The position numbers and the translations under genes are program-made. 64,000 nucleotides of DNA from Allostella sp. ATCC 35155 (lineage in GTDB: Bacteria; Pseudomonadota; Alphaproteobacteria; ATCC43930; Allostellaceae): the NCBI GenBank assembly GCA_006738865.1, contig AP019701.1:1298001-1362000 (forward strand), given 5' to 3'. The notes below the pieces were generated by a model. It was given only the letters and a program-made list of their open reading frames with translations, made no database searches and had not been told where the DNA came from. Positions 1 through 64,000 of this stretch are shown one piece after another (positions within the stretch are counted from its first letter, which is position 1; each line of letters begins with the position of its first letter).

Positions 1-1055
1 CGGCGCAGCGCGTTGGAATCGCGCTGGAAGTGCGGGTGGACGAAGCGGGCCATCAGCTCGTAGCTGCGCTGGGTTGCCGGCCAGTCCGCCCAGTTGTGGG
101 CCAGCAGCAGCACTGCGCCGAAGCCGCCGTTCGACCCGGTCCACAGCCGCTCGAAATGGCGGATGCAGTCGTCGGGCGTGCCGATGCAGGCGATGCCCTC
201 GTTCGTCAGGTAGTCGAGCGGATCGGTGATGCCCGGCGGAATGATCGGGAAGGTCGCGACGTCGGTGAAGTACTTGCAGTACTGCTCCAGGCCGAAGGCG
301 ACGTCGCGCCTTGCCTGTTCGCGCGTCTCCGCGACATGGGCAAAGGTGACGATGCGCCACTTGCGGCGATCGGCGACGTGGCCGTTCTGCTCGGCGTTCT
401 GGGTGTAGATGGACCAGTTGTTGGCGTGCGCCTTCAGCGCGTCGTCCGAGGTGCCGCCGATCGACAGCATCCCGATCCCGTGGCGGCCCGAGGCGACCGC
501 GCCGACCGGTGAGCGGGCGCAGGCGACCGCCATCTCCATCATCGGCTGGGTGTAGGAGGGCAGCTGCACCTGCGCGGCGTTGAGATCGAACCAGTCGGTC
601 TTCTTCGTGACCGACCGGCCCTGCATCAGCTCCATCAGCACGTCCAGCGCCTCGTTCATGCGCGGTCGCTGCGCGGCGGCGTCGATGCCGAGCTTGGCCG
701 CGTCATGAACCAGCGCCCCCGGGCCGACCCCGAACATCGCCCGCCCACGCGTCATATGGTCGAGCTGGACCATCCGGCTCGCAAGGGTGAAGGGGTTGTG
801 ATAGGGCAGCGAGACGACGCCGGTGCCGAGCCGGATGTGCTTCGTGCGCTCGGCCGCCGCGGCGATGAACATCTCCGGGCAGGCGATGATCTCGAAGCCG
901 CCCGAGTGATGCTCGCCGACCCAGGCCTCGTGATAGTTCAGCCGGTCGAGATGGACCAGCAGGTCCATGTCGCGCTCCATCGCCAGCGTCGGGTTCTCGC
1001 CCAGCGCGTGAAAAGGGGCGAGGAAGATGCCGGTGCGGAGATAGCGGTCGTCCAT
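1..1055 (-). CDS. LLM-class flavin-dependent oxidoreductase, limonene monooxygenase-like (3' end cut by window edge)
   Basis: The open frame begins at an ATG at 1053-1055 and runs off the left edge, so about 351 residues are visible and the C-terminus is missing. The translation starts MDDRYLRTGIFLAPFH and contains WVGEHHSGGFE and the GTGVVSLPYHNPF segment typical of bacterial luciferase-like (LLM) monooxygenases of the limonene 1,2-monooxygenase type. These use reduced flavin supplied by a separate reductase to oxygenate organic substrates; the substrate cannot be told from sequence. It is cytoplasmic. It lies just downstream of, and on the same strand as, the GNAT and GMC genes, so co-transcription is possible. 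The family assignment is firm, the substrate is not. Confidence 0.85.
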   Translation of the reverse strand, partial: MDDRYLRTGIFLAPFHALGENPTLAMERDMDLLVHLDRLNYHEAWVGEHHSGGFEIIACPEMFIAAAAERTKHIRLGTGVVSLPYHNPFTLASRMVQLDHMTRGRAMFGVGPGALVHDAAKLGIDAAAQRPRMNEALDVLMELMQGRSVTKKTDWFDLNAAQVQLPSYTQPMMEMAVACARSPVGAVASGRHGIGMLSIGGTSDDALKAHANNWSIYTQNAEQNGHVADRRKWRIVTFAHVAETREQARRDVAFGLEQYCKYFTDVATFPIIPPGITDPLDYLTNEGIACIGTPDDCIRHFERLWTGSNGGFGAVLLLAHNWADWPATQRSYELMARFVHPHFQRDSNALR

Positions 1056-1117
1056 GGCCTCGGGCTCTCGGCGATCGTTGGGGATGACGGCAGCTTAGGC
1101 ACGAGTGGCGACGACGC

Positions 1118-1654
1118 TCAACCGGGCTTGCCGCCCGATCGCAGGGTTCGCACGAACCGCACCCGGTCCGAACTGCCGCGTCGCCCGGGCTGCTCCAGCC
1201 GCCAGCGTTCGGCAATGCGGAAGCCGCAGCGCCGCAGCACCGCACAGGATGCGGCATTCTCGGTATCGACGACCGCGAACAGCGTGCAGTCCGGCTCGCG
1301 CGGACCGAGCCAGTCGACGAGGCCCGTCAACGCCTCGGCCATGTAGCCGTGCCGCCGGGCGTCCGGATGCAGCCAGTAGCCGACTTCCCGGCCTTCCCCC
1401 GCGCGCTCGATGGTGAGCAGGCCGAGCAGGCGGTCGTCCCCGGCGGCTGCGACCGTCCAGCGCTCCGGGAGGGGTCGCGGCGGCTGCAGCAGGAATGCGC
1501 GCGCATCGGCCTCCGCATAGGGAAACGGTGTCCGCTGCAGCCACTGCGCGACGGACCAGTCGCCCAGCGCCTCGACCGTGCGCCGGACGTCAGCCGCGAG
1601 GGGCGGGCGCAGCTGCAGCCGCGCCGTCCGCAGGACCGCCGGGCGGCCGCTCAC
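1118..1654 (-). CDS. GNAT family N-acetyltransferase (RimJ/RimL-like)
   Basis: This encodes 178 residues starting at GTG (1652-1654), whose GTGA overlaps the stop of the upstream GMC oxidoreductase and implies translational coupling. The translation begins VSGRPAVLRTARLQLRP, the usual opening of RimJ/RimL-type acetyltransferases. It continues through GYWLHPDARRHGYMAEAL, the acetyl-CoA pyrophosphate-binding loop of motif A, and ends with NAASCAVLRRCGF, the conserved C-terminal helix of the fold. It should transfer an acetyl group from acetyl-CoA to an amine or a protein N-terminus; the acceptor is unknown. Length is normal for the family. Confidence 0.85.
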   Translation of the reverse strand: MSGRPAVLRTARLQLRPPLAADVRRTVEALGDWSVAQWLQRTPFPYAEADARAFLLQPPRPLPERWTVAAAGDDRLLGLLTIERAGEGREVGYWLHPDARRHGYMAEALTGLVDWLGPREPDCTLFAVVDTENAASCAVLRRCGFRIAERWRLEQPGRRGSSDRVRFVRTLRSGGKPG

Positions 1655-3306
1655 CCCGCCTCGGCCAGCGGCACCGCTTCGGGCGGGGCGCGGCCGAGGA
1701 TGAGGTCGGAGCCCTTCTCGCCGATCATCAGGGTCGAGGCGTTGAGGTTGGCGGACGGCATGGTCGGCATGATCGAGGCGTCGACGACGCGCAGCCCCTC
1801 GAGGCCATGCACCCGGAGCTGGTCGTCGACGACCGCGCTCGGGTCGCTCGCCGGGCCCATGCGGCAGGTGCCCATGAGGTGGAAGGTGGTGGTGCCGCGC
1901 TGGCGCGCGAAGTCGAGCAGCTCGTCGTCGCTCTGCGCCGGCTCGCCCGGATACTCCTCGCGCTCGAAGTAGGGGGCGAGCGGGGCGGTGCGCAAGAGGC
2001 GCCGCCCGAGCCGGATACCGCCGAGCAGCACCCGCCGGTCCATCTCGTGGGCGAGGTAGTTCGGCTGGATCTCCGGCGGGGCGAGCGGGTCGGCGCTGCG
2101 GGCGCGCACCCAGCCCGTGCTCTCCGGCCGTTGCTGCCAGGCGGCGACCGTCATGCCGGGGAAGTCGTCGAGCTGGGACTGGACGCCTTCCTTGTAGCTG
2201 GCCGGGGTGAAGGTCATCTGCAGGTCGTTCGTCTGCAGCGCCTCGTGCGACTTCCAGAAGCAGTGCACGACGGTCGGGCTGAGGCTGAGGATACCCTTGC
2301 GGGTGACCATCCACTTGGCGATCTCCGCCGCCAGCCGGACGCCGCGGGCGCGCTCGTTGATCGTGTCGATGCCGCGGACGCGGCCGACCATGCGCGGCGC
2401 GTAATGGTCGCGCAGGTTTTCGCCGACGCCCGCCAGCGCGTGCTGCACGGGCACGCCGAGCCGGCCGAGCAGGTCCGCCGGGCCGATGCCGGACACCTGG
2501 AGAAGCTGCGGCGAGTTGACGACGCCGCCGGCCAGGATGACCTCCTTGTTCGCCCGCAACTCGACCTCCCGCCCGCCGCGGCCGCCGGCCATGTAGCGGA
2601 TGCCGACCGCGCGCCGGCCCTCCAGCAGGATCTGCGTCGCATGGGCGTGGGTGCGGATCGTCAGGTTGGCGCGGCCGGCCGCCGGATGCAGGAAGGCGCG
2701 CGCGGCGCTGACGCGGCGCCCGTTGTGGATGGCGCGCTGGAAATAGCCGACGCCGTCCTGGCTCGCGCCGTTGTAGTCGCGGTTGCGCGGGATGCCGATC
2801 GAGACGGCGCCCTCGATGAACGCCGCGCACAGCGGGTGGTGCCAGTCGGGATCGGTCACCACGATGCCGCCGTCGCGGCCGCGATAGGTGTCGTCGGAAT
2901 CCCCGACGCGCCGCTCGCTGCGCCGGAAATAGGGCAGGATGTCGGCATAGCCCCAGCCGCGGTTGCCGCGCTGAGCCCAGCCGTCGAAATCGAGCCGCTG
3001 GCCGCGATTGTAGATGTGGCCGTTGATGGCGCTCGACCCGCCCAGCGTCTTGCCGCGGGCGGCGAGGATGCTGCGCCCGTTGGTCCAGTGACTGGGCTCG
3101 GTCTTGTAGAGCCAGTTCACGCTGGGATCGACCAGCGTCTTCATGAAGCCGGCCGGGATGTGCAGCATCGGGTTCCAGTCGCGTCCGCCCGCCTCCAGGA
3201 TGCAGACGCTGTGCTTGCCGTCGGCCGTCAGCCGGTTGGCGAGGACGCAGCCGGCCGTACCGGCGCCGACGATGATGTAGTCGAAGCGGTCGGTCACGGC
3301 CGGCAA
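1651..3306 (-). CDS. GMC family oxidoreductase (choline dehydrogenase-like)
   Basis: A 551-residue FAD-dependent alcohol dehydrogenase/oxidase of the glucose-methanol-choline family. The N-terminal Rossmann motif GAGTAG is at residues 14-19, the GMC signature ARGKTLGGSSAINGH at about 82-96, and the C-terminal active-site segments FHLMGTCRMG and NLNASTLMIGEKG are present. Length matches choline dehydrogenases (about 550). It lacks a signal peptide, so it is probably cytoplasmic or loosely membrane-associated. No betaine-aldehyde dehydrogenase or BetI lies nearby, so choline is not supported as the substrate; a polyethylene glycol or other primary alcohol is equally possible. Its stop overlaps the start of the GNAT gene. 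Confidence 0.88.
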   Translation of the reverse strand: MPAVTDRFDYIIVGAGTAGCVLANRLTADGKHSVCILEAGGRDWNPMLHIPAGFMKTLVDPSVNWLYKTEPSHWTNGRSILAARGKTLGGSSAINGHIYNRGQRLDFDGWAQRGNRGWGYADILPYFRRSERRVGDSDDTYRGRDGGIVVTDPDWHHPLCAAFIEGAVSIGIPRNRDYNGASQDGVGYFQRAIHNGRRVSAARAFLHPAAGRANLTIRTHAHATQILLEGRRAVGIRYMAGGRGGREVELRANKEVILAGGVVNSPQLLQVSGIGPADLLGRLGVPVQHALAGVGENLRDHYAPRMVGRVRGIDTINERARGVRLAAEIAKWMVTRKGILSLSPTVVHCFWKSHEALQTNDLQMTFTPASYKEGVQSQLDDFPGMTVAAWQQRPESTGWVRARSADPLAPPEIQPNYLAHEMDRRVLLGGIRLGRRLLRTAPLAPYFEREEYPGEPAQSDDELLDFARQRGTTTFHLMGTCRMGPASDPSAVVDDQLRVHGLEGLRVVDASIMPTMPSANLNASTLMIGEKGSDLILGRAPPEAVPLAEAG

Positions 3307-3313
3307 ACTCCCG

Positions 3314-3511
3314 TTACTTGCACTTGGCGAGGCACTGCCCCGCCTTGCCGCCGCACTGGCTCTTGTTGCCCGTCCGCTTGAGACAGGCCTGTTCTTCCGA
3401 GATGCACTTCTCCCGGCATTGCGCCTGGGCCGCCGCCGGCTGCGGGGCCGCCGCCAGAAGCACGCCGGCAGCGATCGCCAGGACGCCCGTCATCGCCTTG
3501 ATGCGAAGCAT
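3314..3511 (-). CDS. small secreted cysteine-rich protein, twin CX3C
   Basis: A 65-residue protein starting at ATG 3509-3511 behind a strong GGGAGGAAA ribosome site; longer upstream in-frame starts lack this. Residues 1-30 form a signal peptide (KAMTGVLAIAAGVLLAAA, then an AAAQA cleavage region). The mature part of about 35 residues has six cysteines at 32, 36, 43, 53, 60 and 64, spaced C-X3-C-X6-C-X9-C-X6-C-X3-C, a symmetric pattern that would suit a disulfide-stapled helical hairpin in the periplasm. I do not recognise a named family. It sits between the GMC gene (same strand, 7 bp downstream) and a divergent dehydrogenase. Confidence 0.7.
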   Translation of the reverse strand: MLRIKAMTGVLAIAAGVLLAAAPQPAAAQAQCREKCISEEQACLKRTGNKSQCGGKAGQCLAKCK

Positions 3512-3614
3512 GATTTTCCTCCCGTGCCCCCGGACGCGGGAGCATGAGACGAGACTACTGCCGGGCGCGGCGGCCGGCCAAGCGCGGATCGCGGCATGGA
3601 CCGGTGCCGGCGAT

Positions 3615-3643
3615 TTGAACTGTGCGCGCTGCGTCTCTAGGGT
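3615..3643 (+). promoter_or_regulatory. candidate sigma-70 promoter for the Gfo/Idh/MocA gene
   Basis: TTGAAC at 3615-3620 and TAGGGT at 3638-3643 are separated by 17 bp and lie about 40 bp upstream of the ATG at 3684. The -35 element is good and the -10 is weak, which is common in GC-rich alphaproteobacteria. Prediction only. Confidence 0.3.
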
Positions 3644-3683
3644 GGCCGCCCACGCGCGACAAGGGCGGCAGGAGGGGGACGGC

Positions 3684-4658
3684 ATGACGGCGATCCGGCT
3701 CGGGTTCATCGGCTTCGGCATCATGGGAGAGCGGCTGCTGCGGGCGGCCGTGGCGCACGATCCGGGCGTGCTGGCGCCCTCCGGCGTCTGGGATCCCTCG
3801 CCGGTCGCCATGGCACGTCTGGCCGACGCCTTTCCGGCGGTGCGGCGGTTCGCCGACCGTGCCGCGGTGCTGGCCGAGTCGGACTGCGTCTACGTCGCCT
3901 CGCCGCCGGCCAGCCATCTCGACCATGCCGCGGCGATCCTCGATGCCGGCAAGGCGGCCTTCCTGGAGAAGCCGCTGTCGGTCGATGACGCGGCGGCCGG
4001 CCGCTACGTCGGCACGCTGGCCGCCCTGTCGGGCCGGGCGGCGGTCAACTTTCCCTTCGCCTCCTCGCTCGCCGTCGCGCAGATCGCGGAATGGATCGCC
4101 GACGGGGCCGTCGGCCGGCCGGACCGGCTCACCATCGAGGTCGGGTTCCGCATCTGGCCGCGCCCATGGCAGGCCGACGCGGCCGGCTGGCTGTCGCGGC
4201 GCGCAGAGGGCGGCTTCACGCGCGAGGTCGTGTCGCACTTCCTCTTCCTCGCGCGCCGCCGGCTGGGGCCGCTGACCCTGCTCGGCCATAGCGTCGAGTA
4301 TCCCGGGGGTGACGGCTCGGAAATGGCGATCACGGCCAGCCTCAAGGCCGGGGCCGTACCCGTCCGCCTCGGCGGCGGCGTGGGCACGACCGACAAGGAC
4401 GACCACAATCTCTGGACGCTGGAAGGGGAGGCGGGGGCGGTGCGCCTGCGCGACTGGTCGATCGCCGAGCGGCGCGAGGCCGACGGCAGCTGGCGCGAGG
4501 CGGCCGACGCCATGCCGAACGAGCGGGCGCGCCCGCTCGTCCTGGCGCGCCAGCTCGATGCCGTGGCCGCCATGACCCGCGGTGCGGCCCACCCGCTGGC
4601 GACGCCGACCGAGGCGCTCGACGTCCAGCGGGTGGTCGAGCGGATCCTCGCCGGCTGA
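3684..4658 (+). CDS. Gfo/Idh/MocA family oxidoreductase
   Basis: A 324-residue NAD(P)-dependent dehydrogenase. The Rossmann loop GFIGFGIMGERLL occupies residues 7-19, and the family hallmark EKPLSV (catalytic lysine of the EKP motif) lies at 95-100. The C-terminal half is the usual alpha/beta substrate domain. The start at 3684 follows GGAGGGGG, which sets it apart from an upstream in-frame extension. Relatives oxidise or reduce sugars, inositols or similar polyols; the substrate is not predictable here because no sugar operon surrounds it. It stands alone, divergent from the Cys-rich peptide and convergent with the molybdenum hydroxylase gene, whose stop is 6 bp away. Confidence 0.85.
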   Translation: MTAIRLGFIGFGIMGERLLRAAVAHDPGVLAPSGVWDPSPVAMARLADAFPAVRRFADRAAVLAESDCVYVASPPASHLDHAAAILDAGKAAFLEKPLSVDDAAAGRYVGTLAALSGRAAVNFPFASSLAVAQIAEWIADGAVGRPDRLTIEVGFRIWPRPWQADAAGWLSRRAEGGFTREVVSHFLFLARRRLGPLTLLGHSVEYPGGDGSEMAITASLKAGAVPVRLGGGVGTTDKDDHNLWTLEGEAGAVRLRDWSIAERREADGSWREAADAMPNERARPLVLARQLDAVAAMTRGAAHPLATPTEALDVQRVVERILAG

Positions 4659-4664
4659 GCGGGC

Positions 4665-6995
4665 TCAGGCGGCCTCGGCCGCCTGCAGCACCTGCCAGAC
4701 CCGGGACGGCGTCGCCGGCATGTCGATGTGCGCGACGCCCGCCTGGGACAGCGCGTCGACGACGGCGTTCATGACGCTGCCGAGCGCGCCGGCGCAGCCC
4801 GCCTCGCCGCAGCCCTTGGTGCCGAGCGGATTGGTCTTCGCCGGCACCGGATGGCTGTGGAAGCCGATCAGCGGCACGTCCGGCGCGCGCGGGATCGCAT
4901 AGTCCATGTAGGAGCCGGTCAGCAGCTGCCCGGACTCGTCATAGACGACCCGCTCCATCAGCGCCTGCCCGATGCCCTGGGCGACGCCGCCATGCACCTG
5001 GCCCTCGACCAGCAGCGGGTTGACGATCGTGCCGAAATCGTTGACCGAGGCGTAGCGGTCGATGGCGACGGTGCCGGTCTCCGGGTCGATCTCGACCTCC
5101 ACGACATGGCAGCCGTTGGGATAGGCCGACGGCGCGCCGGCGCTGACATGGCTGACGTCGAGCGTGTCCGGCACGCCTTCCGGCTTGACCGGCATCGCAC
5201 GCAGGCGCTCGGCCAGCTCCATGATGCCGATGGCGCGGTCGGTGCCGGCGATCACGAAGCGCCCGCCCGCGAACTCGATGTCCGCCTCGGCCGCCTCCAG
5301 GATGTGGGCGGCGGCGGCGCGGCCCTTGTCGACGACCTGGATGCTCGCCTCGTGGATCGCCTGGCCGCTGTTGGTGACCGAGCGCGAGCCGCCGGTGCCG
5401 CCGCCGGCCTGCATCTCGTCACTGTCGCCCTGCAGCAGGCGGACGCGCTCGAACGGCACGCCCAGCCGGTCGGCGAGGATCTGCGCGAAGGGCGTGGCGT
5501 GGCCCTGGCCGTAGTCGAGGGTGCCGGTGATGATGGTCACGGCGCCGTCCGCCTCGAAGCGGATGCCGCCCATCTCCTTGTTGGCGGGGGCGGTCACTTC
5601 GAGGTAGCAGCCGATGCCGCGGCCGCGCAGCTTGCCGGCGGCGTTGCTGGCGGCACGGCGCGTGTCGAAGCCGGCCCAGTCCGCCGCCTTCAGCGCCTCG
5701 TCGAGGATCGCCGGGAAGTCGCCGCTGTCGTAGTGCATGCCCGAGGACGCGACATAGGGGATCTGCTCGGGCTGGATCATGTTGCGCCGCCGCAGCTCGA
5801 CCCGGTCGATCCCCATCTCGACCGCGGCGCGCTCGATCAGGCGCTCCATGAAGTAGTTGCCCTCGGGCCGGCCGGCGCCGCGATAGGCGCTGACCGGCGT
5901 CGTGTTGGTCAGCACGCAGAGCGTGGACACCTCGAGCAGCGGCGTCGCATAGACGCTGGGCACGTTCTTGACGATGTTGAGCGTCGGCATCAGCGCGCCG
6001 ACCGCCGACAGATGGCCGCCCATGTCGCCGTAGTTGCGCACGCGCACCGCGAGGAAGCGGCCGTCCCGGTCCAGCGCCAGCTCGCAATGGGCGACGTGAT
6101 CGCGGCCGTGATGGTCGGAGAGGAAGCTGCCGGAGCGTTCGTCGGTCCACTTGACCGGGATGCCGAGTTCCTTCGCGGCATGGAGGATCGCGACATATTC
6201 GGGATAGGCGGCGGCCTTCATGCCGAAGGAGCCGCCGACATTGCCGGTCAGCACATGGACCTGGGCCGGCGGCACGCCGAGGATGTCGGCCATCGCCCCG
6301 CGCAGGCCGAACACGCCCTGGCAGCCGACGCGCAGCACCCAGCGCCCGTCCTCGATCGCGCCGATCGCCGATCGCGGCTCCATCGCCGACACGATGACGC
6401 GCTGGCTGACCAGCCGCATCGATACCGTGTGGTAGGCGGATGCGAAGGCGGCCGCCGTCTTCTCGCGATCGCCATAGTGATAGTCGAGCACGACGTTGCC
6501 GGGCACGTCGTCATAGAGCTGCGGCGCGCCCTCGGCGGCGCCGGACTCCGCATCCGTCACGGCGGGCAGCGGATCGACGTCGACGGCCACCAGCTCGGCG
6601 GCGTCGCGCGCTTCGGCCAGTGTCCGCGCGACCACGACCGCGACGGGGTCGCCGACCCAGCGCACCCGGTCGACGGCGAGCGCCGGCCGCCTGGGCTTGA
6701 GCATCGGGGTGCCGTCGCCGTTGGTCAGGGGCACGACGCATTTCAGCGGGCCGTAGCCGGCCGCTTCCAGGTCGGCGCCGGTCCAGGCGCCGAGCACGCC
6801 GGGCGCCGCGCGGGCGGCCTCGAGGTCGATCCCCTTGAGCAGGCCGTGGGCCACCGGGCTGCGGACGATCCAGGCATGGGCCTGATCCGGCAGGTTGATG
6901 TCGTCGGTATAGCGGCCCTGGCCCTGGACCAGGACCGGATCCTCGGCGCGCGGGACGGGCTGGCCGATGCCGAACTTCTGAAGCGACGCGTCCAT
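4665..6995 (-). CDS. xanthine dehydrogenase family molybdopterin-binding (CoxL-like, form II) large subunit, orphan
   Basis: A 776-residue molybdenum hydroxylase catalytic subunit. It has the N-terminal a/b hammerhead (YTDDINLPDQAHA), the motif AYRGAGRPE typical of form II CoxL or aldehyde-oxidase-like enzymes rather than the AYRCSFR of true CO dehydrogenase, and the catalytic glutamate segment GTKGCGEAG near the C-terminus. Such enzymes hydroxylate an aldehyde or N-heterocycle using Mo-molybdopterin cytosine dinucleotide. The FAD-binding and [2Fe-2S] subunits that normally accompany it are not encoded next to it, so it must use partners encoded elsewhere. A sigma-54 promoter lies upstream, followed by an NtrC-type regulator and kinase on the same strand, suggesting inducible expression. 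Confidence 0.9.
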   Translation of the reverse strand: MDASLQKFGIGQPVPRAEDPVLVQGQGRYTDDINLPDQAHAWIVRSPVAHGLLKGIDLEAARAAPGVLGAWTGADLEAAGYGPLKCVVPLTNGDGTPMLKPRRPALAVDRVRWVGDPVAVVVARTLAEARDAAELVAVDVDPLPAVTDAESGAAEGAPQLYDDVPGNVVLDYHYGDREKTAAAFASAYHTVSMRLVSQRVIVSAMEPRSAIGAIEDGRWVLRVGCQGVFGLRGAMADILGVPPAQVHVLTGNVGGSFGMKAAAYPEYVAILHAAKELGIPVKWTDERSGSFLSDHHGRDHVAHCELALDRDGRFLAVRVRNYGDMGGHLSAVGALMPTLNIVKNVPSVYATPLLEVSTLCVLTNTTPVSAYRGAGRPEGNYFMERLIERAAVEMGIDRVELRRRNMIQPEQIPYVASSGMHYDSGDFPAILDEALKAADWAGFDTRRAASNAAGKLRGRGIGCYLEVTAPANKEMGGIRFEADGAVTIITGTLDYGQGHATPFAQILADRLGVPFERVRLLQGDSDEMQAGGGTGGSRSVTNSGQAIHEASIQVVDKGRAAAAHILEAAEADIEFAGGRFVIAGTDRAIGIMELAERLRAMPVKPEGVPDTLDVSHVSAGAPSAYPNGCHVVEVEIDPETGTVAIDRYASVNDFGTIVNPLLVEGQVHGGVAQGIGQALMERVVYDESGQLLTGSYMDYAIPRAPDVPLIGFHSHPVPAKTNPLGTKGCGEAGCAGALGSVMNAVVDALSQAGVAHIDMPATPSRVWQVLQAAEAA

Positions 6996-7060
6996 GTCGT
7001 GGCGGGTCCCTGTCTGATGGGATTGGCGGCGGGTACGCCAACAGACAACGAGCCGGCCGG

Positions 7061-7104
7061 ATGGCGGCTCCCGTATGGCGGACCCCCGATGGAGCAGATG
7101 GCGG
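7061..7104 (-). repeat. three direct copies of ATGGCGG in the leader of the molybdenum hydroxylase gene
   Basis: ATGGCGG occurs at 7061-7067, 7075-7081 and 7098-7104 on the plus strand, with start-to-start spacings of 14 and 23 bp. They lie between the predicted sigma-54 transcription start (about 7138) and the hydroxylase start at 6995. They might be protein-binding sites or chance in GC-rich DNA. Confidence 0.3.
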
Positions 7105-7149
7105 ATTGTCGCCCAGCCGGCGGGTTCCTGGCAACCGCTCTGCTGCAAC

Positions 7150-7164
7150 GCAGCATCCGTGCCA
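7150..7164 (-). promoter_or_regulatory. sigma-54 promoter (TGGCACG-N4-CTGC) upstream of the molybdenum hydroxylase gene
   Basis: Read on the minus strand from 7164, the sequence is TGGCACG GATG CTGC. The -24 GG (7163-7162) and -12 GC (7151-7150) are exactly 10 bp apart as sigma-54 requires, and the -24 element is a perfect match. The predicted start is near 7138, giving a leader of about 143 nt to the ATG at 6995. The gene immediately upstream encodes a sigma-54 activator, which fits. A 6-bp dyad, TGCTGC-AAC-GCAGCA (7141-7155), overlaps the -12 region. Confidence 0.75.
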
Positions 7165-7174
7165 TGACACCGGG

Positions 7175-8476
7175 TCAGAGACCCAGATCCTGCATCCGCT
7201 TCCACAGGGTGGTGCGCGAGATGCCGAGCAGCCGCGCCGCCTCGCTGCGGTTGCCGCCCGCCTGGCGCAGGGCATCGGCGATGCGGGCGCGCGACGCGTC
7301 GTCGACCGCCGAGCGCAGGTCGGCCGGACCGGTCGCCGCGGCCGGCGCCGTGCGATCGGGAAAAAGGTCGTCCGGGCCGAGCTCGGCCGCTTCGGCCAGC
7401 GCGGCGGCGCGCTCGATGCGGTTGCGCAGTTCGCGCACGTTGCCGGGCCAGGCATGGGTCGAGAGCGCGGCGATCGCCGCATCCGTCAGCCGGTGCGGCC
7501 CGAGGCCCAGCCGCGCGTCGACCGCCGCCAGCAGCCGCCGGGCGAGATGGGCGAGATCCTCGCCGCGCCCGCGCAGCGGCGGGATCGCGATCTCGATCAC
7601 CGCGATGCGGTAGAAGAGATCCTCGCGGAACCGGCCTTCCTCGACGCGGCGGCGCAGGTCGGCGTGCGTGGCGAACACGAGGCGGGCATGGAACTCCGTC
7701 TCCCGCGCCGCGCCGACCGGCCGGAAGCGCCGCTCCTCGACGAGGCGCAGCAGCTTCGCCTGCAGCGGGTCCGGCAGTTCGGCGATCTCGTCCAGGAAGA
7801 GGGTGCCGTCGCCGGCTTCGGCCGCGAGGCCGGCCTGACGCCCTCCGGCGCCGGTGAATGCCCCGCGCTCGTGGCCGAAGAGCGTGCTTTCCATGAGGTC
7901 CGGGGGAATGGCCGCACAGTTGACGGCCACGAACGGCCGGTCCGCGGCGGCCAGATTGTGCAGAAAATTGGCCGCCACCTCCTTGCCGACGCCGGTTTCG
8001 CCGGTCAGCAGGACCGGCAGGTCGGCCCGCGCGGCCTTGCGCAGCATCGCTTCGACCGCCCGCATGGCTTCCGATCGGCCGAGGCCGAAATCCTCCACCG
8101 GCGGCGGCGGTTCCACGGCGACGGCGGCGACCTCGGCGACCAGCGCGTCGACGTCGACCGGCTTGGTCAGGTAGTCGCGGGCGCCCGCCTTGACGAGGCG
8201 GACCGCCTGGGCGACGTCGGCAAAGGCGGTCATGAAGAAGATCGGGGCGGCGGCGGCTTCCGCCAGCATCCGACGGTGCACGGTCTCGCCGCTCATGTCG
8301 GGCAGGCGGATGTCGCTGATGATCGCGGCCGGCCGCCGCCGCGCCACCGCGGCGAGCGCCGCGGCGCCGGTGGTGGCGAGCTGGGGCTCGAACCCCTCCA
8401 GGCGCAGGCGCTGCGCCAGGGCGGGGCCGAGCACCGGGTCGTCCTCGACCACCAGGATCATGGGCCGGCCGCTCAT
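7175..8476 (-). CDS. sigma-54-dependent response regulator, NtrC family
   Basis: A 433-residue regulator with three domains. The receiver (about 1-120) has D12/D13, phospho-acceptor D55 and K105. The AAA+ domain (about 130-360) has Walker A GETGVGKE at 159-166 and the sigma-54 contact loop GAFTGA at 205-210. The C-terminal Fis-type helix-turn-helix is GGNRSEAARLLGISRTTLW. When phosphorylated it should bind upstream sites and drive open-complex formation by sigma-54 RNA polymerase. Its start overlaps the stop of the kinase gene (ATGA), so the two are coupled. The sigma-54 promoter of the molybdenum hydroxylase gene lies just past its stop, making that gene the likely target. Confidence 0.93.
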   Translation of the reverse strand: MSGRPMILVVEDDPVLGPALAQRLRLEGFEPQLATTGAAALAAVARRRPAAIISDIRLPDMSGETVHRRMLAEAAAAPIFFMTAFADVAQAVRLVKAGARDYLTKPVDVDALVAEVAAVAVEPPPPVEDFGLGRSEAMRAVEAMLRKAARADLPVLLTGETGVGKEVAANFLHNLAAADRPFVAVNCAAIPPDLMESTLFGHERGAFTGAGGRQAGLAAEAGDGTLFLDEIAELPDPLQAKLLRLVEERRFRPVGAARETEFHARLVFATHADLRRRVEEGRFREDLFYRIAVIEIAIPPLRGRGEDLAHLARRLLAAVDARLGLGPHRLTDAAIAALSTHAWPGNVRELRNRIERAAALAEAAELGPDDLFPDRTAPAAATGPADLRSAVDDASRARIADALRQAGGNRSEAARLLGISRTTLWKRMQDLGL

Positions 8477-9876
8477 GCCTCCTCCTCCAGCGGGATCGCG
8501 AGGCGGATGGTCGTGCCGCGCCCCGGTCCGCTGTCGACGGTGGCCCTGGCGTCGAGGCTGCCGAGCAGCTGCACCACGACGCCCATGCCGAGCCGGCGGG
8601 ATGCCCCCGGCTCGGGCGCGTCCCCGGCCAACTGCCGTGCCGACCCCGTCTCCAGCCCGGAGCCGTCGTCGGCGATGACGCAGACGAGTTCACGGCCGGC
8701 GACGTCCGCCGACAGCCGCACCGTTCCGCCACGGCCGGCCGCGGCACAGGCGTTGAGCAGCAGGTTGAGCAGCACCTGCCGCACGCCGACCGCACCCACC
8801 GGCACGTCGCGTTCCAGCCCGACCTGCCATTCGAGGCTGACCCCGACCTCCGTCGCGGCCGGGCGTACCAGATGCTGCAGGTCGGCGAAGTCGACCGGAC
8901 CCAGGCGGCGCTCGTCGGTCGGGCGGTAGAATTGCAGGGTGCTCGTCACGATCCGCCCGATGGCCTCGATGCCGCGCTCCAGGAGCCCGAGCGCCTCGTC
9001 GCGCACCGCGGGATCCTCGCCGAACCGCTTCAGGGTCGAGACCGCGGCGGCGAGGCCGCCGAGCGGATTGCGGACCTCGTGCGCCAGCGTCGCGGCGAGG
9101 CGGCCGAGCGCCGCCGCCTGCTCGCGCTCGGCCGCGAACTCGGCCATGCGCTCGCGCTCGCGCACGCTCTCGACCATCGCGTTGAAGGCGTGGATCAGTC
9201 TCGCCGTCGGGCGGTCGGCCTGTGCCGCCAGCGCCGCCGGGACCGGCTCGGGGGGGCCGTCGGTCGCCTGCTCCAGCCGGTCCAGCACCATCGCGAGCGG
9301 CCGCCCCATCCAGGCCAGGCCGCGATAGGCCAGCATGCCGCAGGCCGCGGCGAGCGCGATATCGAGCAGCAGGAGGCCGATGTCGAGCCGCCGCCGCTGG
9401 ATCTCCATCTCGCGGATGTCGAGGGCCGCCACGAGCCGGCCGCTGCGCCCTTCGTCGAACCGTCGCGCGATCCATGCCACCCCGTGTTCGGAATCGATCT
9501 CGAGAACTCCAGGCCGGGCGGCGACGGCATGCTGGGGGCCGAGGTCCGGGTCGGACTTGGTCGCCAGAAGCTGGCCGTCGGCGGCGAAGGCGAAGAGGCC
9601 GCGCTCGGTGATGCCCTGGCGCTCGGCGAAGGCGCGCCGGAAGCCGGCCTCCAGGTCGGCGCGGTCGCCCCGTTCGAGCGCGCCGCGGACGGCGGCGGCA
9701 AGGCCGTCGAGATAGACCTCGCCCAGGCGCTGGAACTGGGTGTCCGCCGCCGCGGCCTGCAGGCGCAGGGCGAGCTGCGTCGTCAGCACTGCGACGACGA
9801 ACACGGCCAGGCCGGCGGCCACCGGCAGGCGGGCGGCGGGCGGCAGGAACGACAGGAACCGGGCCTGGAACATCAC
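8473..9876 (-). CDS. membrane sensor histidine kinase
   Basis: A 467-residue kinase. Transmembrane helices lie at about 18-38 and 165-185 and flank a periplasmic sensor of about 125 residues. A HAMP-like linker follows, then the HisKA helix LAHEVRNPLGG with the phospho-accepting histidine near residue 266. The ATPase domain (about 345-465) has an N-box LLLNACAAA and the loops DDGSGL and GMGVVVQLL. It belongs to the NtrB/ZraS-like group that pairs with sigma-54 activators, and its stop overlaps the start of the downstream regulator. The sensed signal is unknown; a substrate of the linked molybdenum hydroxylase is a reasonable guess. Confidence 0.92.
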   Translation of the reverse strand: MMFQARFLSFLPPAARLPVAAGLAVFVVAVLTTQLALRLQAAAADTQFQRLGEVYLDGLAAAVRGALERGDRADLEAGFRRAFAERQGITERGLFAFAADGQLLATKSDPDLGPQHAVAARPGVLEIDSEHGVAWIARRFDEGRSGRLVAALDIREMEIQRRRLDIGLLLLDIALAAACGMLAYRGLAWMGRPLAMVLDRLEQATDGPPEPVPAALAAQADRPTARLIHAFNAMVESVRERERMAEFAAEREQAAALGRLAATLAHEVRNPLGGLAAAVSTLKRFGEDPAVRDEALGLLERGIEAIGRIVTSTLQFYRPTDERRLGPVDFADLQHLVRPAATEVGVSLEWQVGLERDVPVGAVGVRQVLLNLLLNACAAAGRGGTVRLSADVAGRELVCVIADDGSGLETGSARQLAGDAPEPGASRRLGMGVVVQLLGSLDARATVDSGPGRGTTIRLAIPLEEEA

Positions 9877-9905
9877 CCCATGCTAGCGCCCGCCGATGGC
9901 GATGA

Positions 9906-9919
9906 CACGGGCCCCCGTG
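9906..9919 (-). terminator. short hairpin after the mrp operon
   Basis: CACGGG and CCCGTG face each other across two bases, 7 bp past the TAA of the last mrp gene. There is no T-run, so it is at best a weak or Rho-assisted terminator between the mrp operon and the kinase gene. Confidence 0.25.
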
Positions 9920-9926
9920 CGGCCGC

Positions 9927-11204
9927 TTACGGCAGGAGGACGAGCGCCATCGTCGCAGCCGCCACGGCATGGCGGTCGATCCGCGCGATCCCCAGCCATG
10001 TCGCCGGCCCGAGGCGGGCCATCACCACCGCGTCGTAGCGGCGCAGGAGGGCCGCGATCTCGTCGACCGGGGTTTCCTCGCCGATCGGCGGCGTCGTCTC
10101 CGCGATCCGGCCATGGGCGACGAGGAGCGCGGCCTGCGCAGCCGCCGCTTCGATCGAAGCGGGATCGTCGCCGACCGGGACGATTTCGGCGCGGGCGTCG
10201 CTCCACAGGCCGATCCGGGTGAAGGACTGGGCCAGCCCGGCGCTGGCCGCGCTGCGGTCGACCAGGATCGCGATCCGCCGCACCGGGCCCGGGCGGCGGG
10301 CGACCCGCAGCACGGGGACGCGGTGCTCGGCGGCGATCCGCGCGGCCAGCTCGTCCGCGCCTTCGGCCGGCTCGCCGGCGGCGTCGATGCCGGCCGGGAC
10401 CACCATCAGGTCGGCGGCCGCGACATGCCGGCCGAGCGCGGCCGGACCGGCCTCGTCGTGCCGGGTGTCGGCCGGAACGCCCGCGCTGCGGGCGCGATCC
10501 TCGAAGTCCGCCAGGGCGGTGGCGGCCGAGGTCCGCTGGCGCTCGCGACGGGAGGCGGCGGACCATCGCGCCCAATGAGAGCCGCCCACGGGGCGCGCGC
10601 CGCCCGCGTCGGACACCGACGCGACCAGGGACAGCGCGGTGAGGCTGGCGCCGCAGTCGCCGGCGAGGGCGAGCGCGGTGGCCGACGCCTCCGACTGGGC
10701 GGGTGCACCCGACAGCCAGCAGACGATCCGGCGCAGGGGTGCCGGATGGGCTGCCGGCCGTCCGGAGGCTTCGGGAAATGGAATCGCGGTCATGGCGGCT
10801 TCCTCCGATGTTGGTCGCGGCTTCCGCTGCGCGCGCCGACGGCGCGCCGGGTCGATGTCGAAGAGATGGCGGTCGAGCACGCCCTCCAGGGCGTCGCGGA
10901 CCGTGGCGGATGCGATCGGCGCGCCGGCGACGTAGGCGGCGCGGCCGAGCAGGTGCGAGGCGAGCGGCGTCGTGGCGACGAGGAACGCGACCCCCGCCAG
11001 CGCCGTCAGGACCGCGGCCGGAGTGCCCAGGCCGAGGCCGGCCCCCAGCATGATGAGCCCGGCGCCGGCGACGCCGGTCTTCGTCGCGGCATGCATGCGG
11101 GTGAAGGGGTCGGGGAATCGCGCGACGCCGAGGGCGGCGATCGCGACGACGACCCCGCCGGACAGCAGGCAGGCGGCCGCGACAATCTCGAGCAGCAGGG
11201 TCAT
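9927..11204 (-). CDS. mrpG: Mrp antiporter subunit G fused in frame to a universal stress protein module
   Basis: A continuous frame of 425 residues. Residues 1-110 are a normal MrpG/PhaG/MnhG subunit, three membrane helices with the family segment ARFPDPFTRMHAATKTG; this subunit is a small part of the Mrp Na+/H+ antiporter in the inner membrane. After a basic linker (about 118-137) the frame runs on into about 288 residues resembling tandem UspA-type nucleotide-binding domains (RRIVCWLSGAP... and VRRIAILVDRSAAS). No stop separates them. A strong internal ribosome site precedes Met138, so a free USP-like protein may also be made. Its start overlaps the mrpF stop. MrpG is certain; the USP identity is likely but diverged. 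Confidence 0.85.
   Translation of the reverse strand: MTLLLEIVAAACLLSGGVVVAIAALGVARFPDPFTRMHAATKTGVAGAGLIMLGAGLGLGTPAAVLTALAGVAFLVATTPLASHLLGRAAYVAGAPIASATVRDALEGVLDRHLFDIDPARRRRAQRKPRPTSEEAAMTAIPFPEASGRPAAHPAPLRRIVCWLSGAPAQSEASATALALAGDCGASLTALSLVASVSDAGGARPVGGSHWARWSAASRRERQRTSAATALADFEDRARSAGVPADTRHDEAGPAALGRHVAAADLMVVPAGIDAAGEPAEGADELAARIAAEHRVPVLRVARRPGPVRRIAILVDRSAASAGLAQSFTRIGLWSDARAEIVPVGDDPASIEAAAAQAALLVAHGRIAETTPPIGEETPVDEIAALLRRYDAVVMARLGPATWLGIARIDRHAVAAATMALVLLP
10791..10806 (-). promoter_or_regulatory. internal ribosome binding site and ATG inside mrpG-usp
   Basis: On the minus strand GGAGGAA (10806-10800) is followed by six bases and an ATG at 10793-10791, which corresponds to Met138 of the fusion. 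This is one of the best Shine-Dalgarno matches in the window and marks the junction of the MrpG and USP parts, so internal initiation of a 288-residue protein is plausible. Confidence 0.55.
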
Positions 11205-11491
11205 CGCTCGCCGCCCCCGGGGCCGCGGGCGGCGCCCTCCAGCAGGCCGGCGAAGGCGACCGCCGCCAGGAACCCGAACAGGGCGACGGCGAAGGCGACG
11301 TCGAGGAAGGCCGCGTGCCCGGCGAAGACGGCGGTCAGCGCGGCGATGGCGATGGCCAGCAGCCCCAGCATGTCGGTCGCGATGACGCGGTCGGCGGAGG
11401 AGGGCCCGGCCAGCAGGCGCCAGACGACGGCGACCAGGGCCGCCCCGACGAGGCCGGCCGTGGCGGCGGCGGCCCAGGTGAGGATGGTCAT
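11201..11491 (-). CDS. mrpF: Mrp antiporter subunit F
   Basis: A 96-residue membrane protein with three predicted helices and the segment GPSSADRVIATDMLG characteristic of MrpF/MnhF/PhaF (family length about 90-95). It is a small structural subunit of the Mrp Na+(K+)/H+ antiporter complex. It sits in the invariant order E-F-G, with ATGA overlaps at both ends, so its translation is coupled to its neighbours. Confidence 0.93.
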   Translation of the reverse strand: MTILTWAAAATAGLVGAALVAVVWRLLAGPSSADRVIATDMLGLLAIAIAALTAVFAGHAAFLDVAFAVALFGFLAAVAFAGLLEGAARGPGGGER

Positions 11492-11808
11492 GGCAGGATC
11501 TCCCCAACCGGGCGCTCCAGCGCCCGCTTCATCTCCGCGACGGCCGCCTCGGGATCGGGGGCGTCGAGGCAGTGGACATAGAGGGTGGCGCCGTCGGCCG
11601 AGACCGAGAGGCTGGTCGTGCCGGGTGTCAGCGTGACCATGTTGGCGAAGAGCGTGACCGCCCCGGGCGAGCGCACGTCGAGCGGCACCGCCAGAATGGC
11701 CGGCCGCAGGCGGCCGGGGGGCGCCACGGCCGCCCGCATGGTGGCCCAGGTCGCCTTCGCCAGTTCGATAACGAAGGCGGCGGCGACGCGCAGGATGCCG
11801 GCGATCAT
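11488..11808 (-). CDS. mrpE: Mrp antiporter subunit E
   Basis: A 106-residue protein of the MrpE/MnhE/PhaE family. An N-terminal amphipathic or membrane helix (ILRVAAAFVIELAKATW) is followed by the conserved segment VTLFANMVTLTPGTTSLSV and a short cytoplasmic alpha/beta tail ending in acidic and basic residues. At 106 residues it is shorter than the roughly 160 residues of Bacillus MrpE but is typical of alphaproteobacterial forms. Its start overlaps the mrpD stop and its stop overlaps the mrpF start. Confidence 0.9.
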   Translation of the reverse strand: MIAGILRVAAAFVIELAKATWATMRAAVAPPGRLRPAILAVPLDVRSPGAVTLFANMVTLTPGTTSLSVSADGATLYVHCLDAPDPEAAVAEMKRALERPVGEILP

Positions 11809-13313
11809 CGTGCCGCCTCCGGCCCGAGCACCGCGGCGATGTAGGCTTGGCGGTCGAGCAGTCCGTCGGCCGCCTGGAAGGACAGGGCGAGGAACGGCTC
11901 CGTCCACAGGCCGATGGTGACCGTGATGGCGGCGAGGGCGACGATGGGGGTGAAGGTCGCCAGGCGCTGCGAGCGGGTCGGCGGGGCGGGTGGCGGGCCG
12001 GCCGGCGCCGCCTTCCAGAACGCCTCGTTCCAGATCTTGATCATGGAGAACAGGGTCAGCACGCCGACCGCCAGCGCGACGGCGGCCAGCACCCAGGACT
12101 GCGCCTCCAGGCTGGCGCGGACGACGGCGAGCTTGCCCCAGAAGCCGGACAGCGGCGGCATTCCGGCCAGCGACAGGGCCGGCACCAGGAACAGGAGGCC
12201 GAGCAGCGGCCGCGTCACCCACAGGCCGCCGAGCCGTGCCAGGGCGAACGACCCGCCGGCCTGCCGGATGGCGCCGGCGATCAGGAACAGGTTCGCCTTA
12301 ACGACGATGTGGTGGATGACGTAGAGGATGCTGCCCGCGATCGCGAGCGGCGTCATCAGCGCGACGCCCACCAGCATGTAGCCGATCTGGCTGATGATGT
12401 GGAACGAGAGGATGCGGCGCACGTCGTAGTGGGCGGCCGCGCCGAAGACGCCGGTGACCATGGTCGCCATGGCGACGACCGCCAGGATCGGCCCGAAGAA
12501 CGCGGCGTCGTGGGCGAAGATCAGCGTGAAGACGCGGATGATCGCGTAGACGCCGACCTTGGTCAGGAGGGCCGCGAAGATCGCCGCCACCGGCATCGAG
12601 GCCGTGTGATAGGCCGCCGGCAGCCAGTTGAAGAGCGGGAAGACGGCGGCCTTGGCGCCGAAGGCGACGAGCAGCAGCATGGCCGCGGCCGCCAGGGCGC
12701 CCTGGTTGTCGACGTCGGGCGCGAGCCGGGCGAGGTCGGCCATGTTCAGCGTTCCCGTCAGCCCGAGGAGCAGGCCCACGGCGAGCAGGAAGAAGGTCGT
12801 GCCGACGAGGTTGAGCAGGACGTAGCGCAGGCCGCCGTCGATCTGCTCGCGCGTGCGGTCCAGCACGAGCAGGCCGAACGAGGCGATCAGCATCACCTCG
12901 AACCAGACGTAGAGGTTGAAGAGGTCGCCGGTGGCGAAGGCGCCCGCGACGCCGAGCAGCAGGCCCTGGAAGAGCGGGTGGAAGCCGGCCCGGTCGCGCT
13001 CGGCCGCGCCCGGGCCCATCGCGTAGAGGGCGACCGCGACCGCCATGACGCCGGTGATGACCAGCATGATGGCCGAGAAGACGTCGACGACGAGGACGAT
13101 GCCGAACGGCGCCGGCCAGGCGCCCATGGCGCCGACCAGCGTGCCGTGGCTTGCGGTGTGGGCGAGCAGCCCGACCGCGGCGCCGAGCAGCAGCACGGTC
13201 GCGGCCAGGCTGATCGGCCGCTGGACCGCCGGCCGGCGCCACAGCAGCGCGGTGAGGGCGGCGCCGAGGAGCGGCGCCAGCAGCGGCGCGACGAGGAGAA
13301 GCTGGGCGGTCAT
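11805..13313 (-). CDS. mrpD: Mrp antiporter subunit D (NuoN/NuoM-like)
   Basis: A 502-residue polytopic protein of about 14 helices from the proton-translocating NuoL/M/N superfamily. The conserved glutamate of helix 5 is seen in LYVWFEVMLIASF, and lysine and histidine residues in the central helices lie in FGAKAAVFPLFNWLP and YVIHHIVVKANLF. Subunit D is one of the two antiporter-like subunits essential for Na+/H+ exchange by the Mrp complex. The start at 13313 overlaps the mrpC stop in an ATGA, and its own stop overlaps mrpE. Confidence 0.93.
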   Translation of the reverse strand: MTAQLLLVAPLLAPLLGAALTALLWRRPAVQRPISLAATVLLLGAAVGLLAHTASHGTLVGAMGAWPAPFGIVLVVDVFSAIMLVITGVMAVAVALYAMGPGAAERDRAGFHPLFQGLLLGVAGAFATGDLFNLYVWFEVMLIASFGLLVLDRTREQIDGGLRYVLLNLVGTTFFLLAVGLLLGLTGTLNMADLARLAPDVDNQGALAAAAMLLLVAFGAKAAVFPLFNWLPAAYHTASMPVAAIFAALLTKVGVYAIIRVFTLIFAHDAAFFGPILAVVAMATMVTGVFGAAAHYDVRRILSFHIISQIGYMLVGVALMTPLAIAGSILYVIHHIVVKANLFLIAGAIRQAGGSFALARLGGLWVTRPLLGLLFLVPALSLAGMPPLSGFWGKLAVVRASLEAQSWVLAAVALAVGVLTLFSMIKIWNEAFWKAAPAGPPPAPPTRSQRLATFTPIVALAAITVTIGLWTEPFLALSFQAADGLLDRQAYIAAVLGPEAAR

Positions 13314-13702
13314 GCGGCCTCCCGGCGGGTCGCGGCGGCCGCGGTGTTGGCCGGAACCTTCGGGGTCTCCGCCTCGGCCAGTTCCTCGACGCTGGTCGTG
13401 CCGAACTCGCGATGGGCCGTGAGCGTCAGGATCAGGGCGAAGGCGGTCAGGCCGAAGCCGATGACGATGGCGGTCAGGATCAGGGCCTGCGGCAGCGGGT
13501 TGGCGGCACCGGCGCCGAGCACCGCGGCATCGACCAGCGGCGGCCGCATCGGGCCGACGCGGCCGGCGAGCAGGATCGCCAGGTTGACGGCGGTGCCGAA
13601 CAGGATGAACCCGAGCAGCCCGCGCAGCAGGTCGCGGGAGAGGAACAGGTAGACCGAGGCGGTGACCACGGTGCCGATGGCGATGGCGAAGAGGATCTCC
13701 AT
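13310..13702 (-). CDS. mrpC: Mrp antiporter subunit C (NuoK-like)
   Basis: A 130-residue protein with three membrane helices homologous to NuoK. MEILFAIAIGTVVTASVY opens the protein, LLGFILFGTAVNLAIL forms helix 2, and PLPQALILTAIVIGFGLTAF carries the conserved PLPQALILTAIVI signature of MrpC/MnhC. The C-terminal tail of about 28 residues is hydrophilic and somewhat longer than usual. It lies 11 bp after mrpB and overlaps mrpD by four bases. Confidence 0.93.
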   Translation of the reverse strand: MEILFAIAIGTVVTASVYLFLSRDLLRGLLGFILFGTAVNLAILLAGRVGPMRPPLVDAAVLGAGAANPLPQALILTAIVIGFGLTAFALILTLTAHREFGTTSVEELAEAETPKVPANTAAAATRREAA

Positions 13703-13713
13703 GGCGCGGCCCC

Positions 13714-14115
13714 TCAGTCGCCGACCAGCGCGAGGAACATGGCGGTGATCGTGCCGAGGACGACCAGGTAGACGCCGAGGTCGAAGAGGATCGTGGTGCC
13801 GAGCGGCAGGCCGGCCGGGAATGCCCAGAGATGGGTGAGGTAGGGCGCCTCCCCCAGCAACCCCGGAAGGCCGCTGGCCAGCGCTGCGAGGAGGCCGATG
13901 CCGCAATAGGCGACGGGCGGCAGGCGCAGGAAGCGGATGGCGGCGACGCGGCCGCGGGCGATGGCGTAGAGAAGGACGCCGCCCGCACCCATCAGGCCGC
14001 CCAGGAAGCCCCCGCCGGGCGCGTTGTGGCCGCGCAGCAGCACGAAGACGGACACCGCGATCGACAGCCAGAGGAGCAGCGGCGCCGAGGTGCGCAGGAT
14101 GAGCGAGTCGTTCAT
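13714..14115 (-). CDS. mrpB: Mrp antiporter subunit B
   Basis: A 133-residue, four-helix protein of the MrpB/MnhB family, recognised by [20 protein letters not shown] near residue 30 and the C-terminal block [21 protein letters not shown] separate B gene with a long A gene is the group 1 (seven-gene) Mrp arrangement. The start at 14115 overlaps the mrpA stop (ATGA). Confidence 0.94.
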
Positions 14116-16427
14116 CGGGTCTGGTCCTTCGGGATCGGGCGCAGCAGCGCGGTGACGGCGAAGGCGGCGATCGCCAGCACCGTGATCTCGCCCAGCGTGT
14201 CGAGCGCCCGGAAGTCGACGAGGATGACGTTGACGACGTTGCGGCCATGGGCGGCGGCTAGGCTCTGATCGCCGAACCAGTCGGAGAGCCGGCTGTCGTA
14301 CGGCGTGCCGAGGACGGCCAGCAGCGCCAGCGTCACCGCCAGCCCGGTGCCGACGGCGATCGTCGCATCGGCCACCCGTTCCCGCCGCTGGCGGTAGCCG
14401 CGGCGGCGGATCGGCAGGTAGCGGATGGCGGCGGCGAAGATGACGACGAGCAGCGTCTCGACCGCGAACTGCGTGAAGGCGACGTCCGGCGCCCCGAAGA
14501 CGAGGAAGAGGGCCGCGGTGGTGAAGCCGACCAGCCCCATGGCGAGGATGGCGACGAAGACGGTCGGCGCCAGGGCGGCGGCGGCTGCGCCCACCGGCAG
14601 GCCCAGCAGGATCAGCGCGCGGGCGTCGAGTCCGGCGGCGTCGAACGCCGGAAGGCGCAGGCCGTCGCGCAGCAGCAGCGTCGCCAGCGTCGCCAGTGCC
14701 GCCACGGCGAAGAGCAGGCGCAGATAGCCGCGCAGGCTGCCGTGCTGGATCGCCCGCGTGGTGCCGGCGGCAATCTCCAGCAGGCGGGCCAGACCGCGCT
14801 CGTAGAGGGCGGCGGGACCGGCGACGTCGACGATCGCGGCGCGCCGCATGCCGGGGACGATCCGGCCCCAGGCCGCGAAGATCGCCATGCCGGCGGCGAC
14901 GGTGGCGATGCTGAGGGCGAGCAGCACCGACGGCCCGTGCCAGAGGGAGAGATGGACGTCGGCCGGCCGCCCCAGCATGGCGGCGGCGGCGGGACCGACG
15001 AGGCGGTCGCCGAGCAGGCCCGGCATGGAGCCCGCGATTAGACCGAGGCCGGCGAGCAGGATCGGCCCGGCGAGCATGGCGAGGCCGGGGTCGTGCGGCG
15101 CCCGCGGCGTCGGCTGGCGAGTGCCGAAGAACAGCCGCAGCGAGAGGACGCCGGCGATCGCCACCGTGCTGGCGTTGACGAGGAAGCCGACGCCGACCAG
15201 CAGGGCCGAGCTCTCGCCGTCGAGCTTGACGGCATAGACCAGTTCCTTGGCGACGAAGCCGACGAAGGGCGGCAGGCCCGCCATCGAAAGGGCGGCGAGG
15301 CAGGCCGCGAGGGCGGTCAGCGGCATGGCGCGGCCGAGCCCGCCGAGGCGGCTGGCGTCGCGGGCGCCGGTCTCGTGGTCGACGACGCCGGCGACGAGGA
15401 ACAGCGCCGCCTTGTAGAGCGCGTGGACGACGAGGAAGGTCATGGCGGCGGTCGCCGCCTCGGCCGGGGCGACGCCGATCAAGAGGGTCAGGGTGCCGAG
15501 GCCGGTGATGGTCGTATAGGCAAGCACGCGCTTGAGGTCGGTCTCGCGCAGCGCCAGGACGGCGCCGGTCGCGCTGGTGACGAGGCCGAACCAGGTCAGG
15601 ATGGTCTGCCACAGCACCTCGTCCTGGTAGACGGGGTTGAAGCGCGCGAGCAGGTAGATGCCGAGCTTCACCATCGTCGCGGAATGGAGGTAGGCGCTGA
15701 CCGGGGTCGGGGCGGCCATCGCGTTCGGCAGCCAGAAGTGGAACGGCACCTGGGCCGACTTGGTGAAGCAGCCGAGGATGACCAGCAGCATCGCCGGCAC
15801 CGCGGTCGGTGCCGCGAGGACGGCGTCCCGCGCGGCGATGATGCCGCTGATCGAGGTGGTGCCCGCGGCGCCGGCCACCAGAAGCAGGCCGGCCAGCAGC
15901 GCCAGGCCGCCCGCGCCGGTGACCAGCAGCGCCTGCAGCGCGGCCTGGCGGGCACCGCGCTCGGTATGGTTGAAGCCGACCAGGAAGAACGAGGCGAGGC
16001 TCGTCATCTCCCAGAAGACGAAGAGGAGGACGATGTCGTCGGCGGTGACGGCGCCCAGCATCGCCAGCATGAAGACGAGCAGCATCACCGACAGCCGCCC
16101 GAGCCGGCGATCCGCGCCGAGATAGTCGGCCGAATACAGGAAGACGAGAGCGCCGATGCCGGTGATGAGCAGGGCGAAGATCAGCGCGAGGCCGTCGAGT
16201 GCGAGGCCCCCGCCGATGCCGAGTGTGGGAACGGCGAGCAGCGGCGCGGTCGCGCGTACGCCCTCGGCGACGCCGCCGGCCATCGCCAGATAGGCCGCGA
16301 ACCCGGCCGCCGCCGCACCGCAGCCGACGAAGGCTGCGAGGCGGGGGCGCAGGAAGCCCGCCGCGATCGCAGCGGCGGCGGCCAGCGCCAGCGGCAGAAG
16401 CAGGAGGGGTGTGTGCACCATCGTCAT
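14112..16427 (-). CDS. mrpA: Mrp antiporter subunit A (NuoL-like, with MbhD/E-like C-terminus)
   Basis: A 771-residue membrane protein close to the size of Bacillus MrpA (about 775). The first 500 residues are a NuoL-like antiporter domain ([19 protein letters not shown] with the helix-5 glutamate; [20 protein letters not shown] with the classic MrpA/NuoL motif). The C-terminal part is the MbhD/DUF4040-like module. The ATG at 16425-16427 is preferred because AGGAAGGG lies 4-11 bp upstream; a start 10 codons earlier lacks a ribosome site. It is the first gene of mrpABCDEFG, which serves Na+ extrusion and alkaline pH and salt tolerance. It is divergent from the DUF4337 gene. Confidence 0.94.
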
Positions 16428-16641
16428 CGTCCCTTCCTGTTTCACCGGGCGTGCCAAGTCAGATCTGCCGTGATATCAACAGGTTATGGATCTCTGGGCC
16501 GGATGTGGCGTTCGGTGGCGCGAACGCGGCCGTCCAGCGCTGTTCGGAATCGCGAACGCCGGGCGCGGGCTGGCTTGGCTTTCGGCAGCCTCCGCGCTAT
16601 CAGCCGCGCGGTCGCGTCGATGGCGATGAGAGGGCAGGACG

Positions 16642-17214
16642 ATGAGCGGTGGACACGGCGGTTCGGACGGCCATGGCGGCAACCGGAAGGTGGCGCTGCT
16701 GATCTCGGTCCTGGCGCTGCTGCTGGCGATCTCGGAGACGCTGGGCAAGGCGGCGCAGACGACGACCATCGCCCAGAACATCGAGGCCGCGAACTACTGG
16801 TCCTTCTTCCAGGCCAAGACGATCCGCATGACGGTGCTGCGCACCGCGGCCGAAGACATGGAGACAGCCGTGGCGGCCGTCGCCGATCCCGGTCAGCGCG
16901 GCCGGCTCGAGGCGCGCATCGACCGCTGGCGCAAGACCGCCGAGCGGTACGACAGCGAGCCCGAGACCCAGGAGGGCCGCCGGGAGCTGGCCGAGCGCGC
17001 GAAGGCGGCCCAGGCCCGCCGCGACCGCGCCGAGGCCGCCTACCATCACTTCGAACTCGGCTCGGCCGCCTTCCAGATCGCCATTGTGCTGGCCTCGGCG
17101 GCGATCGTGACCGGGGCGTCGCTGCTGATCGGCATCGGCGGACTGCTCGGCGTCGCCGGCGCCGTCATGACCGCGATCGGCGTCTTCGCCCCGGAGGCGG
17201 TCCATCTCTTCTGA
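16642..17214 (+). CDS. DUF4337 domain-containing membrane protein
   Basis: A 190-residue protein of the DUF4337 family. It has a glycine/histidine-rich start, an N-terminal membrane helix (VALLISVLALLLAISETLG), the hallmark segment NIEAANYWSFFQAKTIR, a charged helical middle of about 80 residues, and two C-terminal hydrophobic helices (about 140-185). A GGGCAGG ribosome site precedes the ATG. The family has no established function. Its divergent position next to mrp, with 214 bp between, need not mean a shared role. Confidence 0.85.
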   Translation: MSGGHGGSDGHGGNRKVALLISVLALLLAISETLGKAAQTTTIAQNIEAANYWSFFQAKTIRMTVLRTAAEDMETAVAAVADPGQRGRLEARIDRWRKTAERYDSEPETQEGRRELAERAKAAQARRDRAEAAYHHFELGSAAFQIAIVLASAAIVTGASLLIGIGGLLGVAGAVMTAIGVFAPEAVHLF

Positions 17215-17250
17215 TGCGCCGGATCGTGACCGGCCGCGCGGCCGGCGCCG

Positions 17251-17349
17251 GTGCGTCCTTCGACTTCGCTCAGGACAAGGCCTTCCTTGAATGGTCCAAG
17301 GAAGGCCTTGTCCTGAGCGCGAGCGTCAGCGAGCAGTCGAAGGACGCAC
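17251..17349. repeat. long intergenic imperfect palindrome
   Basis: Two arms, starting GTGCGTCCTTCGA (17251) and ending TCGAAGGACGCAC (to 17349), close on an inner stem, CTCAGGACAAGGCCTTCCTT (17270-17289) against AAGGAAGGCCTTGTCCTGAG (17298-17317), with an 8-base loop. The right arm carries an extra bulge of about 15 bases. It lies between the DUF4337 and amidohydrolase genes. The sequence resembles the dispersed intergenic palindromes carrying a CTTCGAC...CTCAGGAC core found in many copies in alphaproteobacterial genomes. No second copy is seen in this window. It could act as a bidirectional terminator or an mRNA stabiliser. Confidence 0.75.
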
Positions 17350-17427
17350 CGACACCGGCCGCGATCTCTTGATGCGCGGGTGGGCCGGGACGGTTAGGCT
17401 CGGCCTCATGACAGGACGTTCGATCGG

Positions 17428-19152
17428 ATGACCGGCCTTCTTCTCCATGGCGGCCGGGTGATCACGCTCGACCCGCAGGATCGCATCGCCGATGCCGTGG
17501 CGATCCGGGGCGAGCGGATTCTCGGCACCGGCGGGTCGGCGGAGATGGCCGCGCTCGTGGGGCCGGGGGCGGCGCGCATCGACCTCGCCGGGCGCACGGT
17601 CGTGCCGGGGCTGGTCGACGGCCATGCCCACCTCGACCGCGAGGGCCTGAAGCACGAGTTGCCGTCGCTGGCCGCGGCGCGCTCGATCGCCGACATCCAG
17701 GACATCATCGCCGACCTCGTGCGGCGCGCGCGTCCCGGCGAGTGGATCGTCACCATGCCGATCGGCCGGCCGCCCGACTTCGCCGGTATGCCGGAGGGGC
17801 TGGCCGAGGGGCGCTGGCCCGATCGCCACGACCTCGATCGGGTGGCGCCCGACAACCCCGTCTACGTCAAGTCGATCTGGGGCTATTGGCGGCACACCCT
17901 GCCGCTCGTCTCGATCGCCAACAGCCGGGCCCTGGCGCTGTGCGGCGTCGGGGCCGACGCGGTGCCGCCGGCGCCCACCGTCGACATCCTGCGCGACGCG
18001 GCCGGAGCGCCGACCGGCGTCTTCGTCGAGCGCCACTTCATGCCGCTCGTCGAACTGTCCCTGATGGCGGGGGCGCCCGGCTTCGACGTCGCGCTGCGCG
18101 CCCGCGCCCTGCGGCGCTCCATGCGCATCCACAACGGCTACGGCACGACCAGCGTCTTCGAGGGGCACGGCGTCGCCGCCGACGTGCTCGCCGCCTTCGA
18201 GACGGTGCGCGGCCGCAACGAGCAGACGGTGCGCGCCAACCTCGTCTACAGCCCCGCCTGGTCGCTGATGGGCGAGGGCGGCAGCCCGGCCGCGGTCCTG
18301 TCCGGCTGGCTCTCCTGGCTGCGCGGCCGCGGCTACGGCGACGAATGGCTGCGCCTCGCCGGCGTCTATGCCGAGATCGACGAGGGCCAGGACAACCGCC
18401 TGCGCGCCCGCGCCCTGCCGCAGACCGGCTGGGCCGGTTTCCACTACGATGCCGGCCTGCCGCGCGGCGCGACGCTGGAACTGCTGCTCGAGGCGGCGCG
18501 CTGCGGCGTTCGCGCGGTCGGAGTCTGGCCCGACATGCTCGACCTCTTCGCGGAGGTCGACCGGACGGTGCCGCTCGCGGGCCGGCGCTGGGTCTTCGGC
18601 CATATCAGCCTCGCCGACGCCGAACGGGTGCGGCGCATCGCCGACCTCGGCCTCGTCGTCACCACCCACACCAACCGGTACGTCTGGAAGGAGGGGGAGG
18701 CGCTGCTCGGGCGCATCGGGCCCGAGCGCGCGAACGAGATCGTGCCGCTGCGCGCGCTGGCGGATGCCGGGGTCGCCGTGTCGCTCGCCACCGACAACGT
18801 GCCGCCGACCATGTGGCCGACCGTCTGGCACGCCGTCGCCCGCCGCGCCCGCGGCTCGGGTGCGATCATCGCGCCGGACCAGCGCCTCGGCCGGACGGAG
18901 GCGCTGCGCGCGGCCACCCTGGCCGGCGCCCATCTCACCTTCGAGGAGGGGGAAAAAGGCTCGATCGAGCCCGGCAAGCTCGCCGACCTCGCCATCCTCT
19001 CCGACGATCCGCTGACCTGCGCGGAGGACCGGCTGCCGGCCATCGTCGCCGAGCGCACCATCGTCGGCGGCCGCGTCGTCTTCGACCGCGCGGCGGACGC
19101 CGAACCCTTCCTGCAAGCCCCCGTACCCATCGAACGAGGAGCCGGACCATGA
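17428..19152 (+). CDS. amidohydrolase family protein (YtcJ-like metal-dependent hydrolase)
   Basis: A 574-residue member of the amidohydrolase superfamily. It has an N-terminal beta-sandwich part (GGRVITLDPQ), the metal-binding HxH in VDGHAHLD (His66/His68), a TIM-barrel core with histidines in FGHISLADAE and TTHTNRY, the catalytic aspartate in LATDNVPP, and a C-terminal return to the sandwich (GSIEPGKLADLAILSDDPL). Such enzymes hydrolyse amides or related C-N bonds; the substrate is unknown. Its stop overlaps the start of a D-amino-acid-dehydrogenase-like gene, so the two may work in sequence, for example deacylation followed by oxidative deamination. Confidence 0.85.
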   Translation: MTGLLLHGGRVITLDPQDRIADAVAIRGERILGTGGSAEMAALVGPGAARIDLAGRTVVPGLVDGHAHLDREGLKHELPSLAAARSIADIQDIIADLVRRARPGEWIVTMPIGRPPDFAGMPEGLAEGRWPDRHDLDRVAPDNPVYVKSIWGYWRHTLPLVSIANSRALALCGVGADAVPPAPTVDILRDAAGAPTGVFVERHFMPLVELSLMAGAPGFDVALRARALRRSMRIHNGYGTTSVFEGHGVAADVLAAFETVRGRNEQTVRANLVYSPAWSLMGEGGSPAAVLSGWLSWLRGRGYGDEWLRLAGVYAEIDEGQDNRLRARALPQTGWAGFHYDAGLPRGATLELLLEAARCGVRAVGVWPDMLDLFAEVDRTVPLAGRRWVFGHISLADAERVRRIADLGLVVTTHTNRYVWKEGEALLGRIGPERANEIVPLRALADAGVAVSLATDNVPPTMWPTVWHAVARRARGSGAIIAPDQRLGRTEALRAATLAGAHLTFEEGEKGSIEPGKLADLAILSDDPLTCAEDRLPAIVAERTIVGGRVVFDRAADAEPFLQAPVPIERGAGP

Positions 19153-20411
19153 CGAACGCGAACGCCACCCCCGCACCCGGCGAGGCGATCGTCATCGGCG
19201 CCGGCATCGTCGGCGTCTGCTGCGCGCTCTACCTGCAGCGCGACGGGCACCGGGTGACGCTGATCGACCCCAAGGGGCCGGGCAACGGCGCCTCCTTCGG
19301 CAATGCCGGCAATCTCGGCTGGGCGTCCTGCGTTCCGGCGGCGATGCCGGGGGTGCTGAAGAAGGTGCCGCAGATGCTGTTCGACGCCGATGCGCCGCTC
19401 AAGCTGCACTGGGGCCATGTGCCGGCGGCGGCCGGCTGGTTCGCCCGCTTCATCGCCAACGCCCGGCCGGCCCGGGTGGAGGCGATCGCCGACGCCCGCC
19501 AGGCGCTGCTGTCGCGCCTGCACGAGGGCTATCAGCCGCTGCTGGAGGATGCGGGGGCCGAGGATCTTCTCGACTATTCCGGCCTGCTCATGACCTGGGA
19601 GAGCGAGGAGGCCTATGCCGGCTCCGCCTACGCCCTGGAGTTGCGCCGCCGACGCGGCGTGCCGATGGACGTGCTCGACGGCAACGAGGCGCGCCAGATG
19701 GAGCCGGCCCTGACCCCTTCGGTCACGCGTGCCGTCCATTTCCCGCGGCTCGCCCATGTCGTGAACCCGCTGCGCCTGACCGAGACGCTGGCCCGCCATT
19801 TCGAGCGGCGCGGCGGCCGCCTGCTGCGCGAGGCCGCGCGCGGCTTCGAGATGGGGCCGATCGGCCCCGTCGCGGTGACGACCGACGGGGGCCGGCGGGC
19901 GGCCGACCGCTTCGTCGTCGCGGCCGGCGTCTGGTCGAAGCACCTCGCCCGGCAGCTCGGGACGCGCACCCCGATCGAGGCCGAGCGCGGCTATCACACG
20001 GTCTTCGGCGATCCCGGCATCGCGCTGCGCGCCGCCATCATGTCGGCCGACCGCTATATCGCGGTGACGCAGATGGAGACCGGAATCCGGGCGACCGGCG
20101 TGGCCGAGTTCGCCGATCCCGAGCGCCCGGCCGACATGCGCTATGCCGAGATGGTGCAGCGCCGCGCCCAGGGGCTGCTGCCGGGCCTCCGCGACGGCCA
20201 GCGCACGCAATGGATGGGCCCGCGTCCCTCCCATCCCGACTCGCTGCCGGTGCTGGGGCGCTCGCCGCGCTTCCCCAACGTCGTCTTCGCCTATGGCCAC
20301 GACCATATCGGCCTGGCGCTGGGCGGCATCACCGGCCGGATCGTCTCCGACCTCGTCGCCGGCCGGCCGGCACCGGTCGATCTGACGCCGTACCGGCCGG
20401 ACCGATTCTAA
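19149..20411 (+). CDS. FAD-dependent oxidoreductase, D-amino acid dehydrogenase (DadA)-like
   Basis: A 420-residue flavoprotein of the DAO/DadA family. VIGAGIVGVCCALYLQRDGH (about 16-35) binds FAD. The body shows the DadA-type order, including FGNAGNLGWASCVP and the C-terminal segment GPRPSHPDSLPVLGRSP followed by AYGHDHIGLALGGITG. It should oxidise an amino or imino acid and pass electrons to the respiratory chain. The start follows GAGGAG with good spacing and overlaps the upstream hydrolase stop (ATGA), so the pair is translationally coupled. Its stop overlaps the stop of the convergent YqaA-like gene by four bases. Confidence 0.88.
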   Translation: MTNANATPAPGEAIVIGAGIVGVCCALYLQRDGHRVTLIDPKGPGNGASFGNAGNLGWASCVPAAMPGVLKKVPQMLFDADAPLKLHWGHVPAAAGWFARFIANARPARVEAIADARQALLSRLHEGYQPLLEDAGAEDLLDYSGLLMTWESEEAYAGSAYALELRRRRGVPMDVLDGNEARQMEPALTPSVTRAVHFPRLAHVVNPLRLTETLARHFERRGGRLLREAARGFEMGPIGPVAVTTDGGRRAADRFVVAAGVWSKHLARQLGTRTPIEAERGYHTVFGDPGIALRAAIMSADRYIAVTQMETGIRATGVAEFADPERPADMRYAEMVQRRAQGLLPGLRDGQRTQWMGPRPSHPDSLPVLGRSPRFPNVVFAYGHDHIGLALGGITGRIVSDLVAGRPAPVDLTPYRPDRF

Positions 20412-20839
20412 GCGACGGCCCCGATACCCGCCGCGACGACGGCATAGCGTGCCGCCTTGCCCGCCGTGACGAGCACGAGAAACGGCCACCAGCGGACGCC
20501 GAGCGCGCCCGCGACGAGCGTCAGCGGGTCGCCCACGACCGGCAGCCAGGCGAGCAGCAGCGACCATTGCCCCCGGCGCGCGAACCAGGCCTCCGCCCGG
20601 GCGAAGCGGTCGGCCGGTACCGGAAACCAGGGGCGGTCGCGAAAGCGGGCGCCCCAGCGGCCGAGCAGCCAGTTGACCGCCGAGCCGGCCACGTTCCCCG
20701 CCGTCGCGACCACGACCAGCCAGCCGACGGGGGCGGCGTCCGCCGCGACGAGCGCGGCCAGCCCGACCTCGGACGACAGCGGCACCAGCGTCGCCGCCAG
20801 GAAGGCGCCGACGAAGAGGCCGGCGAGGCTCAGTTCCAT
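20408..20839 (-). CDS. YqaA/DedA-like small membrane protein
   Basis: A 143-residue protein starting MELSLAGLFVGAFLAATLVPL, with four to five hydrophobic stretches. It contains the YqaA signature (PLSSEVGLAALVA, a GNVAGSAVNWLLGRWG re-entrant segment and WSLLLAWLPVVGDPLTLVAGALG). YqaA and DedA (VTT/SNARE-associated) proteins lie in the inner membrane and have been linked to membrane homeostasis and lipid flipping. The gene is divergent from the gamma-glutamyltransferase gene (33 bp apart). Confidence 0.82.
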   Translation of the reverse strand: MELSLAGLFVGAFLAATLVPLSSEVGLAALVAADAAPVGWLVVVATAGNVAGSAVNWLLGRWGARFRDRPWFPVPADRFARAEAWFARRGQWSLLLAWLPVVGDPLTLVAGALGVRWWPFLVLVTAGKAARYAVVAAGIGAVA

Positions 20840-20872
20840 CCCGATCCGATCGACCCCATCCGGAGTACCCGC

Positions 20873-22501
20873 ATGACCCATCCCGCCATCCGCGCCCACC
20901 GCCCGCTCGTCATGGGCCGCAATGGCGCGGTCGCCAGCAACCACCCGGTCGCGACCCAGGCGGGCCTCGACGTCCTGCGCGCCGGCGGCAATGCCGCCGA
21001 TGCGGCGCTGGCGACGGCGCTGGCGCTCGGCGTCGTCGAGCCGCACATGTCGGGCCTCGGCGGCGACGGGTTCTATCACGTCCTCGACGGCCGCAGCGGC
21101 CGCTCGACCGTCTTCAACGGCACCGGTACGGCGGCCGCGGCGGCGACCGCGGAATTCTACCGCGCGCGGCCGGATGGCATCCCCAGCTTCGGCGCGCTCT
21201 CGATCTCGGTGCCGGGCACCGTGTCAGGGCTGGCGGCCATGCACGGGCGCTTCGGGGCGCGGCCCTGGAGCAGCCTGTTCGGCGGCGCGGTGGAGGCGGC
21301 CCGGCATGGCTTCGCCGCGACCCACGGCTACCGCCATTTCTCGGGCGAGAACCGCAATCGCCTGCGGCCGGACGCGCGCAGCGCCGCGACGTTCCTCGGG
21401 AGCGGCGGCGAGGCCCCGGCGCTCGGCGACCTCGTCCTCCAGCCCGACCTCGCGCGCTCCCTGGAGCTGCTGGCCGAGGGCGGTGCCGCCGCCTTCTACG
21501 AGGGCGACCTGGGGCGCCGCATCGCCGCCGGCATCGCGGCGGCGGGCGGCCTCGTCACGGCCGACGATCTCGCGCGTTGCCGAGCGGAGGAGGTGGCGCC
21601 GATCGCGGTGTCCTATCGCGGGCACGAGGTGCGGCAGACGCCGCCGAACTCGACCGGCTTCACCATGCTGCAGATGCTGAAGATCGTGGAGCGCTTCGAC
21701 CTGGCGGCGCTCGGCTGGGGCTCGCCGGCGCTGCTGCACCGGCTGGTCGAGGCGAAGAAGCTGGCCTTCCTCGACCGCGAGCGGTACGGCGCCGATCCCG
21801 CCGGGCGGACGATCCCGCTCGATCGCCTGCTGTCCGACGAACACGCGGACAAGCTCGCCGCGATGGTCGATGCCGAACGCGCCGCCGACCGGCCGGTGCG
21901 GGGCGAGCGGGCCGAGGGCGACACGACCTATTTCTGCGTCGTCGACCGCGACGGCAACGCCGTGTCGGCGATCCAGAGCATCAACTCGTCCTTCGGCTCG
22001 GGCGTCACGGCGGGCGACACCGGCATCCTGATGAACAACCGCATGTGCTACTGGCACCTCGACCCGGGCCACGCCAACGAACTGACCCCGGGCCGCCGCG
22101 TGCGCCACACGATGAACGCGCCGATCGTGCTGAAGGACGGCCGGCTGTGGGCGGTCTTCGGCACGCCCGGCGCCGACAACCAGGTGCAGGTGAACCTGCA
22201 GGTGCTGGTCGGCATGGTCGATTTCGGCCTCGACCCGCAGCAGGCCGTCGAGGCGCCGCGCTGGTCGAGCAGCCAGGTCGGGCAGGAGGCCAACCACCCC
22301 CATGGCGGCGACGCCGGCCTCACCCTCGAAGGCCGCTTCGCGCCCGAGACGGCGGCGGCGCTGCGCGCCCTCGGTCATGCGGTGAAGACGGTGGGCGACC
22401 TCGACGGCCCGTGCAGCGTCGAGGCGATCCGCGTCCTCGACAACGGCATCCGCATGGCCGCCTCCGACCCCCGCCGCGACGGCTGGGCGGGGGCGTACTG
22501 A
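20873..22501 (+). CDS. ggt: gamma-glutamyltransferase family protein
   Basis: A 542-residue Ntn-hydrolase precursor. The start at 20873 follows CGGAG. The conserved early block QAGLDVLRAGGNAADAALA precedes PHMSGLGGDGF. The auto-processing and catalytic threonine is Thr351 in EGDTTYFCVVDRDGNAVS, followed by the small-subunit segments SINSSFGSG and the GTPGADNQ loop. There is no signal peptide, so unlike the E. coli periplasmic enzyme this one looks cytoplasmic, as in the YwrD-type branch. It should cleave or transfer gamma-glutamyl groups from glutathione-like compounds. No glutathione operon is nearby. Confidence 0.9.
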   Translation: MTHPAIRAHRPLVMGRNGAVASNHPVATQAGLDVLRAGGNAADAALATALALGVVEPHMSGLGGDGFYHVLDGRSGRSTVFNGTGTAAAAATAEFYRARPDGIPSFGALSISVPGTVSGLAAMHGRFGARPWSSLFGGAVEAARHGFAATHGYRHFSGENRNRLRPDARSAATFLGSGGEAPALGDLVLQPDLARSLELLAEGGAAAFYEGDLGRRIAAGIAAAGGLVTADDLARCRAEEVAPIAVSYRGHEVRQTPPNSTGFTMLQMLKIVERFDLAALGWGSPALLHRLVEAKKLAFLDRERYGADPAGRTIPLDRLLSDEHADKLAAMVDAERAADRPVRGERAEGDTTYFCVVDRDGNAVSAIQSINSSFGSGVTAGDTGILMNNRMCYWHLDPGHANELTPGRRVRHTMNAPIVLKDGRLWAVFGTPGADNQVQVNLQVLVGMVDFGLDPQQAVEAPRWSSSQVGQEANHPHGGDAGLTLEGRFAPETAAALRALGHAVKTVGDLDGPCSVEAIRVLDNGIRMAASDPRRDGWAGAY

Positions 22502-22560
22502 GGGGAGCATTCGAGGGCGCTGAGGGCCTGCCTGCCGGCGACCGCGGGCGGGCGCTTCAT

Positions 22561-22658
22561 GCGGAGTTTGATGGGCCTATTCGCCGCGTATCATGCGGTG
22601 AATAGGCTTGCGCATGCGGAGAATGCTCGGCATGTTCGCCGCAATGGGTGCGGAGAAT
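22561..22658 (+). promoter_or_regulatory. array of six GCGGNGAAT-type half-sites in front of the fic gene
   Basis: Copies of a 9-mer close to GCGGAGAAT lie at 22561 (forward, GCGGAGTTT), 22579 (inverted, ATTCGCCGC), 22595 (forward, GCGGTGAAT), 22616 (forward), 22634 (inverted, GTTCGCCGC) and 22650 (forward, GCGGAGAAT). The three-site pattern repeats with a period of exactly 55 bp. The middle pair forms TATTCGCCGC-N7-GCGGTGAATA, a 9-of-10 palindrome. The last copy ends at the base before the fic ATG. A possible promoter (TTGATG 22568, TATCAT 22589, 15-bp spacer) lies within the array. This looks like an operator, perhaps autoregulatory. Confidence 0.6.
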
Positions 22659-23777
22659 ATGCCGACCTACATTCACGAGCTTCAAGGCTGGCCCGCCGTT
22701 CAATGGAGCAGCCAGCATTTGGCCGGCCAGTTGGCTGCGGTGCGTCATCGCCAGGGGCGGCTGCTGGGGCGGATGGAGGCGCTCGGGTTCGAGTTGCGGG
22801 CCGAGGCCGTCCTGCAGACCCTGACCGAGGATGTGCTCAAGTCCAGCGAGATCGAGGGCGAGCTTCTCGACAAGGAGCAGGTGCGTTCTTCGATCGCCCG
22901 CCGCCTCGGCATGGATATCGGCGCGCTGGCGCCGGTCGACCGCGACGTCGAAGGCGTCGTGGAGATGATGCTCGACGCCACCCAGAATTATGCGGCGCCC
23001 CTCACGGACGAGCGGCTGTTCGCCTGGCATGCGGCGCTGTTTCCGACCGGGCGCAGCGGCATGACGAGGATCGTCGTCGGCGCCTGGCGCGCTGCGGCGT
23101 CGGAGCCGATGCAGGTCGTCTCCGGCCCGATCGGCCGCGAGAGGGTGCACTATGAAGCGCCGGCGGCGGGGCGGCTCGACGTGGAGATGGACGCCTTCAT
23201 CTCCTGGTTCGACGACGACGTGCCGCTCGATCCGGTGCTGAAGGCGGCGGTCGCCCACCTGTGGTTCGTCACCATCCATCCCTTCGAGGACGGCAACGGC
23301 CGGATTGCCCGCGCCGTCGCCGACATGGTGCTGGCGCGATCGGAAGGCAGCCCGCAACGCTTCTACAGCATGTCCGCGCAGATCCGCCTGGAGCGGAAGG
23401 ACTACTACGCGATCCTCGAGCGGACCCAGAAAGGCGGTCTCGACATCACCGCGTGGCTGCAATGGTTCCTGGGCTGCCTCGACCGTGCGTTCGATGGCGC
23501 CAAGCAGATCCTGGCCAATGTCCTCCGCAAGGCGCGCTTCTGGGACGCGATGGCGGGCCAGCCGCTCAATGAGCGCCAGCGCAAGGTCGTCAACCGCCTG
23601 CTGGACGGTTTCGAGGGCAAGCTCACCTCGTCCAAATGGGCGGCGCTGACCAAGACATCGCCCGACACGGCCCTGCGCGACATCAACGATCTCGTGGGCC
23701 GGGGCGTACTCGTGAAGGATGACGCGGGCGGGCGCAGCACGAGCTATTCGCTGGCGAAACCGGGCAACGACGGATGA
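22659..23777 (+). CDS. Fic family AMP-transferase with DUF4172-type N-terminus and C-terminal winged helix
   Basis: A 372-residue protein starting MPTYIHELQGWP, the usual opening of this Fic branch. The inhibitory helix motif SSEIEGE (62-68) is followed by the active loop HPFEDGNGRIAR (207-218), with all catalytic residues intact. The C-terminal 65 residues look like a winged helix (RQRKVVNRLLDGFEG... SPDTALRDINDLVGRGVL). Such enzymes AMPylate proteins, and the SXXXE(G/N) helix blocks ATP until relieved. An in-frame ATG at 22608 exists, but the 17 extra codons would be encoded by the repeat array, so 22659 is preferred. The DNA-binding tail plus the array suggests self-regulation (inference). 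Confidence 0.88.
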   Translation: MPTYIHELQGWPAVQWSSQHLAGQLAAVRHRQGRLLGRMEALGFELRAEAVLQTLTEDVLKSSEIEGELLDKEQVRSSIARRLGMDIGALAPVDRDVEGVVEMMLDATQNYAAPLTDERLFAWHAALFPTGRSGMTRIVVGAWRAAASEPMQVVSGPIGRERVHYEAPAAGRLDVEMDAFISWFDDDVPLDPVLKAAVAHLWFVTIHPFEDGNGRIARAVADMVLARSEGSPQRFYSMSAQIRLERKDYYAILERTQKGGLDITAWLQWFLGCLDRAFDGAKQILANVLRKARFWDAMAGQPLNERQRKVVNRLLDGFEGKLTSSKWAALTKTSPDTALRDINDLVGRGVLVKDDAGGRSTSYSLAKPGNDG

Positions 23778-23820
23778 GGAGGGATCGGGTTCTTGAGATG
23801 CCGACGGCCATTGAATCGCC

Positions 23821-24387
23821 TCAGCACAGACGGCGCAGCTTCGCCATCGCCGCCGCCACGCAGGAGAGTTCGCCGGCATCCTCGCCCGGCGCGAACCAGC
23901 GAACGTCGCCGACCTCGCCCTCGGGGCCGCGGTCGGCCAGCCGGCCTTCGAGGCGGACGAGGTAGCGGAAGTCGAAATGGAGGTGGCCGGCCTCGCCCTT
24001 GCGCGGGTTGGGCGGGATCGGGTGGATGTCGATGTCGAAGGGCACGCGCGGGTCGTCGCACCAGGGGATGAGGTGGGCGGCGGCGGCGCCCGTCTCCTCG
24101 CGCATCTCGCGCAGCACGCCCTCCCAGGCCATCTCGCCGGGATCGACATGGCCGCCCGGCTGCAGCCAGCGCTGCAGGGTCTCGTGGAAGATCAGGAGGA
24201 CGCGGCCGGCCGGGTCGAGGATGACGCCGCTGCCGGTGACGTGGCCGGACATGGTGCTGCGGTCGTGCGGGTCGTCCGCCAGCAGCAGGCGGCGGCGCAG
24301 CGGCAGCAGCGCCGCCGCCTCGTCCGGGTTGTGGGTGGCGTAGACCTCGACGAGGGAGCGGTAGAGGGCGTGGGCAGGAGTCGGCAT
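23821..24387 (-). CDS. NUDIX hydrolase
   Basis: A 188-residue protein starting MPTPAHALYRSL, with a complete Nudix box GX5EX7REXXEEXG beginning at GGHVDPGEMAWEG, about 85-108. It has an N-terminal helical extension of about 40 residues before the Nudix fold. Nudix enzymes cleave nucleoside diphosphates linked to another group; neither the substrate nor a partner is evident. It lies 32 bp downstream of the class III aminotransferase gene on the same strand, so co-transcription is likely. Confidence 0.87.
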   Translation of the reverse strand: MPTPAHALYRSLVEVYATHNPDEAAALLPLRRRLLLADDPHDRSTMSGHVTGSGVILDPAGRVLLIFHETLQRWLQPGGHVDPGEMAWEGVLREMREETGAAAAHLIPWCDDPRVPFDIDIHPIPPNPRKGEAGHLHFDFRYLVRLEGRLADRGPEGEVGDVRWFAPGEDAGELSCVAAAMAKLRRLC

Positions 24388-24419
24388 CGGCGGAATATGC
24401 CCTGCCGACCCCCATGCCG

Positions 24420-25712
24420 TCAGTCGGTGTCGCCGAGCGCCGCCGACAGCCGGTCGCAGAAGGCGCCGCACATGGCGCGGTCGTGCGCCAGCGACAGATA
24501 GAGCTTGGTCCCCATCGGGTTGAGGAAGACGCCGCGGCGGAAGAGGCCCAGCATCATGCGCCGCGCCCGGTTCCGGTCCCCGCGCCTGGTCGAGCGGTAG
24601 TCGAAGACCGGCTGGTCGCTGAAGACGATCTGGGCGAGCGGGCCGTCGCCGATGATCTGGCCGGCGATCTGGTGCTGCTCCAGCACCTGGCGCAGCATCT
24701 CCCGGAACTCCGCACCGAGGCCGTGCAGGTGCGCGTAGGTACCGGGCTGGCGGAAGACCGACAGGGTGGCGTTGGCTGCGGTCGTGGAGATCGGGTTGCC
24801 ACCGAGGGTCGACGCCATCCAGACATAGCGGTCGGTGCCGATGCGGGCCTCGTCGACCCAGTCCATCAGGTCGGCACGGCCGCCGAAGGCGCCGATCGGA
24901 TAGCCGCCGCCCAGCGCCTTGCCGTAGGCGACGAGGTCCGGCAGGACGCCGTAGAACTCCTGCGCGCCGCCATAGGCGAGGCGGAAGCCGGTCACGACCT
25001 CGTCGAAGATGAGGATGAGGCCGAGCTCGCTGCAGATCCGCCGCACGCCCGCGAGGAAGCCCGGCACCGGCGGCGTGCAGCGCTGCAGCGGCTCCATGAT
25101 GACGCCCGCCAGTTCGGTCTTGTGGGCGCGCAGGATCGCCTCGGTGCGGGCGAGGTCGTTCCACGGCGCGACCAGCAGCTCGTGTGCGGCGGAGGGCGTG
25201 CCGGCGCTGGTCAGCTCCGGCTCGGGGAACTCGAGGTCGCGGTTGGGGAAGAGGCTGGTGACGCCGGCCTCGTTGGCGCCGTGATAGGCGCCCTCGAACT
25301 TCAGGATGCGCGCCTTGCCCGAGACGGCGCGGGCGACGCGCTGGCAGTACATCGTCGCCTCGGTGCCGGACGCGCAGAAGCGCAGCCGCTCGACGGCGGG
25401 ACAGGCCCGGCGGATCTCCTCGGCCAGCGCCAGCACCTCGGGGTTGAGGTAGGCGAAGTTGGAGCCGAGCGGCGCCTGCCGGGTGACGGCGGCGACCACC
25501 TCGGGCCGGGCATGGCCGACCAGGGCCGAGCCCCAGCCCATGGAGAAGTCGAGATACTCCTTGCCGGTCGTGTCCCACAGGCGGGCGCCCTCGCCGCGGG
25601 CGATGGCGACCAGCAGCTCCGGCGGCAGGCCGAACTCGCCGTTGGCGATGCCGGCGGGGAAAGCGGCCAGGGCGCGCCCGGAAACGGTAGAAGCGGAGGT
25701 GGCGGACGGCAT
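24420..25712 (-). CDS. class III aminotransferase (glutamate-1-semialdehyde aminomutase-like)
   Basis: A 430-residue PLP enzyme from ATG 25710-25712 (AGGGG upstream; longer frames lack a ribosome site). Visible are ASGTEATMYCQR (PLP phosphate contacts, 114-125), GAYHGANEAG, the PLP-ring aspartate D237 in IFDEVVTGFR, and the Schiff-base lysine K265 in AYGKALGGGYPIGAFGG, closest to the glutamate-1-semialdehyde 2,1-aminomutase group. It has no hemA/hemB neighbours, so it is probably a catabolic omega-aminotransferase or aminomutase rather than HemL. It is divergent from a 3-hydroxyisobutyrate-dehydrogenase-like gene across a 135-bp region with a perfect palindrome. Confidence 0.88.
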   Translation of the reverse strand: MPSATSASTVSGRALAAFPAGIANGEFGLPPELLVAIARGEGARLWDTTGKEYLDFSMGWGSALVGHARPEVVAAVTRQAPLGSNFAYLNPEVLALAEEIRRACPAVERLRFCASGTEATMYCQRVARAVSGKARILKFEGAYHGANEAGVTSLFPNRDLEFPEPELTSAGTPSAAHELLVAPWNDLARTEAILRAHKTELAGVIMEPLQRCTPPVPGFLAGVRRICSELGLILIFDEVVTGFRLAYGGAQEFYGVLPDLVAYGKALGGGYPIGAFGGRADLMDWVDEARIGTDRYVWMASTLGGNPISTTAANATLSVFRQPGTYAHLHGLGAEFREMLRQVLEQHQIAGQIIGDGPLAQIVFSDQPVFDYRSTRRGDRNRARRMMLGLFRRGVFLNPMGTKLYLSLAHDRAMCGAFCDRLSAALGDTD

Positions 25713-25814
25713 CGGCGATCCCCTGCGGCAGTCGGGGCCGGCATCGACAGCGGCCCCATCGCCGTGGGAGAAGATCGCGCGACAGCGCATTAGGCAAATT
25801 AATTCCTGTCGCCG

Positions 25815-25830
25815 AATTCCGATCGGAATT
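25815..25830. promoter_or_regulatory. perfect 16-bp palindrome, probable operator
   Basis: AATTCCGATCGGAATT at 25815-25830 equals its own reverse complement. It lies in an AT-rich patch between divergent aminotransferase and dehydrogenase genes, 17 bp before the latter's ATG. A related half-site, AATTAATTCC, lies at 25796-25805. A dimeric repressor could control both genes from here; no regulator gene is adjacent. Confidence 0.55.
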
Positions 25831-25847
25831 TATGGGAGGGGGGATTG

Positions 25848-26744
25848 ATGCAATCCCGGCGGATCGCCTTTCTCGGGCTCGGCAACATGGGGGTGGGCAT
25901 GGCGGGCCGCCTCCTCGATGCCGGCCACGCCGTCACCGTCTACAACCGCACCGGCTCGCGCGCGGCCGCGCTGCGCCGGCGCGGCGCCGCCGTGGCGACG
26001 ACGCCGCGGGCGGCGGCCGACGGGGCGGAGATCGTCTTCTCCATGGTCGGCGACGACGTCGCGTCCCGGCACATGTGGCTCGGCCGCGACGGCGCGCTGG
26101 CCGCCCGCACGGCGCCGCGCGCCTTCGCCGTGGAGTGCTCGACCATCTCCCACCGCTGGCTGGAGACGCTGGCCGAGCGGGCGCGGGGACGGGGCTTCCG
26201 CTTCGTCGACTGTCCGGTGACCGGCCTGCCGGCCGCGGCCGCCGCCGGCCGGCTCACGCTCTTCGTCGGCGCCATGCTGCCGGACGTCGATGCCCTGCGA
26301 CCGGTGTTCGAGGCGATCGCGACCGAAATCGTGCATTTCGGCCCGGCGGGGGCGGGCAATGCCTACAAGCTGATCGTCAACCTGATGGGCTCGATCCAGA
26401 TCGCAGCATTGGCCGAGGGGCTGGTGGTGGCCGAGCGCGCGGGCCTCGACCTCGACCTCGTGGTGCGCACCCTCGCCCGGGGCGGATCGGCCAGCCCGCA
26501 GGTGGTGCGCAACGGGCCGCTCATGCTGCGCGACGACCATTCGAAGGACGTCGTCTTCTCCGGCCGCTGGCGCCTCAAGGACACGCGCTACGGCCTCGCC
26601 CATGCCCGGGCCATGGGCGTGCGCTCCGCGCTCGGCCAGGCGGCGGTCGATGCCTTCCTCCTGCTGCTGGCCGGGGGGGTGGAGGAGGAGAACGAGAGCA
26701 AGCTCATCGATGCGGTCCGCGCGTACCACCCTCTCCGGGACTAG
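25848..26744 (+). CDS. NAD(P)-dependent beta-hydroxyacid dehydrogenase (HIBADH family)
   Basis: A 298-residue protein from the ATG at 25848 (GGGAGGGGGG upstream). It has the dinucleotide motif GLGNMG (10-15), the substrate-binding block DCPVTGLPAAAAAGRL (equivalent to the DAPVSGG region) and the catalytic lysine K174 in NAYKLIVNLMG. Relatives include 3-hydroxyisobutyrate, tartronate semialdehyde and 6-phosphogluconate-like dehydrogenases. It is divergent from the class III aminotransferase, and the two may share an operator and a pathway for an amino or hydroxy acid. Confidence 0.87.
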   Translation: MQSRRIAFLGLGNMGVGMAGRLLDAGHAVTVYNRTGSRAAALRRRGAAVATTPRAAADGAEIVFSMVGDDVASRHMWLGRDGALAARTAPRAFAVECSTISHRWLETLAERARGRGFRFVDCPVTGLPAAAAAGRLTLFVGAMLPDVDALRPVFEAIATEIVHFGPAGAGNAYKLIVNLMGSIQIAALAEGLVVAERAGLDLDLVVRTLARGGSASPQVVRNGPLMLRDDHSKDVVFSGRWRLKDTRYGLAHARAMGVRSALGQAAVDAFLLLLAGGVEEENESKLIDAVRAYHPLRD

Positions 26745-26824
26745 CTGCTCGGGCCCGGCAACTGATGGATTGGCCAACCGCCGCCACGGCCCGCGCGTAC
26801 CGCGAGGAGGTGCAAATGCTATGG

Positions 26825-27568
26825 CTACGGCGCTGAAGGGGCACGGATCCGCCGCCGCGGCGATCGTACGAAGCCGCCCTTGCCGATCACCAGCCAATGA
26901 AGGATCCCGAAGGTGAGCCCGCAGATCAGCCAGGCCAATACGACGTCCGAAAGGAAATGGCCCCCGAAAGCGATCCTGTTCAGCGAGATGGCACCGGCAT
27001 AGACGAGGGCGATCAGCGTCGCCGCCGGTCTGATCCGCCTGGGCGTCATCAGCGCCGCAGCGACGAGCCAGGCCGCCGAGGACGCCTCGCCGCTGACGAA
27101 CGAGCAGTTCCGATCGCACCAGTCGCTGACGACCCAGGCCTTTTGATACGTCGCGTCGCCTCCGAATACGTCGATCTGGATCGGGCGAGGGCGACCCCAG
27201 AGCGTCTTCAGCAGGCCATTGACCACCAGACCGGGACCCAGTGCCAGGCCGGCGAGCAGCCAGATCGGCGTGCGGATTCGCGACCAGGCCAGAGGGACCG
27301 TGACGGCCTCTCGAACAATGCAGAACAGGGCGATCAGAACGCCCCCGATAGTCACCCACGGCGAACTGGCCCGCAGAAGGCGCAGGGCGGGATCGCTGGA
27401 CAGCGTGAAGCCGTCGCCGGGACTGTAGAACCAGCCGCTGACCGTCAGATCGATGGCGGGAAACGTCCAGAAGATCGCACTTGTCGCCAGGAGGGCCGTC
27501 GCGAACGAGAGTATCGCCAAGTTCGGGAATGCAGTGGTCGTGTGGAAAGGTTTCGCGGCTGGGCTCAT
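26825..27568 (-). CDS. phosphatase PAP2 family membrane protein
   Basis: A 247-residue inner-membrane protein with about six hydrophobic segments. The three PAP2 motifs are KX6RP (K121-P129, KTLWGRPRP), a modified second motif SFVSGEASS where SGE (159-161) stands in for the usual PSGH, and NRIAFGGHFLSD with R197, H203 and D207. The SGE variant is known among lipid A and membrane-lipid phosphatases of this superfamily. It probably dephosphorylates a lipid or lipid A on the periplasmic face. It is divergent from an OmpR-type two-component system, 110 bp away, which may control it. Confidence 0.85.
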   Translation of the reverse strand: MSPAAKPFHTTTAFPNLAILSFATALLATSAIFWTFPAIDLTVSGWFYSPGDGFTLSSDPALRLLRASSPWVTIGGVLIALFCIVREAVTVPLAWSRIRTPIWLLAGLALGPGLVVNGLLKTLWGRPRPIQIDVFGGDATYQKAWVVSDWCDRNCSFVSGEASSAAWLVAAALMTPRRIRPAATLIALVYAGAISLNRIAFGGHFLSDVVLAWLICGLTFGILHWLVIGKGGFVRSPRRRIRAPSAP

Positions 27569-27592
27569 GGCCGCTATGCCTGCACCCTCAAG

Positions 27593-27610
27593 CTTGCAGC
27601 CACCTTGCAG
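27593..27610 (+). promoter_or_regulatory. direct repeat CTTGCAG-N4-CTTGCAG, candidate response-regulator box
   Basis: CTTGCAG at 27593-27599 is repeated at 27604-27610 with an 11-bp period, the spacing used by tandem OmpR/PhoB-family dimers such as PmrA. It sits between the PAP2 start (27568) and the response regulator start (27679), so it could control either or both. Confidence 0.5.
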
Positions 27611-27678
27611 AGCCAAGCGGACGGCTGACCCCGAACGTTCGTGCCGACCGACCCGGGCCCGGATGTGGAGAAAGCGTG

Positions 27679-28356
27679 ATGCGGATCCTGATCGCCGAGA
27701 ATGATCGACTGCTCTCGGAGGCGCTCGGCCGGCGGCTGACGGATGCCGGCCACGCCGTCGATGTCTTCGCGACGGTCGCCGACGCCGGGATCGCATGGCG
27801 ATCAACGACCTACGATCTGTCCATCGTCGACGTCATGCTGGATGACGGCGATGGGCGGACCCTCGTCAGATCAGCGCGCAGCGCCGGCCTGAGAACTCCG
27901 ACATTGATGCTGACCGCCCGCGACGAGATCGGGGATCGGGTGGCCGGACTGGATGCGGGCGCGGACGACTACCTCGTCAAGCCGTTCTCGACGGACGAAC
28001 TGATGGCCAGACTGAGGGCACTGCGGCGCCGCTCGGCCGAGATCGCTGCGACCGAGTTCCGGATCGGGAATCTCATCTATGCGCCTCAGAGCATGAGCCT
28101 CGTGGTCGCGGATGGGGCCGTCAGGCTTACTGCCCAGGAACATGCCGCTCTCGACAAGCTGATCCGAGCGGGCGACCGTGTGACGCCCAAACGGGTGCTG
28201 GGCGAACATCTCTACGCGCTTCATCAGGACTGGTCGGACAATGCGATCGAAACCCTGGTTCATCGGCTTCGCAGAAAGCTTTCGATGGCCGGGGCGACAG
28301 TCGAGGTCAAGACGCTCAGGGGCCTGGGCTACGTCCTGTGCGAGACCCGACCATGA
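27679..28356 (+). CDS. OmpR-family response regulator
   Basis: A 225-residue regulator. The receiver domain has acidic residues E7/D9, phospho-acceptor D51 (SIVDVMLDDGDG) and K101 (YLVKPFS). The C-terminal winged helix runs from about 125 to 220 (LTAQEHAALDKLI... NAIETLVHRLRRKL... VKTLRGLGYVL). The start is the ATG at 27679 behind GTGGAG. Its stop overlaps the histidine kinase start. It belongs to the QseB/PmrA-like group, and the divergent PAP2 lipid phosphatase gene with an 11-bp-phased direct repeat between them is the obvious candidate target. Confidence 0.92.
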   Translation: MRILIAENDRLLSEALGRRLTDAGHAVDVFATVADAGIAWRSTTYDLSIVDVMLDDGDGRTLVRSARSAGLRTPTLMLTARDEIGDRVAGLDAGADDYLVKPFSTDELMARLRALRRRSAEIAATEFRIGNLIYAPQSMSLVVADGAVRLTAQEHAALDKLIRAGDRVTPKRVLGEHLYALHQDWSDNAIETLVHRLRRKLSMAGATVEVKTLRGLGYVLCETRP

Positions 28357-29777
28357 AGCGGCCCTATCGCCTCGACGTCCGGCTCGCGCTCGTCGTGACG
28401 GTGATGTCCGCCCTGACGCTGATCGTCGCCGGCACGATCCTGACGCTGGAGTTCACGCAGGGCCAGTTCGCGATCGAAGAACGAGGGCTCTCCAGCCAGA
28501 TCAGGGAGTGGGCTCCGTCAGTTCGGCGCGCTCCCGATGGGAAGGTGGCGTTCGAGCGCCCGGCGGAACCGTCTTCCGAAGTCGATCCGCCCTATACGGG
28601 GCTGCTGACGGGCGATCGCCCGGTCTATGGCTTCACCGTGGTGGATGGCGATGGGACGGTGCACGATCGCTCGCAGTCCAACGCGCCGTCGGGGCGACCG
28701 GGTCCCGCCGGCCCAGACCCCGTGCTCTCGAGCGGCCCCGCGCTGGACGGCTCCGGCCCTCTCCTGATCGCCGAACTGTACGTCCCGGAGGCCGAGGTCT
28801 GGTTCCGGCTGGCCCGGGCGCGGGCGGACGTATCCGCGCTCGCCAACACCTTCTTCGCCGATGCTCTCGCAGAACTGGGATGGGCGGCCCTGGCGATGCT
28901 GCTGGTCCTGGTCATGACCGCGGTGATCATCGTGCGCGCCAGTCTCCACGATCTGCGCCGAATCGCAGCCCAGGCGGGGCGGATCACGTTCGACACCCTG
29001 GGTCACGAGCGGCTTGTCGGCGCATCGGCGCCTGCGGAGATTCAGCCGCTGATCCTCGCCGTGAATCAGGCCCTGGACAGTATCGAGGCCGGAGCCGCGG
29101 CTCAGCGCGACTTCTCCATTCACGCCGCCCATGAGCTTCGGACGCCGCTCTCGGACCTGAGGCTGCGGCTCGAGTCCCTGCCCAACGACCTCGATCGGGA
29201 TGCGGCCATGCGCGACGTCGATGCGATGGCGCGATTGATCGAGCAACTGCTGAACATCGCGCGCCTGGATGGGAGTACGGCCTTCGCCCTGGCGCCGGTG
29301 GATTTGGCCGAAACAGTGGCTCAGGTCCTGCGCGAAGCGGCGCCACGCCTGGTGTCCGCAGGATGGTCCGTGGAGGCAGACGGCCTGGACACGCCCGTCG
29401 AGGCCACCGGCGACCCGACCCTGATCGCCCTCGTCATGCGCAATCTCCTGGACAACGTCCGCAAGCATACCCCGGCCGGTACACGAGTGAACGTCGTGGT
29501 CGCCGCCGATCGATCGGTCTCGCTCTGCGACACCGGGCCGGGCCTGCCGCGCTCGTTTCCCAGTTCCGGCTTCTCCAGGTTTGTTCGGGGAAACGACGAT
29601 CCGCGTTCCGGGAGCGGACTGGGGTTGGCCATCTGCGAAAGCGCCATGCGTCGCATGGGCGGCGAGTTCATTTTGGAGCCAGCAGCCGACGGCATGGGCG
29701 CGATGTTTCGCATGCGATTTCAAGCCTCCCAGCCAACGCCGTCGTCGTCATCGGGAGCGGTGGAACCGCCCAGGTAG
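28353..29777 (+). CDS. sensor histidine kinase (QseC/PmrB-like)
   Basis: A 474-residue kinase beginning MKRPYRLDVRLALVVTV. Membrane helices lie at about 11-31 and 177-195, with a periplasmic domain of about 145 residues. A HAMP-like linker precedes HAAHELRTPLSDLR, with the phospho-histidine at H260. The ATPase part has NLLDNVRKHTP, CDTGPGLPRS and GSGLGLAICE. Start ATG 28353 overlaps the regulator stop (ATGA). The stimulus is unknown; because the neighbouring PAP2 protein probably acts on lipid phosphate groups, an envelope signal such as metal ions, pH or cationic peptides is possible. Confidence 0.92.
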   Translation: MKRPYRLDVRLALVVTVMSALTLIVAGTILTLEFTQGQFAIEERGLSSQIREWAPSVRRAPDGKVAFERPAEPSSEVDPPYTGLLTGDRPVYGFTVVDGDGTVHDRSQSNAPSGRPGPAGPDPVLSSGPALDGSGPLLIAELYVPEAEVWFRLARARADVSALANTFFADALAELGWAALAMLLVLVMTAVIIVRASLHDLRRIAAQAGRITFDTLGHERLVGASAPAEIQPLILAVNQALDSIEAGAAAQRDFSIHAAHELRTPLSDLRLRLESLPNDLDRDAAMRDVDAMARLIEQLLNIARLDGSTAFALAPVDLAETVAQVLREAAPRLVSAGWSVEADGLDTPVEATGDPTLIALVMRNLLDNVRKHTPAGTRVNVVVAADRSVSLCDTGPGLPRSFPSSGFSRFVRGNDDPRSGSGLGLAICESAMRRMGGEFILEPAADGMGAMFRMRFQASQPTPSSSSGAVEPPR

Positions 29778-29787
29778 CCGCAAGATT

Positions 29788-29802
29788 GGCGTTGGCAACG
29801 CC
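29788..29802 (+). terminator. short hairpin downstream of the two-component operon
   Basis: GGCGTT-GGC-AACGCC forms a 6-bp stem 11 bp after the kinase stop; no T-run follows. The rest of the 183-bp gap before the monooxygenase gene shows no other clear signal. Confidence 0.25.
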
Positions 29803-29960
29803 GCGAGCCGCCGTCACCGGCGCGCTGTTGTCGAAGAGCGCATCCTTCCGTTCCTGCCAAAAGACTGCACCAACAGTTCCCGGGACCCAGCAGCTAGCTG
29901 GCGGCATTTCCCTGGTATACCGTTTGCCTTTCAGGGGCTGGACGAACGGCGGAGCGGGCG

Positions 29961-31082
29961 ATGACGAAGCGGCGGCATGCGGAGATCGCGGGCGCGGGAT
30001 TTGCCGGACTGGCGGCGGCGGCGGCCCTGTGCCAGCGCGGCTGGACCGTCCGTGTCCATGAGGTCAATCCCGAGCCGCGGGCTTTCGGCGCCGGCATCTT
30101 CATCTGGGACAACGGGCTGCGCGTGCTGAACGCGATCGGCGCCTATGCCGACGTGCGCAACGGCGCCTTCGCCGCGCCGGCCTACGAGACCCGGACCGAC
30201 GGCAAGTGCCTCTCCTTCCAGCCGATCAACGGGCCCGGACAGTACCGGCTGCTGACGATGCCGCGCCAGCACCTCTATGCCGCGATGCTGAAGGCGGCGG
30301 TCGGCTCGGGCGCCGAGATCGTGACCAGCTCGGAGGCGGTCGGCGCCACGCCCGAGGGCGAGCTGCTGCTGGCATCGGGTGCGCGGCTGCCGGCCGACAT
30401 CGTGATCGGCGCCGACGGGGTCCGCTCGAAGGTCCGCGACTCCCTGGAGATCCCGCAGGAGCGCCGGAAGTACCGGGACGGCATCATCCGCGTGCTGACC
30501 GACCGCACCGGCCTCAGGGGCGGGGAGTGGGACCACGTCATCGACTTCTGGGCCCACAGCCCGCGGACGCTGCGCATCCTCTACACGCCGTCCGGTGAGA
30601 ACGACCTCTACATGGCGATGATGGCGCCGGTCGCCGACACCGAATCCTCCGCCATCCCGATCAATCCGGCACCATGGATCGCGTGCTTCCCGCAGCTGGA
30701 GCCGGCCCTGTCGCGCCTCGGCGACAAGGGGCGGTACGACGTCTACGAGACGACGAAGCTCGACCATTGGTCGGTCGGCCGGGTCGCGATCGTCGGCGAT
30801 TCGGCCCACGCCATGCCGCCGACCCTGGCCCAGGGGGCGGGCTGCGCGATCGGCAACGCGCTCGGCCTCGCCTGCGCGCTCGACGAGTGCGACACGGTCG
30901 AGGCGGCGCTGGCGCTGTGGGAGCGGCGGGAGCGGCCATTGACCGACCATACCCAGCGCCGGGCGGCCGAGATCGCCGCCCAGCGCATCCTGGCGAGCGG
31001 CATGAAGTGGGACGACGAGGGCCTGCGCGCCGCCCGTCACGTGCCGACCGGCGCGGACATGCCGTTCGCCGATGCCGCCTGA
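29961..31082 (+). CDS. FAD-dependent monooxygenase (salicylate hydroxylase/UbiH class)
   Basis: A 373-residue single-component flavoprotein hydroxylase. GAGFAG (11-16) is the FAD Rossmann loop, VIGADGVRSKVR is the conserved DG fingerprint that touches FAD and NAD(P)H, and VGDSAHAMPPTLAQGAG is the C-terminal FAD ribityl motif. The active-site pocket cannot be read for substrate; aromatic acids are typical. The ATG follows GGAG at normal distance. It ends 62 bp before the GntR gene and may be independent of that operon. Confidence 0.87.
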   Translation: MTKRRHAEIAGAGFAGLAAAAALCQRGWTVRVHEVNPEPRAFGAGIFIWDNGLRVLNAIGAYADVRNGAFAAPAYETRTDGKCLSFQPINGPGQYRLLTMPRQHLYAAMLKAAVGSGAEIVTSSEAVGATPEGELLLASGARLPADIVIGADGVRSKVRDSLEIPQERRKYRDGIIRVLTDRTGLRGGEWDHVIDFWAHSPRTLRILYTPSGENDLYMAMMAPVADTESSAIPINPAPWIACFPQLEPALSRLGDKGRYDVYETTKLDHWSVGRVAIVGDSAHAMPPTLAQGAGCAIGNALGLACALDECDTVEAALALWERRERPLTDHTQRRAAEIAAQRILASGMKWDDEGLRAARHVPTGADMPFADAA

Positions 31083-31083
31083 T

Positions 31084-31103
31084 GGATTGATCTATATGAA
31101 TCC
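31084..31103 (+). promoter_or_regulatory. candidate HutC/PhnF-type operator upstream of the GntR gene
   Basis: GGATT and AATCC flank an AT-rich core containing TCTATATGAA (31091-31100). The same decamer, on the opposite strand, recurs at 31875-31884 upstream of the binding-protein gene. Its location 42 bp before the regulator start suggests autoregulation. Confidence 0.5.
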
Positions 31104-31144
31104 TCTCCTGTAACCTGTCCCGCCATTGCAGGGCGGGAGACGGG

Positions 31145-31846
31145 ATGCGGGCGAAGTGGCGCGATATCCAGGACGCGCTGGAGCGTGACATCGCGGCCGG
31201 GCGCTTCGCGCCGGGGGATCGGCTGCCGGTCGAGGACGCGCTGGCGGCGCGCTTCGGCGTCAATCGGCACACGGTCCGCCGCGCCGTGGCCGAGCTGGCG
31301 CAGCGCGGCGTGCTGACGGTGCAGCAGGGCCGAGGCACCTTCGTCCGCCGCGGCGCCGTCGACTATCCGATCGGTCGCAAGACCCGTTTCACCGAGATCG
31401 TCACCGGCCAGCACCGGCAGGCGCACCGCCGCCTGTTGCGCGCGATCGAGATGCCGGCCACGCCGGAAGTGGCAACCGCGCTGGGCATCGCCATCGGTAC
31501 GGCCTGCTTCATGCTGGAGACGCTCGACGAGGTCGACGGCGCCCCGATCGGCCTGTGCAGCCATCATTTCCCGGTCGCGCGGGTGCCGCAGCTGATCGAC
31601 GCCTATATCGAGACCGGCAGCATCACCGCCGCCCTCGAGCGCCACGGCCTCGGCGACTACGAGCGGCGGCGGACGACGGTGGCGGCCCGGATGCCGACGG
31701 CCGAGGAGGCCGCGCTGCTGCGCCAGGCGCGCGATCTGCCGGTCCTGCTGATCGAATCCCTCAACGTCGACCGCGACGGGCATCCGCTCGAGTACGGGAT
31801 CGCGCGCTCGGCGGCGGAACGGGTCAAGATGGTGTTCGAGACCTGA
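31145..31846 (+). CDS. GntR family regulator, HutC/PhnF subfamily (UTRA domain)
   Basis: A 233-residue repressor. The N-terminal winged helix (about 1-70) includes LPVEDALAARFGVNRHTVRRA, and the UTRA effector domain fills about 80-232 and ends LEYGIARSAAERVKMVFE, typical of PhnF-like proteins. Members sense small metabolites, often phosphorylated or organophosphorus compounds, and release DNA. It stands directly ahead of an ABC importer and a phosphodiesterase on the same strand, with matching AT-rich sites before its own gene and before the binding-protein gene, so it most likely controls that operon. The ligand is inferred, not shown. Confidence 0.88.
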   Translation: MRAKWRDIQDALERDIAAGRFAPGDRLPVEDALAARFGVNRHTVRRAVAELAQRGVLTVQQGRGTFVRRGAVDYPIGRKTRFTEIVTGQHRQAHRRLLRAIEMPATPEVATALGIAIGTACFMLETLDEVDGAPIGLCSHHFPVARVPQLIDAYIETGSITAALERHGLGDYERRRTTVAARMPTAEEAALLRQARDLPVLLIESLNVDRDGHPLEYGIARSAAERVKMVFET

Positions 31847-31850
31847 TGTG

Positions 31851-31884
31851 TATAGGTCTATATGTCTTGAATAATTCATATAGA
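31851..31884 (+). promoter_or_regulatory. double operator TATAGGTCTATA plus TCTATATG-N12-CATATAGA
   Basis: TATAG-GT-CTATA (31851-31862) overlaps an 8-bp inverted repeat, TCTATATG (31857-31864) and CATATAGA (31877-31884). The patch is strikingly AT-rich for this genome and lies just after the regulator stop, about 70 bp before the binding-protein ATG. TATA-centred dyads of this sort are typical of HutC/PhnF-subfamily regulators, so it is the likely operator and promoter region of the transport operon. Confidence 0.6.
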
Positions 31885-31954
31885 GGAAATCGGATCGCAA
31901 GCCACCGTCCCTAGCCTCCCGGACGGCATCTGCTTCATCCAGGGGAGGCACCCG

Positions 31955-33262
31955 ATGACTCTTGACCGTCCCACGGCCACGCGCCGTTCCGTGCTCGCCG
32001 GCGCTCTCGCGCTCGGCCTCGCATTGCCGGCGACCGCGCTCGCCGACAGCCGGCCCGAGCTGGTGGTGCAGTACACCTTCGCCGTCGCCTTCGATCCCGC
32101 CTTCGAGCGGCTGAAGGAGACCTTCCAGCGCGAGAACCCCGACGTCCGGCTGACCTTCCGGGCGCCCCACAAGGACTACGACACCGGCATCCAGGCGCTG
32201 CTGCGCGAGGCGGTCACCGGCGACATGCCGCACGTCACCTATGTCGGCCTCAACCACATGCGGGTGGTCAAGGAGCGCGGCCTCGCGGTCGAGCTGGCGC
32301 CGCTCATGAAGGCCGAGGGCTCGACCTTCGAGGCGCAGGGCTGGACGCCGCCGCTGCAGGCGCTGGGCCAGGTCGACGGCCAGCAGCTCGGCCTGCCGTT
32401 CGCCATGTCGATGGGCGTGGTCTACTCCAATGCCGATCTCGTGCGCCGTGCCGGCGGCGATCCGGCCGCCCTGCCGCGCGACTGGGACGGGCTGCTGGCG
32501 CTCGCCGGGCGCATCGGCAAGCTCGAATCCGGCATGGCCGGCATGTACATGCCCTGGACGGGCGCTTCGGGCGCCTGGCTGTTCCAGGGCCTCGTCTACG
32601 GCGTCGGCGGCCAGATCATGCGCCCGGGCGAGAAGAAGGTCGCCTTCGACGGCAAGGAGGGCAAGTACGCCGCCGGCCTCTATCGCCGCATGGTGGACGA
32701 CGGCGCCATGCCGGACATCCCGGACCAGGCCGCCCGGCAGCAGTTCATGGCCGGCCGCATGGGCTTCTTCCTCGATTCGATCTCGCGCCTCTCGAACTTC
32801 GAGCGGGCAATCGGCGACCGCTTCGAGTTGCGCACCGGCTACTACCCGCTCGACAACCGCGAGGCGGGCGGGCTGGTGACGGGCGGCAACGCCGCGGTCA
32901 TCACCCGTTCGGCGGCCAAGGACCCCAAGGTGCTGGCGGCCGCCTGGCGCTGGCTCAAGTTCACGACCGGCCCGCGCGGCACCAACGAGGTCATCCGCCA
33001 TGTCGGCTACGTCCCGGTCAACGTTCTCGCCCTCGAGGACCCCAAGCTGCTGAAGGGCTATTTCGACGACCGTCCGCGCCACCGCACGGCGGTCGAGCAG
33101 ATCGGGCTGGTGCGGGAGTGGTTCCAGTTCCCCGGGCCGAACGGCGTCAAGATCAACGACACGATCTCCGAGTACCTGCAGGCGATCGTCGACAAGTCGC
33201 AGACGCCCGATGCCGCGCTCGCCGCCATGGTGCGGGAGGTCAACCAGCTGCTGCCGCGATGA
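31955..33262 (+). CDS. ABC transporter extracellular substrate-binding protein (family 1, UgpB-like)
   Basis: A 435-residue binding protein. The signal peptide carries twin arginines (ATRRSVLAGALALGLALPA), a possible Tat signal, with cleavage near ALADS. The mature part is a type 1 periplasmic binding protein (FAVAFDPAFERLKETFQREN at the start, LVTGGNAAVITRSAAKDP in the C-lobe) like those for sugars and glycerol-3-phosphate. AGGGGAGG precedes the ATG. It is the first gene of the importer and is followed by a stable UUCG hairpin that may keep its mRNA more abundant than the membrane subunits. The GpdQ-like gene downstream hints at a glycerophosphodiester ligand. Confidence 0.88.
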   Translation: MTLDRPTATRRSVLAGALALGLALPATALADSRPELVVQYTFAVAFDPAFERLKETFQRENPDVRLTFRAPHKDYDTGIQALLREAVTGDMPHVTYVGLNHMRVVKERGLAVELAPLMKAEGSTFEAQGWTPPLQALGQVDGQQLGLPFAMSMGVVYSNADLVRRAGGDPAALPRDWDGLLALAGRIGKLESGMAGMYMPWTGASGAWLFQGLVYGVGGQIMRPGEKKVAFDGKEGKYAAGLYRRMVDDGAMPDIPDQAARQQFMAGRMGFFLDSISRLSNFERAIGDRFELRTGYYPLDNREAGGLVTGGNAAVITRSAAKDPKVLAAAWRWLKFTTGPRGTNEVIRHVGYVPVNVLALEDPKLLKGYFDDRPRHRTAVEQIGLVREWFQFPGPNGVKINDTISEYLQAIVDKSQTPDAALAAMVREVNQLLPR

Positions 33263-33288
33263 GCGGTGGCGGCAACAGCCGGACGAGC

Positions 33289-33312
33289 GGCGGCGGGCTT
33301 CGGCCCGCCGCC
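33289..33312 (+). other. perfect 10-bp UUCG hairpin between binding-protein and ATPase genes
   Basis: GGCGGCGGGC (33289-33298), the tetraloop TTCG, then GCCCGCCGCC (33303-33312) form a very stable stem-loop inside the operon. No T-run follows. Such intercistronic hairpins act as 3' stabilisers or partial terminators that raise binding-protein expression over the downstream genes. Confidence 0.65.
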
Positions 33313-33335
33313 GTCGGCCGTGACGGAGGCGCGGC

Positions 33336-34495
<1,160 letters not shown>

Positions 34496-34499
<4 letters not shown>

Positions 34500-35374
34500 A
34501 GCGGCCGTCCACTGCCGGTGTCGGCCTGCTCTTCGCCGCGCCGGCCATGTTCGGCCTGTTCCTCTTCGTGATCGGGCCGACCCTGGCGGTTGCGGTGATG
34601 TCGCTGACCGACTGGCAGCTCGGCGCCAGCGAGATCGGCTTCGTCGGCCTCGACAACTATCGTGCGCTGCCGGGGGACCGCGTGTTCCGGACGGCGCTCG
34701 CCAACACCTTGGTCTATGCCGGGCTGGTCACGCCGATCTCGGTTGCGCTGGGCCTCGGGCTCGCCCTCCTGATCGAGGCCTCGCCCCTCGGCCGCGGCTT
34801 CTTCCGCGCCGCCTTCTTCCTGCCGGTGGTGACGACGACGGTCGCGATGGCCGTGGTCTGGGAGTTCGTCCTCCACCCCTCGCTCGGTCCCGCGAACCTG
34901 ATGCTGCGGGCATTGGGATTCGCGCCCGCCAACTTCCTGGGCGACGCGGGCAGCGTGCTGGCGACGCTGGCGGCGATCGGCGTCTGGGAGAATGCCGGCT
35001 TCAACATGGTCCTGTTCCTGGCCGGCCTGAAGGCGATCCCGCGCGAACTCTACCAGGCCGCGGCCGTCGACGGCGCCGACCGCGCCTGGGAGCGGTTCTG
35101 GACCATCACCTTCCCGCTGCTCGGCCCGACGATGCTGTTCGTCGCCGTGATCGCGCTGCTGCGCTCCTTCAAGGTGTTCGAGATCGTGGCCGCCATCACC
35201 CAGGGCGGACCGCGGCGCGCGTCGGAAGTGCTGCTCTTCACGATCTACCAGGAAGGGTTCAGCTTCTTCCGCATCGGCCATGCCGCAGCCCTGACCATGG
35301 TCTTCCTCTGCGGCCTGCTGGTGCTGGCGCTGTTCCAGATCCGCCTGCTCGGGCGCCGGGTCCACTACGCATGA
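34496..35374 (+). CDS. ABC transporter permease (UgpA/MalF-like)
   Basis: A 292-residue permease with six predicted helices, starting at GTG 34496 in a GTGA overlap with the ATPase stop. The EAA loop is seen as ELYQAAAVDGADRAWERF, followed by the conserved ITFPLLGPT. It opens KRPSTAGVGLLFAAPAMFGL like other UgpA/LacF permeases and pairs with the next gene to form the membrane channel. Confidence 0.92.
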
Positions 35375-36201
35375 GCCGCCGGCCCTGGTTCGAGGCGCTG
35401 CGCCTCGTCCTGCTCGGACTGGCGGCTGCCGCCTTCCTGCTGCCGCTGCTCTGGATGCTCTCGTTCTCGATCAAGCCGGCGGACGAGATCTTCACCGGCC
35501 GCCTCGACCTGCTGCCGTCGAGCCTGGAGGGGCTGGCGAACTATGCGCGCGCCATGGAGTTGCGGCCGCTCGATCGCTATCTCCTCAACGGAGTCATCGT
35601 CTGCGGGGCGATCCTCGTCTTCCAGATCCTGTTCGCCGCGCCCTGCGCCTATGCCCTCGCCAAGCTGCGCTTTCCCGGCCGCAGCCTCGCCTTCGGGCTC
35701 GTTCTCTTCGCCCTCCTGGTGCCGATCCAGGTGACGGCCATCCCGATCTTCCTGATGGCGTCCGGCGCGGGCCTGCTCGACAGCTACACCGCCCTGGTGG
35801 CGCCCTTCACCGCCTCGGCCTTCGCGGTCTTCCTCTTCCGCCAGTTCTACCGGACGATCCCGGACGATCTCATCCACGCCGCCCGGGTCGACGGCTGCAG
35901 CGAGCTGTCGATCGTCTGGCGGATCATCGTGCCGTTGACCCTGCCGGCGGCGACGGCCTTTGCCATCTTCTCGGTCGTCGCCCACTGGAACGACCTGTTC
36001 TGGCCGCTGATCGTCATCCGCTCGGCCGAGATGAACACGCCGCCCCTCGGCGTCATGGCGTTCCGCTCGGGCGAGGCCGGCGACCGCTACGGCGAGTTGA
36101 TGGCGGGCTCGGTGATCATCACCGCGCCGCTCGTCCTCGCGTTCCTCTTCGCGCAGCGAAAATTCATCGAAGGCATCAGCCTCGGCGCCGTGAAGGGCTG
36201 A
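35371..36201 (+). CDS. ABC transporter permease (UgpE/MalG-like)
   Basis: A 276-residue permease with six helices. Its EAA loop reads DLIHAARVDGCSELSIVWRI followed by IVPLTLPAATAF, the MalG/UgpE form. The ATG overlaps the stop of the first permease (ATGA). Together with the preceding genes it completes a carbohydrate-uptake-type 1 importer: binding protein, ATPase and two permeases. Confidence 0.92.
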   Translation: MSRRPWFEALRLVLLGLAAAAFLLPLLWMLSFSIKPADEIFTGRLDLLPSSLEGLANYARAMELRPLDRYLLNGVIVCGAILVFQILFAAPCAYALAKLRFPGRSLAFGLVLFALLVPIQVTAIPIFLMASGAGLLDSYTALVAPFTASAFAVFLFRQFYRTIPDDLIHAARVDGCSELSIVWRIIVPLTLPAATAFAIFSVVAHWNDLFWPLIVIRSAEMNTPPLGVMAFRSGEAGDRYGELMAGSVIITAPLVLAFLFAQRKFIEGISLGAVKG

Positions 36202-36222
36202 GGCGGGAACGGAGGGCACTTC

Positions 36223-37035
36223 ATGCTGATCGCCCAGATCACCGACCTGCACATCAAGCCCGCCGGGCGTCTGGCCTATCGCCGGGTCGACACCGCGCCC
36301 TACCTGGAGCGGGCCGTCGCCTGGCTCAACGCGCTCGACCCGCGGCCCGACGTGGTGCTGGCGACCGGCGATCTCGTCGACGCCGGAATGCCCGAGGAGT
36401 ATGCGCGCCTCGGCGAGATCCTGGGGGCGCTGGCGATGCCGTTCCTGCTCGTGCCCGGCAACCACGACCGCCGCGAGGCGCTGCGGGCGGCCTTCCCGGA
36501 TCAGCCCTGGCCGGAATCCGACCAGCCCTTCCTGCACTATGCCGTCGGCGACTGGCCGGTGCGGCTGGTCGGCCTCGACACGACCGCGCCGGGCCGCGAG
36601 GGCGGCGTCTTCTGCCGCGAGCGCGCCGGCTGGCTCGACCGCACCCTGGCGGCGTCGGACAAGCCGACCGTCCTCTTCCTGCACCATCCGCCGTTCGCGA
36701 CCGGCATGCACTACCACGACCGCCAGCGGGTCGAGGGGCGCGAGCTTCTGGGCGCGGTGGTGCAGCGGCATCGCCATGTCGTCTGGGGCCTCTGCGGGCA
36801 CCTCCACCGCACGATCACCACGGTCTGGGGCGGCGTGCCGATGAGCGCGGTCGCCGCGACCGCGCACCAGGCGGTCCTCGACCTGCGGCCCGGCGCCGAG
36901 CTGACCTTCGCCATGGAGCCGCCGGCCTGCCAGCTCCTGCTGTGGACCGGCGAGGGCATGCTGTCGCACGTCGCACCGATCGGCGACTTCGACGGGCCGC
37001 ACCCGTTCTACGAGGGCGGCCGGCTGATCGACTGA
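36223..37035 (+). CDS. metallophosphoesterase, GpdQ-like (class III cyclic/glycerophosphodiesterase)
   Basis: A 270-residue binuclear metallohydrolase. All five metal-binding blocks are present in order: ITDLHIK (DxH), ATGDLVDAG (GDxxD), VPGNHDRR (GNHD), LFLHHPPF and CGHLHRT (GHxH). Length and layout match Enterobacter GpdQ (about 274) and CpdA-type 3',5'-cAMP phosphodiesterases. It lies 21 bp after the importer permease behind GGAGGG, so it is the last gene of the operon. Given a Ugp-like importer and a PhnF-type regulator, hydrolysis of an imported glycerophosphodiester is more likely than cAMP turnover (inference). Its end overlaps the convergent GT10 gene by 28 bp. Confidence 0.85.
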   Translation: MLIAQITDLHIKPAGRLAYRRVDTAPYLERAVAWLNALDPRPDVVLATGDLVDAGMPEEYARLGEILGALAMPFLLVPGNHDRREALRAAFPDQPWPESDQPFLHYAVGDWPVRLVGLDTTAPGREGGVFCRERAGWLDRTLAASDKPTVLFLHHPPFATGMHYHDRQRVEGRELLGAVVQRHRHVVWGLCGHLHRTITTVWGGVPMSAVAATAHQAVLDLRPGAELTFAMEPPACQLLLWTGEGMLSHVAPIGDFDGPHPFYEGGRLID

Positions 37036-37988
37036 GTTCGGAGGTCCGGGCGGCGCAGCACGAAGGTGCGGGGCGGCGAGGGCGGAGCCATGCGGCGGCG
37101 CATCGCCTGCGCCAGGCGGGCGAAGAGGTTGTAGCGTTCGAGGACCAGCCGGCGGGCGGCCAGGAGCGCGTCCTGGGACCGCTGCCAGCGATCGGACTCC
37201 GCCACCTCGCGAATGCGGTCGAGCACGTCCGGCGCGGTCGGCTCGAGCCGGACGTAGGAATCGGCCGGAAAGTAACGCCCGATCGCCGGCGTGCCGAAGA
37301 AGATCGGCATCGTCAGGGTGACGAAGCAGTCCATGATCTTCTCCGAGAAATAGGCCGGGGCGGGGCTGTTCTCGAAGGCGATCGAGTAGCGGTAGGGGGC
37401 GAGGCCGTCCCACTTGTCGGCGATGGGGTGGAAGCCGCGGCCGTAGAGGTCGAAGGGAACGCCGCGCTCGCCGAGGGCGTCCAGGACCGACAGGCGCAGC
37501 CGGTGCCCCGGCAGCATCGCGCGATCGCTCGTGACCCAGGACAGGTTCCGGGTCTTTGCCGGTGGCGGCATCGTCCGCAGTTCGTCGATCGAGCGCCACA
37601 CGCTCCAGGTCCGCAGCATGGCGAGTTCGAAGGCGAACTGACGGGGACAGCCGGCGGGTGGGGCGCGCGCGAGGTGCGGGTCGCAGGTCAGGACAAGGGT
37701 GCCCGCGCCCTGACCGAGGTGCAGCGGCCGGTGATACTGGGTCGGCGGCTCGCCCGGCGCGAACCACAGACGCTCGGGCGGGCAGGTGACGGTGACGCCG
37801 TCGACCGCCGGCCGGTTCAGCACGAGGACGAAGTCGGAGTCCGGCATCTCGGCCGCCGGGGCGAAGGCGACGCCATCCCAGATGCCGCCGCCGCCCGGCG
37901 TCAGCAGGCGGAGCGCATCCGGCAGGTCGCCCCAGTCGTCATGGATCGCGACCCGGATGGGCCCGGCAAAGAGCGGGGGGACGGTCAC
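37008..37988 (-). CDS. glycosyltransferase family 10 (alpha-1,3-fucosyltransferase-like)
   Basis: A 326-residue protein with the GT10 donor-binding signature in its C-terminal half: YRYSIAFENSPAPAYFSEK followed by KIMDCFVTLTMPIFFGTP. Bacterial GT10 enzymes transfer fucose or another sugar from a GDP-sugar to cell-surface glycans. The start is GTG 37988, which falls in the loop of a perfect 12-bp hairpin; the Shine-Dalgarno-like G-run is buried in the stem, so translation may be restrained. It follows nrdJ on the same strand with only 51 bp between. No surface polysaccharide cluster is adjacent. Confidence 0.8.
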   Translation of the reverse strand: MTVPPLFAGPIRVAIHDDWGDLPDALRLLTPGGGGIWDGVAFAPAAEMPDSDFVLVLNRPAVDGVTVTCPPERLWFAPGEPPTQYHRPLHLGQGAGTLVLTCDPHLARAPPAGCPRQFAFELAMLRTWSVWRSIDELRTMPPPAKTRNLSWVTSDRAMLPGHRLRLSVLDALGERGVPFDLYGRGFHPIADKWDGLAPYRYSIAFENSPAPAYFSEKIMDCFVTLTMPIFFGTPAIGRYFPADSYVRLEPTAPDVLDRIREVAESDRWQRSQDALLAARRLVLERYNLFARLAQAMRRRMAPPSPPRTFVLRRPDLRTQSISRPPS

Positions 37989-38000
37989 CCGTCCCCCCGC
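37973..38000 (-). other. perfect 12-bp hairpin enclosing the GT10 start codon, also nrdJ 3' hairpin
   Basis: GCGGGGGGACGG (37973-37984), loop TCAC, then CCGTCCCCCCGC (37989-38000). It lies 40 bp past the nrdJ stop. On the minus-strand transcript the loop contains the GTG start of the GT10 gene and the stem hides the G-rich ribosome site. It may end the nrdJ transcript (there is no T-run) or limit GT10 translation. Confidence 0.6.
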
Positions 38001-38039
38001 AGTCCGCTTGGGGAGCCGACCAGCTTTGGGGATCGGGGG

Positions 38040-41699
<3,660 letters not shown>

Positions 41700-41782
41700 T
41701 CCCTTGCCCCCTCCGGTTTGCGTTCGTCGGGGCGCCTTGCGTCACACACATTCGGTGGTGGCGACGCGGCGCGCCGACGCAA

Positions 41783-41812
41783 AATGTAGAACGGCGACGC
41801 GGTCGCCCGCAA
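41783..41812 (-). promoter_or_regulatory. candidate nrdJ promoter
   Basis: On the minus strand TTGCGG (41812-41807) and TACATT (41788-41783) are separated by 18 bp. The start would be near 41776, giving a leader of about 77 nt. Prediction only. Confidence 0.3.
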
Positions 41813-41947
41813 GCGTCTCGTTTGTTTTTGAGGATCTTGTCGAAGGTTCTTCAGATCATGCTTTTAGGGTGCCAAATAAGGCACTGATTTATATAAACGT
41901 TTTTCCAGAAGGGCATGCCTACGGCGCGGCCGGCAGCAGGTAACCGT

Positions 41948-41982
41948 GCCAAACCGGCGACGCGTCGCCAACTAGATTTGGC
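41948..41982 (-). terminator. nested hairpin downstream of the EamA transporter gene
   Basis: GCCAAA (41948-41953) pairs with TTTGGC (41977-41982) around the perfect palindrome GGCGACGCGTCGCC (41956-41969). It lies about 40 bp past the transporter stop. There is no T-run, so it may be a Rho-dependent or processing signal. Confidence 0.4.
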
Positions 41983-42023
41983 CGGTCAAGGCCCTCTTGC
42001 CTACGATATGTGGCATTTCGGTG

Positions 42024-42926
42024 TCAGGGCTTGCGCGCCGGGGGCTCGCGCCATTGCAGGGCGCCGAGCGCCGCCAGGACCACCAGGATCCCGGCCGACT
42101 GCCGCATCGTCACCACCTCGCCCAGGATCGCGACGGCGGCCGAGACCGCGATCACCGGCTCGATGTTCCCCAGGGCGGCGACGCGCACGGGGCCGAGCAG
42201 GCGAACCGCGAAGAAGAGGCAGGTGAACCCGGCGGCGTAGACGAGGCTGGCTCCGGCGAGGCCGAGCCAGCCGGTCACGGTCGCAGGCCAGGCCGGACCG
42301 CCGGCGATGGCGACCAGCAGGATCGAGGCGGCGGTCGCGGCGAGCACGGCGTGCCCGTTGAGCACCAGCGGGTCGACCCGTCGCAGCACGCGGCTGGTCC
42401 ACAGGATCGACGTGGCGCAGGTCACGGCCGCGAGCAGGGCCATGGCGAGGCCGACGGGGTCGAGCGTCCGTCCGGGCTCGATCCCGACGACGAGGGCGAT
42501 CCCGCAGAAGGCGGCGAGAAGGGCGCCGACGCGCAGCGGCGTCAGCCGGTCCTGGCCGGTGAGGTGGGCGGCGACCGCGACCATGCCGGGGAAGGTGTAG
42601 AAGACGAGCGCGGCGACGCTGACCGGGATCCGCGCGACGGCGGAGAGATAGCCCCAGGACAGCACGGCGGCGAGCAGGCCGATGCCGAAGGCCTGGCGCC
42701 GCTCGCCGGCCGGCAGGCGCAGCGGCCGCCCGAGACGGCGCAGGGTCAGCGTCACCACCATCGTGGCGACGGTGAAGCGCATCAGGATCGCGGTCGCGGG
42801 GTCGCTGCCGGCCTCGTAGGCGATGCGCGCCAGCGACGGTGCGATGCCGAAGCCGAGGCAGGAGACGAGAAGATAGAGGATCCCCCGCCAGTAGCGCGCC
42901 TCCGGCGGCTCGACGAAGCCGCTCAC
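42024..42926 (-). CDS. EamA/DMT family transporter
   Basis: A 300-residue protein with ten predicted membrane helices arranged as two EamA repeats (about 15-140 and 155-290), starting at GTG. Repeat ends show the typical SVAALVFYTFPGMVAVAAH and GNIEPVIAVSAAVAILGE blocks. Members export metabolites, amino acids or similar compounds; the substrate is unknown. It is divergent from the NDUFA12 gene and upstream of nrdJ on the same strand, separated by a long intergenic region. Confidence 0.88.
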   Translation of the reverse strand: MSGFVEPPEARYWRGILYLLVSCLGFGIAPSLARIAYEAGSDPATAILMRFTVATMVVTLTLRRLGRPLRLPAGERRQAFGIGLLAAVLSWGYLSAVARIPVSVAALVFYTFPGMVAVAAHLTGQDRLTPLRVGALLAAFCGIALVVGIEPGRTLDPVGLAMALLAAVTCATSILWTSRVLRRVDPLVLNGHAVLAATAASILLVAIAGGPAWPATVTGWLGLAGASLVYAAGFTCLFFAVRLLGPVRVAALGNIEPVIAVSAAVAILGEVVTMRQSAGILVVLAALGALQWREPPARKP

Positions 42927-43078
42927 CGGGCTGCCGCCGGAATCCGCGCGCGGCAGGGTTGGCGGGATGGGCGCTGGTGGGGCGGGCGGCCGATCATGGG
43001 GCGGACTTTACGCGCCCCGGCCGCGGTGCCATAGTCCGGCCGCCCATTCACCCCGACGGAAGATTCGCGGAACCGCCC

Positions 43079-43438
43079 ATGACGCTGGGAACCCGCTTGT
43101 TCACCTGGCTGCGGGGCCGCGAGGTCGGAAGCGACCATCTCGGCAACCGCTACTACATCGAGCGCAGCCCGCGCGCCGGCGCGCGTCCGCGCCGCTGGGT
43201 CATGTATGCCGGCGAGGCGGAAGCGACGTGCGTGCCGCCGGAATGGCACGCCTGGCTGCACTACACCGTCGAAGCCCTGCCGGGAGCCGATGCCGGCCGT
43301 CCGCATCGCGCCTGGCAGAAGGAACACCTGCCCAACCGCACCGGCACCGCCGAGGCGTACCGTCCGCCGGGCCATGTGCTGCAGGGCGGCCGCCGCGCGC
43401 GCGCGACCGGCGACTATGAGCCCTGGCGGCCGAGCTGA
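43079..43438 (+). CDS. NDUFA12-family NADH:ubiquinone oxidoreductase accessory subunit
   Basis: A 119-residue protein starting MTLGTRLFTWLRGREVGSD. It has the family signature DHLGNRYYIE followed by RRWVMYAG and the C-terminal WHAWLHYTVE... PNRTGTAEAYRPPGH. This B17.2/NDUFA12 homologue is a supernumerary complex I subunit characteristic of alphaproteobacteria and mitochondria, and so supports the lineage call. It is followed by mlaD and the DUF2155 gene, a neighbourhood often seen in this class. Confidence 0.93.
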   Translation: MTLGTRLFTWLRGREVGSDHLGNRYYIERSPRAGARPRRWVMYAGEAEATCVPPEWHAWLHYTVEALPGADAGRPHRAWQKEHLPNRTGTAEAYRPPGHVLQGGRRARATGDYEPWRPS

Positions 43439-43466
43439 CGGCTCCGCCCCGGGACGGGACAGTCCG

Positions 43467-43955
43467 ATGAAGCACAATATCGTGGAGACGGTGATCGGTG
43501 CCGTCGTTCTCGCCGTGGCGGTGGTTTTCGTCGTCTTCGCCTACAATGCCAGCGGCGTGCGGGCGGTCAGCGGCTATGATCTGGTCGCGCGCTTCGAGCG
43601 CGTGGACGGCGTGGCGGTCGGCTCGGACGTGCGGATCGGCGGCATCAAGGTCGGATCCATCGCGGCGATGGAACTCGACCCCAAGACCTACCTAGCCGTC
43701 GTCCGGCTTTCGATCGAGCCGGCGGTGAAGCTGCCGGTCGATACGGTCGCCTCCATCTCCTCGACCGGCCTGCTGGGCGACAAGTTCCTCCAGCTCGTTC
43801 CCGGCGGCGAGGAGAAGATGCTGGCGCCGGGCGGGGTGATCGAGTTCACCCAGGCGTCCGTCAACATCGAGAATCTGATCGGCCAGTTCATGTTCAGCCA
43901 GGGTGGGACCGACAAGAAGGGCGACGCTGCGGCGCCGGCCGCACCGAAGCTGTGA
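43467..43955 (+). CDS. mlaD: outer membrane lipid asymmetry maintenance protein MlaD
   Basis: A 162-residue MCE-domain protein. A single N-terminal membrane anchor (IGAVVLAVAVVFVVFAYNAS, about 8-27) is followed by the MCE domain with DLVARFERVDGVAVGSDVRI, GGIKVGSI and the loop GDKFLQLVPGG. MlaD forms a hexameric ring in the periplasm that binds MlaFE and ferries phospholipids. The mlaF and mlaE genes are not adjacent. Its stop overlaps the DUF2155 start (GTGA). Confidence 0.9.
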   Translation: MKHNIVETVIGAVVLAVAVVFVVFAYNASGVRAVSGYDLVARFERVDGVAVGSDVRIGGIKVGSIAAMELDPKTYLAVVRLSIEPAVKLPVDTVASISSTGLLGDKFLQLVPGGEEKMLAPGGVIEFTQASVNIENLIGQFMFSQGGTDKKGDAAAPAAPKL

Positions 43956-44326
43956 CGCGCCGGGCCACGCGCCGCGCCGCCCTGCTGCTCGCGGGACTGT
44001 CGCTCCTGCCGGCCCCGGCGGCCGCGGCGGCGGAGGTGGCGGTCCTGCAGGCACTCGACAAGATCCTCGGCCGGACCTCGACCATCGAGGCCGCGGTCGG
44101 CCAGCGGGTGCGCTTCGGGACGCTCGACATCGTGGTGCGGGCGTGCCGCAACCGGCCGCCGGACGAGCCGCCGGACAGCCTCGCCTTCCTCGAGATCGGC
44201 GACCAGCCGCCGGGTGAGGAGCGACGGGTGGTCTTCACCGGCTGGATGTTCGCCTCGAGCCCGGCGGTCTCGGCGCTGGAGCACGCGGTCTACGACGTCT
44301 GGGTCAAGACCTGTCGCACGGACTGA
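43952..44326 (+). CDS. DUF2155 domain-containing exported protein
   Basis: A 124-residue protein starting at GTG 43952. The signal peptide carries twin arginines (TRRATRRAALLLAGLSLLPA) and cleavage falls near AAAAE. The mature part has the DUF2155 core: AVLQALDKILGRTSTIE, a cysteine in VRACRNRPPDEPP, and FTGWMFASSPAVSALEHAVYDVWVKTC. It is a periplasmic protein of unknown function, conserved beside NDUFA12 in alphaproteobacteria. Here it is coupled to mlaD, which hints at envelope work. Confidence 0.9.
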   Translation: MTRRATRRAALLLAGLSLLPAPAAAAAEVAVLQALDKILGRTSTIEAAVGQRVRFGTLDIVVRACRNRPPDEPPDSLAFLEIGDQPPGEERRVVFTGWMFASSPAVSALEHAVYDVWVKTCRTD

Positions 44327-44337
44327 CGGGGAACGGC

Positions 44338-45573
44338 GTGCCGGCGCGGCCCGACATCCTGGTCGTCATGACCGACCAGCAGCGTTGGGACAGCCTCGGC
44401 CATGCCGGCAACCGGTTCGTCCGCACGCCGAACCTCGACGCCCTGGCCGCGCGATCCCTGCGCTTCCGCCATGCGGTGACGCCGTTCCCCCTGTGCAGTC
44501 CCGCGCGCGCCGGCCTCTGGGCCGGCCTCCATGCCCATCGCCACGGCGTGCTGGACAATGTCTACCAGGAGCCGGATGCGCTCGCCGCGCGCGGCCGCGG
44601 GACGGTGCTGGCCGCGCTGTAGGCCGCGGGCTATCGCACGGGGTATGTCGGCAAGTGGCATCTGGGCGACGCCCGGCCCGACGGCTTCGATCACTGGTCG
44701 GGCTACAATTCGGCGCAGTCCCACTGGATCGGAGAAGGCGCCGAGCGCGTATGGCGGCCGCACGAGGAGACGAGCCGGGCTCTCGGCCTGATGGGCGAAT
44801 GGCGGTCGGGTCCGCCCTTCCTGCTGGTCGTCTCGTACTATCCGCCGCATCCGCCCTATGATGCGCCAGACCGGGAACTGGCGCGATACCGCGGCTCGGG
44901 CATTCCGCACCCGGCCTACTATGCGGCCGTCGATGCCCTCGACGGATGCGTCGGGCGCTTTCTGGCGGGCATCCCGCCGCACCGGCCGACGGTCGTCCTG
45001 TTCTGCGCCGATCACGGCGAGACGTTCCGGATCGGCGGCGGCTCCAAGCGTTCGGCCGAGGAGGCGGCGCTGCGCGTGCCGCTGCTCCTGTCCCTGCCGT
45101 CCGTTGCGGGCGCGGATGTCGCGGCGCCGGTTTCGCTGCTCGACGTCGCGCCGACCCTGGCGGCGCTGGCCGGCGTCGCCTTTCCGTGCGACGGCGAGGA
45201 TCTCGCGGCGGTTGCCGGTGGCCGCGTCGCGCGCCCGGCCGTGATCGTCGAGAACGTGGCAGTCGAGCCGGTCGGCACGCGCGCGGGCAATCTGCGCCAG
45301 CAGGTGGGCGTGGTGCGGCGCGCCGAGCGCGCCGTCTGGTCGGGGCGGGACAAGCTGGTGCTGCGCGACGCCGCAGCGCCTGTCCTGCGCGACCTCGTGC
45401 AGGATCCCGAGGAACGCTTCAATTGCTGGCGCGACGCGGATCGGGCGGCGCTCCTGCACGGTCTGCTCGACGTGCTGGCCGGCCACGCGACGCGGACGGA
45501 GGACGGCGAGGCGGCGGCGCTGGTGGGCGGGATGCGCCGCCTGCTCGAACCGCATGGGAAAGACGTACGGTAG
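44338..45573 (+). pseudogene. type I sulfatase interrupted by an in-frame amber codon
   Basis: From GTG 44338 the frame encodes a sulfatase N-terminus (DILVVMTDQQRWDSLGHAG) with the formylglycine site CSPARAGLWAG, then meets TAG at 44620-44622. The same frame continues without shift as AAGYRTGYVGKWHLGDARP, the next conserved sulfatase block, and runs through FCADHGETF to a stop at 45571-45573. One base change (for example CAG to TAG) explains it. The total would be about 411 codons, a normal size. The fragment after the stop has an ATG at 44791 but lacks the catalytic cysteine. Either a recent nonsense mutation or a sequencing error. Confidence 0.85.
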
Positions 45574-45604
45574 CAGGGGGACGAGCATCGGCGTCCCGCC
45601 GGCG

Positions 45605-46015
45605 TCATCCCCCGGAAGGCGGGCCCTTGAGTTCCACCGTGTTGCCTTCCGGGTCGGCGATGTAGATCGAGGGGCCGTCGCCCTCGGCGCCGTAGCGGGT
45701 GCCGGTCTCGCCGATCGTCACGCCGTGGCGGTCGAGATGGGCGCGGATCGCGGCCTCGTCCCAAGGATCGATGCGCAGGCAGAAGTGATCCATGTTGCGG
45801 CGGTCCGGGGCCGGGGTGCCGCCGCCGTGGCGCCCGAGGACGCCGTCGACCGGCACGAGGTCGATCAGGGAGCGGCCGGCGCGCAGCTGCACGAGGCCGA
45901 TCGCGTCCTGGCGGCGCTCGACGGTGCAGCCGAGGACGCCGCAGTAGAATCCGAGCATCGCCTCGAGGTCGAGGATGCGCAGCACGAGATGGTCGATGTC
46001 GCGGATGCGGATCAT
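45605..46015 (-). CDS. VOC family (glyoxalase/bleomycin-resistance fold) protein
   Basis: A 136-residue protein with two beta-alpha-beta-beta-beta modules: IRDIDHLVLRILDLEAMLGF at the start and NMDHFCLRI, then IYIADPEGNTVELKGP at the end, giving the usual metal-ligand positions (His9, His75 and Glu in VELK). VOC proteins include lyases, dioxygenases and resistance proteins; the function here is open. Its ATG overlaps the MFS transporter stop (ATGA), so it is the third gene of a coupled padR-MFS-VOC operon. Confidence 0.87.
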   Translation of the reverse strand: MIRIRDIDHLVLRILDLEAMLGFYCGVLGCTVERRQDAIGLVQLRAGRSLIDLVPVDGVLGRHGGGTPAPDRRNMDHFCLRIDPWDEAAIRAHLDRHGVTIGETGTRYGAEGDGPSIYIADPEGNTVELKGPPSGG

Positions 46016-47268
46016 GCTTCGTCCACCCTGCGCCGGGACATGGCAGCGGCGAACAGCATCCCCGCCAGACCGACCAGCGTCAACGCGAAGGCGATCGCCA
46101 GCACCCCGTCATAGGCGCCCGACAGGCCCCAGACGAGCGCCGCCGCCAGGGGCGCCAGCGCCTTGGCGACCGTGCCGGGCAGGGCCAGGACGCCGTTCAG
46201 CGCGCCGTAGGCCTCGCGCGTCAGCATCTCGGGCACCGCCAGGCCGCGCACGATCGTCATTACCCCGTTGGCCATGCCGTGGATCACGGCGAAGACCACC
46301 AGCGGCAGCAGCCCCGGCGGCGCCAGCCAGAGGATTCCGACGGAGACGGGAAAGCAGGCGGCGACCGCGCAGCCCAGGATGCGGACCGGGAGATCGGAGG
46401 CGAGGCTCCAGACGACCACCCGGCCGGCGACCTGGGCCGGCCCGATGATCGCGATGATGCCGACGACGGCGCTCATGGCCAGGCCGCGCTCGACCAGGAT
46501 CGGGTAGAGATGGAAGGTCAGCGCCGAGAAGGTCGCGAAGTAGGCGGTGAAGGCCAGCGCGAGGCCCCAGAAGGCCGGCTGCCGCAAGGCCCAGCGGACG
46601 GCGCCGGCGCGCTGGCTTCCGTCTGCGGCGACCGCCGGGCGGGCGGGGACCGGGCGGTCGGCCGCGGGGTCGATGATCCAGGCGTAGAGGGCGGCGTTGG
46701 CGACGAGGTTGACGAGCGCCAGCACGAGCAGCGTGTCGCGCCAGCCGATGCGGTCGAGGAGGAACTGGATCAGGGGAATGAAGACGGTGCTGGCGAAGCC
46801 GCCCCACAAGGTGAGGGCGGTGATGCCGCGGCGTGCATCGCTGCCGAACCGCCGCGCGACGACGGCGAAGGCGGGCTCGTAGAGCGTCATCGCCTGCACC
46901 AGCCCGATGCCGGCGAACATCAGATAGAAGGCGGGCAGCGATTCCAGGTTCGCCCAGCCGGCCAGCAGCAGGCCGCCGACGATCGAGCCTACCACCATGA
47001 CCCGGCGGCCGTGGCCACGATCGATGGCGCTGCCGATCGGATAGGCCGCCAGCGCGGCGATCAGCAGGCCCAGCATGGTCGCGCCGTAGATCTGGGTCTT
47101 GCCGTAGCCGAGTTCGGCACCCATCGCCTCGGCGATCGGCGGAAAGCTGTAGTAGAGCGATCCCCATGACACGATCTGGCCGACGCCGAGGCCGGTGACG
47201 AACCAGCGCGGCCCCGCCGGACGCCGGCGTCGCGGAGCGTCGCCCGCCGCAGCGGCGAGACCCGTCAC
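46012..47268 (-). CDS. MFS transporter (OFA/MCP-like)
   Basis: A 418-residue, 12-helix major facilitator protein beginning at GTG 47268, in a GTGA overlap with the padR stop. It shows GVGQIVSWGSLYYSFPPIAE, the motif-A region IGSAIDRGHGRRVMV between helices 2 and 3, and a central cytoplasmic loop around residues 195-215, placing it near the oxalate/formate-antiporter-like group. The substrate is unknown. Coupling to a PadR regulator suggests it is an efflux or uptake system induced by the compound the regulator senses. Confidence 0.9.
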   Translation of the reverse strand: MTGLAAAAGDAPRRRRPAGPRWFVTGLGVGQIVSWGSLYYSFPPIAEAMGAELGYGKTQIYGATMLGLLIAALAAYPIGSAIDRGHGRRVMVVGSIVGGLLLAGWANLESLPAFYLMFAGIGLVQAMTLYEPAFAVVARRFGSDARRGITALTLWGGFASTVFIPLIQFLLDRIGWRDTLLVLALVNLVANAALYAWIIDPAADRPVPARPAVAADGSQRAGAVRWALRQPAFWGLALAFTAYFATFSALTFHLYPILVERGLAMSAVVGIIAIIGPAQVAGRVVVWSLASDLPVRILGCAVAACFPVSVGILWLAPPGLLPLVVFAVIHGMANGVMTIVRGLAVPEMLTREAYGALNGVLALPGTVAKALAPLAAALVWGLSGAYDGVLAIAFALTLVGLAGMLFAAAMSRRRVDEA

Positions 47269-47714
47269 GCCCGCAGCTCCGAGGGGCCGCACTGCGGGAC
47301 GCCGGTCTGCCGGCAGTCGGCGGCGGCGGGTGCGGTCTCCAGCAGGCAGCGGGTGGCTTCCATCCATGCCGCCACGCCGACGCGGAACGCCTCGCGTCCA
47401 CGGTCGGTGAGGCTGTAGACGCGGCGCTCCCGCCCGGCCACCACCTCGCGGCGCGCCGTGACATATCCGCCGGCCTCGAACTCGCGCAGCGTCGGATAGA
47501 TCGCGCCCTCGCTGGGGGAGCAGCAGCCGCGGGTCACCGACTCGACGGTGCGGGCGATCTCGTAGCCGTGCATCGGCCGCTGCTCGAGCACGCGCAGGAT
47601 GAAGAAGCGCGACAGGCTCATCTTGATGGTGCCGGACCAGTAGTCGTGGCGCGTCAGGTCCGGACCGGCGCGGTCGGCGGAAGGCCGCCCCTCATGCATC
47701 GGACGTCTAGGCAT
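47265..47714 (-). CDS. PadR family transcriptional regulator
   Basis: About 149 residues if the ATG at 47712-47714 is used; an in-frame ATG five codons earlier (47729) is also possible and neither has a strong ribosome site. The winged helix spans SRFFILRVLEQRPMHGYEIA to PSEGAIYPTLREFEAGGYV, the PadR signature, followed by the dimerisation helix (EAFRVGVAAWMEATRCLLE). Cysteine pairs (GCCSPS, CRQTGVPQC) could respond to redox or metals. It should repress the coupled MFS and VOC genes and perhaps the divergent GNAT-like gene; inverted repeats lie in the 94-bp gap. Confidence 0.85.
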   Translation of the reverse strand: MPRRPMHEGRPSADRAGPDLTRHDYWSGTIKMSLSRFFILRVLEQRPMHGYEIARTVESVTRGCCSPSEGAIYPTLREFEAGGYVTARREVVAGRERRVYSLTDRGREAFRVGVAAWMEATRCLLETAPAAADCRQTGVPQCGPSELRA

Positions 47715-47748
47715 CGATCCATGATGCATGGAGCGCGCGCACCGTCAA

Positions 47749-47796
47749 CTGGTGTGCTTACCTTCTATGAGTGTATCATGTAGATATATACACCAG
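47749..47796. promoter_or_regulatory. inverted repeats in the padR divergent region
   Basis: CTGGTGT (47749-47755) and ACACCAG (47790-47796) form a 7-bp inverted repeat. Inside it, GTGTAT (47771-47776) and ATACAC (47788-47793) form a second one with an 11-bp spacer. The patch is AT-rich and lies just before the GNAT-like ATG at 47809. It could be a PadR-family operator, although it is not a clean ATGT-N8-ACAT site. Confidence 0.4.
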
Positions 47797-47808
47797 AAAG
47801 TAGCAGTC

Positions 47809-48570
47809 ATGACCGCGGCGTCCTCACAGCACGGCTTTCCGATCGGCAGCGTCGGCACGGAGGAACTTCGACGCCGGCTCGGCCCGATGATCGATGCGGC
47901 GGTCGGCGCCGTCGCGGAACGGGGCGTGCGTCTCGTTCTGCACGGCGACATGGCGGGCCTGCGCGACCGCCACCGGGCCGACCCTGCGCTCGCGGCCGAC
48001 CGGCCACTGCCGTCTCAGCTCGACGTCGACTATTGCGACCTCCCGCCCGCGCGCGCCTTCTGGATCGAGGGCCTCGACGGAAGCGGGCGCCTGGCGCTCA
48101 CCCATGCCGCGCGGCGCTTCGACTGGACCAATACCGATCTCGAGGCCGAGGGGCGAGCCTCGCGGATCTTCTATGACCGGCCGGAGCGGGACGGCCGGCC
48201 CGGCGAGGATCTGACTCTGGAGCGGCCGATGCCCGTCCGGGTGGCCGGCCGCGTCGCCTATGTCGGCGGCCTGTGGATTCGCAGCGATCTGCGGGGACGC
48301 GGCCTGGGACGGATCATGCCGCGGGTCGGGCGCGCCTGGTCCTATCTGCGCTGGCGACCGGAGTTTCTGTTCAGCCATGTCGTCGACCGGCTGCTCGATG
48401 CCGGGATGCAGGAGGTCTACGGCTATCCGCATCGTCATGCCGGCCTGCAGTTCCGCAACCGCTACGGCGGGCGGTTTGCCGTCTCCTGGGTGTGGATGTC
48501 GGGTCAGGAGATGCTGGCCGACTCGGACAGGTTCCTGGCGTCCTTCCAGTCGGCCCGGCCGCGCAGATGA
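47809..48570 (+). CDS. GNAT-fold hypothetical protein
   Basis: A 253-residue protein starting MTAASSQHGFPIGSVG. The C-terminal half resembles an acetyltransferase fold: AYVGGLWIRSDLRGRGLGRI contains a plausible RGRGLG acetyl-CoA loop, followed by a helix and YGYPHRHAGLQFRNRYGG at the place where GNAT proteins have their last conserved helix. The N-terminal 110 residues are not recognisable. The gene is divergent from padR, and its end overlaps the convergent PAS-like gene by 67 bp. The function is unknown; the acetyltransferase call is tentative. Confidence 0.65.
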   Translation: MTAASSQHGFPIGSVGTEELRRRLGPMIDAAVGAVAERGVRLVLHGDMAGLRDRHRADPALAADRPLPSQLDVDYCDLPPARAFWIEGLDGSGRLALTHAARRFDWTNTDLEAEGRASRIFYDRPERDGRPGEDLTLERPMPVRVAGRVAYVGGLWIRSDLRGRGLGRIMPRVGRAWSYLRWRPEFLFSHVVDRLLDAGMQEVYGYPHRHAGLQFRNRYGGRFAVSWVWMSGQEMLADSDRFLASFQSARPRR

Positions 48571-49388
48571 CTGACGCCGGAGACGACGCGCCGCCCGTCC
48601 GGCAGGTGCCAGGGCAGGATCAGGCGCTCGTAGATGCTGCGCCGGCCGACGCCGGCCGGCGAGGCGATCGTGCCCTCGCAGGTCTGGAGGATCGGGGCGG
48701 CGCGCGGATGGGCCTCGGCATAGATCGCGCTGGCGGCGCTCGAGAACCGGATGTCGGGCTGCCGGTCGATCGGCTGGCCGATATACTTCGTCCAGCCGGC
48801 GGTGCCGTAATGGGTGAGGTGACGGCCGCGGAAGGCGATGACCATGCGGCTGTCGTCGCATTCCTCCACCAGCGTCGTCCGGCCGAGGCAGCCCGACCGG
48901 CGGAACGGCACCGTCGCATTGTCCGGGAGCCGGCCGTTGCGCCGGATCCACTGGCGCAGCAGCCGCGCGAACGGTGCGGGCATCAGCGACTGGTCGGGAT
49001 CGAGCGAACGATCCTCGGCATGGAAGAGCTTGTCCGGGTGGCGGCTGCGCACGCCGTACACCAGTTCCTCGAGGCGCAGCACCATCGGCGAGAAGGCCGG
49101 GACCAGTTCCTCTTCCCAGGTCCGCTGCAGATGGGTCAGCACGAACCGCCGCGGCCGGATGTCCGACAGCAGGTACATCAGTTCCGACACGGCGCGCGAC
49201 GATGCGATCGCCGGCCGCAACCGGACGCGTGCACCCCATTCGGCGAACGCCACCTCGATGACGCCCAGATCGCGGATCGCGAACGTCAGCGGATCGCAGT
49301 CATATGGCAGTTTGTACCGGCCGATGCGCCGGAGCCCTCGCTCGACCGGCAGGATCGTGCCGCGTCGGTCGATGAGGAGCTTCTTCAA
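48504..49388 (-). CDS. PAS-like domain protein coupled to an XRE regulator
   Basis: A 294-residue protein, apparently starting at TTG 49388 (KKLLIDRRGTILPVERGLRR follows) because this TTGA overlaps the stop of the XRE gene; no better start exists before residue 70. The C-terminal part, with RMVIAFRGRHLTHYGTAGW and a terminal YERLILPWHLPDGRRVVSGV, resembles PAS domains of a diverged alphaproteobacterial type. The N-terminal half is unrecognised. No enzymatic or DNA-binding output domain is seen, so it may be a sensor partner of the regulator. The gene converges with and overlaps the GNAT-like gene. Confidence 0.65.
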   Translation of the reverse strand: MKKLLIDRRGTILPVERGLRRIGRYKLPYDCDPLTFAIRDLGVIEVAFAEWGARVRLRPAIASSRAVSELMYLLSDIRPRRFVLTHLQRTWEEELVPAFSPMVLRLEELVYGVRSRHPDKLFHAEDRSLDPDQSLMPAPFARLLRQWIRRNGRLPDNATVPFRRSGCLGRTTLVEECDDSRMVIAFRGRHLTHYGTAGWTKYIGQPIDRQPDIRFSSAASAIYAEAHPRAAPILQTCEGTIASPAGVGRRSIYERLILPWHLPDGRRVVSGVSHLRGRADWKDARNLSESASIS

Positions 49389-49981
49389 CGCGCCGCTTTC
49401 CTTGCCTTGGTCGCCGGCACTGTCAGCTTGTCGCCGAGCCGGTGGAACAAATCCATCAGCGACTGCCGCAGATCGGTGCTGGCGATGCGCTCATAGGCCC
49501 GCGACAGCTCGATCGCCTCGCGCCGCAGCATGATGCCCGGCTCATTGGCCGTGCTGGCCTCGCCCTCCAGCCCCTCGAAGAAGGCGGTCACCGGGGTGCC
49601 CAGCACCTGTGCGATCTGCACCAGCTTGCTGGCGGAGATGCGGTTGCCGCCGCGCTCGTACTTCTGCACCTGCTGGAAGGTCAGCCCGATCGATTCGGCC
49701 AACTGGGTCTGGCTGAGGCCGGCCACCGTCCGATAGAGCCGCACCTGCCGCCCGACATGGATATCGACCGGCGACGGCCCGTCGATGATCGCCACGCGCC
49801 GCCGCGGTCGCTCGGCCGGCGCCGGCCGCGGCGCGCGCGGCTTGGCGGCGGCGGGCGGCGACAGCACCCGGCGGACCGTCGGCAGCCCGATCTGGAGCTT
49901 CGTCGCGATCTCGACGTCCGACAGGCCGGCCGCCTGCAGGGCCTGGATACGCATGGTCTGGTTGGCTGGAGAACGGGGCAT
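49385..49981 (-). CDS. XRE-type regulator with an extra N-terminal helix-turn-helix
   Basis: A 198-residue protein from ATG 49981 (AAAAGG upstream; a GTG two codons earlier is too close to it). Residues 60-135 are a Cro/CI helix-turn-helix (VRLYRTVAGLSQTQLAESIG, then YERGGNRISASKLVQIAQVL). Ahead of it, residues 1-40 (MRIQALQAAGLSDVEIATKL, then PTVRRVLSPP) look like a second, resolvase/Hin-type helix-turn-helix, joined by a basic Pro/Ala/Arg linker. The C-terminal 60 residues are helical. It is coupled to the PAS-like gene. TATACC-type palindromes upstream are probable autoregulatory sites. Confidence 0.85.
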   Translation of the reverse strand: MPRSPANQTMRIQALQAAGLSDVEIATKLQIGLPTVRRVLSPPAAAKPRAPRPAPAERPRRRVAIIDGPSPVDIHVGRQVRLYRTVAGLSQTQLAESIGLTFQQVQKYERGGNRISASKLVQIAQVLGTPVTAFFEGLEGEASTANEPGIMLRREAIELSRAYERIASTDLRQSLMDLFHRLGDKLTVPATKARKAAR

Positions 49982-50095
49982 AGGCACTTACCTTTTCATG
50001 ATGCCGGAGGGGTCTGCAAGACGGCATGGAACTTTCGGGGCCGGCCGGATCGCGGGTCGCTCGTCGGGCAATGCCTCTGAGGGCAATAGTCAACC

Positions 50096-50109
50096 GGTAT
50101 ATATACCGC
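50096..50109. promoter_or_regulatory. perfect 14-bp palindrome CGGTATATATACCG
   Basis: It lies in the 280-bp gap between the XRE gene (divergent start 49981) and the SDR gene (50262). It shares GGTAT/ATACC arms with the second palindrome at 50131-50140. It may be an operator for the XRE regulator and a promoter core. Confidence 0.5.
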
Positions 50110-50130
50110 CCCGTGTCTGCACCAAGGCTT

Positions 50131-50140
50131 GGTATACCAT
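50131..50140. promoter_or_regulatory. perfect 10-bp palindrome TGGTATACCA
   Basis: A second GGTAT/ATACC dyad centred 33 bp from the first (about three helical turns). It also abuts CCAAG-G-CTTGG at 50123-50133. Probably part of the same operator region. Confidence 0.45.
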
Positions 50141-50261
50141 GTGACGATGTGCCACAATCATCAAACGGGCCAACCCCATGACTGTTCTACTTTTGTATGA
50201 AATGGCGACATGACGCGGCTGTAACGTTGCGGCGGCAAGTCTCGCCGGCTAGCGTCCGTCC

Positions 50262-50978
50262 ATGACCGGATCCGTCCTTGTGACCGGTGCCTCGCAGGGC
50301 ATCGGACGTGCTGTCGCCGCGACGCTGGCCGCAGCGGGCCACGACGTGCTCAATCTCGACCGCACGGCCCCGACCGTGCCGATCGGCACCTTCATCGCGG
50401 TCGATCTCTCCGATCGGGTGGCGACCGCGGCGGTCCTCGAACGGCTCGTCCGCGACCATGCCCCGACGCGCCTGGTGAACAATGTCGGCATCGTCCGGCC
50501 CGCCGGCGTCGAGGACCAGACCGTGGCCGATCTCGAGGCGGTCATGGACCTCAATGTCCGGGTCGCCATCCAGTGCGCGGAGGCGGTGCTGCCGGCGATG
50601 CGCGCGGCCGGCTTCGGCCGGATCGTCAACATTTCCAGCCGCGCCGCCCTCGGCAAGGAACTGCGCACCGCCTATGCCGCCAGCAAGGCGGCGCTGCACG
50701 GGCTGGTGAAGACCTGGGCGCTGGAACTGGGGCCGGCCGGCATCACTGTGAACGCCGTGTCGCCGGGCCCGATCGCGACCGAGCTGTTCCGCCGGGTCAA
50801 TCCCGACGACAGCCCGCGCACGGCCGCGATCCGGGACGCGATCCCGGTGCGCCGCATGGGCGAGCCCGAGGACATCGCCAATGCCGTCGCCTTCTTCCTG
50901 GCGGCGGAGAGCGGGTTCGTGACGGGGCAGGTGCTGCATGTCTGCGGCGGCATGACGGTCGCCGGGATCGGCGGCTGA
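50262..50978 (+). CDS. SDR family oxidoreductase
   Basis: A 238-residue short-chain dehydrogenase/reductase of the classical type. It has the cofactor loop TGASQGIG (9-16), NNVG in the position of NNAG, the catalytic serine in NISSRAALG and YAASK with the catalytic Tyr-Lys pair, then the SPGPIATELF block. FabG-like enzymes of this kind reduce or oxidise ketones and alcohols with NAD(P)H. It lies 24 bp ahead of three SPINDLY-type glycosyltransferase genes on the same strand, so a role in preparing a sugar or lipid donor is possible but unproven. Confidence 0.88.
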   Translation: MTGSVLVTGASQGIGRAVAATLAAAGHDVLNLDRTAPTVPIGTFIAVDLSDRVATAAVLERLVRDHAPTRLVNNVGIVRPAGVEDQTVADLEAVMDLNVRVAIQCAEAVLPAMRAAGFGRIVNISSRAALGKELRTAYAASKAALHGLVKTWALELGPAGITVNAVSPGPIATELFRRVNPDDSPRTAAIRDAIPVRRMGEPEDIANAVAFFLAAESGFVTGQVLHVCGGMTVAGIGG

Positions 50979-51002
50979 CGGAACGCGGCCGGCAGGTGCC
51001 CC

Positions 51003-53543
51003 GTGAGCCAGCGTCCGCTCGATCCGATTGGACAGGGGCTCGCGTGGCTCCGCGCGGGCCGGGCCGCAGATGCGGAGGGGCTGTTCCGCGCGGTGCTGGA
51101 ACGCCTGCCCGGCCAGCGCGACGCGCGCAACGGGCTGGCTCTGGCATTGGCGAGCCGCGGCGCCTGGACCGAGGCGTTGGAGCATCTCGACCAGGCCATC
51201 GGCGATGGCGCCGTTCCGCCGAGCTGGCATGCGAACCGCGCATCGCTGCTGACCCACCTTGGCCGACCGAGCGAGGCCGCCGCGGCACTGGCTGCAGCCG
51301 TGGCGCGCGACCCGGGCAATCTCGCGTTCCGCCAGGCGCTGGGCGAGGCGGCGCTGGCCGCGGGCGACGCGGCGGGCGCGGCGGTGGCGTTCCGCGCGGT
51401 GCTGGCGCTCGATCCCGGCCGCGTCGCGGCGTGGAGCAATCTCGGCACCGCGCTCGATGCGCTGGGCCGGTTCGATGAGGCGGCCGCAGCCTACCGCGAG
51501 GCGACGCGTCATGGGCCCGCCGTCCCGGAAGCCTGGGTCAACCTCGGCAACCTGCTGAACCGCGCCGGCGACCGGGCCAGTGCCCTGGCGGCCTTCGCAC
51601 ACGCGCTGACGCTGCGCCCCGGGTTCGCGCCGGCGGAGATCGGGCGCGGCGTCGCGCTGCTGCGGTCCGGGCACCTGGCCGAGGCGATCACAGCCTTCGA
51701 CGCCGTGCTGGCAGCGCGCCCGGACGACCCGCAGGCGCTCAACAACCGGGCGATCGCCCTGCAGGAGGACGGGCGGATCGAGGAGGCCATCGCCGGGTTC
51801 CGGGCGGCGCTCGCGGCCGATCCGACCGATCCCGTGGCCCACAACAATCTCGGCGGCGCCCTGCAGCGGGCCGGCCGCCACGACGAGGCGATCACGATCC
51901 TGGAACGCGCGCTCGCGCTCCGGCCGGACTATCCCGAAGCCTGCGGCAATCTCGCCAGCGCGCTGGATTCGGCCGGCCGGCCGGATGATGCCGTGGCGCT
52001 CTATCGCCGTGCCCTCTCGCTGCGGCCCGGCTATGCCAAGGCGCGCGCCAACATTGCCAGCCTCCTGCACACCCGGGGCCGGCAGGAGGAGGCCGAGGCG
52101 GAGATGGAGCAGGGCCTGATCCTTGCTCCGCGCCACCTGCCGACCCGCCTGCACGCCGCCTTCACCCGCCTGCGGATCGTCTATCGCGACATGGCCGAGC
52201 GCGACCGCAGCCGCGCCGCCTACCGGCGGGATCTGGAAGCACTGGCGGCGATGCCGCTGCCGGACGATCCGGCGGAACTGGCCGAACTCGTCGAGGCGGT
52301 CGGCGCCAGCCAGCCCTTCTATCTTGCCTATCAGGGCGGCAACGATCGGGACCTCCAGGCGCTCTATGGCGGCTTCGTCTGCCGCGTCATGGCGCGCCGC
52401 TTCCCGCACCTCGCGTCGCGACCGCCCATGCCGCCGGCGCCGCCGGACGAGCCCATCCGCGTCGGGCTGCTGTCCGGATTCTTCCGCCAGCACTCGAACT
52501 GGAAGATCCCGATCCATGGCTGGCTCGAGGACATCGACCCCGCCCGGGTGGCCGTTCACGGCTACTACACCCAGGCGATCGAGGGGCCGGAGGCGCGCCG
52601 CGCCCGCGAACTTTGCGGTCACTTCGTCGAGGGCCTGCCCACCGTCGAGGCGTGGGCCGAGCGCATCCGGGCCGACCGGCTGCATGTGCTGCTGATCCCC
52701 GAGATCGGCATGGATCCCACGACCCTCCAGCTCGCCGCACTTCGGCTCGCCCCCGTCCAGGCCGCGTCCTGGGGGCACCCGCAGACCTCGGGCATGCCCA
52801 CCATCGACGACTTCCTGTCGAGCGACCTCATGGAGCCGGACGACGCGGCGGCGCACTACACCGAGCGGCTGGTGCGGCTGCCGGGGCTGTCCTTCCGGCC
52901 GCTGCCCTCGACCGTGGTGCCCGCGCCGCTCGGGCGTGCGGACATCGGCGTCGAGCCGGATGCCGTTCTCTTCTGGTGCTGCCAGTCGATCTTCAAGTAT
53001 CTCCCGGCCGATGATCCGATCTTTCCCGCCATCGCCGCCCGGGTGCCGCAGGCGCGCTTCGCGTTCGTCGGCTATCCCATCGGAACCGAGGTCGACCGGC
53101 GCTTTCGCTCGCGCATCCGCCAGGTGTTCGCCGACGCCGGGCTCGATGGCGACCGCCATTGCCGCTTCCTCGGCTCGCTCGATCCGGCGCGCTTTGCCGG
53201 CGTCACCCGGCTGGCCGACATCTTCCTCGATGCGTTCGGCTGGTCCGGCTGCAACTCGGCGATCGAGGCCCTCGAGGCGGGCCTGCCCGTGGTGACCCTG
53301 CCCGGACCGATGATGCGCGGGCGCCATTCTGCGGCCATCCTGCGGCGCGCCGGCCTCGAGGATCTGATCGCGGGGACTGCGGAGGCGTATGTGGATCTGG
53401 CGGTCGCCCTGGCCCAGGACGCCGACCGGCGCACCCGGCTCCAGCCGCGGATCGCCGCCGGCCTGCGCGCGGTCGGGGGCGACCCTGCGCCGGCGGCTGG
53501 GCTCCAGGCCTATCTTCGGAACGCGGCGGGCGCGGCGCCATGA
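51003..53543 (+). CDS. TPR-domain SPINDLY/OGT-like glycosyltransferase (copy 1)
   Basis: An 846-residue protein from GTG 51003. Residues 1-390 are about ten tetratricopeptide repeats (for example AVAFRAVLALDPGRVAAWSN, NNLGGALQRAGRHDEAITIL). The C-terminal half is a GT41-type catalytic domain: LSGFFRQHSNWKIPIHGWLE, HPQTSGMPTIDDFLSSDLME, FWCCQSIFKYLPADDP (matching the Gln/Lys pair of O-GlcNAc transferase) and GWSGCNSAIEALEAGLPVV, then RH. It should transfer a sugar from a nucleotide sugar to a protein Ser/Thr. It is first of three tandem paralogues; its stop overlaps the next start. Confidence 0.88.
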   Translation: MSQRPLDPIGQGLAWLRAGRAADAEGLFRAVLERLPGQRDARNGLALALASRGAWTEALEHLDQAIGDGAVPPSWHANRASLLTHLGRPSEAAAALAAAVARDPGNLAFRQALGEAALAAGDAAGAAVAFRAVLALDPGRVAAWSNLGTALDALGRFDEAAAAYREATRHGPAVPEAWVNLGNLLNRAGDRASALAAFAHALTLRPGFAPAEIGRGVALLRSGHLAEAITAFDAVLAARPDDPQALNNRAIALQEDGRIEEAIAGFRAALAADPTDPVAHNNLGGALQRAGRHDEAITILERALALRPDYPEACGNLASALDSAGRPDDAVALYRRALSLRPGYAKARANIASLLHTRGRQEEAEAEMEQGLILAPRHLPTRLHAAFTRLRIVYRDMAERDRSRAAYRRDLEALAAMPLPDDPAELAELVEAVGASQPFYLAYQGGNDRDLQALYGGFVCRVMARRFPHLASRPPMPPAPPDEPIRVGLLSGFFRQHSNWKIPIHGWLEDIDPARVAVHGYYTQAIEGPEARRARELCGHFVEGLPTVEAWAERIRADRLHVLLIPEIGMDPTTLQLAALRLAPVQAASWGHPQTSGMPTIDDFLSSDLMEPDDAAAHYTERLVRLPGLSFRPLPSTVVPAPLGRADIGVEPDAVLFWCCQSIFKYLPADDPIFPAIAARVPQARFAFVGYPIGTEVDRRFRSRIRQVFADAGLDGDRHCRFLGSLDPARFAGVTRLADIFLDAFGWSGCNSAIEALEAGLPVVTLPGPMMRGRHSAAILRRAGLEDLIAGTAEAYVDLAVALAQDADRRTRLQPRIAAGLRAVGGDPAPAAGLQAYLRNAAGAAP

Positions 53544-55501
53544 GCGCCGCGGTGGCGCGCTGCGAAGCCCTGCTGCGGGAGCGGCCGGACGACGCGCCGG
53601 CGATGGCCGCCCTGGCCGAGGCGCTCGCGGCCGCGGGCCGCCATGCCGAGGCGCTCGCCTGGATCGAGCGTGCGGTCGCCGCGCCGTCGCCCGCTGCGGC
53701 CTGGATCGGGCGGCACGGCATGCTGCTGAGCCGGCAGGGCCGCTATGCCGAGGCGGTGGCGCGGATCGAGGCCGCGCTCGCCGCCCTGCCCGACGATGCG
53801 ACGCTGCACTGGGAGCTGGGCCGCGCGCTGGAGAAGCTGGGGCGGACAGCGCGCGCGGTGGCCGAGTTCCGGCGCGGGCTTGCGCTGGCGCCTGACCATC
53901 CCGGCCTGCTGGCGTCGCTCGGCGGGGCGCTCTGGCAGCGGCGGGACAGTGCGCCGGCGATGGCCGCGCTGAAGCGCGCCGTCGAGCTGCGGCCGGACTG
54001 GGTGCCCGTGCGCGACAGCCTCGCCAACGCCCACCATTTTCTCGGCGAATGGGACGAGGCGGAGCGGCTGTTCGACGAGACCCTGCGCCTGCGGCCCGAC
54101 GACCTGACGAGCCGGCTCAACGCCTGCATGGCGCGCCTACGGATCATCTATGCCGACCCGGCCGAGCGCGAGCGGTCGCGCGCAGCCTATGCCCGCGACC
54201 TTCACGCCCTCGTGCAATTGCCCCTGCCGTCCGGCGTGGACGAACTGCTGCGGGTGCTGGGGGCGCGCAAGCCCTTCCTGCTCGCCTACCAGGGCGAGGT
54301 CGATCGCGATCTCCAGGCGCTCTATGGCGGGCTCGTCGGCCGCGCCGTGGCGGCGCACCATCCCGAGTTCTGCCAGCCCCTCCCACTCTCGCCGCCGGCG
54401 CCGGGCGAGCGCATCCGCGTCGGCATCCTGTCGGCCTTCTTCCGCCACCATTCCAACTGGAAGATGCGGCTGCGCGCCTGGCTCGAGGATCTCGACCGCG
54501 ACCGCTTCGACGTGCGGGCCTATTTCGTCGGCGAGGGGGGCGACGCGGAGACCGAGCGGGCGCGCACCCTGGCCGATGGTTTCCTCGACGGACCGCGGCC
54601 GCTGGCCGATTGGGCGCGTCGCATCCGCGCCGACCGGCTGCATGTGCTGCTGATCCCCGAGATCGGCATGAACTCGACGACGATGCAGCTCGCGGCCATG
54701 CGGCTGGCGCCCGTCCAGGCCAGCTCCTGGGGCCATCCGCAGACCTCCGGCCTGCCCACCGTCGACGACTTCCTGTCGTGCGACCTCATGGAGCCCGAGG
54801 ACGGCGCGACGCACTATACCGAGCGGCTGGTCCGGCTGCCGGGCCTCTCCTGCCGGCCGATCCTGGTCGCACGCGAGCCGGAGGCGGTCTCGCGCGCCGA
54901 TCTCGGCGTCGACGAGGCCGACGTCCTCTATTGGTGCTGCCAGTCGCTCTACAAATACCTGCCGGAGTACGACGACGTGTTCCCGCGCATCGCCGCCCGC
55001 CTGCCGGCGGCGCGCTTCCTCTTCCTCGGCCATCCCGAAGGGCCGAAGGTCGAGCAGGCGTTCCAGGCGCGGATCGGCCGCGCCTTCGCGGCGTACGGCC
55101 TCGACGCCGGCATCCATTGCCGCTTCCTCGGGCGGCTCAGCGCCGACCGGTTCGCGGGCTGCACCCGGGCGTCGGACATTTTCCTCGATTCGATCGGCTG
55201 GTCGGGCTGCAACTCGACGATCGAGGCGATGATGTACAACCTGCCGGTCGTGACCTGGCCCGGGCGGACCATGCGCGCGCGCCATTCGGACGCGATCCTG
55301 CGCCTTGCCGGCATCGAACGGACGATCGCCGCCTCGCGCGAGGAGTACATCGATCTCGCGGTCGCGATCGGCGCCGACGCCGGGCTGCGGGGCGCCCTCC
55401 AGGGACAGGTGGCGGCGCAGAAGCACCGCATCTTCGACGACCGTTCCTACCTCCCCGGCCTCGAAGCCTATCTGGTGGCGGCAGCCGAGGGACGACGGTG
55501 A
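53540..55501 (+). CDS. TPR-domain SPINDLY/OGT-like glycosyltransferase (copy 2, short TPR)
   Basis: A 653-residue paralogue of the flanking genes, with only about five tetratricopeptide repeats (1-190), followed by the same GT41-like catalytic half: LSAFFRHHSNWKMRLRAWLE, HPQTSGLPTVDDFLSCDLME, YWCCQSLYKYLPEYDD, and GWSGCNSTIEAMMYNLPVV. All motif residues are retained, so it should be active. The shorter TPR array implies a different protein target. Its ATG overlaps the stop of copy 1 and its stop overlaps the GTG of copy 3. Confidence 0.88.
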   Translation: MSAAVARCEALLRERPDDAPAMAALAEALAAAGRHAEALAWIERAVAAPSPAAAWIGRHGMLLSRQGRYAEAVARIEAALAALPDDATLHWELGRALEKLGRTARAVAEFRRGLALAPDHPGLLASLGGALWQRRDSAPAMAALKRAVELRPDWVPVRDSLANAHHFLGEWDEAERLFDETLRLRPDDLTSRLNACMARLRIIYADPAERERSRAAYARDLHALVQLPLPSGVDELLRVLGARKPFLLAYQGEVDRDLQALYGGLVGRAVAAHHPEFCQPLPLSPPAPGERIRVGILSAFFRHHSNWKMRLRAWLEDLDRDRFDVRAYFVGEGGDAETERARTLADGFLDGPRPLADWARRIRADRLHVLLIPEIGMNSTTMQLAAMRLAPVQASSWGHPQTSGLPTVDDFLSCDLMEPEDGATHYTERLVRLPGLSCRPILVAREPEAVSRADLGVDEADVLYWCCQSLYKYLPEYDDVFPRIAARLPAARFLFLGHPEGPKVEQAFQARIGRAFAAYGLDAGIHCRFLGRLSADRFAGCTRASDIFLDSIGWSGCNSTIEAMMYNLPVVTWPGRTMRARHSDAILRLAGIERTIAASREEYIDLAVAIGADAGLRGALQGQVAAQKHRIFDDRSYLPGLEAYLVAAAEGRR

Positions 55502-58047
55502 CGGGCGGCAGTTCGGAGAGGGGCGGCGCCTGGGATCTCCTGCGGGCCAGGCGGGGAGGGGAGGCAGCCGCCGCCTTCCGTGCCCTGCTGGCGACCAGCC
55601 CCGGCGACCGCTCGGCCCAGCGCGGGCTCGCCCTCGCGCTCGCCGGCAGCGGCGCGGCCGGCGAGGCGGTCGGCTGGATCGAGCAGGCCTGCGCCGGCGC
55701 ACCGGTGCCGGCGCAGTGGGAGTTCGACCGCGCCGCGATCCTGCTGCGGGCCGGCCGACGGGACGCCGCGGCGACGGCCGCCCGCCGGCTGGCCGCTGCG
55801 GGAGATGCGGCATCCCTCGCGCCGGCGGGCGACATCCTCATGGCGGCGCGGGCCTGGGCGGACGCCGCCGTCGCCTACCGGCGGTCGCTCGATGCGAACC
55901 TCCGGCAAGCCGCGGTCTGGAACAATCTCGGCGGTGCCCTGCGGGAACTGGGCCGCCTGCCCGAAGCGGCTGCCGCCTATCGCCAGGCGCTGGCGCTGGA
56001 CGAGGGTCGCTACGAGGCCTGGGCCAATCTCGGGGCGACCGAGGCCCGTGCGGGCGGTATCGACGCGGCGATCTCCGCCTGGCGGCGGGCGGCGGCCCTG
56101 CGTCCGCAGGAGGTGGCGGCCGCACGTGCGCTCGCCAACCTGCTGCGGTCCGCCGGGCGGCATGCCGAGGCGCTGGTCGAGCAGGACCGCTGGGCGGCAC
56201 TGGCGCCCGACGAGGCGGCCGCCCATCACGGTCGCGGCATCCTGCTCGACGAACTCGGGCGGCTCGAAGAGGGGATCGTCGCGCTCGAGCGGGCCGCCCG
56301 GCTGGCCCCGGACGATGCGGACCTCCATTACGATCTCGGGCGCGCGCTGCGCCGCGCCCGGCGCGACCAGTCGGCGATCGCCGCCCTGCGCACGGCCGTC
56401 CGGCTCGCCCCCGGTCATGCCGAAGCACTGAGCGCGCTGGGGGCGCTGCTCTGGCAGGCGAAAAACTCCGAACTGGCGCTGGAGGCGTTCCGGCGCGCCG
56501 CCACTGTCCGTCCCGATCATCCCGAGGTGCTGGCGCGCCATGCCAACGCGCTGCATGCCTTCGGCCGCCAGGACGAGGCGCTGGCGCTGTTCGAGCGCGC
56601 GCTCGGGCTCGATCCCGACAACTGGTCATTGCGCTATCAGGCCTGCATCGCGCGGCTGCCGATCGTCTATCGCGACGCGGCCGAACTGCGGACGGCACGG
56701 CAGGCCTTCGCGCGCGAGATGACGGCACTCGCCGCCGCACCGTTGCCGGACGACCGCGCCGAAGTGGCGCGCCGGGCCGATGCGCTGCATGTCCGCCAGC
56801 CCTTCTACCTGGCATATCAGGGCGGGAACGACCGCGACCTCCAGGCGCTGTTCGGCGCGACCGCCTGCCGGATCATGGCCGCCCGCCTGCCGGCCTTCGC
56901 CGAGCGGCCGCCGCCGCCCGGCCTCGCCGCGGGCGAGCGCATCCGGGTCGGCGTGCTGACGGCCTTCTTCCGCCACCATTCGGTCTGGAAGGTGCCGCTC
57001 CATTCCTGGCTCTCGGATCTCGATCGGACACGCTTTACCGTCCATGGCTATTTCGCGGGCGGCGACGGCGACCGCGAGACGGCGGCCGCGGAGGCGCTGT
57101 GCGACCGCTTCGTCGGCGGCGCGTTCCCGATCGACGAATGGGCGCGGCGCATCCGGGCCGACCGCCTGCATGTCCTGCTGATCCCGGAGATCGGCATGGA
57201 CGCGACGACGATGCAGCTCGCCGCCCTGCGGCTGGCGCCGGTGCAGGCGACCTCGTGGGGCCATCCCCAGACCTCGGGCATGCCGACGATCGACGCCTTC
57301 CTGTCGAGCGACCTGATGGAACCCCCGGACGGCGACCGCTTCTACACCGAGCGCCTCGTCCGCCTGCCGGGCCTCTCCTTCCGGCGCAGCGTGCCGCCCC
57401 TCCGGCCGGAGCCGGTGTCGCGCGCCGAGATCGGGGTCGAGGAGGATGCGGTCGTCTATTGGTGCTGCCAGTCGCTCTACAAGTACCTGCCCGGCGACGA
57501 CGCCCTGCTGCCGCGGATCGCGGCGGCCGTCCCGGCGGCGCGCTTCGTCTTCGTCGGCTATCCCATGGGCGACGCGGTCGGCGGGGTCGTGCGGCGCCGG
57601 TTGGGCGCGGCCTTCGCCGCCGCCGGGCTCGATGCCGACCGCCACTGCCGCTTCCTCGGCAACATCCCCGGCGCCCGCTTCGCCGGCGTCGCGCGCCTCG
57701 CCGACGGGTTCCTCGATTCGGTGGGCTGGTCCGGCTGCAACTCGACCCTGGAAAGCCTCGATTCGGACCTCCCGGTCGTGACCTGGCCGGGTGCGGCCAT
57801 GCGGGCGCGCCATTCCCTAGCGATCCTGCGCCTGATGGGGGTCGAGGACACGGTCGCGCATTCGGCCGAGGAGTATGTCGCGCTCGCCGTCCGCCTCGGC
57901 CGCGACGCCGCCTGGCGGCAATCGCTGCGCGATCGCATCGCGGCCGCCAAGGGCATCCTCGCGACCGACCGCAGCTGGCTGCCGGCGCTCGAATCCTTCC
58001 TCGCCGAAGCGGCGCACGGGTGGCGTCCCGACCCCGGCGGCGGCTAG
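55498..58047 (+). CDS. TPR-domain SPINDLY/OGT-like glycosyltransferase (copy 3)
   Basis: An 849-residue paralogue starting at GTG 55498 (GTGA overlap). The first 390 residues hold about nine TPRs, less regular at the very N-terminus. The catalytic half has LTAFFRHHSVWKVPLHSWLS, HPQTSGMPTIDAFLSSDLME, YWCCQSLYKYLPGDDA and GWSGCNSTLESLDSDLPVV, all with the conserved residues. It ends 10 bp before the CoA-ligase-like gene. Three such genes in a coupled row suggest several protein substrates or ordered glycosylation; no flagellin or adhesin gene lies in the window. Confidence 0.88.
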   Translation: MTGGSSERGGAWDLLRARRGGEAAAAFRALLATSPGDRSAQRGLALALAGSGAAGEAVGWIEQACAGAPVPAQWEFDRAAILLRAGRRDAAATAARRLAAAGDAASLAPAGDILMAARAWADAAVAYRRSLDANLRQAAVWNNLGGALRELGRLPEAAAAYRQALALDEGRYEAWANLGATEARAGGIDAAISAWRRAAALRPQEVAAARALANLLRSAGRHAEALVEQDRWAALAPDEAAAHHGRGILLDELGRLEEGIVALERAARLAPDDADLHYDLGRALRRARRDQSAIAALRTAVRLAPGHAEALSALGALLWQAKNSELALEAFRRAATVRPDHPEVLARHANALHAFGRQDEALALFERALGLDPDNWSLRYQACIARLPIVYRDAAELRTARQAFAREMTALAAAPLPDDRAEVARRADALHVRQPFYLAYQGGNDRDLQALFGATACRIMAARLPAFAERPPPPGLAAGERIRVGVLTAFFRHHSVWKVPLHSWLSDLDRTRFTVHGYFAGGDGDRETAAAEALCDRFVGGAFPIDEWARRIRADRLHVLLIPEIGMDATTMQLAALRLAPVQATSWGHPQTSGMPTIDAFLSSDLMEPPDGDRFYTERLVRLPGLSFRRSVPPLRPEPVSRAEIGVEEDAVVYWCCQSLYKYLPGDDALLPRIAAAVPAARFVFVGYPMGDAVGGVVRRRLGAAFAAAGLDADRHCRFLGNIPGARFAGVARLADGFLDSVGWSGCNSTLESLDSDLPVVTWPGAAMRARHSLAILRLMGVEDTVAHSAEEYVALAVRLGRDAAWRQSLRDRIAAAKGILATDRSWLPALESFLAEAAHGWRPDPGGG

Positions 58048-58057
58048 GATCGGCGAC

Positions 58058-59665
58058 ATGAGCATCGCCTGGTCTCTGCCGGTCCCCGTGGTCGAGGAGC
58101 GCCACTATGGACGCCCGATGCGCTGCTTCGCGCAGCGGCCGCACAGCCTCTACGAACTCTTCGCCGCCGCGGTGGCGCGGGCGCCACGGCGCATGGCCGT
58201 GGTCGGCGAGCGCGGCCGCGCCACCTGGGCCGAGCTCGATGACGGTGTCGGCCGCGTCGCAGGGCAGCTCCAGCGCCGCGGTGTGATCCGGGGCAGTCGC
58301 GTCGCGATGCTGCTCGGCAACGGCCGCCCGTTCCTGTGGACCCTGTGGGCATGCGCCCGGCTGGGCGCCATCGCCGTGCCGCTCGGCACCCGCCTCAAGG
58401 GCATGGAGATCGCCCACGCGGTCAACGATTCCGGGGCGGAGGTGCTGGTCTTCGATTCGGAGCTGGCCGACAACCTGCCGCGCCCCTACGAGACGCCGAT
58501 GCTGCGCCATCGCTTCGCCGACGGCGATCCGGTGGCCGGCGCCCGGCGGTTCGAGGAACTGCTGGCGCCCTGCGCCGCGCCCCAGGCGGCACCCGTGTCG
58601 GAGGAGGACCCGGCCGTGATCCTCTACACCTCCGGCACGACCGGGCGCCCCAAGGGGGCGATGCTGACCGGGCTCGGCATCGTCCATTCGGTCCTGCACT
58701 ACCAGTATTGCCTCGGCCTGGAAGAGGGCGAGCGGGTGCTGCTCGCCGTGCCGGCCTCGCACGTCACCGGGCTGATCGCGGTGGTCGGGGCGACGACGCG
58801 GCTCGCCGGGACCGTCATCCTGATGAAGCGGTTCCAGGCGCGCAGCTTCCTCGACCTCGCCCAGCGCGACCGCATGACCTTCACCGTGCTGGTGCCGGCG
58901 ATGGCCAATCTCTGCCTGCTGGAGCCGAGCTTCGCGCAGACCGACCTGTCGTCCTGGCGGGTCTGCGGCTATGGCGGCGCGCCGATGCCCGAGGCGACCA
59001 TCGCGGGGCTGGCGCAGCGCCTGCCCGGCCTGCGCCTCGCCAACCTCTACGGCGCCACCGAGACGACATCGCCGACGACGATCGTGCCGGCGGGCGGCAC
59101 GGCGCTGCGGCCGGACAGCGTCGGCCTGCCGGTGCCGCTGGGCGAGGTCCGGATCGTCGACGAGGAGGGGCGCGAGGTGCCGCGCGGCACCGAGGGCGAG
59201 CTGTGGATCGCGGGGCCCATGGTGGTGCCCGGCTACTGGGATGCGGCCGAGGCCACGCGGGCCAATTTCGCCGACCGCTTCTGGAAGTCGGGCGATCTCG
59301 GGGCGGTCGACGAGGACGGGTTCGTGCGCGTGCTCGACCGCAAGAAGGACATGATCAACCGTGCCGGCTACAAGATCTACAGCGCCGAGGTCGAGAACGT
59401 GCTGGCGCACCTGCCCGGAGTGGTCGAATCGGCGGTCGTCGCGAAGGCCTGCCCGGTGCTCGGCGAGCGCGTGCATGTCTTCGTCCTGGCCGACCGGCCG
59501 GAGGTCGACGCCGAGCGGGTGCGGGCCTTCTGCGCCGAGCGTCTGGCCGACTACAAGGTGCCGGAGAGCGTGACCTTCGTGCGCGACCCCCTGCCGCGCA
59601 ACGCCAACGGCAAGGTCGTAAAGACCGAGCTGCGGCGCCTCCTGGCCGAGAGCATGGCCGCATGA
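58058..59665 (+). CDS. class I adenylate-forming enzyme (acyl/aryl-CoA ligase)
   Basis: A 535-residue AMP-dependent synthetase starting MSIAWSLPVPVVEE. It shows the P-loop YTSGTTGRPKGAML, the A5 motif NLYGATETTSPT, the A7 motif WKSGDLG, the A8 hinge RKKDMINRAGYKIYSAEVE and the C-terminal catalytic lysine in RNANGKVVKTELRRL. It activates a carboxylic acid with ATP, usually to a CoA thioester; the class is close to fatty-acyl or aryl-CoA ligases. It follows the glycosyltransferases and overlaps the DUF4424 gene, so it could belong to the same transcript. Confidence 0.9.
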   Translation: MSIAWSLPVPVVEERHYGRPMRCFAQRPHSLYELFAAAVARAPRRMAVVGERGRATWAELDDGVGRVAGQLQRRGVIRGSRVAMLLGNGRPFLWTLWACARLGAIAVPLGTRLKGMEIAHAVNDSGAEVLVFDSELADNLPRPYETPMLRHRFADGDPVAGARRFEELLAPCAAPQAAPVSEEDPAVILYTSGTTGRPKGAMLTGLGIVHSVLHYQYCLGLEEGERVLLAVPASHVTGLIAVVGATTRLAGTVILMKRFQARSFLDLAQRDRMTFTVLVPAMANLCLLEPSFAQTDLSSWRVCGYGGAPMPEATIAGLAQRLPGLRLANLYGATETTSPTTIVPAGGTALRPDSVGLPVPLGEVRIVDEEGREVPRGTEGELWIAGPMVVPGYWDAAEATRANFADRFWKSGDLGAVDEDGFVRVLDRKKDMINRAGYKIYSAEVENVLAHLPGVVESAVVAKACPVLGERVHVFVLADRPEVDAERVRAFCAERLADYKVPESVTFVRDPLPRNANGKVVKTELRRLLAESMAA

Positions 59666-60591
59666 TGCGCCGGGCGGCGCTGGCGCTCGCCTTGCTGGCG
59701 AGCCCTGCCGCCGCCAACGATTCGACGGCGGTGCTGGCCGCGGGCGGCCTCGTCCTGACGCGCAGCGCGGCGATCCGCATGGCGGCCGAGGATCTGCACG
59801 TCACGCCCGGCGCGGTCACCGTGCGCTACCGCTTCCGCAACACCACGCCCGCCGATATCCGCACGACCGTCGCCTTCCCGCTGCCGGAGATCGACCTCGC
59901 GCGGATGGCGGAGACCGCGATCCTGCCGGGCGGCCCCGATCCCGACGATTTCGTCGATTTCCGCCTGACGGTCGACGGCCGGCCCGTGCCGTCCAGGGTC
60001 GAGATGCGGGCCTGGCGAGACGGCCGCGAAGTCACTGATCTGCTGGCGCAGCACGGGCTGCCGGCGTCCCGCTTCCATTCCGAACTCTATCCGCGCCTGC
60101 GCGCGATGCCGCCGGACGGGCGGGCGGCGCTGACGGCCGCCGGCCTGGTGGCCTGGGAAATGGGCGAGAACGTCTATCCGCTCTGGACGATGCGGGCCGC
60201 CTATCACTGGGAACAGGTCTTCCCGGCCGGCCGCGACCTCGCCGTCGAGCACCGCTATCGCCCCGTGGTCGGGCAGGGCTGGTTCGGGCAGTATCTCCTG
60301 GCCGAGACCGACGAGGGGCGGGAATGGCGCGCGCGGCATTGCGTCGACCCCGATGCGCTGGCGCGGCTGCGGGCGAAGATGGCCCTGACGACCGCCATGG
60401 ATCCCTACCGTCCGATGCGCAGCATCGCCTATGTCCTGACGACGGCGGCGAACTGGCAGGGCCCGATCGGCCGCTTCCGCCTCAAGGTCGAGAGCGATCG
60501 GCCGGATTCGGTGGTCGTCGGATGCCTGCTCGATGTCGAGGCGGCGGAGTTCCGCCCGGACCGCGATCTGGCGGTGGCGATCGTCGATTAG
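59662..60591 (+). CDS. DUF4424 domain-containing exported protein
   Basis: A 309-residue protein with a signal peptide (RRAALALALLASPAAAND, cleavage near residue 20). The body fits DUF4424: the early block GGLVLTRSAAIRMAAEDLHV and then VTVRYRFRNTT and TVAFPLPEID, followed by a TMRAAYHWEQVFPAG segment. It is predicted to be periplasmic, and the family has no known function. Its first ATG (59662) overlaps the stop of the ligase gene. Its end overlaps the convergent amidohydrolase stop by four bases. Confidence 0.85.
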   Translation: MMRRAALALALLASPAAANDSTAVLAAGGLVLTRSAAIRMAAEDLHVTPGAVTVRYRFRNTTPADIRTTVAFPLPEIDLARMAETAILPGGPDPDDFVDFRLTVDGRPVPSRVEMRAWRDGREVTDLLAQHGLPASRFHSELYPRLRAMPPDGRAALTAAGLVAWEMGENVYPLWTMRAAYHWEQVFPAGRDLAVEHRYRPVVGQGWFGQYLLAETDEGREWRARHCVDPDALARLRAKMALTTAMDPYRPMRSIAYVLTTAANWQGPIGRFRLKVESDRPDSVVVGCLLDVEAAEFRPDRDLAVAIVD

Positions 60592-61553
60592 AACGCCGGC
60601 AGGCGGTCCGCGTCGGCGGCGAAGATCTTCGCCTTGAGTTCGGGCCGCACGTCGGCGAGCTGCGCTTCGGGGTCGGGCAGGCCCATGGAGAAGGGCCAGT
60701 CGGAGCCGAAGAGGATGCGGTCCTCGCCGAAGACGGCGGCGGCCAGTTCCAGCGCCGGCGCGGAGTGGGTGATGCAGTCGGCGCAGAAGCCGGCGAAGGC
60801 CTCGCTGGCCGGCCGCGCCCCGACATAGGCGCCGGGGCGTCGCACCGTCTGGCCGCGGGTCAGGCGGCCGGCGACGGCCGGCGCGGTGCCGCCGCCATGG
60901 GCAAGGCAGATGCGCATGCGCCGGTGGCGATCCATGATCCCCGACATGGCGAGGTGGGCGGCGGCGAGCGCCGTCTCGCCCGGGCCGCCCAGCAGGTTGT
61001 GCAGGAAGAACGGGTCGAGGCGCCCGTCGCAACCCTTGGTCGGGTGGAGGAAGAGAAAGCCCGCCGCCGCATCGAGCGCCGCCCACAGCGCGTCGTAGGC
61101 CGGTGCCGAGATGATGGAGCCGTGCGTCGCCGAACCGGCCGCCGCCGCAAAGCGGACATGGCCGGCCGCGACCTTTTCCGCGACGATCGCGGCCGCCAGC
61201 GCCGGGTGCTGGATCGGCAGGTGGAAGAGCGGCGCGAGGCGGTCGGGGAAGCGCCCGGCCATCTCCGCCAGGCCCTCGTTGACGTAGTCGTGCCACACCC
61301 GGCTCGCTGGCTCGTCGAGGCCGAGGCGATAGAGCGGCGGGGGGATCGAGATCCAGGCCCGGGCGACCCCGCGCTCGTCCATCCAGCGCACCAGCGCGTC
61401 CGGCCGGAAGACCGAGGGCGCGGCCAGGGGCGCGCCGTCGATCACCAGCTTCGGCGCCTCCGGGTCCCATTCGACGCCGGGAAGACCGGCGATCCGGTCG
61501 GGCAGGACGGGCGCGATATGGGCGTGGACATCGAGGGCGATGGCGTGGGGCAA
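60588..61553 (-). CDS. amidohydrolase family protein (ACMSD-like, amidohydrolase 2)
   Basis: A 321-residue protein with no ATG or GTG near its N-terminus; TTG 61553 is chosen because AGGAAGG lies 7 bp upstream and PHAIALDVHAHIAP begins the fold. Metal ligands are HxH (His10/His12), the histidine in FLFLHPTKG, ICLAHGGG and the aspartate in LFGSDWPFS, the layout of aminocarboxymuconate-semialdehyde decarboxylase and related enzymes. These decarboxylate or hydrolyse aromatic-ring cleavage products. It is downstream of the FAD oxidoreductase and a transport binding protein on the same strand, suggesting one catabolic operon. Confidence 0.85.
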   Translation of the reverse strand: MPHAIALDVHAHIAPVLPDRIAGLPGVEWDPEAPKLVIDGAPLAAPSVFRPDALVRWMDERGVARAWISIPPPLYRLGLDEPASRVWHDYVNEGLAEMAGRFPDRLAPLFHLPIQHPALAAAIVAEKVAAGHVRFAAAAGSATHGSIISAPAYDALWAALDAAAGFLFLHPTKGCDGRLDPFFLHNLLGGPGETALAAAHLAMSGIMDRHRRMRICLAHGGGTAPAVAGRLTRGQTVRRPGAYVGARPASEAFAGFCADCITHSAPALELAAAVFGEDRILFGSDWPFSMGLPDPEAQLADVRPELKAKIFAADADRLPAF

Positions 61554-61588
61554 GGGCGTGCCTTCCTGGGAGCGGGGGCGCCGGACGG

Positions 61589-63223
61589 TCAGTCGCCGAA
61601 GGCCGAGACGCGGCGGGCGGCGCCGTCGCGCGCGGCCTCCAGGTCGTCGAGGACGGCGTGGCTCGCATTGTGGCCGGCGAGGCCGGAGATGAAGTTGCCG
61701 GGCCAAGTGCCGTTGCCGCTGAGATAGAGGCCGGGCGTCGGCGTGCGGTATGCGTGGAGGCCGGGCAGGGGGCGCATCCAGAACTGGTTCCAGGCGGCGA
61801 GGTCGCCGTGGGTCATGTTGGCCTCGACGAGGCCGAACTCGCGCTCGAAATCCTCCGGGTCGAGGCAGCGCCAGTCGCGGATCAGGTCCGGCAGGCCGGG
61901 CATCCATTCGGCCACGGCGGCGATGGTGCGGCGGGCCAGCCGCTCGCGCTCGACCTTCCAGTCGCCCTCGGCCAGCCGGTAGGGGGCGGTGCCGACATTG
62001 AGGCTCATGACATGCTTGCCGTCGGGCGCCAGCTCGGGCGCCGTCAGCGACGGGCAGAGGCCCCAGACCACCGGCTTGTCGGAGATCCGGCCCTGCTGCA
62101 TCTCGGCGTGGCTCGCCTCCAGATAGTCGATCGACGGCGCGATGCGGAACTGCGCGGAGGCGAGCGCGATCGGGCAGGCGTCGGGCGGGGTCGCGGCCCA
62201 GGTCGGCACGCCGTCCAGCGCCAGCACGACCTTGAACGCCTTGCCGGTCATCGGGCGCCGCCGCATCTTGCCCCGGAAGCCCTCCCACTCCGCTTCGTCG
62301 CGCAGCAGGTCGACGATGGTGCGGCGGGGATTGCAGGTGGCGACGACGACGGGGGCGAGGAACTCCTCGCCGGCCGGCGTGACGACGCCCCTGGCGACAC
62401 CCCCCTCGATCAGGATGCGGTCGACCGGGGTGTTCGTGCGCAGGTCGGCGCCGCGGGCGCGCGCCGATGCGGCCATGCTGTCGGTGATGGCGCCCATGCC
62501 GCCGACCGGCATGCCGGTCGATCCGCGCAGCGGCATCCGCCTCGGGTCGTCGCCGGCCGCCGCCGCCAGCGAGGCCAGCGACAGCGGCCGGGTCAGCAGG
62601 TTGATGGGCGTGCCCGGCGTCGAGGGCGTGAAGTTGCCGCCGACGACGGCCATCGGCGCGATGATGGTCTGGGTCTGCCAGGCGAGTTCGAACTCGTCGA
62701 AGAGGTCGCGGGCGCTGCCGAAGAAGATGCGCCCGAACGCCTCCTGGTCCTCCAGGCTGGTGATGTTGCGCACCAGTTCCTGGAGGGTCGGGGGCTCGCG
62801 GAAGACCGAGATGCCGAGCTTGCGGGCGAACGCCTCGACATAGGCGAAGAGGGCGTCGTAGCGGGCGGCCTCGCCCGGGGCGAAGCCGTCGATCTGCTTC
62901 TGGGTGCGGGCCTTGTCGCGCCAGCCGACGAAGAGCGAGCCGTCGGCCAGCGGGTGGACCAGCGTCGGGTCGATCGGCTGGAAGCGCAGGCCGAAGCGCT
63001 CCAGCTCGAGGTCGCGGACGATCTTGGGCTCGAGCGAGCCGGGCGAGTTGGCGATGGTCGAGCGATAGCCCGGCATGAACTCGATGGTCGCGGCCGGGCC
63101 GCCCAGGCGCGGGCCACCCTCGAGCACCGCGACCGAGAGGCCGGCGCCGGCGAGATAGCCGGCGGCGACGAGGCCGCTATGGCCGCCGCCGACGATGACG
63201 ACGTCGAAACGATTGGCGGGCAT
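61589..63223 (-). CDS. phytoene desaturase-like FAD-dependent oxidoreductase
   Basis: A 544-residue flavoprotein. VVIVGGGHSGLVAAGYLAGA (8-27) is the FAD loop, with LEGGPRLGGPAATIEF next, as in the phytoene dehydrogenase/NAD(P)/FAD family (CrtI-like, pyridine nucleotide-disulfide oxidoreductase domain protein 2-like). The C-terminal FAD segment is LYLSGNGTWPGNFISGLAGHN. No carotenoid genes are near, so pigment synthesis is unlikely; it probably oxidises or isomerises a catabolic intermediate. It lies 35 bp upstream of the amidohydrolase and 27 bp downstream of the binding-protein gene. Confidence 0.85.
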   Translation of the reverse strand: MPANRFDVVIVGGGHSGLVAAGYLAGAGLSVAVLEGGPRLGGPAATIEFMPGYRSTIANSPGSLEPKIVRDLELERFGLRFQPIDPTLVHPLADGSLFVGWRDKARTQKQIDGFAPGEAARYDALFAYVEAFARKLGISVFREPPTLQELVRNITSLEDQEAFGRIFFGSARDLFDEFELAWQTQTIIAPMAVVGGNFTPSTPGTPINLLTRPLSLASLAAAAGDDPRRMPLRGSTGMPVGGMGAITDSMAASARARGADLRTNTPVDRILIEGGVARGVVTPAGEEFLAPVVVATCNPRRTIVDLLRDEAEWEGFRGKMRRRPMTGKAFKVVLALDGVPTWAATPPDACPIALASAQFRIAPSIDYLEASHAEMQQGRISDKPVVWGLCPSLTAPELAPDGKHVMSLNVGTAPYRLAEGDWKVERERLARRTIAAVAEWMPGLPDLIRDWRCLDPEDFEREFGLVEANMTHGDLAAWNQFWMRPLPGLHAYRTPTPGLYLSGNGTWPGNFISGLAGHNASHAVLDDLEAARDGAARRVSAFGD

Positions 63224-63250
63224 GGCGGCGCTCGTCTCCTCCGGCCCGGC

Positions 63251-64000
63251 TCAGGGCAGCAGGGCGTTGGTGTAGTATTCGGACGCCGGCTTGTCGCCCT
63301 TGATCTCGCCGACCGAACGCAGCGTGCCGATCAGCGCCTCCCACTCTTCCGGGGTCGAGCGGCCCCAGTTGGCATCGGTCGGCGACTGGCTCAGCTTCTG
63401 CAGGCCGGTCAGGTAGTCGACGCACTGGGCGAGGTTGCCTGCCACCTGGACCTTGGAGCGGATCAGCGTGCAGGCGCCCTCGGGGTCGGCGACGGCGTCG
63501 GCGAAGCCGCGCTTGACACCCGCCAGCACGGCGGTGATCGCCTTCGGGTTTTCCTTGAGGAAGGTTTCGTTGGTGGCGAAGCCGAATCCCAGCAGCGGCA
63601 CGCCGAACGAGGCGAGTTCCATCACCTCCGGCTCGTGGCCGGCGCCGCGCACGATGGCGCGGAAGGCGTGGCTGTCGCCGCTGACGACGTCGACCTGCCC
63701 GGTCAGCAGGCCCGCCGTCTTGGAGCTGGCGTCGAGCGAGATGACGTTGAGCGCGCTGTCGGGGATCTTGTTGGAGCGCTTGAAGACGTTGAGGCTGAGC
63801 CCGTCGGAGCCGCCGGGCGTGCTGCCGATCTTGAGGCCCTTCAGCGAGTCCGGCCCGTCCAGCTTGACCCGGCCCTTGATGCCGACGAAGGAGGCCGAGG
63901 AGCGGTGCTGATAGACCGCGACCACCTTCAGCGGCACGCCCTTGGCGATGGCGGCGGCGGCGTTGGTCGTGTTGAGGTGGCCCATGTCGAAGCCGCGCTG
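63251..64000 (-). CDS. ABC transporter substrate-binding protein, NitT/TauT (SsuA/ThiY) type (5' end beyond window)
   Basis: About 250 C-terminal residues are visible; the frame is open through the right edge, and an internal Met (63985) is not the start. Features of SsuA/TauA/ThiY-like proteins are seen: VPLKVVAVYQHRSSASFVG, SLKGLKIGSTPGGSDGLSLN, DVVSGDSHAFRAIVRGAG and ATNETFLKENPKAITAVLAG. These periplasmic proteins bind small sulfonates, pyrimidines or aromatic acids. It is first visible gene of the operon with the FAD oxidoreductase and the amidohydrolase, and so probably brings in their substrate; the permease and ATPase genes should lie past 64000. Confidence 0.85.
   Translation of the reverse strand, partial: QRGFDMGHLNTTNAAAAIAKGVPLKVVAVYQHRSSASFVGIKGRVKLDGPDSLKGLKIGSTPGGSDGLSLNVFKRSNKIPDSALNVISLDASSKTAGLLTGQVDVVSGDSHAFRAIVRGAGHEPEVMELASFGVPLLGFGFATNETFLKENPKAITAVLAGVKRGFADAVADPEGACTLIRSKVQVAGNLAQCVDYLTGLQKLSQSPTDANWGRSTPEEWEALIGTLRSVGEIKGDKPASEYYTNALLP

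What the first reader, a model, noticed from the sequence alone, without database searches (positions are those of the whole stretch)
22561..22661. Six-copy 9-mer array with 55-bp period directly in front of a Fic enzyme that carries a winged helix
GCGGNGAAT half-sites occur as forward-inverted-forward, repeated once with exact 55-bp spacing (about five helical turns), and the last copy touches the start codon. The Fic protein ends in a winged-helix domain. The simplest reading is that the Fic protein binds these sites and represses itself, coupling AMPylation activity to transcription. The repeat also argues against the upstream start at 22608, since those codons would be made of repeat.
Basis: partly seen in the sequence, partly recalled or inferred. 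Interest (0 to 1): 0.65.

Follow-up and report, generated by a model that had tools for sequence, protein, structure and literature searches.

The report
Fic enzyme with co-evolving operator array
A protein-modifying Fic enzyme carries, directly in front of its own gene, an array of short DNA sites whose letters change together with the enzyme's DNA-reading helix across several bacterial phyla, which strongly suggests that the enzyme switches off its own gene.

Summary
Six GCGGNGAWT half-sites (F-R-F twice, 55 bp apart) end at the start codon of a solitary DUF4172-Fic-winged-helix gene (22659-23777). Homologues from several phyla carry such arrays: 287 of 332 distinct loci by two patterns, against about 4 of 332 after shuffling. 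The half-sites interleave with the promoter (-35 TTG, F site, -10 overlapping the R site, F site at the start codon), so binding should block transcription; the TTG at 22608 aligns with the -35. Site letters follow residues 335-336, the start of the recognition helix: D336 goes with C at site position 3, alanine mostly with A, arginine with G; K or H at 335 goes with changes at position 5. A rule fixed beforehand was right in 66 of 66 decidable held-out loci at position 3 and 62 of 65 at position 5; one plasmid locus seen later breaks it. In 60 chosen genomes, 54 of 57 exact F-R pairs lie at a fic gene. The Fic protein very probably binds its own promoter and represses itself. Precedents exist (CccR autorepression; CbFic2 DNA-driven switch); no family-wide operator or specificity code was found in eight paper searches. 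No binding was measured.

The parts
22561..22569 (+). half-site F1 (GCGGAGTTT, degenerate)
22579..22587 (-). half-site R1 (GCGGCGAAT)
22595..22603 (+). half-site F2 (GCGGTGAAT); R1-F2 is the only exact R-F pair in the 5.34-Mb genome
22608..22613 (+). -35 hexamer TTGCGC, by alignment with relatives; this TTG is not a start codon
   Evidence: TTG 17 nt before the -10 in 70 of 119 anchored relatives; a consensus promoter scan of this stretch found nothing
22616..22624 (+). half-site F3 (GCGGAGAAT), inside the -35/-10 spacer
22631..22636 (+). -10 hexamer CATGTT (weak here; CATAAT, TATAAT, TATATT or CATATT in 93 of 119 relatives), overlaps R2
22634..22642 (-). half-site R2 (GCGGCGAAC, one mismatch)
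22650..22658 (+). half-site F4 (GCGGAGAAT), abuts the start codon
22659..23777 (+). fic gene, 372 aa
   Evidence: homologues have an ATG at or near the equivalent place
22668..22913 (+). DUF4172 domain (aa 4-85); holds the dimer interface in CbFic2
   Evidence: PMC10628234
22842..22859 (+). class II inhibitory motif SSEIEG (aa 62-67); E66 invariant in 34 sequences
23277..23312 (+). Fic active-site motif HPFEDGNGRIAR (aa 207-218)
23571..23753 (+). C-terminal winged helix (aa 305-365 in the model)
   Evidence: (weak HTH_DeoR, below its cut-off)
23661..23699 (+). recognition helix aa 335-347; residues 335 and 336 track the half-site letters

Best explanation
The array is the operator of an autorepressor. 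The Fic protein binds half-sites TGCGGNGAWT through its C-terminal winged helix; the first two residues of the recognition helix (335, 336) help to choose positions 3-5 of the half-site. Dimers, probably joined through DUF4172, occupy F-R pairs (18 bp) and neighbouring F sites. Because F3 lies between -35 and -10, R2 overlaps -10 and F4 abuts the start codon, occupancy excludes RNA polymerase and keeps the enzyme scarce. SHOWN by computation: array, conservation, promoter overlap in relatives, residue-to-site covariation, rarity of the array elsewhere in genomes. INFERRED: binding, repression, dimer geometry. INFERRED from CbFic2: DNA-bound dimers favour deAMPylation and free monomers AMPylation, so one DNA contact would hold down both amount and activity of the enzyme.
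For: Conservation: at least 2 array-spaced sites upstream of 171 of 196 D336 genes and 75 of 136 others; 41 of the remaining 61 others have at least 2 TGANNNATA sites; shuffled upstreams 3.8 of 332 and 0.35 of 61; region -634..-500 5 of 232, where the proximal region has 188 of 232. Promoter overlap: consensus of 119 anchored of 196 D336 loci. Covariation over 246 loci with sites: D336 with C3 171 of 171, others without C3 73 of 73 decidable; among others K335 with C5 28 of 32, non-K 0 of 38; with D336, H/K335 with non-G at position 5 9 of 9, other residues 1 of 159; R336 with G3 5 of 5, other non-D residues 1 of 68. Held-out test, rule written: position 3 66 of 66 decidable, position 5 62 of 65. 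Model: helix 335-347, block pLDDT 92; nearest fold 8CIL. Self-directed: 54 of 57 exact F-R pairs in 60 chosen genomes lie at a fic gene, backward control 0. In congener G003 the DNA match runs from R1 to near the gene end only.
Against: No binding or expression data. Independence is limited: D336/C3 rests on 2 independent pairs, K335/C5 on 5 concordant, 0 opposite and 3 uninformative pairs (p 0.0625), H/K335 and R336 on 1 supported pair each, and held-out loci include relatives of the first set. In the mutual-information scan, columns outside the winged helix (V97, R227, Q233, T56) also rank above P335, a sign of shared descent. Exceptions: L313, L315, L345; plasmid locus L366 with A336 but C3 in 4 of 5 sites; L013 and L037 have mixed sites. 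45 of 332 loci show no array by either pattern. The window's own -10 is weak, no promoter was found there by consensus scan, and its genome has no exact F-R pair.
Confidence: 0.9

Rival explanations
1. Another regulator of the host binds the array and controls fic; the Fic winged helix has another job.
For: No binding test exists; regulator genes occur near some plasmid copies.
Against: Site letters track residues of the Fic protein itself; the array accompanies the gene across phyla and on 13 of 13 viewed plasmids, while no neighbour family recurs at more than 7 of 80 loci.
Confidence: 0.05
2. The sites act in the mRNA: R2 and F4 form a hairpin with the ribosome-binding site in its loop and control translation.
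For: The R2-F4 loop holds an SD-like 4-mer in 45 of 119 relatives; R-F 16 pairs agree at position 9 above expectation (0.73 against 0.52).
Against: At the variable position 6, hairpin-forming R-F pairs agree no more than F-F pairs 34 bp apart that cannot pair (0.49 and 0.50, both expected 0.33). The -10 overlaps R2 in relatives, so a full hairpin would hardly be transcribed, and unit 1 lies upstream of the promoter.
Confidence: 0.03
3. Beyond repression (not exclusive with the best explanation), the operator DNA holds the enzyme in its dimeric deAMPylating state; loss of the DNA, for instance of a plasmid, frees an active AMPylase: a one-gene addiction module.
For: CbFic2 switches this way with random DNA (PMC10628234, abstract and sections 15 and 16, first parts). 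Homologues occur in 955 of 72,556 plasmid records; of 13 viewed, 3 sit directly behind repABC and 6 others within 5 kb of rep, par, relaxase, tra or toxin-antitoxin genes. Presence is sporadic: 4 of 43 genomes of the order, the own one included.
Against: No baseline was taken for the plasmid neighbourhood, and 4 of 13 show none of these genes; many copies are not known to be on plasmids; nonspecific chromosomal DNA would compete.
Confidence: 0.1

Closest known systems
CccR (Yersinia pseudotuberculosis YPK_0951; PMC9755527, passages read)
   Same: Fic plus C-terminal HTH; footprinted inverted repeats near -35 and -10 of its own promoter; autorepression shown; a dimer-interface mutant no longer represses.
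   Different: Published operator is one pair, AGATAATCAT-N26-ATGATAATCT; T6SS effector with FtsZ as target. Its sequence was not fetched or compared here.
CbFic2 (Coxiella burnetii CBU_0822, PDB 8CIL; PMC10628234, abstract, passages and parts of sections 6, 15, 16 read)
   Same: DUF4172, class II Fic, winged helix; nearest solved structure; binds DNA via its HTH.
   Different: Only random DNA was tested; the authors call a specific binding sequence a matter for future study; studied as a histone-modifying enzyme. Its promoter was not looked at here.
SoFic (Shewanella oneidensis, 3EQX, 3ZCN, 3ZEC)
   Same: Fic with winged helix; dimer through the same N-terminal helix according to PMC10628234.
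   Different: 16-18% identity in the fold match; DNA binding not demonstrated according to PMC10628234.

Membership tests
DUF4172-Fic-wHTH proteins (CbFic2 type) | DUF4172 plus Fic domain in one chain | tested here: met
   PF13776 E 7.5e-32, PF02661 E 1.9e-15
DUF4172-Fic-wHTH proteins (CbFic2 type) | C-terminal winged helix | tested here: met
   model with three helices and two wing strands; 8CIL TM 0.86; the Pfam HTH_DeoR match alone is below its cut-off (13.9 of 21 bits)
Class II Fic AMPylase | HPFx(D/E)GNGRxxR and N-terminal (S/T)xxxE(G/N) (motif forms partly recalled) | tested here: met
   HPFEDGNGRIAR and SSEIEG; H207, P208, D211-R215, R218, E66, G67 invariant in 34 sequences
Class II Fic AMPylase | AMPylation and deAMPylation activity | not testable with these tools
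   no assay
Fic-HTH autorepressor (CccR kind) | inverted repeats over the own promoter | tested here: met
Fic-HTH autorepressor (CccR kind) | own protein binds these repeats | tested here: inconclusive
   indirect: covariation and held-out rule; no binding assay
Fic-HTH autorepressor (CccR kind) | repression relieved by deletion of the gene | not testable with these tools
   experiment needed
Type II toxin-antitoxin module | adjacent conserved antitoxin gene | tested here: not met
   among flank ORFs (60 aa or more) of L006-L085 no family recurs at more than 7 of 80 loci; very short partners would be missed

The most novel reading that the evidence does not exclude
A one-gene addiction module in which the operator DNA is the antidote: the array both represses fic and holds the made enzyme as an inactive or deAMPylating dimer; when the DNA carrying the array is lost, free monomers AMPylate a cell target. 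The half-site specificity code would keep related copies in one cell from neutralising each other.
Probability: 0.08. Interest if true: 0.88.

Novelty: new variant of a known kind. Interest (0 to 1): 0.64.

Why it matters
The CbFic2 paper leaves the specific DNA sequence of such Fic enzymes open. The arrays give predicted cognate operators for hundreds of family members, residues that help to read them, and natural swaps (K335/R335, D336/A336, H335, R336) to test. DNA-controlled AMPylation can then be studied with the right DNA instead of random DNA, and the winged helix appears first of all as a self-repression device in bacteria.

Tried and rejected
Rejected: chance repeat; start codon at 22608 (it aligns with the -35); type II toxin-antitoxin pair; phage origin (19 of 50,697 phage records match, all under 60% identity and the 15 listed under 29%); a wide regulon (57 exact F-R pairs in 60 chosen genomes, 54 at fic by my comparison of coordinates; two of the other three precede a small HTH gene, L356 and L357, and the third, L358, appears to lie in coding sequence). 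Tried without gain: fitting the N26 spacing of CccR to the spacings here; the consensus promoter scan of the window. Paper searches found CccR and CbFic2 but no described family-wide operator; besides the two papers named, passages of one review (PMC12894286) were seen, the rest as listings only.

Limits: GNNNNGAWT cannot see the TGAG[CT]TATA-type sites of the most distant group; those were counted with TGANNNATA. The spacing filter and the rule came from the first 229 loci, so only and the 13 plasmid loci are tests, 12 of 13 fit and L366 does not. The R2 anchor asks for CCGC in R2 and GCGG in F3, so those letters are conserved by construction; the -35 and the letters before R2 are not. Rows dropped: of 244 first loci, 7 not full length, 6 duplicates and 2 with short upstream; of 111 later loci, 4 already seen and 4 partial.

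Full report
WHAT IS THERE. Six half-sites lie at 22561 F, 22579 R, 22595 F, 22616 F, 22634 R and 22650 F, two F-R-F units exactly 55 bp apart, the last ending one base before the ATG at 22659. Four match GCGGNGAAT exactly; 22634 has one and 22561 two mismatches. Single 9-mers are not rare (4 found, 4.7 expected), but the six-site geometry scores 46 of 48 letters against a maximum of 31 in 3000 Markov shuffles (the template was taken from the array itself). The gene encodes 372 aa: DUF4172 (aa 4-85), Fic (114-225) and a sub-threshold HTH_DeoR match. The AlphaFold2 model (mean pLDDT 90.9, 34 sequences) shows a C-terminal winged helix with helices 305-315, 324-331, 335-347 and strands 351-353, 363-365. 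Its nearest solved fold is 8CIL, 43% identity, TM 0.86. Key residues of the catalytic and inhibitory motifs are invariant in 34 homologues.

CONSERVATION. Whole-genome searches, with differing E-value limits, matched 4 of 43 genomes of the order (the own one included), 80 of 397 of the phylum, 31 of 296, 31 of 247 and 32 of 247 of three other phyla, 70 of 370 of one class and 24 of 194 of a further phylum; of these matches the best 30 per search and stretches that I chose were fetched. Record titles include Alphaproteobacteria, Syntrophaceae, Acidobacteria, Verrucomicrobia, Nitrospira, Runella and Bdellovibrio, many as MAGs. After dropping partial proteins, duplicates and short upstreams, 332 loci remain (229). 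At least two array-spaced GNNNNGAWT sites occur in 171 of 196 loci with D336 and 75 of 136 others; of the 61 others without them, 41 have at least two TGANNNATA sites. Shuffled upstreams give 3.8 of 332 and 0.35 of 61; a stretch 500-634 bp upstream gives 5 of 232 where the proximal stretch gives 188 of 232. 45 of 332 show neither.

GEOMETRY AND PROMOTER. In D336 loci of the first set the commonest steps are F-R 18 (138 times) and R-F 16 (100); short F-F steps run mostly from 19 to 23. In other loci F-R 18 stays (46), and R-F is 16 (28) or 26 (11), about one helical turn apart; the TGANNNATA group has F-R 20 (47) and R-F 24 or 25 (30), which is 18 and 26-27 in the frame of the other pattern. 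I infer that F-R 18 is the dimer unit. Of 196 D336 loci 119 could be anchored on R2; their consensus is cTTGCnttTGCGGaGAATannggcTATAATCTCCGCAnaannTGCGGA: TTG at -35 with a 17-nt spacer in 70, 18 in 18, 16 in 8 and 19 in 4; at -10 CATAAT or TATAAT in 60, TATATT or CATATT in 33. F3 sits in the spacer, R2 overlaps the -10, F4 follows. The anchor asks for the cores of R2 and F3, so these are conserved by construction; -35 and the letters before R2 are not. The window was not among the anchored rows because R2 is degenerate; by alignment its -35 is TTGCGC (22608-22613) and its -10 CATGTT (22631-22636). A consensus scan there found no promoter. The TTG at 22608 is thus read as the -35.

WHO READS THE SITES. 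In the first 229 loci the letters of the half-site T1 G2 N3 N4 N5 N6 G7 A8 W9 T10 follow residues 335 and 336. A mutual-information scan of protein columns filled in at least 80% of 167 loci put D336 first and P335 seventh; columns outside the winged helix (V97, R227, Q233, T56) also rank high, so shared descent contributes. I wrote down the rule and then fetched 111 further loci (17 of them, L339-L355, from genomes whose matches had been listed earlier but whose DNA there had not been read). Four were already seen and four partial; of the 103 tested, 67 had array-spaced sites by GNNNNGAWT and 36 did not. Position 3 was right in 66 of 66 decidable loci (1 undecided), position 5 in 62 of 65 (L313, L315, L345 wrong, 2 undecided). 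Many of these are relatives of the first set. A class not in the first set appeared: N335-R336 with G3 (GGCG) in 5 of 5 loci. Over all 246 loci with sites: D336 with C3 171 of 171, others without C3 73 of 73 decidable; without D336, K335 has C5 in 28 of 32, non-K in 0 of 38; with D336, H335 or K335 has non-G at position 5 in 9 of 9, other residues in 1 of 159. On a tree built without the winged helix, D336/C3 has 2 independent pairs, both concordant; K335/C5 has 5 concordant, 0 opposite and 3 uninformative (p 0.0625); H/K335 and R336/G3 have 1 supported pair each. Counter-examples: L013 and L037 (A336 inside the D336 clade) have mixed sites, and the Bradyrhizobium plasmid copy L366 (A336) keeps C3 in 4 of 5 sites, although position 4 is no longer G in any; the other 12 of 13 plasmid loci fit. 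The residues are the first two of the modelled recognition helix, where winged helices commonly touch the major groove (recalled).

SELF-DIRECTED AND PORTABLE. In 60 genomes that I chose among those with close fic homologues, the exact F-R pair occurs at 57 places in 43 genomes; by my comparison of coordinates 54 lie directly upstream of a fic match; the backward control gives 0; the window's own genome has none because F1 and R2 are degenerate. Two of the three others precede a small HTH gene (L356, L357); the third (L358) appears to lie in coding sequence. The R-F pair occurs in 32 of 60 genomes, and once in the window's 5.34-Mb genome, at this array. In congener G003 the DNA match runs only from 22579 (R1) to 23756, while the two flanks match elsewhere in that genome; G001 has the flanks at separate places, G002 on different contigs of a draft, and neither has fic. 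The cassette thus seems to travel as array plus gene. Homologues occur in 955 of 72,556 plasmid records. Of 13 viewed, three sit directly behind repABC, six lie within 5 kb of repC, repA, parAB with a relaxase, toxin-antitoxin or tra genes and four show none of these; no baseline was taken. Among ORFs in the flanks of L006-L085 no family recurs at more than 7 of 80 loci.

MECHANISM. The best reading is autorepression by steric block of the promoter. Published precedent: CccR represses its own promoter through inverted repeats near -35 and -10 (PMC9755527, passages). For CbFic2 the paper (PMC10628234; abstract, passages, section 6 and the first parts of sections 15 and 16) reports nanomolar binding of random DNA, DNA-induced dimerisation and a shift from AMPylation to deAMPylation, and says that future studies of a specific binding sequence would be of special interest. 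If this holds for the whole family, the operator would restrain both synthesis and activity; that step is inferred. An mRNA hairpin is a weak rival: at position 6, R-F pairs agree no more than F-F pairs that cannot pair, although at position 9 they agree more.

NOVELTY. Eight searches found CccR and CbFic2 but no conserved operator or specificity code; the library holds open-licence papers only. I class it as a new variant of a known kind.

Noticed in passing
L356 about 2103-2145 and L357 about 1974-2000: Two genomes (G1254, G420) carry an additional GCGG array or pair roughly 100 bp upstream of a small HTH gene (MEV.HLNQKQLAARWSIS...), a possible second target of the Fic regulator.
   Followed up: partly
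L360, L369, L371 (plasmids), position about 5000: fic with its array sits directly behind repABC on three Rhodobacterales plasmids, in two of them (L360, L371) beside a RES/Xre gene pair.
   Followed up: partly
window 22501-23840: fic lies between two genes whose relatives are far apart in the single-contig congeners G001 and G003 and on different contigs in the draft G002, so the cassette sits at a break in gene order.
   Followed up: partly
L010 and L022: These two homologues run on for about 90 residues beyond the winged helix (463 and 459 aa) with similar C-terminal extensions.
   Followed up: no
L043: A 72%-identical homologue with an ordinary recognition helix but no array in the 198 bp held upstream.
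   Followed up: no
L316, L319, L321, L324, L325: N335-R336 goes with GGCG-type half-sites, a class that the first 229 loci did not show.
   Followed up: partly
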